A stretch of DNA of 41,394 nt from Halobacteriales archaeon SW_10_66_29. GTDB lineage: Archaea > Halobacteriota > Halobacteria > Halobacteriales > Haloarculaceae. The translations under genes and the position numbers were made by a program. The notes under the pieces were generated by a model. That model was given only the letters and a program-made list of their open reading frames with translations. It was not told the origin of the DNA and did no database searches. Location: contig PXSF01000100.1 of assembly GCA_003022845.1 (NCBI GenBank), positions 1-41,394 on the forward strand, read 5' to 3'. Positions 1 through 41,394 of this stretch are shown piece after piece; position 1 is the stretch's first letter; every line of letters starts with the position of its first letter.

Positions 1-1813
1 GCCCCAGACTGAAACCGTCCTCCGGCAGGCGCTGCGCGAGGGCGTCAAGCCGACGCTGTTCATCAACAAGGTCGACCGCCTGATCTCCGAACTCCAGGAA
101 GGGCCCCAGGAGATGCAAGAGCGCATGACTGCGGTCATCCGCGACGTCAACGAGCTGATCCGCGGCATGACCGAGGAGATGGAGGACATCGACGACGACT
201 GGACGGTCTCCGTCGAGGACGGCACCGTCGGCTTCGGGTCGGCGCTGTACAAGTGGGGCGTCTCGTTCCCGTCGATGCAGCGCACGGGGATGGACTTCGG
301 CGACATCATCGAACTCGAGCGCGCCGACAAGCGCCAGGAACTCGCCGAGCGGACGCCGCTTGCCGACGTGGTGCTGGACATGGTCTGTGAGCACTTCCCG
401 AACCCCGTCGACGCCCAGCCCCGGCGTATTCCCCGGATCTGGCGCGGCGACAGCGACTCGGACGTCGCCGGGACCATGCGGCTGGTCGACGAGGACGGCG
501 AAATCGTGTTCATGGTGACTGACATCTCGATGGACCCCCACGCGGGCGAGATCGCGACCGGCCGCGTGTTCTCCGGGACGCTGGAGAAGGGCCAGGAGCT
601 GTACGTCTCCGGGACGGCCGGCAAGAACCGCCTGCAGAGCGTCGGCATCTTCATGGGCGGCGAGCGCGAGGAGGTCGACCGCGTCCCGGCCGGAAACGTC
701 GCCGCAGTCACGGGCCTCAACGACGCCATCGCCGGCTCGACGGTCTCCAGCGTGGAGATGACGCCGTTCGAGTCGATCGAGCACATCTCCGAGCCCGTCA
801 TCACGAAAAGCGTCGAGGCGAAGAACATGGACGACCTGCCGAAGCTGATCGAGACGCTCCAGCAGGTCGCCAAGGAGGACCCGACGATCGAGATCGAGAT
901 CAACGAGGACACCGGCGAGCACCTGATCTCCGGGCAGGGCGAACTCCACCTCGAAGTGGTGACCCAGCGCATCGAGCGCAACCAGGGGATCCCAGTCACG
1001 ACCGGCGAGCCGATCGTCGTGTTCCGGGAGGCGCCCCAGGCCGAGAGCCGCGAGGTCGAGGGCATTTCGCCGAACCGCCACAACCGCTTCTACATGACCG
1101 TCCAGCCCCTCGACGGGGACGTCGTCGAGGCGATCACCCGCGGGAAGGCGACGATGGACATGCCCGAACTCGAACGCCGCGAGGCGCTCCAGGAGGCCGG
1201 CCTCGAAAAGGAGACCTCACAGGACGTCGAGCACATCCACGGCTCGAACATCATCGTCGACAAGACGAAAGGGATCCAGCACCTCAACGAAACGATGGAG
1301 CTGGTCATCGAGGGGATGGAGGAGGCGCTCAACGACGGCCCGCTCGCCAACGAGCCGGTCCAGGGCTCGCTCATCCGCCTGCACGACGCGCGCCTGCACG
1401 AGGACGCCATCCACCGCGGTCCGGCCCAGGTCATTCCGGCGGTCCGGAACTCGCTGCACAACGCCTTGATCGACGCCGAAGTCCGCCTGCTGGAACCGAT
1501 CCAGGAGGTCCGCATCGACGTCCCCAACGAACACATGGGCGCCGCCAGCGGCGAAGTCCAGGGCCGCCGCGGCCGCGTCGACGACATGTACCAGGAAGGC
1601 GACCTGATGGTCGTCGAGGGCGTCGCGCCGGTCGAGGAGATGATCGGCTTCTCCAGCGACATCCGCTCGGCGACCGAGGGCCGCGCGTCCTGGAACACCG
1701 AGAACGCCGGCTTCCAGGTGATGGCCGACAACCTCCAGCGCGAGAAGATCATGGAGATCCGCGAGCGCAAGGGTATGAAGCTCGAACTCCCCGAAACCGT
1801 CGATTACTTCTAA
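1..1813 (+). CDS. fusA: Translation elongation factor aEF-2 (5' end outside window)
   Basis: Frame 2 is open from the window edge ([34 protein letters not shown]...) through ORF 113-1813; EF-2 domain II-V motifs such as [25 protein letters not shown] and the [14 protein letters not shown] region. Confidence 0.97.
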
Positions 1814-1827
1814 CCCACCTTTTTCTC

Positions 1828-1883
1828 CGAGGGGTTTCCTCGCTCGCTTCGCTCGCTGCGGGAACCCCTCGAACAAATTTTTC
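1828..1883 (+). terminator. Stem-loop terminator after EF-2
   Basis: cgaggggtttcc ... ggaacccctcg inverted repeat with loop tcgctcgcttcgctcgctgcg, followed by an ATTTTT tract; directly downstream of the EF-2 stop. Confidence 0.6.
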
Positions 1884-1922
1884 GCTGTCGGAACCGCTTT
1901 TTTAGCCGTCGACCCCCTACCA

Positions 1923-2423
1923 ATGCGCATGCAGCTCGACGACCACGAGCGGATCCTGCTCGGCAGCGGCATCTTCGGATTCGGTCTCGGCGCAGTCGGA
2001 GACGTCGCGCTCTTTCACCACGTCCTTCAGTGGCACCACCTGCTGTCGGCGCGAGTCGACCCGTCGACGCTGGACGGACTGCGACGGAACCTCCTCGCCG
2101 ACGGCGTGTTCTCGCTCGCGATGCTCGGGGTCATGCTTGCGGGTACCGGCATCGTTTGGCGAAACCTCAATCGCACCGAGGCGACACAGCCGATGGTTCG
2201 GCTGGTCGGAGCGACACTCGTCGGCGCGGGTGCGTTCAACCTCTTCGACGGCGTGGTCGACCACTACATCCTGAACCTCCACGACGTTCCTCCCGCGGCT
2301 CGCAACCCCGTGAGACCGAGCGCGGCCCCGTTGCGCGCGGCGAACCGACGACGGCCGACGGTCCGGAGCTGTTACCGGGAGCGGGCGTCGGGCGATCCGC
2401 CCTCGACGAACCGACCCGCGTAG
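1923..2423 (+). CDS. DUF2243-like membrane protein, C-terminus possibly degenerate
   Basis: GFGLGAVGDVALFHHVLQWHHLLS and FNLFDGVVDHYILNLHDV motifs; after about residue 120 hydrophobic TM-like sequence is replaced by Arg/Pro-rich sequence overlapping a minus-strand gene. Confidence 0.6.
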   Translation: MRMQLDDHERILLGSGIFGFGLGAVGDVALFHHVLQWHHLLSARVDPSTLDGLRRNLLADGVFSLAMLGVMLAGTGIVWRNLNRTEATQPMVRLVGATLVGAGAFNLFDGVVDHYILNLHDVPPAARNPVRPSAAPLRAANRRRPTVRSCYRERASGDPPSTNRPA

Positions 2424-2566
2424 AACAGCGCCACCGCGAGGGCTCCACCCACGCCGGCAGCGACGGCCGTCCCGACCACATCGCCGACCGGGATGACGGT
2501 GACAATCCCGACGCCGACGCTGGTTCCCAGACCGCCGGCGACCGCGGCTAACCGTTTCGAGTCCAT
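2372..2566 (-). CDS. Small haloarchaeal membrane protein (Gly/Ala/Val-rich, 64 aa)
   Basis: C-terminal part of ORF 2372-3007: MDSKRLAAVAGGLGTSVGVGIVTVIPVGDVVGTAVAAGVGGALAVALFYAGRFVEGG; internal ATG at 2566 is the plausible start. Confidence 0.6.
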   Translation of the reverse strand: MDSKRLAAVAGGLGTSVGVGIVTVIPVGDVVGTAVAAGVGGALAVALFYAGRFVEGGSPDARSR

Positions 2567-2732
2567 GGGTACGTGCAGGTACGGTGTGGCGACAGTTAAA
2601 ACAAAGAGGTTCGGACGGGCGACGAGTCGCACACCAGTTCGGGGAAAAGCTACTTTAGGCGTCTCCCCGTCGTAACAATCATGCACGCGTGGCGGCGACG
2701 ACAGCCGACCGGACAGGGGAGCGCAGGGAGCC

Positions 2733-3299
2733 ATGGCAGGACCTGACGCAGCCACAGTGCTCATCGTCGAGGACGAAGTCGAACTCGCGGAGTCATACGC
2801 GGTGATCCTCGACGACGAACACGAGGTCCGGATCGCGACCACGGGCGAGGAAGGGCTGGAGATGGTCGACCACGACGTCGACGTTGTGCTACTCGACCGG
2901 CGGATGCCGGGCATGTCCGGCGACGAGATGCTCGGAAAGCTCGTCGAGCGCGGGATCACGGCGAAGGTAGCGATGCTGACCGCCGTCGAACCCGAGGTGG
3001 ACATCATCGACCTGTCGTTCGACGACTACATCACCAAGCCCGTCGACAACGAGGAACTGCTCGCGCTGGTGGACGTCCTGCTGAAGCGGGCGGCGTACGA
3101 CGAGCGCAGCCAGGAGTTCTTCCAGCTCGCGGCGAAGAAGGCAACACTGGAGACCGCCGGCAGGGAACAGTCCGCCGAGTACCGGGAGCTGACCGACCGC
3201 CTGCACCAACTCCAGCAGGAGGTCGACGCCACGCTCGAGGAACTGAGCACCGAAAAAGCGTTCATCGACATCGACCCCACGAGGCCCCCTCCGGGGTGA
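2733..3299 (+). CDS. Response regulator receiver with HalX domain
   Basis: TVLIVEDEVELAESYAVIL, VVLLDRRMPGMSGDEML, DDYITKPVDNEELL, then a HalX-type coiled segment AAYDERSQEFFQLAAKKATLE. Confidence 0.9.
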   Translation: MAGPDAATVLIVEDEVELAESYAVILDDEHEVRIATTGEEGLEMVDHDVDVVLLDRRMPGMSGDEMLGKLVERGITAKVAMLTAVEPEVDIIDLSFDDYITKPVDNEELLALVDVLLKRAAYDERSQEFFQLAAKKATLETAGREQSAEYRELTDRLHQLQQEVDATLEELSTEKAFIDIDPTRPPPG

Positions 3300-3401
3300 C
3301 CGGCGGGGCCACGCGCGGCACGTCGCCCGGTACAGTGCCCAGTCGACGGCGATCAACGTGTTTTTAACGCTTGCGGTTAGAGTAAGATGTAACCGAGTAC
3401 G

Positions 3402-3546
3402 CGGTCGCCCCGGGACGGAGTGGGCGACCGGCGTGTCGCCGGATGACAGTCAGTCGGCCTTCGGTATCGCCGGGGGCTGGGGGACTGGACGGCGGCCGAC
3501 TGACAGAGTCGGACGTGCACGCGGCCCAAGAGTCGGTCATGCGTGC
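3402..3546 (+). ncRNA. Candidate structured RNA / 5' leader upstream of RNase J
   Basis: Consecutive perfect inverted repeats: CGGTCGCCC(3402-3410)/GGGCGACCG(3422-3430); CCGGCG(3428-3433)/CGCCGG(3437-3442); GTCAGTCGGCC(3449-3459)/GGCCGACTGAC(3494-3504); GCACGC(3517-3522)/GCGTGC(3541-3546). AT-rich TTTTTAA just upstream (about 3360). Confidence 0.3.
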
Positions 3547-3590
3547 GGGTCGCCGGTCGTCACGCGGGGCGATCGTCTCGGCGTGATACT

Positions 3591-4902
3591 ATGGAAATCG
3601 AAATCGCAACGATTGGCGGATACGAAGAGGTTGGGCGTCAGATGACTGCCGTCCGTGCGGGCGACGACGTCGTCGTCTTCGACATGGGCCTCAACCTCTC
3701 GAAGGTACTGATCCACGACAACGTCGAGACCGAGCGGATGCACTCGCTCGATCTCATCGACATGGGCGCGATCCCGGACGACCGGGTGATGTCCGAACTC
3801 GAGGGGGACGTGAAGGCAGTCGTGCCGACGCACGGCCACCTCGACCACATCGGCGCCATCTCGAAGCTCGCCCACCGCTACGACGCGCCGGTCGTGGCGA
3901 CCCCGTTCACGATCGAACTCGTCAAACAGCAGATCCAGGGCGAGGAGAAGTTCGGCGTCCAGAACGACCTCGTGAAGATGGACCCCGGCGAGACGATGTC
4001 GATCGGCGACCACAACGAACTCGAGTTCGTCAACGTCACCCACTCGATCATCGACGCGATCAACCCCGTCCTGCACACGCCGGAGGGGTCGATCGTTTAC
4101 GGCCTGGACAAGCGCATCGACGAGACGCCGGTGATCGGCGATCCGATCGACCTCGAGCGGTTCCGCGAGATCGGCCGCGAGGACGGCGGCGTCCTCTGTT
4201 ACATCGAGGACTGTACGAACGCCGGCAAGAAGGGCCGGACCCCCAGCGAATCCGTCGCGCGCCGGCACCTCCGCGACGTGATGTACTCGATCGAGGATTA
4301 CAACGGTGGCATCGTCGCGACGACGTTCTCCTCGCACATCGCCCGCGTGAAGTCGCTGGTCGAGTTCGCCGAGGACATCGGCCGCCAGCCCGTGCTGCTG
4401 GGTCGCTCGATGGAGAAGTACTCCGGCACCGCTGGGCATGTACGGCCACCGCAAGTCCGTCGACCGGACGTTCAAGCGGGTCATGAACGACGGCAAGGAG
4501 AACTTCCTGCCGATCGTCACCGGCCATCAGGGCGAGCCCCGCGCGATGCTCACCCGGATGGGTCGCGGCGAGACCCCCTACGAAATCGACGACGGCGACA
4601 AGGTGCTGTTCTCGGCCCGCGTGATCCCGGAGCCCACCAACGAGGGGCAGCGCTACCAGTCCGAGAAGCTGCTTGGCATGCAGGGCGCCCGCATCTACGA
4701 TGACATCCACGTCTCGGGCCACCTCAACCGCGAGGGCCACTACCAGATGCTGGACGCGCTGCAGCCCCAGCACGTCATCCCCGCCCACCAGGACATGAGC
4801 GGCTTCGCGCCGTACGTCAACCTGGTGGAGGACAACGGCTACAAGATGGGCCGTGACCTCCACGTCACGCGCAACGGCAACATGATCCAGCTGGTCGAGT
4901 AG
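3591..4902 (+). CDS. rnj: Archaeal ribonuclease J (beta-CASP metallo-beta-lactamase), interrupted by a frameshift/short deletion near 4425-4440
   Basis: [33 protein letters not shown]..., [12 protein letters not shown]; second half in another frame [42 protein letters not shown]... to stop at 4902. Confidence 0.9.
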
Positions 4903-4906
4903 GCAG

Positions 4907-5941
4907 ATGACACGGCAGCAGGCAGTCGAGGCGGCGATCCGGGACTGTCGCGAGCGGGTCAACGAGGCGATCCAGGAGGACCTCCCGATCAACCGCCCCG
5001 AGCGGCTGTACGAGGCTTCCCGCTACCTCCTGGAAGCGGGCGGCAAACGGCTGCGGCCGACGATCCTCCTGCTCGCGGCGGAGGCGCTGGAAGGCGTCTC
5101 CCCTGGCGAGGAGGCCTACCGGTCGTTCCCGTCGCGGACCGGCGATCCCGTGGACGTGCTCGCAGCCGCGGTGAGCGTCGAGATCATCCAGTCGTTCACG
5201 CTGATCCACGACGACATCATGGACGACGACGACGTGCGCCGGGGCGTCCCGGCGGTCCACCGCGAGTACGACCTCTCGACGGCGATCCTCGCGGGCGACA
5301 CGCTGTACTCGAAGGCGTTCGAGAACATGCTCGAAACCGGCACGCCGCCGGACCGGTCGGTCCGCGCGCTCTCCGAACTGGCGACGACCTGTACGGAGAT
5401 CTGTGAGGGCCAGTCGCTGGACATCGACTTCGAGGGGCGGGAGGCGATCACCCCCGACGAGTACCTGGAGATGGTCGAACTGAAGACGGCAGTGCTGTAC
5501 GCCGCGTCGGCGAGCATCCCCGCCGTGATCCTCGGCTACGACGACGCGGTCGACCCGCTGCACAGCTACGGCCTGGACGTCGGCCGCGCGTTCCAGATCC
5601 AGGACGACCTGCTCGACCTGACGACGCCGACAGAGAAACTGGGCAAACAGCGCGGCAGCGACCTGGTCGAGGGCAAACAGACGCTGATCACGGTCCACGC
5701 CCGCGACCAGGGCGTCGACGTGGAGGGGCTGGTGCCCAGCGACTCCGTCGAAGCCGTCACCGAGCGCGAGATCGACGAGGCGCTTGCCCGACTGGAGGAC
5801 GCTGGCAGCATCCAGTACGCTCGTCGGACCGCACAGGAGCTAGTCGAGAGCGGGAAACACCACCTCCAGACACTGCCCGACAACGAGGCACACGCGCTGC
5901 TGGCGGACATCGCCGACTACCTGATCGAGCGCGAGTATTAA
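4907..5941 (+). CDS. idsA: Polyprenyl / geranylgeranyl diphosphate synthase
   Basis: FTLIHDDIMDDDDVRRG and FQIQDDLLDLT DDxxD-type motifs, GGKRLRPTILLLAAE. Confidence 0.95.
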   Translation: MTRQQAVEAAIRDCRERVNEAIQEDLPINRPERLYEASRYLLEAGGKRLRPTILLLAAEALEGVSPGEEAYRSFPSRTGDPVDVLAAAVSVEIIQSFTLIHDDIMDDDDVRRGVPAVHREYDLSTAILAGDTLYSKAFENMLETGTPPDRSVRALSELATTCTEICEGQSLDIDFEGREAITPDEYLEMVELKTAVLYAASASIPAVILGYDDAVDPLHSYGLDVGRAFQIQDDLLDLTTPTEKLGKQRGSDLVEGKQTLITVHARDQGVDVEGLVPSDSVEAVTEREIDEALARLEDAGSIQYARRTAQELVESGKHHLQTLPDNEAHALLADIADYLIEREY

Positions 5942-6008
5942 ACGGCGAGCACGTTTGTTTGGGGCCGTGCCCACTAGCTTTTATTCGGCCGGTCGCCGTG
6001 GTGGCCGT

Positions 6009-6797
6009 ATGGCTCCAGTCGAGTACGAGATCGACGGCGACCTGGCGACGATCACGATGGACAACCCGCCGTTGCGCAACGCCCTGACGCTCGAGGCGGC
6101 CGAACACATCCAGGAGGCGATCGACGCCATCGAGGACGCCGACGTCAGGTGCGCGGTGCTCGAAGGGTCGGAGGGAACGTTCTGTGCGGGCGGGGACATC
6201 GAGTCGATGCTGGAGGGACTCGCCAGCGACCGCGACACCGAGGAGCTGATGGAGGAGGTAGGGCTGCCGATCAACCGGACCGTCCAGCGCCTCTATGAGT
6301 GTTCTGTGCCGACTATTGCGAAGGTCGACGGCCCCGCGTTCGGCGCCGGCGGGTCGCTGGCAATCGCCTGCGATCTGGTGCTCGCCAGCGAGCGCGCCGA
6401 GATCAGCTTCGGCTTCCGGCGGATCGGTCTCTCGATCGACTCCGGGCCCTCCTACCTGCTCCCGCGCGTCGTCGGCGAGAAGACGGCGATGGAGCTCGTC
6501 TACACCGGCGACCTCATCGACGCGGCCGAAGCGCAGGAGCTGGGCCTGATCAACCGCGTGTTCCCGACCGAGGAGTTCGACGAGCGCTGCGAGGCGGTCA
6601 TCGAGGAGGTCGTGACCGGGCCGACGGTCGCGCTGAAACGCTCGAAGCAGCTGCTGCAGGCGGGCGGCGAGCGGACGTTCGACGGGGCGATCCGCGCGGA
6701 GGTCGACTCGCTGGGCGCCGTCTTCGACACCGACGACTTCTCGGAGGGGGTCAACGCCTTCGTCGAGCGCCGGACGCCGGAGTTCGGGGGTGAATGA
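6009..6797 (+). CDS. Enoyl-CoA hydratase/isomerase family protein
   Basis: MAPVEYEIDGDLATITMDNPPLRNALT, GSEGTFCAGGDIESM, GPAFGAGGSLAIACDLVLAS crotonase signatures. Confidence 0.93.
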   Translation: MAPVEYEIDGDLATITMDNPPLRNALTLEAAEHIQEAIDAIEDADVRCAVLEGSEGTFCAGGDIESMLEGLASDRDTEELMEEVGLPINRTVQRLYECSVPTIAKVDGPAFGAGGSLAIACDLVLASERAEISFGFRRIGLSIDSGPSYLLPRVVGEKTAMELVYTGDLIDAAEAQELGLINRVFPTEEFDERCEAVIEEVVTGPTVALKRSKQLLQAGGERTFDGAIRAEVDSLGAVFDTDDFSEGVNAFVERRTPEFGGE

Positions 6798-6871
6798 GCT
6801 AGCCCGGGTGGTAACACGGCGGTGACAGGATTCGAAACAACCATCTCGGAACGGGGCGGCGTTCCTGACGG

Positions 6872-7150
6872 CTACAGCTTGTTCTCGGCGTCCTCTGCCA
6901 GTTCCTTCATCCGTTTGCCGACGCGGCCGGCGTCGGAGAACTCGTCTTCGCTCATCGCGTTGGCGAGCGCGTTGCCCAGGACGAAGACGGCGTGTTTGTG
7001 CTCGCTTTTCGACATGTGGACGTCCTCCGGCGTGACGTCGATCTCCTCGTACTGCGCAAAGAGGTCCTCGTCGACCTGTTCGAGTTCCTCGAAGTACTCC
7101 ATGATGATGACCATCTGCTCGTGGAGTTCAAGGAGTTCGTCTTTGTGCAT
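6872..7150 (-). CDS. UPF0058 family protein
   Basis: MHKDELLELHEQMVIIMEYFEE...YEEIDVTPEDVHMSKSEHKHAVFVLGNALA characteristic small haloarchaeal protein. Confidence 0.85.
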   Translation of the reverse strand: MHKDELLELHEQMVIIMEYFEELEQVDEDLFAQYEEIDVTPEDVHMSKSEHKHAVFVLGNALANAMSEDEFSDAGRVGKRMKELAEDAENKL

Positions 7151-7302
7151 GCCTGTACTCTAGTTCCGTATCCGGTTAAGTATGTTTGCAACGCAATCGC
7201 TACGCCGGGGGCTGGACGCCCTCGAGGCGGGCGGTCAAGCGGGACTGGTCGTCGGCGGGGCGGCACTGGACCGGTGGGCGCGCTGCATCCCCCTTAGAGT
7301 CA

Positions 7303-7518
7303 TCAGAAGACGTATTCGTCGTCGTGGCCCATCATCCCGTCGTCCTCGTAGCCGGGCTCCTCCTCGTCGTCCATGGGGCCACTCGTCTTGTAGGCCTTCA
7401 ACCCAGTCGCCAGCAGGTCCTCGATCGCCTCCTCGCGGTTGAGAAACTCGCCTTGCTCGACGAGTTGGGCGATCTGCATTTCGAGATGTTCCGGTATCGT
7501 GATCTCTACCTTTGGCAT
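7303..7518 (-). CDS. Ribbon-helix-helix (CopG-like) DNA-binding protein
   Basis: MPKVEITIPEHLEMQIAQLVEQGEFLNREEAIEDLLATGLKAY. Confidence 0.8.
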   Translation of the reverse strand: MPKVEITIPEHLEMQIAQLVEQGEFLNREEAIEDLLATGLKAYKTSGPMDDEEEPGYEDDGMMGHDDEYVF

Positions 7519-7712
7519 CGCAACGTGAAGGGGTTTGATTGAGGGGTAGTTAAACCTGACGGGGAGTGGACGTTCCGGACGAAATCGGTAGAATCGCCGG
7601 CAATCAGCGGCGACCGTCGTCGCTCAGCGGCCGGGCGCCGCGCGTGCGCTCGGAGCGAGACGGCCGCCAGGTATAGTCAGGCTGATACCGGGCGAGTCCT
7701 AACCGACACGGG

Positions 7713-9067
<1,355 letters not shown>

Positions 9068-9071
<4 letters not shown>

Positions 9072-10787
9072 CCGCACCGAACCGCAACACGCTCTGGGCC
9101 GAGACGCTGGTCTCGGAGCTGGCCGCAGCCGGGGTCGACGCCGTCTGTCTCGCCCCCGGGAGCCGGTCGACGCCGCTGACCGTCGCGTTCGTTGCCCACG
9201 ACGGAATCCGGACGTTCTCACATCTCGACGAGCGCTCTGCGGCGTTTTTCGCCCTCGGCCGGGCGCGCGTGACCGGAACGCCCACGCCAGTCGTCTGTAC
9301 CTCCGGGACGGCAACGGCGAACTTCCACCCGGCGGTGCTCGAGGCAGATGAGAGCCGGGTGCCGCTGCTGTTGCTGACGGCGGACCGGCCGCCCGAACTG
9401 CACGACAGCGGCGCCAACCAGACGACCGACCAGGAGCAGCTATACGGCGACGCCGTCCGGTGGTACCGGACGCTCGCCGAGCCGGAGCCCGAGCCACGCA
9501 AGCTCCGGTCGCTTCGCGTCACCGCGGCCCGTGCCGTTGTGGAGGCGACGGGGACGCCGCCCGGTCCGGTCCACCTCAACGTCCCGTTCCGGAAGCCGCT
9601 GGAGCCGACGCCCGTCGAAGGTGACGTCCCCGGTATCCGAGCTTGCAGCCGCCATCGAGACAACTGACCGCGGCCTGATCGTCACCGGCCCCGCTGATCG
9701 TCCGACGCCGGCACGGGACGCGCTCGGCGACCTCGCGGCGGCGACCGGGTTTCCGGTGCTCGCCGACCCGCTGTCGGGCCACCGCTTCGGCGCGCACACC
9801 GACCGCGACGGCGCGACAGTCTGCGGGGGGTACGACTCGTATCTGGACGCATCCGACGCCGTGCCGGACCCCGAATTCGTGCTCCGGTTCGGGGCCTCGC
9901 CCACCTCCAAGGTGCTCCGGAAGTACCTGGCGGGAACCGGCGCCCGGCAGGTGCTCGTCGACACTGCGGGCGGGTGGCGGGAGGCGGAGTTCACCGCGAC
10001 GGATCTCGTCGCTGCAGCGCCCGACAGGCTGGCCAGCGCGGTCGCCGACGCGGTGGACGGGGGCGGCGCGACGAACTACCGCGGTCGGTTCGAGCGTCTG
10101 GAGCGCCGCTACTGGGACGCCATCGACTCGGCAGTCGAGGGAGCGACATCGGTCGGCGACGGGGGCGGACGGGGTCAGCCGGACGCGCCGCTGTTCGAGG
10201 GTGCAGTGCTCAACACGGTCGCCGCGGCGTGCCCGCCGGAGACGACGCTGTTCGTCTCCAACAGCATGCCGGTGCGGGACCTCGACCGCTTCGGCGAACC
10301 GCGGGCGGAGCCAATGCGCACCCTTGGTAACCGCGGTGTGAGCGGCATCGACGGTATCACCTCGACGGCACTGGGGGCCGGCAGCGCGGCCGACGGCCCG
10401 CTCGTCCTGGCTATCGGCGACGTGGCGTTCTACCACGACATGAACGGTCTGCTGGCGCTGCGGCGCTGCGGCGTCGACGCGACGATCGTCCTCCTGAACA
10501 ACGACGGCGGCGGCATCTTCCACAAACTCCCCGTCGAGTCGTTCGATCCGCCGTTCACCGAGCAGTTCCGGACGCCACACGGCCTGGAGTTCTCGCCGAC
10601 CGGCGCGCTGTACGGCTTCCCCGTCGACCAGTTCGAGGCGCTCGCCCCGTTCCGATCCGCATTTTCCGACGCCGTCGGATCGGGGGAGACGAACCTGCTG
10701 TCGGTCAGGCTCGACGCCGAGCGGAGTCACCGCCGCAGGGAGGCGATCCACGAGGCCGTCTGCGAGGCCGTTCTCAGCGGGGAGTAG
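9068..10787 (+). CDS. menD: SEPHCHC synthase (MenD), with frameshift/deletion near 9630-9645
   Basis: [41 protein letters not shown]...; continues in a second frame SELAAAIETTDRGLIVTGPADRPTP...SNSMPVRDLDRFGEP...GDVAFYHDMNGLLAL; ATG overlaps menF stop region. Confidence 0.9.
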
Positions 10788-10807
10788 CGCCTTGCAGGTC
10801 GTGTACA

Positions 10808-11791
10808 TCAGCCCGCGCTCACGGGGCGGATGGCGACCCGCGTCAGCAGCGAGAGGCCGAGCGGGAACACCACTGCCACCATGACGAAAAACGCCCGGAC
10901 GCTCAGCAGTTCGATCCCCGTCCAGAACATCGCCAGCGGGAGCAACACCGACCAGATGCCGAACACGGCGATACCCACCTCGGGGACGCTCTGGAGGAAC
11001 GCAATCACCAAAATGACGCACATCGCGACGGTGAGGTTGACCACAAGCGGGAACTGCGGCAACAGCGCCCCGAACAGCAAGACGGGGTAGACGGCGAACG
11101 TCACACAGAGCAGGATTAGCGCCCGCTGGCTGGCGAACATCCGGCCGTGCTTGTACCGGTCGCCGTCCCGGTTGACCGCAAACGAGCCGTCAGTGTCCCA
11201 CACCTGCCAGTTATCGGATCCGTCGGATCCACCATCACCCGGCGTGCTGTCGTACATGGAGTCCTCACGCACGCGACCTCCCCGGTTGCGCTGGCGGGTG
11301 TCGGTCCCCGAAGCCGTGCCCCCTGCGCTGCTGGCGTTCGCCGATCCTGGTGCCGTCGAGGCCCCCGATACGGTGTCACTCGCCGCTCCGCTGCCGGACC
11401 CCCCTGCGGTCGCCGCCCCGCCACCGGGGGTCGCCGACCCCGTCGAACTCGTTGACGCTCCGCCGGACGAGGAGGGCCCTGTCGAGCCACGTCCGGACCC
11501 TGCGGGATCCGTCCGGTCGGCTTCACCGCTGGCGGTGCCCGCGGTACTGTCGGCCGGCGACTGCTCGGCGTCCACGTACGCCTCGTGGCCGAGCCTGTCG
11601 TAGCGGGTCCGCTCGGCCTCGTCCGTGAGGACGTCCCTGGCCTCGATGAGGCGTTTGGTCCGCTCGCTCGCGTCCGCTTCGTCGCTGACGTCGGGATGGG
11701 TTTCCTTGAGCGTCTCCCTGTAAGCCTGCTGGATCTCCTCGGCTGTCGCGTCCGGGTCCACGCCCAGCAACTCGTAGTAGCTCTCTCCCAC
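10808..11791 (-). CDS. DnaJ-domain protein with Ser/Gly/Thr-rich linker and C-terminal TM helices
   Basis: MGESYYELLGVDPDATAEEIQQAYRETLKETHPDVS J-domain with HPD; low-complexity linker; hydrophobic C-terminus. Confidence 0.9.
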   Translation of the reverse strand: MGESYYELLGVDPDATAEEIQQAYRETLKETHPDVSDEADASERTKRLIEARDVLTDEAERTRYDRLGHEAYVDAEQSPADSTAGTASGEADRTDPAGSGRGSTGPSSSGGASTSSTGSATPGGGAATAGGSGSGAASDTVSGASTAPGSANASSAGGTASGTDTRQRNRGGRVREDSMYDSTPGDGGSDGSDNWQVWDTDGSFAVNRDGDRYKHGRMFASQRALILLCVTFAVYPVLLFGALLPQFPLVVNLTVAMCVILVIAFLQSVPEVGIAVFGIWSVLLPLAMFWTGIELLSVRAFFVMVAVVFPLGLSLLTRVAIRPVSAG

Positions 11792-11994
11792 AGTTGATCG
11801 TCACTGTGTGGATACGCGGGAGATTTACTTAAATCCACAGCGGCGTTGCTCGCGCCGAACTCCACCCAGGGCGTGAGTGTGCCGTCCGCACCGTCACTGC
11901 CTCCACACACCGCGCTCGGCTACTCGTCGAGCCCGAGCACCGCTGGACTCGTCCGGGAATCCTCGACGTGGTAGTCAACCCGACGAACATAGTG

Positions 11995-12105
11995 ATAGTG
12001 ATTGTTGTGACTCGTTACCGCCGGGTAGTCCTCAGACGCCAGTTTCGGGCCGTGAAACCGCCGCTATTGCGACATGGTGGCGAAAATAATCATAACAATC
12101 ACTAT
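11995..12105 (+). repeat. Palindrome-ended intergenic element, copy A (111 bp)
   Basis: ATAGTGATTGTTGTGA (11995-12010) ... TCATAACAATCACTAT (12090-12105); 105/111 identical by hand to the reverse complement of 24737-24847. Confidence 0.9.
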
Positions 12106-12173
12106 GAGACGAAGCGACCAGCTACCGCATGTCCTCCGGTGCGTTAAAACGCTCGGGGGGCGAGACTGGAACT

Positions 12174-13119
12174 ATGCTTCTCGAGGGGACCATCCTCAGG
12201 GGGCGCTCGTTTCAGCCGATCGAGGGCCGGATCGTCGTCGAGGACGGCCGGATCGAAGCGATCGAGGAGAGCGATGCACGCAGTGACGACATCGTTCTGC
12301 CGGCGTTTGTCAACGCCCACACCCACGTCGGCGATTCGATCGCGAAGGAGGCGGGCGAGGGGTTGACCCTCGAGGAACTCGTCGCGCCGCCGGACGGGCT
12401 CAAACACCGGCTGCTCGCGGAGGCCGATCGGTCGGAACTGGTCGACGCGATGGCCGAGACCCTCTCGTTCATGGAAGCTTCGCGGTGTCGACGTCGAATC
12501 GGTCGTCCTCGGCAGGGAATCGATCGAGGCGATGGAACGCAGCGACGGGTTCGGCGCGAGCGGCGCAAACGACGGCGAGTTCTCGCGGGAGCGTAACGCG
12601 ACCGCCCGGGAGGGGAAGCTGTTCGGCATCCACGCCGGCGAGGTCGACAGCTCCGACATCAATCCCGCGATGGATCTGGACCCGGACTTCCTCGTGCACA
12701 TGGTCCACGCCGAGGACCTCCACCTCGAACGGGTGGCAGACAGCGGGACTCCAGTGGTGGTCTGCCCGCGGTCGAACGCGGTCACGGACGTTGGACTGCC
12801 GCCGGTGAGCGACATGCTGGACGCGACGACGGTCGCGCTCGGGACGGACAACGTGATGCTCAACAGCCCCTCGATGTTCCGCGAGATGGCGTTCACCGCG
12901 AAGCTGACCGACGTCTCGACGGTCGACGTGCTCCGGATGGCGACGATCAACGGCGCGGAAATCGCCGGCCTGAACTGCGGGCTGATCGAGGAAGGCCGCG
13001 ACGCACGGCTCGTCGTCCTCGACGGAACCTCGCCGAACCTCTCCGGCGCGAAAGATCCCTGCCGGGCGGTCGTCCGGCGGGCCGGCGTCGACGACATCAA
13101 GGACGTAATCAGGCCCTGA
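12174..13119 (+). CDS. Amidohydrolase (cytosine deaminase/chlorohydrolase-like), interrupted near 12470-12482
   Basis: MLLEGTILRGRSFQPIEGRIVVEDGRIEAIEES, NAHTHVGDSIAKE; second frame VDVESVVLGRESIEAMERSDGFG...LFGIHAGEVD...VVVCPRSNAVTDVG...LGTDNVMLNSPSMFREM. Confidence 0.85.
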
Positions 13120-13172
13120 ACGCCCCTGGATTTATCGGTGGGGGTCGAGTAACGTCCGTGTGAGGGTGCACA

Positions 13173-13619
13173 GTGTACGACCACATTCTGGTTCCGACGG
13201 ACGGCTCGGCAGGGATGGAGACCGTCATCGAGCACGCCGTCTCGCTGGCCCAACTCCACGGCGGGATCCTCCACGGCCTGTACGTCGTCAACACCGCGGC
13301 ACTGACCGATCTCCCGATGGAGTCCTCCTGGGAGGGCGTCAGCCAGGCGCTCGAACAGGAGGGCCAGGTCGCGCTCAACGAGGTCGAACAGCTGGCCCGT
13401 GACGTCCCGGTCGAGGTGACCCGGATCGAGGGGTCGCCCGCCCGGGAGATCGTCTCCTACGCCGAGGACAACGACGTGGACGTGATCGTCATGGGAACAC
13501 ACGGGCGCTCGGGCGTGAACCGACTGCTGCTGGGTAGCGTCGCGGAACGGGTCGTCCGGTCCTCCAGCGTCCCCGTGTTGACGATCCGCGTGGCGGAGAA
13601 CCGCGAGGACGACTCCTGA
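13173..13619 (+). CDS. Universal stress protein UspA family (start likely GTG/alternative)
   Basis: MYDHILVPTDGSAGMETVIEHAVSLAQ...VIVMGTHGRSGVNRLLLGSVAERVVRSSSVPVLTIR. Confidence 0.93.
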   Translation: MYDHILVPTDGSAGMETVIEHAVSLAQLHGGILHGLYVVNTAALTDLPMESSWEGVSQALEQEGQVALNEVEQLARDVPVEVTRIEGSPAREIVSYAEDNDVDVIVMGTHGRSGVNRLLLGSVAERVVRSSSVPVLTIRVAENREDDS

Positions 13620-14552
13620 TCAGGGGTCGGCGGGACGGAGGTGCTCACAGTCGCCGGCAGTGACCTCTCTGGTGCCCTCGGCCGTCTCGACGACGAGGCT
13701 GCCGGGGAAGCGCACGTCGACGGCGTCGCCGACGATCTCCTCGCCCGGAGTTTCGACCCGGACACGCTGTCCCAGCGTCGAGGAGAGCTTCCGCCAGGCG
13801 GGCAGCACTTGCTGCAGATCGACCGTCAGCTCGTGAAACGCCGCGAGCAGGCTCTGGGTGAGTTCGCGCCTGTCGACGTCACCGACCTCCTCCCGGACGG
13901 TGGTGACCGGCCGGTCAGTCGGCAGATCGGCCGCGTCGACGTTCGCGTTGATGCCGATGCCCACTACCAGCCAGGAGACGCGGTCGGCCTCCCCTTCCAT
14001 CTCCGTGAGAATGCCCGCCAGTTTGCGATCTCCGACCAGTACGTCGTTGGGCCACTTGATCGAGGCGTCGACGCCGGCCTCGCGGACGGCCCGGGTCGTC
14101 GCAACCGCGGCCGCGAGGGTGTAGGCGGGCGCCTGCGCGGGCGGAACCTGAGGTCTGCTCAAAATCGAGAGCCAGATCCCGCCCGACGGCGAGGACCAAC
14201 CCCGATCGAGCCGCCCCCGACCGCCTGTCTGGGCGTCAGCGAGGACGACCACGTTCGCCCGGCCGTCGACCGCGAGGTCGCGCGCCCTGGCGTTCGTGCT
14301 GTCGATCGTCTCGTGGTACTCCACCTCGTACGGTGCGTCGAGCCCGAACTCCACTGCCGGCCCACCGAACTCCGGGATGCTGATCAGTTCGTACCCCGCC
14401 TCGGCGCTGTCGATCTCGAAGCCGGCCGCACGGAGCGCCTCGACGTGTTTCCAGACCGCCGCCCGGGAGATGCCCAGATCCTCGGCGATCTGCGGGCCGC
14501 CGACAGGACCCGCCGCGATCCGGTCGAGGACGCGGGCGCGTGTCTCCTGCAT
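13620..14552 (-). CDS. birA: Biotin--[acetyl-CoA-carboxylase] ligase / HTH repressor
   Basis: N-terminal HTH (GGPQIAEDLGISRAAVWKHVEALR), DSTNARARDL, GGRGRLDRGWSSPSGGIWLSI, IKWPNDVLVGDRKLAGILTE. Confidence 0.94.
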   Translation of the reverse strand: MQETRARVLDRIAAGPVGGPQIAEDLGISRAAVWKHVEALRAAGFEIDSAEAGYELISIPEFGGPAVEFGLDAPYEVEYHETIDSTNARARDLAVDGRANVVVLADAQTGGRGRLDRGWSSPSGGIWLSILSRPQVPPAQAPAYTLAAAVATTRAVREAGVDASIKWPNDVLVGDRKLAGILTEMEGEADRVSWLVVGIGINANVDAADLPTDRPVTTVREEVGDVDRRELTQSLLAAFHELTVDLQQVLPAWRKLSSTLGQRVRVETPGEEIVGDAVDVRFPGSLVVETAEGTREVTAGDCEHLRPADP

Positions 14553-14600
14553 GGCTCACCCTCCGCAGGGGGAGACAACCAAGGTTTCGGCTGCGCCTGC

Positions 14601-16351
14601 TCACTCGATCACGAACAGCACGTCGCCCATGTCGACGCTGTCGTCCTCGGCGACCGTGATCTCGGCGATGGTCCCGCCGTACTCCGCGACGACGTCGTTC
14701 TCCATCTTCATCGCCTCCAGCACGCAGAGCACGTCGCCGGCCTCCACCTCGTCGCCCTCCTCGACGGTGGTTTCGAGGACCGTGCCCTGCATCTCGGCTG
14801 TGACGCGTCGAGGGCGGGAGCGCCGTGCTCCTCCAGTTCGACCTCGAAGCGCTTGCCGTCGACCTCGACGGTGAACTCGCGGGTGGTCGACTCCTCGTCG
14901 TCCGCCTCCGCCGAGGTTTCAGTCCCCCACCGTTGTTGGGCCTCCTCGATCCGGCTGTCGGCGAGCTGTTCGTCGAGGTACTTCGTGGTGTGCTTGCCGT
15001 CGAGGAACGTCCCGTCGGTGAGCATCAGGCGGTGGAAAGGGATGATCGTGACGACGCCCTCGATGTCGTACTCCGAGAGCGCGCGCAGCGACCGGTCGAT
15101 GCATTCCGCGCGGTCGCTGCCGTGGACGATCAGCTTCGCGATCATCGAGTCGTAGTCGGTGACGAGTTCGTCGCCCTGCCGGAGCGCGTCGTCGATCCGG
15201 ACGCCGATGCCGCCCGGCGGATCGTACGTGTCCAGGACGCCGCCCGTCGCCGGCGCAAACTCCTGGGCGGCGTTCTCCGCGTTGATCCGGAACTCCATGG
15301 CGTGCCCTTCCAGCTCGACCGATTCCTGCGAGAAGGTGATCTCCTCGCCCGCTGCGACCCTGAGCTGCCAGTTCACGATGTCGATGTCCGTCAGCTCCTC
15401 GGTGACGGTGTGTTCGACCTGGATCCGCGTGTTGACCTCCAGGAAGTAGAAGTTCGTGTCGGGTCCCAGCGGTTCGTCGGGATCCCGGTCGGGGTCCTCC
15501 TCGACGAGGAACTCCACGGTCCCGGCGTTCGTGTAGCCAGCGGCGTCGACGCCGCGGCGGGCCGCCTCGCCGATCTCCTCGCGGAGGTCGTCGGACAGCG
15601 CCGGCGAGGGCCCTTCCTCGATCACTTTCTGGTGGCGCCGCTGCAGCGAGCAGTCACGCTCGCCGAGGTGCCGGACGTTGCCGTGGTGGTCCGCGAGGAT
15701 CTGGATCTCGACGTGACGGGGGTGTTCGAGGTACCGCTCCAGGTACACCGAGTCGTTGTCGAAGTAGGCCTCGCCCTCCCGCTTCGCGCTCTCCAGTTCG
15801 TCCGCGGCCTGGCCGGCGTCCCGGACCACTTTCATGCCGCGGCCACCGCCGCCGCCCTCGGCCTTGATCGCCACGGGATAGCCGTGTTCGTCCCCGAACG
15901 CCGTGACCTCCTCGGGGTCGGTGACGGGGTCCGTCGTGCCGGGAACGATCGGGACGTCGGCCTCCTGCATGATCTTGCGGGCTTTCGTCTTTTCGCCGAG
16001 CTGTTCCATGCCGTCGCTGTCGGGCCCGACCCAGGTCACGCCCTCGGTCGCCTCCACCTCGGCGGCGAAGTCGGCGTTCTCCGCGAGGAAGCCATAGCCC
16101 GGGTGGATCGCGTCTGCATCCGCCCGCTGGGCAGCGTCGATGATCGCGTCGTGGTCCAGGTACGAGTCGGCGGCCCGTGCGGGGCCGACGTTGTACGCCT
16201 CGTCGGCGTACCGGACGTGGCCGCCGTCGCTGTCGGTATCGCTGTACACGGCGACGGTTTCGATGCCCATGTCGTGGCAGGCCCGCATCACCCGGACGGC
16301 GATCTCGCCGCGGTTCGCGACCAGTACCTTCTCGAACGGTTTCGCTGTCAT
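14601..16351 (-). CDS. pccA: Acetyl/propionyl-CoA carboxylase alpha subunit (biotin carboxylase + BCCP), frame broken in the linker near 14793-14815
   Basis: [42 protein letters not shown]...; separate [43 protein letters not shown] carries the biotinyl AMKM site. Confidence 0.92.
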
Positions 16352-16644
16352 TCGAGCCCCTCCAGTCGTCCGGCGGTGGTCCACCCGTCGGTCGGTGCGT
16401 TCCGCGGCACCCGCCGTGCGGTGCCGGTCACGGTTTCCAGGCGGCCAGCGTACTTGAAGCGCGTGCCGTCCCAACTCTCAGCAGCCCCACTCGCGCTCGC
16501 CGCCGCGGCAGCGGCCGCAGCGACCTCCTGATCCCGGAGGTGAGCGCCGATGGCGGCAGCGATGGCCGCCGCCTCCTCCCGTGTCGCGGCGGGTGGCACG
16601 TCCAGCGTCGGGTCATCCAGCAGTACCGGCGTTTCTTCAGTCAT
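16348..16644 (-). CDS. pccX: Small PccX-like subunit of haloarchaeal propionyl-CoA carboxylase
   Basis: [50 protein letters not shown]... located between beta and alpha subunits and overlapping the alpha start by 4 nt. Confidence 0.7.
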
Positions 16645-16645
16645 G

Positions 16646-18238
16646 TCAGAGGGGGATATTACCATGTTTCTTGTCGGGCTGTGATTTCCGTTTCGACCGC
16701 AGCATCTCCAGGTCACCGATCAGCTGTGGGCGGGTGTCCTGGGGTTCGAGCACGTCGTCGACGAACCCTCGATCCGCCGCGATGTAGGGGTTGGCGAACT
16801 GCTCGCGGTACTCCTCGATCAGTTCCTCGCGGCGCTGTTCGGGATCGTCTGCGGCCTCAAGTTCGTCGCTGTACAGCACGTTGACCGCCCCTTTCGGCCC
16901 CATCACCGCGATCTCGGCGCTCGGCCAGGCGTAGTTGACGTCCGCGCCGATGTGTTTCGACGCCATGACGTCGTAGGCGCCGCCGTAGGCCTTCCGGGTG
17001 ATGACGGTCAGCAGCGGGACCGTCGCCTCGGAAAAGGCGTACAGCAGTTTCGCACCGTGCTTGATGATGCCGTTGTGCTCCTGGTCGGTGCCGGGCATGA
17101 ACCCAGGCACGTCGACGAACGTGAGGATCGGGATGTTGAACGCGTCACAAAAGCGGACGAACCGGGCGCCCTTGACCGAGGAGTCGATGTCGAGCGTGCC
17201 GGCGTTGACCCGGGGCTGGTTCGCGACGACGCCGATGGCATGGCCGTCGAGACGGGCAAAGCCGATCACGAGGTTGCGGGCGAACGCCTCCGCGACCTCG
17301 AAGAAGGAGCCCTCGTCGGTGATCCGATCGATCACGTCGATCATGTCGTACGGTTTCCGGGGCTGATCGGGGACGATCTCTTCGAGTTCCTCGTCGCGGC
17401 GCTCGGGGTCGTCCCAGGGGTCGACCCGCGGCGGGTCCTCGACGTTGTTCTGCGGGAGATACGAGAGGAGGTGACGGATGTCGTCCAGCGCCTCCTTCTC
17501 GTCGGCGGCGGTGAACTGGGCGACGCCGGACTCGGAGGCGTGGGTGTTCGCGCCGCCGAGTTCGTCGAAGCCGACCTCCTCGCCGGTGACCGTTTCGATC
17601 ACGTCCGGCCCGGTGATGAACATGTGGCTGGTGTCCTGGACCATCATCACGAAGTCCGTGATCGCCGGCGAGTACACCGCGCCGCCGGCGCAGGGCCCCA
17701 TGATCGCCGATATCTGGGGGATGACGCCGCTGGCCTGCTGATTGCGGTGAAAGATGTGGGCGTACCCCGCCAGCGAGTCGATCCCCTCCTGGATGCGTGC
17801 GCCCGCGGAGTCGTTCAGGCCGATGATCGGGGCGCCGGTCTCCATCGCCCGATCCATCACCTTCGTCACCTTCTCGGCGAACACCTTGCCGAGCGACCCG
17901 CCAAACACCGTGAAGTCGTGGGCGAACACGAACACTTTCCGGCCGTCGACCTCGCCGTAGCCGGTGACGACCCCGTCGCCCAGCACCTCCCTGTCCTCCA
18001 TGTCGAAGTTGGTGCACTGGTGGGTCCGGAACTGGTCGAACTCCACGAAGCTGTCGTCGTCGAGGAAGTAGTCGATCCGCTCGCGGGCCGTCAGTTTCCC
18101 GCGCTCGTGTTGCTTCTCGATGCGCTCCTCGCCACCTCCCTTCCGTGCCTCCGCACGGAGCCGCTGGAGCTCCTCGATGCGCTCTTCCATCGTCATCCGT
18201 GGTGCCTCCGGGCCATCGTTTGCTGTGCCATACACCAC
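16646..18238 (-). CDS. pccB: Acyl-CoA carboxylase carboxyltransferase (beta) subunit
   Basis: [102 protein letters not shown]; the true start may be the internal MTMEER. Confidence 0.93.
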
Positions 18239-18371
18239 CGACGTACAAAGAATTCCCTAAATCGAATCGGGCCGCGGCGCTGCTCGTATACACAGTAAGT
18301 TTTCACGCCTCGAACGCGTACCTGGGAACTGTGCTGCTCGCACTCGTCATCGAAACGCTGGTGGTGCTGCC

Positions 18372-18812
18372 GTGACGCGCTATCGCTCGCTCGGCGCCGC
18401 AATCCCGTTCGGGCCGCCGACGTCAGGCGCCGGCTTCGCCGTCCTGCTCGGCGACCTGGCGGTCGTCACCGGACTCGTGTCCTTCGGTCTCCTTTCGCAC
18501 AACATCCCCGATCCGTGGCAGTACCCGGGCTACCTGCTCAGCCGCATCCTCCCGTTCCTCGCCGCCTGGCTCGCGGTCTCGCCGTTCTTCCGGCTGTTCG
18601 ACCGCGACCGACTGGAGAGCTACCGGCTGACGCTGCTCGCCGTGGTGCCTGCCTGGATCGGGGCGGCGGTCCTCGGGGCAGCGATCCGTGCGGTCGCCAC
18701 GTCTGGCGGCGCCTCACCCGTGTTCGTCGGCGTCATGAGCGGTTTCGGGCTGCTCGCGCTGACGCCGTGGCGGTTGTCGGCCGTGACGCTTTACCGCCGT
18801 CAGACAGGCTGA
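18372..18812 (+). CDS. DUF3054-like membrane protein (GTG start)
   Basis: GAGFAVLLGDLAVVTGLVSFGLLSHNIPDPWQYPGYLLSRILPFLAAWL; 4 predicted TM segments; GTGA overlap with a tiny upstream ORF. Confidence 0.7.
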   Translation: MTRYRSLGAAIPFGPPTSGAGFAVLLGDLAVVTGLVSFGLLSHNIPDPWQYPGYLLSRILPFLAAWLAVSPFFRLFDRDRLESYRLTLLAVVPAWIGAAVLGAAIRAVATSGGASPVFVGVMSGFGLLALTPWRLSAVTLYRRQTG

Positions 18813-18896
18813 TACGGTCGTGGCCTGCCACGTCGAGAACCCGCAGGGGGTCGATCGGGTGATCGTTTATACTCCTCCAGTGACTACGGAGGGCAT

Positions 18897-19628
18897 ATGT
18901 CGAGGCCACGACTCTGCCTGCTGATGGCGTCGTACGACGCCGAGAACACCCGGCGCAATTTCCGCCGGGAGCTGGACGCGGACCTGGTCGAGTTCCACAC
19001 GCCGGAGGGCGAACTCCCGCCGCCGGAGACGGCTGCGGCGTTCGAGGCGTTCGACGGCTGCGTCGTGACGGGATCGCGGGCGTCGGTCTACTGGGAGGAC
19101 GAGTGGATCGAGGACGTGGCCGAGTGGGTCGCCGAGGCTATCGCCGACGGCATGCCGTTCCTGGGTGTCTGCTGGGGCCACCAGCTGCTGGCCCACGTCC
19201 TCGGGGGCGACGTCGAGGACATGGGCGAGTACGAGATCGGCTACCGGACCGTGTCACAGGTCGGCGACTCGCGGCTTTTCGCCGGCCTCGACGACGAGTT
19301 CACCGCCTTCGAGACGCACTCGGACTACGTCGCGGCGCTTCCCGAGGGGGCGGAGTTGATCGCCGAAAACGAGTACGGGATCCAGGGGTTCCAAGAGGGG
19401 GACGTGTTCGGCGTCCAGTTCCACCCCGAGTACGACCAGGGGACGGCAGCGACGGTCACCCGCGGCAAGGAGTCGCTCTCACAGGAGCGCATCGACGCGG
19501 TTCTGGACGGGATCACCGACGAGGCTTACGCCGAGGCCTGCGAGACGAAACAGCTGTTCGACAACTTCGTCGAACTGGTGCGCGAGCGGCGAGCAGCGGC
19601 GCTCGGCGCCCGCCCCACCCAGAACTGA
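18897..19628 (+). CDS. Class I glutamine amidotransferase (GMP synthase-like)
   Basis: GMPFLGVCWGHQLLAHVLGG nucleophile motif, GVQFHPEYDQGT His/Glu motif. Confidence 0.9.
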   Translation: MSRPRLCLLMASYDAENTRRNFRRELDADLVEFHTPEGELPPPETAAAFEAFDGCVVTGSRASVYWEDEWIEDVAEWVAEAIADGMPFLGVCWGHQLLAHVLGGDVEDMGEYEIGYRTVSQVGDSRLFAGLDDEFTAFETHSDYVAALPEGAELIAENEYGIQGFQEGDVFGVQFHPEYDQGTAATVTRGKESLSQERIDAVLDGITDEAYAEACETKQLFDNFVELVRERRAAALGARPTQN

Positions 19629-19676
19629 TACTGCCGGACGTGATTCCGTTACCACCCGGATAGCACTCAGCATCTG

Positions 19677-19758
19677 ATAGTGATTATTGTGAGTCGTTCC
19701 GGTATCGACCGCGCGACTGCGTGCGGTCGACCCGGTAAACAGTCACAATAATCACTAT
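19677..19758. repeat. Palindrome-ended element, copy C (82 bp)
   Basis: Perfect 16-bp inverted ends ATAGTGATTATTGTGA / TCACAATAATCACTAT with central hairpin cgaccgc...gcggtcg. Confidence 0.85.
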
Positions 19759-19782
19759 GAGACAACCGAAAACCCCAGTCTG

Positions 19783-19892
19783 ATACTGGTGGCTGTAATT
19801 CTTTTACTCGCCAGTCTCTGCTATCTGCGGATACAGACCCGTTCCGCCTGGATTCTCAATTCGAGTTTTCGCGTACTTACAGCCACCAGTAT
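19783..19892. repeat. Palindrome-ended element E (110 bp)
   Basis: Perfect 16-bp inverted ends ATACTGGTGGCTGTAA (19783-19798) / TTACAGCCACCAGTAT (19877-19892). Confidence 0.85.
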
Positions 19893-19944
19893 GAGCATCA
19901 CTCGGAGTAACATAGTCACGTCCGGCAGTATGACGGCGCCCCGA

Positions 19945-20409
19945 TCAGGAGAAGCGGCCCGTTTCTCCGCCGCAGGTTTCACAGATTGTCACCAGCGCAT
20001 CCTCGCCGTCAGCCCGTTCAATGCGGGTCGGCTGCCGTCCACCGCAGTCCGCACACTCCCGGGTCAGTTCGGTGTCGCTGTCCGGGGGCGCGCCCAGCGC
20101 GAGCGCACGCAGTCGCTCGTCGCCCTCGTTGCGGCCGAGTTGCCACTCGCCGGGTTCGAAGCGGATAGCCCCGTCGGCGGAGACGGTAACGTCGCCGTCC
20201 TCCGTCTCGAACGTCGCTGTCCCATCCAGGACGTAGAACACCTCCTCCTGGTCCGGGTGGCGGTGGTAGCCGAACCCGAACTGCTCGCCGGGTTCGAGTT
20301 CGAAGTAGTTGATCGCGACGTTCTCGGCTCCCAGCACCTTTGCGAGTGGGCGCCGTTCCGACGCCGGGCTTATCCAGGACTCGACGTCGGCGATCGAGAC
20401 GCGTTTCAT
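19945..20409 (-). CDS. Cupin-domain protein with C-terminal CxxC zinc-finger-like motifs
   Basis: ELEPGEQFGFGYHRHPDQEEVFYVLDGTATFETEDGDVTV and RECADCGG...TICETCGGE. Confidence 0.85.
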   Translation of the reverse strand: MKRVSIADVESWISPASERRPLAKVLGAENVAINYFELEPGEQFGFGYHRHPDQEEVFYVLDGTATFETEDGDVTVSADGAIRFEPGEWQLGRNEGDERLRALALGAPPDSDTELTRECADCGGRQPTRIERADGEDALVTICETCGGETGRFS

Positions 20410-20547
20410 GCTCGCGTGTTTTGCGGCGCAGTACAAACAGGTTGGGGTCGCCGCAGCGACTGGCTGGCCCGCAGAGATGCGCGCGGCCGGGAGGGACTGT
20501 CGGGACGAGGGGGGTGGGGACCGGGAAGGCGGACTGCCGCGATGGGG

Positions 20548-20712
20548 TCACTCCGCGCGGTCGACGTCGAGCTGGTCGTCGAGGTCCTCGATCCACTCCG
20601 AGTCGGCGAGTTCCTCCATCTGCTCGCGGAAGTGTGCTTCACAGACGCCGACCCGCACGCCGTCTTTCTCGACCACGACGTCGGCACTGCCATCGCAGTA
20701 GTGACATTCCAT
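20548..20712 (-). CDS. Small CxxC protein (54 aa)
   Basis: MECHYCDGSADVVVEKDGVRVGVCEAHFREQMEELADSEWIEDLDDQLDVDRAE; only part of the longer ORF looks protein-like. Confidence 0.7.
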   Translation of the reverse strand: MECHYCDGSADVVVEKDGVRVGVCEAHFREQMEELADSEWIEDLDDQLDVDRAE

Positions 20713-20777
20713 ACTACACCTTACAGACCGTGTAAGTTGAACCCTGCGGAGGAGCGGGCCTCTGCCGGGACCGACGT

Positions 20778-21557
20778 TTATATACCGGCGGAGCGCCGGA
20801 ACTGCTCGAACGCCTCCCCGTCCAGCCCCGCCAGCCCGAGCGTCTCGTCGTGCGCGTCGCTCCCGCCGGTCATGAGTAGGTCGTGCTCGCGGGCGAGCCT
20901 GGCTGCGGGCTCGACATCCACCTCGCGGCCGTAGGGATACGCAACCTCGACTGCGTCCAGTTCTCTCGTCCACTCCAGTGCTGTCTCCGGGTGCGGGTAC
21001 CGGAAGGGGTGCGCGAGCCCGACGACGTCACAGGCCCCCGACAGGATCCGGGCTCCGTCCGCGAATGGGGGGATGTCCCGTGACACGTAACACGGATCGC
21101 CGTCGCCGATCAGGCCGTCGAAGGCATCGTCGTACCCGACGTCGGCTTCGCTGTCCGCGATGGCACGGGCGATGTGGGGCCGGCCGACGCCCGGTTCGAA
21201 CGGCACCGCCAGGTCGACGCCGAGCCTGTCCTCCACGCACTCGACGATGGCCCGCGCACGCTCCACGCGGTCGGCCTGGAGATGGTCGACCAGCCCCTGG
21301 AGGTCGTCGGTGCGCTCGACGCCGTAGCCCAGCAGGTCGATCCGCTGGACCGGCGTCTCGACCCGGAGCTCGATGCCGTGGATCACAGTGATGCCGTCGA
21401 GGGTACTGACGCCGTCCGCCAGGTCCGGGTGGAGTCTGTCGTGATCCGTCACCGCGACGGCCGCCAGATCCGCGCGCTCCGCTGCCGGCGCCAGCGTCCC
21501 CAGCGTGAGCGTGCCGTCGGAGTTCGTCGTGTGGACGTGCAGGTCAGCGACAGTCAT
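20778..21557 (-). CDS. PHP-domain metallophosphoesterase
   Basis: MTVADLHVHTTNSDGTLTLGTLAPAAERADLAAVAVTDHD; GGSDAHDETLGLAG. Confidence 0.92.
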   Translation of the reverse strand: MTVADLHVHTTNSDGTLTLGTLAPAAERADLAAVAVTDHDRLHPDLADGVSTLDGITVIHGIELRVETPVQRIDLLGYGVERTDDLQGLVDHLQADRVERARAIVECVEDRLGVDLAVPFEPGVGRPHIARAIADSEADVGYDDAFDGLIGDGDPCYVSRDIPPFADGARILSGACDVVGLAHPFRYPHPETALEWTRELDAVEVAYPYGREVDVEPAARLAREHDLLMTGGSDAHDETLGLAGLDGEAFEQFRRSAGI

Positions 21558-21614
21558 CTACCTCAACGGGGTGTCCGGGCGCGTAAATGCGTCACGCTCG
21601 GGCGTCGCTGCGGG

Positions 21615-22025
21615 CTACTCCTTCTCCAGAAACGACGGCAGGTCGACCGCTTCGTTCTCGTCCGGCGTCGGCCGGTCGAGCGCGTCGGTGCGGTCGACCG
21701 CCTCCGGGAGCCCCGACCGGCTGCCGGTCCGCATCCCCTCCGCGTCGATGGAGACGGGTTCGTCGTCCACAAGCGATGACCAGAGCTCATCGCCGTTGTT
21801 GCCCCCTCCGCCGTACTCGCGGCCCTCGTTTTTCCCCTCCTCGAAGGCGAGGTCGACAACGCTGCGTTCGTACGCCGAGTCCATCTCGTTGTGGATCGCT
21901 TCCAGTTCATCGGGGTGGGACTCGCCGATGGAGGCGGCGACGCCGAGCGCGTATGCCCGCGACATCGCCTGATTGACCGACAGCGTCTCCCAGTCGGTCC
22001 CGTAGGTCTGTTCGTACTTGCTCAC
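21615..22025 (-). CDS. Conserved haloarchaeal protein adjacent to KaiC-like ATPase
   Basis: MSKYEQTYGTDWETLSVNQAMSRAYALGVAASIGESHPDELEAIHNEMDSAYERSVVDLAFEEGKNEG. Confidence 0.75.
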   Translation of the reverse strand: MSKYEQTYGTDWETLSVNQAMSRAYALGVAASIGESHPDELEAIHNEMDSAYERSVVDLAFEEGKNEGREYGGGGNNGDELWSSLVDDEPVSIDAEGMRTGSRSGLPEAVDRTDALDRPTPDENEAVDLPSFLEKE

Positions 22026-22105
22026 CGCCGTCGACCTCCCGGGAACTGCGCGAGCGGCGAGGGGCCGTCGTTCGCGTGCTGTTCAGTGGCGCGAGTGGTC
22101 ATTGC

Positions 22106-22792
22106 TCAGGCTTCCACCAGTTGATCCGGCCGGACCTGGAGCCCCCGGTCCGAGAACGTCAGATCGTGGATGTCGGTGTCGATGGCGGTGCCGCGCATCT
22201 TGATCACCTGGATCCCGCGGGTCATCCCGCCCGAGTCCAGGAAGTTGTGGAAGAAGATGACGCCGTGAGCCAGGTAGTGCTCGTCGGAGTACGACGAGGG
22301 GTCGGTCATCTCGGAGATGAGCAGGATGGTGGCGTCGGTCTGCTTGAGCGCGGAGAGAAAGCCCGTGATCTCCTCGGCCATGTCCGAGAAGAAGTGCTGC
22401 AGCAGCATCGTCGAGTCGATCACCGCGCGGTCGATGTCGTTCGATTCGATGAACGCCACCAGCCGGTTGGTCAGTCCCCCGTCGGTCCCGAACTGGGTGA
22501 TCGTCCGCTTGCCGGACTCCGTCATGAGGTTCAAAAACTGGACGTTGTCCGACTGCATCGCCCGGTCGAATCCGAACTCGAACCCCGACATGTCCTGGAG
22601 CAGTTCCGACTTGGTCTCGTGCATCGTGACGTACAGACAGCTGTCCCCTTCCTTCGCGCCCTGCGTGATGAACTGCGAACAGAACGTGGTCTTCCCGCTG
22701 CCGGGCGGGCCGCTGACCACGTACAGCCGGTCGCTCAGCAACCCCCCCTCCACCAGTTCGTCAAATCCGGGGACGCCACTCGAAAAGCGCAT
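22106..22792 (-). CDS. KaiC/RAD55-like RecA-fold ATPase (HTR-like protein)
   Basis: GVPGFDELVEGGLLSDRLYVVSGPPGSGKTTFCSQFITQGAKEG Walker A; IDRAVIDSTMLL Walker B region. Confidence 0.88.
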   Translation of the reverse strand: MRFSSGVPGFDELVEGGLLSDRLYVVSGPPGSGKTTFCSQFITQGAKEGDSCLYVTMHETKSELLQDMSGFEFGFDRAMQSDNVQFLNLMTESGKRTITQFGTDGGLTNRLVAFIESNDIDRAVIDSTMLLQHFFSDMAEEITGFLSALKQTDATILLISEMTDPSSYSDEHYLAHGVIFFHNFLDSGGMTRGIQVIKMRGTAIDTDIHDLTFSDRGLQVRPDQLVEA

Positions 22793-22918
22793 ACTCCCAG
22801 TTCCGGAGGTCGGGGCTTATGTGTTACCACCTGTTTATCAGCGATGATATTACCGCCTCCAGGGTGCCGGGAGTCCCGATCCTGCCAGTCAAGCCGTCGC
22901 GCCGAGTGGTCCACAGCC

Positions 22919-23063
22919 ATGACACTGGACGTCGGCTTTCCTCGGGCGGGTCGCGGGCGGGGATGGTTCGATCCCCACCGCGGAGGACGGCCTGGCAGTC
23001 CAGCGAGTGCTCGATGCAGTTCAGCGGAGCGACGACGACGGACAGTGGGTCGCAGTCAGGTGA
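22919..23063 (+). pseudogene. Remnant of a Gfo/Idh/MocA-type oxidoreductase (start and last codons only)
   Basis: ATG at 22919 gives MTLDVG; a different frame from about 22944 reads LGRVAGGDGSIPTAEDGLAVQRVLDAVQRSDDDGQWVAVR* (stop 23061-23063), typical of the C-terminus of this family. Confidence 0.55.
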
Positions 23064-23336
23064 TCACTGGAGACGTTCCCCGCAGTGCTTGCAGAAGGTG
23101 AACATCGGGTCGTTTTCGTTGTACGCCCCGCAGTTCGAACAGCTCACGGCGTCGGTGTCGGCGATCCCCTCGGGCGCCTCCACCGCGCCGCTCGACCGCT
23201 CGGGGGCGCTCGGCGGCGCCGTTCCCGGGGACGATTCCGCTCCGGTCGACCGACCTTTGATGAAGTACAGGTACAGGTACACCTGCAAGAGGGCAAACCC
23301 GATGACGTACGCCACGAGCCAGGCCCAGGTTTCCAT
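23064..23336 (-). CDS. Single-TM protein with C-terminal zinc ribbon
   Basis: METWAWLVAYVIGFALLQVYLYLYFIKG ... SCSNCGAYNENDPMFTFCKHCGERLQ. Confidence 0.82.
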   Translation of the reverse strand: METWAWLVAYVIGFALLQVYLYLYFIKGRSTGAESSPGTAPPSAPERSSGAVEAPEGIADTDAVSCSNCGAYNENDPMFTFCKHCGERLQ

Positions 23337-23431
23337 ACCGTACGGTACGGCGTCGCACTACTTGGGTATTTGGGATAGTCCGACACGGGCACGCGGGAAA
23401 CGCATTTGACTGCCTGTCCCCAACGGTGGGT

Positions 23432-23644
23432 ATGGCGAGCGAACCCTGCGACGGCTGTGGCCAGAAGGTGAACATCGGGGGTGGGATCGCGGACATCTGG
23501 ACGCTGGAGAACCGCCAGACCGAAGGGATGGCGCTCGAACTCGCCGACGGGACCGAACACTTCCTCTGTTATGACTGCATGGACCGGCTGCCCGACGACA
23601 GGGACGTCGTCGCCGCGGACGTCCGGAACCTCTGCGAGGAGTAG
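23432..23644 (+). CDS. Small zinc-ribbon protein
   Basis: MASEPCDGCGQKVNIGGGIADIWTLENRQTEGMALELADGTEHFLCYDCMDRLPDDRDV. Confidence 0.8.
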   Translation: MASEPCDGCGQKVNIGGGIADIWTLENRQTEGMALELADGTEHFLCYDCMDRLPDDRDVVAADVRNLCEE

Positions 23645-23669
23645 CGCCTGCGTACGAGCAGGTCGCCGT

Positions 23670-24710
23670 TCACTGTTCGTGTGCGATCCGCTCGCCAGTG
23701 TCGAGCCCGTTTCCCAGCGCCGCGTGCAGGCGACCTTCGCCAGCGACCCAGTCGCCGAGGAGATACAGGTCCTGCGCGGCCGCGCTGTCGACGACACCCG
23801 AGGAAACCCCGGTTTCGGGCAGCGCGTACCGCCACCGCTGGTGGTCGACCCAGGCCGGGTCGGCGAGCCGCTCGTCGTCAATGACGGCTGCTGTGAGCCC
23901 CGCAAGTTCGTCGGTCACGAACTCGGGGGAGCCCTCGAGGTGCTGGACTGACCAGTCGTGGTTCGCCTGGACGATCAGGACCGACTCGCCGTCGGGGACG
24001 TGGCCCGGCTTGCACTCCTCTCGAGCGATCCACCCGATCCCGTGGTCCTTCCCGGGGTTGACCAGCGCGTAGTACGGGGTCGAGAGCTCGAACTCGTAGC
24101 CGAGGATCGCCGTCCAGATCCGTCGGTACTCGACAGCCGAGAGAGCGTCGGCGAGTTCCGCTCGGAGCGGGTCGTCCCAGGCAGCCTCCCGGAGCAGGGC
24201 CGCGGTCTGTGGTGCCGGCGGATTCGCAAGGAGGACGTCGAATGGCCCCCACTCCTCGCCGTCGGTGTCGGAGAGCGTCCAGGTGCCCACTCCCTCGTCG
24301 CGGCGGATCCCCTCGACGCGGGTCCGGCGGTGCACGGTCGCATCTGTCGCCCCGAACAGCCGTTTCGCGACGCTCGTCAAGCCGTCGCGGTAGGTCCACT
24401 TCTTACCCTCGTTGTCGCGTCCTTCCGAGATAGTTCCCTCTTCGTCGAACACGTAGATCGGTTCCCCGATCGAGACGAGCCCTTCCGCAGAGAGCTGTTC
24501 GGTAACCAGGTCGGCGACGCGCTCCTCTTCGTCTTTGAGGTAGTTGGCACCGTAGTCGTACGTGATCGAGCCTCGGCGGCGGGTCGCTGCCCGGCCGCAG
24601 ACGCCGCCGGACTTCTCCAGCACGGTGATCGTGGCTTCGGGGCGCGTTTCGTCCAGCACGTAGGTGGCTGCCGCGGCGGCGCTACCGGCGCCGATGACAC
24701 CGATGTGCAT
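23670..24710 (-). CDS. FAD-dependent amine oxidase/renalase-like oxidoreductase
   Basis: MHIGVIGAGSAAAAATYVLDETRPEATITVLEKSGGVCGRAATRRR Rossmann FAD motif; C-terminal LYLLGDWVAGEGRLHAALGNGLDTGERI. Confidence 0.88.
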   Translation of the reverse strand: MHIGVIGAGSAAAAATYVLDETRPEATITVLEKSGGVCGRAATRRRGSITYDYGANYLKDEEERVADLVTEQLSAEGLVSIGEPIYVFDEEGTISEGRDNEGKKWTYRDGLTSVAKRLFGATDATVHRRTRVEGIRRDEGVGTWTLSDTDGEEWGPFDVLLANPPAPQTAALLREAAWDDPLRAELADALSAVEYRRIWTAILGYEFELSTPYYALVNPGKDHGIGWIAREECKPGHVPDGESVLIVQANHDWSVQHLEGSPEFVTDELAGLTAAVIDDERLADPAWVDHQRWRYALPETGVSSGVVDSAAAQDLYLLGDWVAGEGRLHAALGNGLDTGERIAHEQ

Positions 24711-24736
24711 GCCCGACGGTTGGATTCCACGGACTA

Positions 24737-24847
24737 ATAGTGATTGTTGTGATTATTTTCGGCACCATGTCGCAATAGCGGCGATTTCACGGCCCGAAAC
24801 TGGCGTCTGAAGAATACCCGGCGGTAAAGAGTCACAACAATCACTAT
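24737..24847 (-). repeat. Palindrome-ended intergenic element, copy B (111 bp, inverted relative to copy A)
   Basis: Perfect 16-bp inverted ends ATAGTGATTGTTGTGA / TCACAACAATCACTAT; 6 mismatches to copy A over 111 bp. Confidence 0.9.
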
Positions 24848-25017
24848 AACGCCCTCCGGTCCGACCGGGGCTCCCGCGCCGCCGGTACTGCGCCGCTGGG
24901 AGCGGTGGTGGCGGTGCTGCGAGAGGTGGTCTTGATAACTAGAGGATAACCGACCCGCCAGGTCCGGATAGCTAGCCACGGATTGTACAGTGGAGAGAGC
25001 AGACGACTATAGTAACA

Positions 25018-25410
25018 ATGGCGACGAAGCTACCCGCCCGCGATCCCCAGCGCAGGGATAGACGCACCGATCACGTCGGCAACGGGGAGGCCGACCACCA
25101 GGCGGCCTCCGGCGAGGAGTTGCTCGAACTGCTCGGCGACGAGTACACGCGTCGCGTCCTCCAGGCAGTCGTCTCGGAACCGAAAAGTGGCCGTGAGGTC
25201 GTCGAGGAAGCGTCCGTGTCGAAGGCGACCGCGTACCGCCGACTGGAGACCCTCCAGGAAGCGGGGCTCGTGGAGTCGAGGACCGTGTTCGACCCGGACG
25301 GTCACCACCACGAGCAGTTCCGGGCGATCCTCGACGGCGTGACAGTCGAACTGCGAGACGAGGGCGTCACGACGGCGATCCACACCGACGCGTCCCCCGC
25401 TGACGACTGA
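25018..25410 (+). CDS. Winged-helix (ArsR-like) transcriptional regulator
   Basis: LLELLGDEYTRRVLQAVVSEPKSGREVVEEASVSKATAYRRLETLQEAGLVESRTVFDPDGHH. Confidence 0.88.
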   Translation: MATKLPARDPQRRDRRTDHVGNGEADHQAASGEELLELLGDEYTRRVLQAVVSEPKSGREVVEEASVSKATAYRRLETLQEAGLVESRTVFDPDGHHHEQFRAILDGVTVELRDEGVTTAIHTDASPADD

Positions 25411-25456
25411 TAGTGATTGTTGTGATTGTTTTCGGCACTACATCGCACTAACGGCG
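25410..25456 (-). repeat. Truncated element copy D, fused to the stop codon of the upstream regulator
   Basis: 41/47 matches by hand to the 24737 end of copy B, then similarity ends; no right terminus found downstream. Confidence 0.7.
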
Positions 25457-25483
25457 GCCCAACTCCCGTCGAACCGTCCCTCG

Positions 25484-25502
25484 AAACGGCGCGCCGTTTT
25501 TT
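25484..25502 (+). terminator. Perfect palindrome plus T-tract, terminator-like
   Basis: AAACGGCGCGCCGTTT (25484-25499) followed by TTT. Confidence 0.5.
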
Positions 25503-25724
25503 GCGACCGTCGAGAAACGAAGGTTCAGAACTTTTTACCCCTCACCGAATCAGTCACGAACGTTAGCGAGGTCCGGACACCCGGTACTGCTCTTCGGCGA
25601 GCAGCGTGGGGATGAGGGGAGTCGGCCGACTGGTCCCCCGGAGAGGTGAACGCTTCGCGGTCCCCAGGCGCCCCCGACCCCCGAGCACCCCCCACTGGAA
25701 ACGGAGCAGCCCAGAACCAACGAC

Positions 25725-27359
25725 ATGACAGACCCCTCGACGCTGGCGTTCGTCGCCGCGACCGCGGTCGCGCTGCTGACGAGCGGCGCCTTTCTGGCGT
25801 CGATGTGGCGGCGCCGGGCGGAACCGCTGGCGCTGGCGCTGCTGGGCGTCGCCGCCGTCTCGGTGCTCGCCGTCGCGGTCGATTTCACGCTCGTCCGGGA
25901 CGTCCTCCACGAGTCCAGCAGCGAGTTCTGGATCTTTTTCGTCTACCTCGTCAGCCTCGTCGGAATGGGCCTGTGGGTGTACTTCACGTTCCAGTACACT
26001 GGTCGGGGCCGGCGTGTGACGATCCTCGTGGCCACGGCGGTCGTCGGAGCGATCGTTCTGACGGTCGTCACTGCCGTCCTGTCGAACGGCGTCTGGGGGG
26101 ACGGGGGCGACGACGTCGTCAACGTCGTCACCGGGATCAGCACGCTGTCGGTCCAGGCGCTGACGATCGTCAGCGTGTTCATGCTCGTCGGCGAGACGGT
26201 CGAGACAGACAGCAGGCTGTTCAGGGAGGCGCTCGCACAGGCCGGTGGGATCCTCACACTGGGCTTTGCGCCGTTCCTCTCGGGCGTGTATCAGGCGCCG
26301 ATCGCGTTCCCCGTCATGGTCACGATCAGTAGCTGCCTGTTCCTGGTCGCGATCCATCACTACGCCCTCTTCGAGACGTTACCCGTCGCCCGCGTCGCCG
26401 GGCGGGATCGGGTGATCAACGAGATTGCGGACCCGGTTGTCGTGGTGGACCGCGGGGGCGTCGTCCAGGACCTCAACCCGGCCGGAGAAGCCTGCTTCGG
26501 AACCTCGCGGTCGGCTGCGGTCGGGCAGCCGCTCGCGGCGGTCGTCCCCGGCCCGAACGAGCCGGCCGTGATCGCCGGGACCGGCGATCCGATCCCCCTC
26601 CAGACCCGGGACGGGCGAACGCTGACCGTCAGCGTCGACCGGGTCGCCGACAGCCACGGCCGGCTGTTCGGCTACATGCTCGTCTACCGCGACATCACCG
26701 ACCGGCGCGAACGGGAACGGCGGCTGGGCGTGCTCAATCAGCTCCTGGTCGGTGCCGTCCGGGACCGCATGGAGACCGTCGCAGCCACCGCCAGGCGGTG
26801 CTGTCACGAGGAACCTGACGCGACCGACCCCGCAGAGAAGATCTGGGGGATAACGACCGAACTGACCGAACTCGTCACCAGGACGCGCGACGTCGAGCGC
26901 GCTATCACCGAAGCGGGCGACGGCTCCGCCGACCTGGCGGCAGCCCTCTCGAGTGTCGCGGCGGCGGACGACGGTATCTCGCTGATCCTCCCCGATGCGG
27001 ACTGTTCCGTCGCGATGGACGCGGAGCTACTCGAGACGGCGATAGCGATACTGCTCGCGGACGTGTTCGGGGACACGCCAGTCGACGTAGCGGTGACTGT
27101 CGAGGACGACGTGGCAGTCCTGCGGATCACGCCCACGGACGGCGCGACGCTGCCGGCCCGACGGCGCCGGATCGACGAGTTCGCCCTCGAACTCGCGGGA
27201 CTCGCCGTCGAAGACGCCGGCGGGAGTCTCACGGTGCTCGATTCCGACCCGCAGGGCCGCGGCGTCGTCGTGCGGCTGCCCCGAAGCGGTCAGCTACAGG
27301 ACGATCCCGACGACGACCCGGGAGCGGCTGCCGCCGACCAGGTGGGTGGTGTCCAGTGA
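25725..27359 (+). CDS. 7TM-PAS sensor with degenerate (pseudo) histidine kinase domain
   Basis: N-terminal 7TM sensor (FTFQYTGRGRR), PAS (IADPVVVVDRGGVVQDLNPAGEACFG), H-box position reads VLNQLLVGAVRDRM with no His; N-box and DxGxG motifs absent. Confidence 0.82.
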   Translation: MTDPSTLAFVAATAVALLTSGAFLASMWRRRAEPLALALLGVAAVSVLAVAVDFTLVRDVLHESSSEFWIFFVYLVSLVGMGLWVYFTFQYTGRGRRVTILVATAVVGAIVLTVVTAVLSNGVWGDGGDDVVNVVTGISTLSVQALTIVSVFMLVGETVETDSRLFREALAQAGGILTLGFAPFLSGVYQAPIAFPVMVTISSCLFLVAIHHYALFETLPVARVAGRDRVINEIADPVVVVDRGGVVQDLNPAGEACFGTSRSAAVGQPLAAVVPGPNEPAVIAGTGDPIPLQTRDGRTLTVSVDRVADSHGRLFGYMLVYRDITDRRERERRLGVLNQLLVGAVRDRMETVAATARRCCHEEPDATDPAEKIWGITTELTELVTRTRDVERAITEAGDGSADLAAALSSVAAADDGISLILPDADCSVAMDAELLETAIAILLADVFGDTPVDVAVTVEDDVAVLRITPTDGATLPARRRRIDEFALELAGLAVEDAGGSLTVLDSDPQGRGVVVRLPRSGQLQDDPDDDPGAAAADQVGGVQ

Positions 27360-28978
27360 TGCTGCAGGGCCTGGTTGCCGGCGCGACCGCGGTGGCGTTT
27401 CTGGTCGGCGCAGTCCTCGCGCTCACGCATCGCGGCCAACCTGGGACGCGCGCTTACGTCGCGCTTATGGTGCTCAACGCAGTGATGGCGCTGGCCCTGC
27501 TGGGGACTGCGATCGATCGGGTCGCCGACGAAACCGCTGCGCGGGGGTCCCTGTTCTGCTGGTTCCTGTCGACGTCCGTCTGGGCGACGTTCGCGATCGA
27601 ATACACGGGCCGCGGGCCAGTGATGACGCGGCGGCGGACCGCTGGAATCGTCGGGCTGGCCGCGTGCACGGCCACGATGTCTATCGCACCGGGGATCCTG
27701 GAGGTCACGAATCAGGCGCTCACGCTGCTCGTGTTCCCGCTGCAGGTCGCCGTCCTCTCGCTTTCGGTGTTCGGGGTGTTCCTCGTCGCCCGGTCCGGCA
27801 TCACGTACGACGACCTGCCGCTCGGTCGGTCGGTCAGTCTGAGCGTCGCCGGCACGAGCCTCACGGTGATCTTCACGGCTCCGGTGCTGGTCGAAGTGAT
27901 CGGCGTGGACCGTGGGATCCGGCTCGCAACGGGGATTCTCGCTGTCAGTGCCGCTGCGTTCCTCGTCGGCCAGCTCGCGTTCGACGTACTCGACGGTGAA
28001 CCCTCGACCGGCCACCTCGCGAGAGAGAGGCTCCTCGACGAGATGTCCCAGGCCGTGTTCCTGATCGACCGGGAACAGCAGTTACTCGACGTGAACGAAA
28101 CGGCGGTCGAAACGTTCGGGGTCGAACGCCCGCTCGAACAGGGACAGACACTGGAGTCGACGCTCGGTGAATCGCCCGACGCAGCGGACAGTGGCCCGGT
28201 AACACTCGGGACGCGTGCCGGGAACCGCGAGTTCGAGTGGCGTCGCTCCGAGTTGACCCGGGGCGGCGACACGGTCGGCACGATCCACGCGCTCCGTGAC
28301 GTGACGGAACGCCGGACGGACGAGCAGCGCCTGGCGGTGCTCAACAGGGTGTTGCGCCACAACCTCCGCAACGACCTCGACGCGATCCGTGCCTTCGCGG
28401 AGACTCTCGGGGCGGCAGACAGCGGACAGGTCGCCCCCGAGACCGTCGCCAGCCGGATCGAAACCACGGCCCGCGACGTGGCGTCGATCGGCGACACCGT
28501 CGAGGGCGCGGAGCAACTGCTGCAAGGCGACGGCGTCGACAGACAGCGGGTCGACGTCGTCGAACTCGCAGACCGGATCGTCAATCGGCAACTGGCGGCC
28601 TATCCCGACGGCTCGGGGTCGGTGTCGGGGACCGCGGAGCCGATCAGTACTGACCCGCGGATCCTCGAAACCGTCCTGGCCGAACTGGTCGAGAACGCCC
28701 TGAAACACGGCGGCGAGCCGCCGAGCGTCACTGTCACGGTACGGGAGGACGGGAGTGGGCTGGACGTCGCCGTCCGTGACGACGGCCCCGGAATCCCGGA
28801 GCACGAACAGGCGGTCCTCCTGGAAGGCGAGGAGACGCCGCTGAACCACGGGAGCGGCCTCGGGCTCTGGCTCGTCTACTGGGGGGTCAAACGGCTCGGC
28901 GGCACGCTGTCGTTCGACACCGGCACAGCCGACGGGAGTACTGTCGTCGTCTCCATCCCTTCCTTCGAAGGCACCTGA
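27359..28978 (+). CDS. 7TM-PAS sensor histidine kinase
   Basis: AIEYTGRGPVMTRR, PAS, VLNRVLRHNLRNDLDAIRAFAETLG H-box, LVENALKHGG N-box, VRDDGPGIPEHEQ and GSGLGLWLVYW. Confidence 0.92.
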   Translation: MLQGLVAGATAVAFLVGAVLALTHRGQPGTRAYVALMVLNAVMALALLGTAIDRVADETAARGSLFCWFLSTSVWATFAIEYTGRGPVMTRRRTAGIVGLAACTATMSIAPGILEVTNQALTLLVFPLQVAVLSLSVFGVFLVARSGITYDDLPLGRSVSLSVAGTSLTVIFTAPVLVEVIGVDRGIRLATGILAVSAAAFLVGQLAFDVLDGEPSTGHLARERLLDEMSQAVFLIDREQQLLDVNETAVETFGVERPLEQGQTLESTLGESPDAADSGPVTLGTRAGNREFEWRRSELTRGGDTVGTIHALRDVTERRTDEQRLAVLNRVLRHNLRNDLDAIRAFAETLGAADSGQVAPETVASRIETTARDVASIGDTVEGAEQLLQGDGVDRQRVDVVELADRIVNRQLAAYPDGSGSVSGTAEPISTDPRILETVLAELVENALKHGGEPPSVTVTVREDGSGLDVAVRDDGPGIPEHEQAVLLEGEETPLNHGSGLGLWLVYWGVKRLGGTLSFDTGTADGSTVVVSIPSFEGT

Positions 28979-29097
28979 TCGACAGCCGCTGATCGCCGGC
29001 CAACGGCCACCACGAGTGAACGGCGGCGGGTCGTCAGGAAAACTCTGTATAGCTAGAATCCACCACTAAGGGTGGGGAGCTACAAGAGTACGTTACC

Positions 29098-29172
29098 ATG
29101 AGCGCACCGGCTCACGACCGAACCGGCGACGACTCCGTCGTTCAGGCAACCGTCCGTCGAGCCAGCATATGA
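29098..29172 (+). CDS. Putative 24-aa leader ORF overlapping the downstream kinase start (ATGA)
   Basis: atgagcgcaccg...agcatatga = MSAPAHDRTGDDSVVQATVRRASI*; stop TGA 29170-29172 overlaps ATG 29169-29171. Confidence 0.35.
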   Translation: MSAPAHDRTGDDSVVQATVRRASI

Positions 29173-30251
29173 TCGAGGGGAACGACTGTCGGGACGCCGT
29201 CTCGATCGATCGCTACCCGGGGCCAGTGTGCAGCTACACCTGCCGGAACGGGGAACCGGTGATCGAGCGGGCAAACGAGGCCTTCGAGGGGGCGTTCGGG
29301 GTGGTCGCGGCAGGCGACGCGCTCGCGCCCGTGTTCGAGGAGTACGGGATCGAACCGATCGACGGCCCGGCGCCGCTGTCGGCGACGATGGACGAGGATC
29401 GCACCCAGCAGGTCCGCGTGGAATCGCCACCGGAGAGGGCGGCGGGGGCGAACAGGTACCTGGCGCAGGTGATCGCACCGGACGGCGAGCGGCCGGGGCA
29501 CCTGCTGATGACTGACGCCAGCGCCGGCGCTGGCGACTTCGGCGTCGACGGGGTCGCGAGCGTGATCAGTCACGACCTCCGCAACCCGCTCGACGTCGCC
29601 AAGGCGCGACTCAGGGCCGGACGGGAGCTGGACTCCGGGGAGGATCACCTCGAACACGTCGAGCAGGCCCACGACCGCATGGAGCGGATCATCCAGGACG
29701 TGCTGACGCTCGCGCGCGGCGAGGAAGTGATCGAACCGGAGGGGACGGTCGACCTCGGGGCAGTCGCCGAGGACGCCTGGGAGACCGTCGAGACGAACGG
29801 CGCGTCGCTGTCGGTCACCGATTCGTTGCCGTCGACAGTCGCGGACCGCGACCGGGTCAAGCGGCTGTTCGAGAACCTGTTTCGCAACGCCGTGGAACAC
29901 GGTTCCACGAGCCGACAGCCTCCGGCTGACGACGCCGTCGAGCACGGCTCCACGGGCGGTCGGCCGTCGGCCGACGACGACGTCGAACACGGCGGCGACG
30001 AAATCACGATCACGGTCGGCCGCATCGAAGACGGGACGACGGGGTTCTACGTCGCGGACGACGGACGGGGCATCCCGGCGGACCGCCGGGAGGCCGTCTT
30101 CAGGCCGGGGTACAGTTCCGACGAGCACGGCACGGGGCTCGGTCTCGCTATCGTCCGGCGGATCGCGGACGTCCACGGGTGGTCGGTCTCGGTGACGGAC
30201 GCCGCGGGCGGCGGCGCCCGGTTCGAGTTCGTCGACGTCGAACCTGCTTGA
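29169..30251 (+). CDS. Sensor histidine kinase (PAS-like N-terminus + HisKA/HATPase)
   Basis: VISHDLRNPLDVAKARL H-box; LFRNAVEHGST N-box; VADDGRGIPADRREAVF; GTGLGLAIVRRIADVHGW. Confidence 0.92.
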   Translation: MIEGNDCRDAVSIDRYPGPVCSYTCRNGEPVIERANEAFEGAFGVVAAGDALAPVFEEYGIEPIDGPAPLSATMDEDRTQQVRVESPPERAAGANRYLAQVIAPDGERPGHLLMTDASAGAGDFGVDGVASVISHDLRNPLDVAKARLRAGRELDSGEDHLEHVEQAHDRMERIIQDVLTLARGEEVIEPEGTVDLGAVAEDAWETVETNGASLSVTDSLPSTVADRDRVKRLFENLFRNAVEHGSTSRQPPADDAVEHGSTGGRPSADDDVEHGGDEITITVGRIEDGTTGFYVADDGRGIPADRREAVFRPGYSSDEHGTGLGLAIVRRIADVHGWSVSVTDAAGGGARFEFVDVEPA

Positions 30252-30300
30252 GGGCGAGTCAGACAGATGCTTACGTCCCACACTCGAATCGGGAGCAAAG

Positions 30301-31845
30301 ATGGACGAGCGAGCTGAGCGAGCGCCCATCGGTATCCTCGAAGCGGCGCCCGACGGGACGGTAACTGCGGTGAACGAGACGGCGGGGGCGTTGCTCGACA
30401 TCGACCGCAGCGCGGCGGGGCAGAGCATCGAAGCGCTGTTCCCGGAATCGGTCGACAACACGGTCCCGGGGGCGTTCGAGGGGGCGGTCTCCGAACAGCT
30501 GCGGGTCGAGGAGTACTACCCCGCGCTGGAGTCGTGGTTCGAGGCGACGATCGTCCCCGGCGGGGAGACGGTGACGGTGTACCTCGAGGACATCACCGGG
30601 CAGAAGCGCGACGAGCAGTCCCGGCGGGCGCTGGAGAGCGACCTGAACCGGCTGACGATCATCAACGGACTCATTTCGGACATCCTGGCGGAACTGGTGG
30701 GTGCCTCTTCGCGGGAGGAGATCGCCCGGACGGTCTCGACACGGCTGGGCGAGACCGACATCTACGAGTTCGCCTGGATCGGCGAGCGCGAACTCGGCGG
30801 CGAGGACATCGTCGTGCGGGCCGCTGCGGGCTCGACCGGCCGGACGCTCGACCAGATCGAGGAGAGCCTCGACGGCGAGAAGACCCCGCCCGAACAGCGG
30901 GTCGTCGAAACAGGCGAGCCGACGATCATCCAGCCGCTCGGCGAGGACGCCTCGGTGCCGGAGAACGTCAGGCGGGCCGCGTTCGCCGACGGCCTGCAGT
31001 CGCTTCTGGCGATCCCGCTGACCTACGGGTCGAGCGTCCACGGCGTCGTCGGGATCTACGCCGCCGACAGGGACGCCTTCTCCGAGCGCGAGCGCGCGAG
31101 CTTCGAGACGCTCGGGGAGATGGCGGGGTTCGCAGTCAACGCCGCCCGCAACCGGAACCTCCTGCTGTCGGACTCGATCGTCGAGCTGACGATCGAACTG
31201 CGCGACACCGAGGCGCCGCTGTGCGACGCCGCCGCCGGCAAGGAGGCGACGCTGAACGTCGACGGCGTCGTCCCGCAGGGCGAGGACCCGCTGCTGTGTT
31301 ACCTGGTGGTAGAGGACAGTTCCCCCGAGGCAGTCGCCGACGCCCTCGACGACCACGACAGGGTGGTGTCGACGCGCGTGATCGGCGACCACGGCGAGAC
31401 CGGCTCGATCGAGGTCGGGCTGAACGAGGAGACGCCGCTGGGCCACCTCGCCTCCCACGGCGTGACGATCGCTGACGCGGAGTTCGCGTCGGGGCGCGGC
31501 CGGGTCGTCACCGAACTCTCGCCGGAGGAGGACGTCCGCCGGATTGCGACCGCGCTCACGCGGCGGTACGACGCCGAGGTGGTGGCGAAACGCGAACGCG
31601 ACAGGTCGATCAGGACCGCGCAGGCGTTCCGCGACGACCTCAGCGAGCGGCTGACCGGGCGCCAGGAGAGCGCGCTGCGGACCGCGTTCTTCGCGGACTA
31701 CTTCGAGTCGCCGCGGGGCAGCACCGCAGAAGAAGTCGGCGAGGCGCTGGACATCACCGGCCCGACGCTGCTGCATCACCTCCGTGCGGGCCAGCGCAAA
31801 CTCCTTTCGGAGTTTTTCGAATCCACCAGCGACCGGCGCTCCTAG
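30301..31845 (+). CDS. Bacterio-opsin-activator-type regulator (PAS-GAF-BAT-HTH_10)
   Basis: PAS MDERAERAPIGILEAAPDGTVTAVNETAGALL; GAF; C-terminal HTH LTGRQESALRTAFFADYFESPRGSTAEEVGEALDITGPTLLHHLRAGQRKLL. Confidence 0.92.
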   Translation: MDERAERAPIGILEAAPDGTVTAVNETAGALLDIDRSAAGQSIEALFPESVDNTVPGAFEGAVSEQLRVEEYYPALESWFEATIVPGGETVTVYLEDITGQKRDEQSRRALESDLNRLTIINGLISDILAELVGASSREEIARTVSTRLGETDIYEFAWIGERELGGEDIVVRAAAGSTGRTLDQIEESLDGEKTPPEQRVVETGEPTIIQPLGEDASVPENVRRAAFADGLQSLLAIPLTYGSSVHGVVGIYAADRDAFSERERASFETLGEMAGFAVNAARNRNLLLSDSIVELTIELRDTEAPLCDAAAGKEATLNVDGVVPQGEDPLLCYLVVEDSSPEAVADALDDHDRVVSTRVIGDHGETGSIEVGLNEETPLGHLASHGVTIADAEFASGRGRVVTELSPEEDVRRIATALTRRYDAEVVAKRERDRSIRTAQAFRDDLSERLTGRQESALRTAFFADYFESPRGSTAEEVGEALDITGPTLLHHLRAGQRKLLSEFFESTSDRRS

Positions 31846-32423
31846 CGCCCTTCCCGCTGGACGCCGCTGAACTGTTCGAACAGCGTCGACGGGTCCTCCA
31901 GCAGGCGCCCGATCCGCCCGGCCAACTCCGCCGAGCGTTCCTGGAGCCGCTGGTACTCCTCGCTGTCCTCGCGCTCGCTGGCGGGCAGTTCCGCCTCGAG
32001 GACACTCCGCTTGGATTCGAGGCTGAAGTACTCCCCGAGCAGTTCGTACCCGAGGACCCGACACTGCTGGGTGACTGCCGCGCGGAGATGCTCCCGTTCC
32101 AGCGGTTTGCAGAGGTAGTCGTCGAACGGCATGTCGAGCACGTCGAACCCGGGATCGATCGCGGTGACCATGATGACGCGCCCCTCGAAGCCCCGTTCCG
32201 TCAGCTCCTCGAGCACCTCGTCACCCGACAGCCCCGGCATGTGTCTGTCGAGCAACACAACGTCGATACTGGACTCCTCGACGGTCTCGAGTGCGCTCTC
32301 GCCGTCGTAGACGGTTTCGATTTCGCAGAGTCCCCGGAGCCGGAGCGCGTACGCGTCGGCGACCTCCCGCTCGTCGTCGACCAGAAGCGCCCGTGGGAGT
32401 TCCGCTTCGCTCGCGTCAGCCAT
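31842..32423 (-). CDS. Response regulator receiver with HalX domain
   Basis: MADASEAELPRALLVDDEREVADAYALRL, VVLLDRHMPGLSGDEVL, DDYLCKPLEREHL, HalX-like C-terminus. Confidence 0.9.
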   Translation of the reverse strand: MADASEAELPRALLVDDEREVADAYALRLRGLCEIETVYDGESALETVEESSIDVVLLDRHMPGLSGDEVLEELTERGFEGRVIMVTAIDPGFDVLDMPFDDYLCKPLEREHLRAAVTQQCRVLGYELLGEYFSLESKRSVLEAELPASEREDSEEYQRLQERSAELAGRIGRLLEDPSTLFEQFSGVQREGR

Positions 32424-32566
32424 ACTGTACTCTACGCCGGTCTTGCGGTGGAGGTGTCTTAACACCTCCTATACAGTCTATCGTGGTTCATCGCCCCGGG
32501 CTCCGGCGCGACGGGCTCTGAGGTCTGTCGGCAACAGTTAAACATCGGCCACGCTTTCTGGGAGGT

Positions 32567-33742
32567 GTGAGCCAGATTCTCATCGGGTTGGGAGTTCTCG
32601 TGGTCGTCTTCGTCGGCTACAACATCGGCGGGTCGACGACCGGCCCGGCGTTCGGGCCAGCCGTCGGTTCGGCCGTCATCTCGAAGGTGGCGGCCGCGGC
32701 GCTGATGGCGGTGTTTTTCTTCGTCGGTGCGATCACGCTCGGCCGCAGGGTCGTCGAGACGCTCGGCTCGGATCTCGTCACGTCGACCGCCATCTTCACG
32801 CTCGAAGCCAACGTCGTCGTGCTCTTTTTCATCGGCGGCGCGCTGTTCATCGGCAACTACGCCGGCGTCCCGGCGTCGACGTCGATGACGGCCGTCGGTG
32901 CGATCGCCGGGCTCGCGCTGTCCGCCGGCGCGCTCAACTGGACGGAGATGAGCCAGATCATGGCCTGGTGGATCGTCGCCCCGGTGATCGCCTTCTGGGT
33001 GTCCGGCGTCATCGGCCGGTACTTCTATCCGCGACTCAACCGCCGCGTCGCGCTCGTCCAGAGCGAGGGGCCGTTGATCGAACTCGACCGCTCGGGCGCG
33101 GTGCCGCGGCCGGTCCCGGGCCCGAACACGACGCGCCGGGAGTTCGCCGGCACCGTGATCGTGGTCGCGATCGGCTGTCTCATGGCGTTCTCCTCGGGCA
33201 CCTCCAACATCGCCAACGCGATCGCACCGCTGGTCGGGAGCGACACCATCGGGATGAACGAGGGCATCGTTCTCGGGTCGGCCGCGGTCGCCATCGGCGC
33301 GTTCACGATCGGTCGCAAGACACTCGACACGCTCGGGAACGACCTGACTGCACTGCCGCTGACGGCGTCGATCGTCGTTGCGACCGTCAGCGCGACGATC
33401 GTGACGCTCCTCTCGTCGATCGGCATCCCCGCGAGTTTCGTCATCGTCGCCACGATGAGCATCATCGGCCTCGGCTGGGGGCGCGCGACGCGGACGACGA
33501 CGGTCGAATCGATGCGCGACGGCGAACCGACCGCGGTCTCGCCGGCCTCCCTCGCCGCCGACGAGGGCGGCGAGGAACTGCCCGACATCGGCGAGGAGAA
33601 CCCCGAGGAGCTCCCCTCCGCGGGCGAACTGTTCAACCCTTCGACCACCGTTCGGGTCGTGCTGATGCAGAACGTGGTCCCCGTGATCGCCACCGTCGCG
33701 GCCTATCTGACGTTCACCTTCGTGCCGGTGTTCGGCCTGTGA
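32567..33742 (+). CDS. PiT-family inorganic phosphate transporter (GTG start)
   Basis: GYNIGGSTTGPAFGPAVGSAVISKVAAAALMAVFFFVGAITLGRRV, FSSGTSNIANAIAPLVGSD. Confidence 0.9.
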   Translation: MSQILIGLGVLVVVFVGYNIGGSTTGPAFGPAVGSAVISKVAAAALMAVFFFVGAITLGRRVVETLGSDLVTSTAIFTLEANVVVLFFIGGALFIGNYAGVPASTSMTAVGAIAGLALSAGALNWTEMSQIMAWWIVAPVIAFWVSGVIGRYFYPRLNRRVALVQSEGPLIELDRSGAVPRPVPGPNTTRREFAGTVIVVAIGCLMAFSSGTSNIANAIAPLVGSDTIGMNEGIVLGSAAVAIGAFTIGRKTLDTLGNDLTALPLTASIVVATVSATIVTLLSSIGIPASFVIVATMSIIGLGWGRATRTTTVESMRDGEPTAVSPASLAADEGGEELPDIGEENPEELPSAGELFNPSTTVRVVLMQNVVPVIATVAAYLTFTFVPVFGL

Positions 33743-33803
33743 GCGTCTTACGACGAGGACCCCGAGGCGATAGCCTATTGTCCTGGCGGTACCCACGGTA
33801 CCC

Positions 33804-35135
33804 ATGGTCACGCTCGCCTTCGACGGTCGAACCGGTGCGAGTGGGGACATGCTGCTGGGTGCGCTGCTGGCCGCCGGCGCCGACCGGTCGGCGCTGGGCG
33901 TTCTGGAGCGAGAGCTAGGTGTCCGGTACGACGTCGCCGAGACGACCCGGTGTGGCATCAGCGCGACGCGGGTCGAGGTGGTGCTGGCAGACGAATCCAC
34001 GAGTCACGATCGTTCCCACGACCAGTCTGACGGGGGTCGTTCTCAGGATCATTCCCACGATCACTCTGACGAAGTACATTCCCACGAGGGAACCGAGGGA
34101 CACGCTCACGAACACACACACGCTGAAGGACACGGGCCGGAACGCAGCTACGGCGAAGTCGTCGACCTCGTGGAGTCGATGGGGCTGACAGGGACAGTCG
34201 AGGATACGGCCCTGGCTATCTTCGAATTGCTGGGGGAGGCAGAGGCGAGTGTCCACGGAACGGACCTCGAATCGACGCAGTTCCACGAGGTCGGGGCCGA
34301 CGACGCGATCGCGGACGTGGTGGGCGTCGCGCTGCTGCTCGCGGACCTCGACCCGGACAGGGTCGTCACCACGCCGCTTGCGACAGGGGGCGGAGAGGTG
34401 TCGATGAGCCACGGTATCTACCCGGTCCCGACGCCTGCCGTGGTCGAACTCGCCGAACGCGCCGACTGGTCGCTGCAGGGCGGCCCCCTCGAAACGGAGC
34501 TCCTGACGCCGACGGGCGCTGCGGTACTCGCCCACGTCGCGGCGGGCGTCGAGCGGCTTCCATCCCTCAATATCGAGCAGTCGGGGTACGGCGCCGGAGC
34601 GAAATCCTTCGACCGGCAGCCGAACGTCCTCCGGGCCACCGTCGGCGAAGAGGCGGAGCGACTCAGACAGGAGCCGATCACGGTGCTGGAGACGAACCTG
34701 GACGACGCCAGCCCGGAGATCATCGGCAGCCTGCAGGAGACGCTCGTTGACGCCGGCGCGCTCGACGTCACCGTGGTGCCGACGACGATGAAGAAGTCAC
34801 GGCCGGGCCATCTCCTGAAGGTGATCGTTCCGCCGGCCGACGCGGAGCAAGTCGCGCGGGCGCTGGCGGCCGAGACGGGAACCCTCGGCGTGCGCGAACA
34901 CGGCAGCGGGCACCGCTTCGTCGCCGACCGCTCCGTCGAATCCGTCACCGTCGACGTCGAGGGTCGCTCCTACGAACTGGACGTCAAGATCGGACGGTTC
35001 GGCGGCGATCCGGGCGAGGTGTTCGACGTCAGCGCGGAGTACGACGACGCGCTCCGGGTCGCCAGCGAGACCGACCTCCCGGTCCGGGAGGTTTGTCGGC
35101 GTGCAGAAAACCGTGCTCGCTCTCGATTTCTCTGA
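33804..35135 (+). CDS. larC: LarC-type nickel pincer cofactor synthase with His-rich insertion
   Basis: MVTLAFDGRTGASGDMLLGALLAAGAD, FHEVGADDAIADVVGVA, ELLTPTGAAVLAHV, VLETNLDDASPEIIG. Confidence 0.9.
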   Translation: MVTLAFDGRTGASGDMLLGALLAAGADRSALGVLERELGVRYDVAETTRCGISATRVEVVLADESTSHDRSHDQSDGGRSQDHSHDHSDEVHSHEGTEGHAHEHTHAEGHGPERSYGEVVDLVESMGLTGTVEDTALAIFELLGEAEASVHGTDLESTQFHEVGADDAIADVVGVALLLADLDPDRVVTTPLATGGGEVSMSHGIYPVPTPAVVELAERADWSLQGGPLETELLTPTGAAVLAHVAAGVERLPSLNIEQSGYGAGAKSFDRQPNVLRATVGEEAERLRQEPITVLETNLDDASPEIIGSLQETLVDAGALDVTVVPTTMKKSRPGHLLKVIVPPADAEQVARALAAETGTLGVREHGSGHRFVADRSVESVTVDVEGRSYELDVKIGRFGGDPGEVFDVSAEYDDALRVASETDLPVREVCRRAENRARSRFL

Positions 35136-35142
35136 AATCGAG
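35122..35142 (+). terminator. Perfect 9-bp stem hairpin spanning the larC stop codon
   Basis: CTCGATTTC TCT GAAATCGAG; TGA stop at 35133-35135 lies inside. Confidence 0.45.
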
Positions 35143-35242
35143 TGGCTATTTCACTTTGGTTCCGAAACTCTGGATGGGCTCAGACTTCGGATTGAGAGTG
35201 AAAAACCGCATAAAGCACAGGCTCTTACAGTAAAGCAAGAGC

Positions 35243-37678
35243 ATGGTCCAGCAATCAATCGAGATATCGGGAATGTCCTGCGCAACGTGCTCGGGAAACA
35301 TCGAGGAGGCAGTGAAATCGCTGGACGGCGTCGAGGAGGTCAGCGCCAACTTCGCCAGCGACGAGGCGCTGGTCACGTACAACCCGGCCGAAACCGACAT
35401 CGAGGCGGTCTACGAGGCCATCGAGGACGCCGGGTACGAGCCGGTGCGTAACGAGGAGGGTGACGGCGACATGACAGAGCAGCGCGAGCGCGCGGTCGAA
35501 CGCGACCTCCGGAAGCAGCGGCGTCTCGTGCTGTTCGGGGGCGTGCTGACGGCGCCGTTCATCGTCGCGATGATCGGGATGGTCCCGGGCGTGCCGGACC
35601 TGCTGCCGGAGACGCTGTTCGGCGTCGGGTTCGGCTGGGTCGAGTTCGCCCTCGCCACGGTGTTGATGGCGACGCTCGGCCGCGAGTTCCTGGCCGGCGC
35701 GTACCGGGCGTTCGTCAACAACCGCCAGGCGAACATGGATACGCTGGTGGCGATGGGCACCAGTTCGGGGTACGTCTACAGCACCGCCGTCGTCGTCGGG
35801 TTGATCCCCGAGGGCGGGCTGTACTTCGAGGCGGTGGCGTTCATCCTGTGGTTCATCACCGTCGGCAACTGGCTGGAGGTCCGCTCGAAGGTCCGCGCGG
35901 GCGACGCCCTGCGGGAACTCCTGGAGATGGAGGCCGAGGAAGCGACGCTCCTCGTCGACGGCGAGGAGCGGACCGTGCCGCTGGACGAGGTCGAGGTCGG
36001 CGACCGACTGAAAGTCCGGCCGGGCGAGAAGATCCCCACGGACGGCGTCGTGGTCGAGGGCGAGAGCGCGGTCGACGAGTCCATGGTAACCGGCGAGTCG
36101 GTCCCCGTCGAGAAACGCGAGGACGATCACGTGGTCGGCTCGACGATCAACGAGAACGGCGTGCTGGTCGTCGAGGCGACGAAAGTCGGCTCCGACACGG
36201 CGATCCAGCAGATCGTCAAGCGCGTCAAGGAGGCCCAGGCCAGACAGCCCGACGTCCAGCGGCTGGTCGACCGCGTCTCGGCAGTTTTCGTCCCGGCAGT
36301 GATCGTGAACGCCGTCCTCTGGGCGGTGCTGTGGGGGCTGTTCCCCGGGATACTGGCAGGATTCGTCGAGTGGCTGCCGCTGTGGGAGCCAGTGCGGGGC
36401 GGTCCCGAAGTCGCCGTCGGCGGCGGCGTGCCTGTCTTCGAATTCTCCGTGATCGTTCTCGCCAGCGCGCTACTGATCGCCTGCCCCTGCGCGCTCGGAC
36501 TTGCGACGCCGGCCGCGACGATGGTCGGCTCGACGATCAGCGCGCGCAACGGCGTCCTGTTCGAGGGGGCAGACGTGCTCGAACGCGCACGCGGGGTCGG
36601 TACTGTCGTGTTCGACAAGACCGGGACGCTCACCCACGGCGAGATGGAGCTGACCGACGTCGTTCCGGCAGGGGAGTTCGAGGCCGCTGCGGCCGACGGC
36701 GACCGCGGTGACGACCCCGAGAGACGGGGCACCCATCCGGACGGCGGCGCACTCGTGGGGCACGACCAGGGCGCCGGGGACCTGCTGGCGGCCGCCGCAG
36801 GCGCGGAGAGCGGCAGCGAGCACCCGCTGGCGGAGGCGATCGTCGAGGGAGCGGAAAATCGCGGGATCGACGTCGACGACCCGTCAGAGTTCGAGAACGT
36901 CCCCGGACACGGCATCCGTGCGACGGTCGACGGGCGCGAACTGCTCGTGGGCAACCGAAAGCTGCTGGGCGACGAGGGCGTCGACCCGTCGCCTGCGGCC
37001 GCGACGATGGAACGGCTCGAACGCGAGGGCAAGACCGCGATGCTGGTCGCGATCGACGGCGACCTCGCTGGCGTGCTCGCGACAGCCGACACGGTGCGCG
37101 AGAGCGCGAAGACGACGGTCGGGGCGCTGCAGGAACGCGGCTTCGAGGTCGTGCTGCTCACCGGCGACAACGAGCGGACGGCCCGCGCGGTGGCCAAAGA
37201 GGTCGGCATCGACCTCGACAACGTCCACGCGGAGGTGTTGCCGGAGGACAAGGCCGAGGCCGTCGAGGAAATCCAGGCCGACGGGACCCGCGCGATGATG
37301 GTCGGCGACGGCGTCAACGACGCGCCCGCGCTGACGACGGCCCACGTCGGCGCCGCCATCGGGAGCGGCACGGACGTCGCCATCGAGAGCGCGGACGTGA
37401 CGCTCATGCGCGACGACCCGGCGGACGTCCTGAAAGTGATGAACGTCTCCGAGGCGACGATCCGGAAGGTCCACCAGAACCTCTTCTGGGCGCTGGGGTA
37501 CAACGCGACGCTGCTCCCGGTGGCCTCGCTCGGGTTGCTCAACCCCGCGCTGGCGGGGCTGGCGATGGCCGCCTCCAGCGTCTCGGTGATGACCAACAGC
37601 CTCTCGTTCGTCAACTACGACCCCCACGAGGAGTACGTGTTCCTCCCGTTCCGGCCGATCGGGCTGCTTCGCTCGTGA
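35243..37678 (+). CDS. copA: Cu+-type P1B-ATPase
   Basis: [15 protein letters not shown] heavy-metal-binding domain, [49 protein letters not shown]. Confidence 0.96.
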
Positions 37679-37754
37679 GCAGCGCTGATACTGCCGGGCC
37701 CCCGGTCGGAAACCGCAGTTTGGCACTGCCAGCAGTCCGCCCGTCACAGCCCGT

Positions 37755-37787
37755 GAGCATCCCGCCGATTCGAACGGTCGGATGCTC
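37755..37787. terminator. Inverted repeat in convergent intergenic region after copA
   Basis: GAGCATCC (37755-37762) / GGATGCTC (37780-37787), plus nested CCG...CGG. Confidence 0.45.
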
Positions 37788-37819
37788 CTCCCAGATTCCT
37801 CAATAGCTCCTGTGAATTA

Positions 37820-37992
37820 CTACGCCCACTCATCGGTTTGTGGCTCGATGAGATATTCGAGTTGGACGAAAAAACGGGTCACTCTACCCCGTTCAAGATC
37901 AACTCCGACCCGCTGCCGAACTGGCCCGCCCATTGGAGCCGTGTATGCCTTGTCGTAGTCCCGGGGATCGTCGTTCGTGCCTCTGACTCGTC
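37820..37992 (-). pseudogene. 5'-truncated remnant of a small haloarchaeal gene
   Basis: Reverse-strand frame reads ...RGTNDDPRDYDKAYTAPMGGPVRQRVGVDLERGRVTRFFVQLEYLIEPQTDEWA*; in-frame TGA upstream and no start upstream of the conserved-looking part. Confidence 0.35.
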
Positions 37993-38021
37993 ACTTGAGA
38001 GTGTCCACACCAACGACCGGC

Positions 38022-38630
38022 CTATCGCAGATCCCGCATCGCGTAGTAGAACCGCTGGAGTGCGGTGAGGTGTCCGACGACCGCGAAGATCACGAGCAGC
38101 CAGCCGACCGCGGTCAGCCCCAGGGCCGTCGCGTCGATGACCGCGGCGACGGTCGCGACGACGCCGATCAGCGCCAGCCGGTCCGCGCGGCCGAGTAGCC
38201 CGCCGTACACCCTGTCGAGCCCGACTGCCTGGGCCTGCGTGCCCAGGTACGAGGTCATCAGGACGCCGGTGATCGCCGCCAGCCCCAGCGCGTACTGCCC
38301 GACGCCGGCGGCCAGCCCGCTGATGATCAGGATGTCGGCGTAGCGGTCAAGCACGTGATCCAGCAGGTCACCGGCGTCGGACTGGCTGTCCAGCTCGCGG
38401 GCGAGCGCGCCGTCGAGCAGGTCGAAGATCCCGTTCCACAGCACCAGAACCGCCCCGAGCAGGTACAGCAGCCGAAGCTCCGCAGCGAACGCGAATGCGG
38501 CGCCAGCGCCGACCGCCGTCAGGAGCGCGAGCACGCTCACGGCGTCCGGCGTGAGGCCGAGGCGCTTCGCGCCCGCCACGAACGGATCCAGCAGGCGGTC
38601 CGCGACCGGCCGGAGCGTATCCAGCGTCAT
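38022..38630 (-). CDS. CDP-alcohol phosphatidyltransferase (archaetidylinositol-phosphate synthase-like)
   Basis: NGIFDLLDGALARELDSQSDAGDLLDHVLDRYAD: D(x2)DG(x2)AR(x8)G(x3)D(x3)D-type motif. Confidence 0.9.
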   Translation of the reverse strand: MTLDTLRPVADRLLDPFVAGAKRLGLTPDAVSVLALLTAVGAGAAFAFAAELRLLYLLGAVLVLWNGIFDLLDGALARELDSQSDAGDLLDHVLDRYADILIISGLAAGVGQYALGLAAITGVLMTSYLGTQAQAVGLDRVYGGLLGRADRLALIGVVATVAAVIDATALGLTAVGWLLVIFAVVGHLTALQRFYYAMRDLR

Positions 38631-38645
38631 CCATCCGGACGGTTC

Positions 38646-39152
38646 TCACAAGTAGTCGATAAAGGACACGGTCCCGGCCTGCGGGTCCCGCGACCCCTCG
38701 ATGACTGCCTCGATCGCAGACGCGACTTCAGCCGGCGTCAGGCCCGTCGTGTCGATCTCGTAGATCCGGTCCGCGCCGTGCCTCTCGACTGCCTCACCCA
38801 GAACGATGTCCAGCGCCTCGCTCTCCGCGTTCTCGGCGACCGAAGCCGGTGATTTCTCGCGCGACCGAAGCCGGCGCTCGATCTCCTCGGGATGGCAGCG
38901 CAACACGACCACCCGGTCGGCGTCGAACTGGTGGGCGAGGTGCGATTCGAAGACGACATCATCGCGCCCGTCGAGCCACTCAGCGACGGCATCGACGTCC
39001 GCAATGGCGGAGTCCCGTTCGTCGTCGTGGCCGACAGTGAGGCCCTCCGATCGGATCACGTCGTTGAGGTGGACGACCGATAGCTCGGTGTCCAGTTGGT
39101 CAGTTGCAGTCGTCTTTCCGGTCCCGGGCGTCCCGGTGACTGCGACTTTCAC
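38646..39152 (-). CDS. AK6/Fap7-like adenylate kinase
   Basis: MKVAVTGTPGTGKTTATDQLDTELSVVHLND ... VVFESHLAHQFDADRVVVLRCHPEEIERRLRSR. Confidence 0.9.
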   Translation of the reverse strand: MKVAVTGTPGTGKTTATDQLDTELSVVHLNDVIRSEGLTVGHDDERDSAIADVDAVAEWLDGRDDVVFESHLAHQFDADRVVVLRCHPEEIERRLRSREKSPASVAENAESEALDIVLGEAVERHGADRIYEIDTTGLTPAEVASAIEAVIEGSRDPQAGTVSFIDYL

Positions 39153-40222
39153 TCGCCTAGCACCTCGTTGATCGTCTCGACGGCCCGCCGGGTGTCCTCA
39201 CGAGTGCCACAGGAGATCCGCACGCAGTCGTCCAGCCCGAAGCTCGAACAGTCCCTGACGATGACGCCGGCTTCCTGGGTCGCCTCCGCGACGGCCCCTG
39301 CGTCGCCGACTTCGGCCAGGACAAAGTTACCGCCGCTCTCCCAGGTGCGCGCGTTCAGGTGCTCGTGCATGTACTCGCGTGCCCACTGCACCGTCTCGAC
39401 GGTCTGCTCAACGTGCTCCCGGTCGTCCAGGGCTGCCAGGCCGGCGTGACAGGCCAGCGTACTCACGGCGAACGGAGTGTTGACTCGGTCGTAGGCGTCC
39501 GCCCACGCGGTCGGGACGAGTCCGTACCCCAGCCGCATCCCGGCCAGCCCGTACGCTTTCGAGAACGTCCGCAGGATGGTGACGTCCTCGCGCTCGTCGA
39601 TCAGGTCCCGTGCTGACGGTCGATCAGTGAACTCGCCGTACGCCTCGTCGACGACGGTCAGTGTCTCGTCGTCCGTCCCCTCGGCGACGGCTCGCACCTC
39701 GGACAGCGTCAGTTCCGAACCCGTAGGATTGTGTGGCGTCGTGAGGTAGATGATCCGGTGGCCGTCGTACGCGTCGAGGACGTCCCCGGGGCGCTGCTCG
39801 AAGTCACCGTCGCGCGTGATCGGATACTGGTCGACAGTCGCGCCGTGGTACCGGGCACTCATCGGGTAGTACGCGAATCCAGGGTCCGGAACGAGGACGC
39901 TATCGCCTTCCGCCAGGAACGCTCGTCCGAGATAGTTGAGAAACCCGTCGCCGCCGGGGCAGAGCCACACCTGCTGTGGGTCGGCATCCCACGTGTTGGC
40001 GATGGCTTCGGTGAGGTCAGTGTGGACTGCTTTCGGGTAGGTGTAGACGCTGTCGGCGTGCGAGCGGATCGCGTCGACGGCCCGCGGGCTGGGGCCGAAC
40101 GGGTTCTCGTTCGAGGAGAGTTTGACCAGGCTCTCGGGGTCGAGGCCCAGGTCCCGTGCCACTTCTTCGATCCCGCGCCCCGCCCGGTAGGGAACGTGGG
40201 CGGAGAGGTCCCGCGTGTCCAT
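39149..40222 (-). CDS. hisC: Histidinol-phosphate aminotransferase
   Basis: VKLSSNENPFGPSPRAVDAIR, TTPHNPTGSELT, VDEAYGEF, TILRTFSKAYGLAGMRLGYG. Confidence 0.95.
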   Translation of the reverse strand: MDTRDLSAHVPYRAGRGIEEVARDLGLDPESLVKLSSNENPFGPSPRAVDAIRSHADSVYTYPKAVHTDLTEAIANTWDADPQQVWLCPGGDGFLNYLGRAFLAEGDSVLVPDPGFAYYPMSARYHGATVDQYPITRDGDFEQRPGDVLDAYDGHRIIYLTTPHNPTGSELTLSEVRAVAEGTDDETLTVVDEAYGEFTDRPSARDLIDEREDVTILRTFSKAYGLAGMRLGYGLVPTAWADAYDRVNTPFAVSTLACHAGLAALDDREHVEQTVETVQWAREYMHEHLNARTWESGGNFVLAEVGDAGAVAEATQEAGVIVRDCSSFGLDDCVRISCGTREDTRRAVETINEVLGE

Positions 40223-40319
40223 GCGGGAGGGTTTGCGTCAGGCGTCTTAAGGGTGCTCATCAGCACGGGCTTCGGAGAGACGGTAACGGTTTTGGCGGCG
40301 GACGACAATCCCCCCGGTA

Positions 40320-40392
40320 GGGCGTGTGGCCTAGCGGATAGGGCGAGGGGTTCCTAACCCCTCGATCGCGGGTTCGAATCCCGCCACGCCCG
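40320..40392 (+). tRNA. tRNA-Arg (anticodon CCT)
   Basis: Acceptor GGGCGTG/CACGCCC, anticodon arm AGGGG-TTCCTAA-CCCCT, T arm GCGGG-TTCGAAT-CCCGC. Confidence 0.95.
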
Positions 40393-40470
40393 TTTTGCGA
40401 CGAACGGACGTGAGGAGCAAACGGGCCCGGAGATTCGAATCACGCGAGACGAGCGATGCGAGTCTCGTAC

Positions 40471-40494
40471 CGGGTTCGAATCCCGCCACGCCCG
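40471..40494 (+). repeat. 24-bp direct repeat of the tRNA-Arg 3' end (att-like)
   Basis: cgggttcgaatcccgccacgcccg identical to 40369-40392. Confidence 0.85.
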
Positions 40495-40544
40495 CTATCG
40501 TGTCGAGCGACAGCGAGACCGATAGCTATACAGCCAGACGTGAT

Positions 40545-41225
40545 TCACTCCCGGTCGATCGGTGAGCGAACGACTTCCTTCTGGGCGTGGCCCTCGCGGG
40601 TTCCCTTGACAGTGTAGGCGAACTCGTAGTCACCAGTGCCGTCTCGATCCTCGATTACGAGCCGACGCACCGAGCGTTCGACGACGGCGAGTCCCCGGGA
40701 GTCGGCGGCGTAGGGTGTCGTTTGAACCAGCAACTCCTCGTCCTCGTCCGTGACCATCCTGAAATGATCCGGCAGCGAGATCTCTGCGCGTCCGTCCTCG
40801 AGTTGTGCGACACCGGACGTCTCAGTGCGCGCGACGGGTGCTTCGGGGGCCGTGTAGACGACCTCCCGCCGTCCAGCGTCCGTCGAGACTGCCTCGACGA
40901 AGTGTTTCGTCCCGCTGACCTCGATGTTCCCATCGATCTGAACGGCGTCCGTCCCGAAGACGACGTTACTCGTCCCGTCGTTCTCCTCGTGCGTTCCGAG
41001 CACCATCTCCGCCGTCCAGTCGGTGCCGTCTCCCAGATACACGACGCCGGTATCCGTCGCGACGAACTTCGCTCCCGCTTTCGGCTCGTAGTCGTCTCTG
41101 TCGGCCTCCTGATCCCGGATCTCGATGTCCGTGTCGTACTGTTCGAAGTTTTCGTTTAACGGTCTGTGCCAGTCGGCTGCACCCTCCTCGGGAACGTTGT
41201 ATCCGTGGTTGGGGGTCTCTGACAT
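40545..41225 (-). CDS. Hypothetical protein, virus tail-fibre/structural-like
   Basis: MSETPNHGYNVPEEGAADWHRPLNENFEQYDTDIEIRDQEADRDDYEPKAGAKFVATDTGVVYLGDGTDWT; beta-rich repetitive composition. Confidence 0.6.
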   Translation of the reverse strand: MSETPNHGYNVPEEGAADWHRPLNENFEQYDTDIEIRDQEADRDDYEPKAGAKFVATDTGVVYLGDGTDWTAEMVLGTHEENDGTSNVVFGTDAVQIDGNIEVSGTKHFVEAVSTDAGRREVVYTAPEAPVARTETSGVAQLEDGRAEISLPDHFRMVTDEDEELLVQTTPYAADSRGLAVVERSVRRLVIEDRDGTGDYEFAYTVKGTREGHAQKEVVRSPIDRE

Positions 41226-41282
41226 ACGTACGTTATGCGTGAAGTTCCTCTTAATTGTTTGCACTATCTTCAACGCCGTGTT

Positions 41283-41394
41283 TTAACTCACGTCTTCGAT
41301 AGTAAACCCGACGAGGCCACCGTTTCGGGTCCCGACGTAAAGGTCAGATCCGCTCCTGACCGGCGGGGAACGGCTCTCCGCACCCAGCGCGCTG
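41283..41394 (-). CDS. C-terminus of a beta-propeller/PQQ-like repeat protein (continues outside window)
   Basis: Reverse strand reads SALGAESRSPPVRSGSDLYVGTRNGGLVGFTIEDVS* in one open frame to the window edge. Confidence 0.45.
   Translation of the reverse strand, partial: SALGAESRSPPVRSGSDLYVGTRNGGLVGFTIEDVS

Follow-up and report, generated by a model that had tools for sequence, protein, structure and literature searches.

Small Inverted-Repeat Elements of Two Lengths in Halobacteria Are Probably MITEs Mobilized by IS630-Family Transposases

Introduction

The window analyzed here, a 41,394-nucleotide stretch of DNA from Halobacteriales archaeon SW_10_66_29, contains two nearly identical short noncoding sequences in opposite orientation, and the question they raise is what kind of repeat they represent and how such a repeat is moved. 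A sequence-only reading of the window had described them as a pair of 111-bp sequences with palindromic ends, copy A (11995-12105) and copy B (24737-24847). The comparison of sequences presented here indicates that they very probably belong to a class-wide group of Halobacteria MITEs of 77 to 80 or 107 to 109 bp, to which the Haloquadratum walsbyi small mobile repeats also belong and for which an IS630-family (DDE_3) transposase acting in trans is the most likely mobilizer.

Results and Discussion

Boundaries, ends, and target duplication of copies A and B

Copy A and the reverse complement of copy B are each 111 bp long and differ at six positions (20, 34, 37, 64, 86, and 99), and their 16-bp inverted ends match perfectly in B and at all but one position in A. 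Both copies are AT-richer than their surroundings (GC content of 0.495 in A and 0.468 in B, compared with 0.67 in the flanks), and each is intergenic between divergently transcribed genes: copy A separates a minus-strand gene with a DnaJ domain from a plus-strand ORF, and copy B has on one side a flavin amine-oxidoreductase gene on the minus strand, with its ATG 27 bp from the copy, and on the other side a plus-strand HTH gene. A scan of the neighboring ORFs identified a transposase domain in none of them. The length, the six differences, the inverted ends, the AT-richness, the divergent neighbors, and the lack of a nearby transposase had been recognized in the sequence-only reading, which was correct overall and conservative. 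The amidohydrolase-like gene adjoining copy A (12129-13119) occupies two frames, 12129-12596 and then a shifted frame from position ∼12532, which suggests a frameshift or an assembly error.

The 111-bp extent first assigned to the repeat is real as a repeated sequence, but the element proper is 109 bp, TAGTGATT...AATCACTA, and lies within a 3-bp target duplication, TNA, that is outside the element. Aligned copies with unrelated flanks read CTSATAGTG...CACTATSAG, where the middle base S is equal on both sides of one copy and varies among copies; TNA is therefore the target duplication, and the element runs from TAGTG to CACTA. Copy A (TAGTGATTGTTGTGA...TCATAACAATCACTA) occupies positions 11996 to 12104 on the plus strand between TGA duplications at 11993-11995 and 12105-12107. 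Copy B, with perfect terminal repeats, occupies positions 24738 to 24846 on the minus strand between TAA duplications at 24735-24737 and 24847-24849. All three duplication bases are identical in 175 of the 194 copies read, with a middle base of C/C in 92, G/G in 86, A/A in 3, and T/T in 1 and discordant in 12. The extended target is a palindrome-like G-W-C-TNA-G-W-C, and GWC is found ahead of the duplication in 48 of 175 copies, compared with 2.1% of the TSA sites in the window.

Each element ends in terminal inverted repeats of approximately 15 bp (15 to 16 bp), followed by inner motifs that are specific to the end, TTTACC at positions 19 to 24 on one side and TTATTTTCG on the other. Left and right ends agree at 91 to 99% per position over positions 1 to 14, and at the variable positions 3, 9, 10, and 13 the left base equals the right in 91 to 93% of copies, compared with 48 to 80% when partners are shuffled. 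Because the copies are related and not independent, this agreement is evidence of concerted ends and does not count events.

Copy number and distribution

A BLAST search with copy A of the host assembly, a Halovenus MAG of 2.28 Mb in 170 contigs that is 64% complete, returned 42 matches, the majority with a length of exactly 111 bp; the similarity far exceeds chance (best other copy, E = 2e-47). The end pattern alone occurs in the same assembly at 69 forward and 63 reverse sites (132 ends), with 0 sites for the reversed control pattern. Many further copies are thus present in the host and in relatives, and A and B have unrelated flanks; both results go against an isolated pair or a segmental duplication, the two outcomes that the earlier reading had named as fatal to it. 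Terminal inverted repeats, a 3-bp duplication, a multicopy state, and the lack of a transposase gene are all characteristics of a MITE.

Within the genus Halovenus, the 111-bp sequence was matched in 9 of 18 genomes, and copy numbers are high in congeners, including the complete genome of Halovenus salina, where the copies are only 74 to 76% identical yet still 111 bp long. In the family, 24 of 118 genomes contain the end pattern, and across the class Halobacteria 29 of 394 sampled genomes do, representing 16 of 86 genera and at least 6 families. Nearly all readable copies in this class survey are 78 to 80 or 107 to 109 bp long; the few exceptions (103, 174, and 189 to 190 bp) include some with clear internal insertions. 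Haloquadratum walsbyi C23, a member of the class sample recognized by a 100% match to its plasmid PL100, contains a 108-bp TAGTGATTA element in 40 or more copies, and the H. walsbyi plasmid PL47 contains no such element. Viral contigs contain no exact match to the end pattern.

Nested copies and empty sites

At one locus (L035), a copy lies inside another copy, and the host copy closes gap-free once the inserted element and one TCA are removed. The same rule applies to copies inside TACTGCCGGACGTGA elements at two further loci (L018 and L098; 94 to 97% ungapped), and a copy on an H. salina plasmid has split a sequence that H. walsbyi carries intact at four places (297/297 ungapped columns). 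The related genome G008 also has copy B at the orthologous position (L041; C40:75447-75557), with the same right flank and 99% identity; this insertion, shared by the window (L006) and G008, is therefore older than the split of the two genomes. The intergenic region at the copy A locus is not conserved in the relatives used for the empty-site comparison.

The window itself contains a nest at 19629-19930 that the sequence-only reading had missed, comprising three small elements from three terminal-repeat families. The outer element belongs to the TACTGCCGGACGTGA family, has a TGA duplication, and is interrupted by two nested insertions, an 80-bp element of the TAGTGATTATTGTGA family on the minus strand (19678-19757) and a 108-bp element of the TACTGGTGGCTGTA family (19784-19891), each with its own TGA duplication. 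Subtraction of both insertions with one duplication each restores a net length of 108 bp for the outer element [302-(80+3)-(108+3)=108]. A mechanically called ORF (19789-20934) overlaps part of this nest and has no Pfam match, and it is probably not a gene where the two overlap. A decayed third copy of the 109-bp element is located at 25411-25520 on the minus strand, with approximately 48 bp of one end still alignable and the remainder lost. The target-duplication TGA that flanks it (25408-25410) is at the same time the stop codon of the HTH ORF at 25018-25410, which indicates that the decayed copy inserted at the end of that gene.

Other short repeats were encountered together with the elements. 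One is a short mobile sequence that has GTGTTCAGATAAG or TGTTCAGA at its ends and is inserted within 109-bp elements at L132:1150-1530 and L094. A palindromic repeat of approximately 100 bp (ATCTCGACACAACTCGGGACTGTCAGGGTCGATACTCGTGGATATC), which is possibly a PATE-like element, served as the target for elements at L082:6186-6299, L085:7599-7716, and L091:7870-7972.

Two length classes with divergent interiors

A de novo scan of 2.17 Mb, which asked only for the same TNA on either side and for agreement at 12 or more of the 14 terminal bases and took the reversed sequence as its control, identified 220 elements, compared with 12 in the control. These elements fall into approximately 10 terminal-repeat families, nearly all of which start with TAGTG, TACTG, or TACGG, and their lengths are almost exclusively 107 to 109 or 77 to 80 bp, with lengths of 218 to 222 bp representing one element within another. 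Among the 109-bp copies, interior identity has a median of 62% and a minimum of 26%. The interiors have diverged at a constant 109 bp, and thus the length has been kept and the sequence has not. Fresh indels are present in decayed copies.

A fixed length and palindromic ends could also be expected of a repeat that is selected for its fold, as a structured RNA or regulatory sequence, and has spread secondarily, and the sequence-only reading had left the choice open between such a repeat and a MITE-like element, citing internal hairpins kept in both copies. In a set of 139 distinct 109-bp elements (effective number, ∼15), these hairpins are not conserved: pairing extends to just 23 to 55% of the weighted sequences for TACC-GCCG-GGTA and to 35 to 83%, mostly through sequence identity, for GTTTC-N7-GAAAC. 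In the 109-bp class, pairing throughout with covariation is restricted to the terminal repeats. The 80-bp class is closer to what an RNA would predict, as its members form near-complete hairpins, in which the inner arms show a few compensatory changes and two mismatches lie immediately inside the terminal repeat, one (C.C) constant and the other (G.G) nearly so; the location of copies near gene starts also favors a regulatory role. Against this stand the lack of conservation of the internal stems of the 109-bp class between subfamilies, an Rfam search that returned no match, and the fact that transposition fully accounts for the ends, target duplication, and nesting. We therefore give almost no credence to the structured-RNA explanation, and of the two original suggestions it is the MITE-like one that stands, given the duplications, nesting, empty sites, abundance of copies, and an IS family whose ends match.

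IS630-family elements as the candidate source of transposase

H. salina encodes an IS630-family element of 1,122 bp, in which the HTH and DDE_3 domains are divided between two ORFs at an A7 run, and its transposase is matched by both the DDE_3 and the IS630 models. The element occupies four distinct sites with target duplications TTA, TGA, TCA, and TGA, each after GWC (GAC or GTC), which precedes only 2.1% of the TSA sites in the window. In Halorubrum ezzemoulense, Natribaculum, Natrarchaeobaculum, and Halocatena, related IS630 elements (1.02 to 1.13 kb) show TAGTG ends, a TTTAC close to position 19, and duplication of TCA. The Haloarcula sinaiiensis and Halorubrum salinarum IS630s show TACT..GG ends and duplication of TGA and TTA, like the TACTG small elements; outside H. 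salina, these boundaries were each drawn from one copy. The Natribaculum IS630 end TAGTGATTAGTTCGAATCTTTACCG matches the end of an H. walsbyi element at 23 of 25 positions, a value reached by 0 of 300 shuffles in which the positions beyond 9 were shuffled. Several other IS630 ends score above most shuffles; the exceptions are the H. salina and Halocatena IS630s at their left ends. The H. salina IS630 has only approximately the first 9 bp and TTT.C in common with the elements of the same genome. Taken together, the common end, the inner box, the 3-bp TNA duplication, and the target make IS630 the best-supported mobilizer.

No DDE_3 transposase was identified in the host MAG or in its nearest relatives, G008 and G011 (assemblies 64 to 88% complete), and their elements accordingly either are stranded or depend on a transposase that the assemblies lack. 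A full-length transposon with the 15-bp ends was not found in H. salina, in H. walsbyi (2.0 of 3.15 Mb), or at the other loci examined. Apparent end pairs spaced 1.4 to 2.8 kb apart are two small elements flanking host genes. At L410 (1353-2545), an IS630 whose ends resembled both ends of an 80-bp element was also rejected as a parent, since its four copies in that genome show that an unrelated 1,113-bp IS630 (ends GAGTGGTC..GACCACTC) has split an 80-bp element.

IS5 elements of the IS1031 type typically generate a 3-bp TNA duplication, and mobilization by another TNA-duplicating DDE transposase, such as the IS1031 group of IS5, would explain this feature directly; DDE_Tnp_1 transposases are in fact present in some of the genomes that bear the elements. 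However, the IS5-type transposases were either without matching ends or absent: PF13586 (DDE_Tnp_1_2) is missing from 10 element-bearing genomes, and the DDE_Tnp_1 loci that were read lack these ends and, where their own ends are clear, show duplications of 4 to 9 bp. IS630 elements with both matching ends and a matching duplication do exist, and we consider an IS5-type mobilizer very unlikely.

Under mobilization by IS630, a transposase supplied in trans would bind the terminal repeat and the inner box and pair the two ends of the short DNA. Excision and insertion at a GWC-TNA-GWC-like site with a 3-bp stagger, giving rise to the 3-bp TNA duplication, would follow, and this step is shown by the duplications and empty sites. 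Only certain end spacings would pair efficiently, as suggested by the conservation of length across end families. A broader form of this hypothesis, to which we assign slightly less than an even chance, is that the elements constitute a class-wide IS630-driven MITE superfamily conserved in length and not in sequence, in which transposition would need one of two fixed lengths (e.g., through a bent or folded end-pairing complex) and the ends would change together, tracking the IS630 transposases.

Relation to small mobile repeats and other known elements

The sequence-only reading had assigned the repeats to no named haloarchaeal family, which holds for Halovenus; the same superfamily is almost certainly the small mobile repeat (SMR) class of Haloquadratum (PMC3119063). 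The SMRs were described from H. walsbyi in 2011 as SMR-A of approximately 110 bp (HqIRS42, HqIRS43, and HqIRS55), present in up to 54 copies, and SMR-B (HqIRS41), which includes an 80-bp one, with no target duplication, ends unlike those of any transposon, and an enigmatic mechanism (PMC3119063). They resemble the elements studied here in their lengths of approximately 110 and 80 bp, prominent inverted ends, lack of a gene, high copy number, and insertion into mobile elements, and they differ, as published, from elements that have a 3-bp TNA duplication and ends resembling the IS630 ends of other haloarchaea. A search of the PMC open literature for the end sequences found no relevant paper.

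In a de novo scan of C23 (2.0 Mb), elements drawn as ATAG...CTAT or ATAC...GTAT cluster at 109 to 110 and 79 to 80 bp, and when they are redrawn one base shorter at each end, clean TCA/TCA or TGA/TGA duplications appear. The 108-bp TAGTGATTA element is thus 110 bp when drawn as ATAG..CTAT, and the 78-bp TACTG elements are 80 bp when drawn as ATAC..GTAT. From the agreement with the described lengths, inverted ends, and copy number, we infer that the small elements of C23 are the published SMRs, and we regard the reported lack of a target duplication as an artifact of how the boundaries were drawn.

A host role, such as the disabling of IS605-type elements, has been proposed for the SMR-A of Haloquadratum on the basis of how often it inserts into PATE and IS605-type palindromes (PMC3119063), and the elements studied here likewise nest in palindromic repeats. 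However, the palindrome-like target GWC-TNA-GWC suffices for insertion into palindromes, and many copies, including A and B, are located in ordinary intergenic DNA, so that such a role also appears to us very unlikely.

The haloarchaeal IS630s (1.0 to 1.1 kb; PF13358 and NF033545) share with the small elements the TAGTGATTA or TACTG ends, TTTACC at positions 19 to 24, and the TNA duplication, and the H. salina IS630 also shares the GWC|TNA target; they differ in carrying a transposase, and beyond the first ∼25 bp no sequence in common with the small elements was found. IS630/Tc1/mariner elements usually duplicate a 2-bp TA, whereas the duplication here is a 3-bp TNA. Other prokaryotic MITEs are also noncoding, with inverted ends, a target duplication, and high copy number, and what sets the present elements apart is the two strict lengths over approximately 10 terminal-repeat families and the spread through a whole archaeal class.

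Collectively, these results would turn the Haloquadratum repeats, previously called enigmatic, into ordinary and testable biology, as IS630-type MITEs with a 3-bp TNA duplication. They document the spread of the elements through the Halobacteria and provide exact element boundaries that can be used in genome annotation. The two rigid lengths common to unrelated terminal-repeat families would also allow a direct and inexpensive test of end-spacing control in a Tc1/mariner-type transposase.
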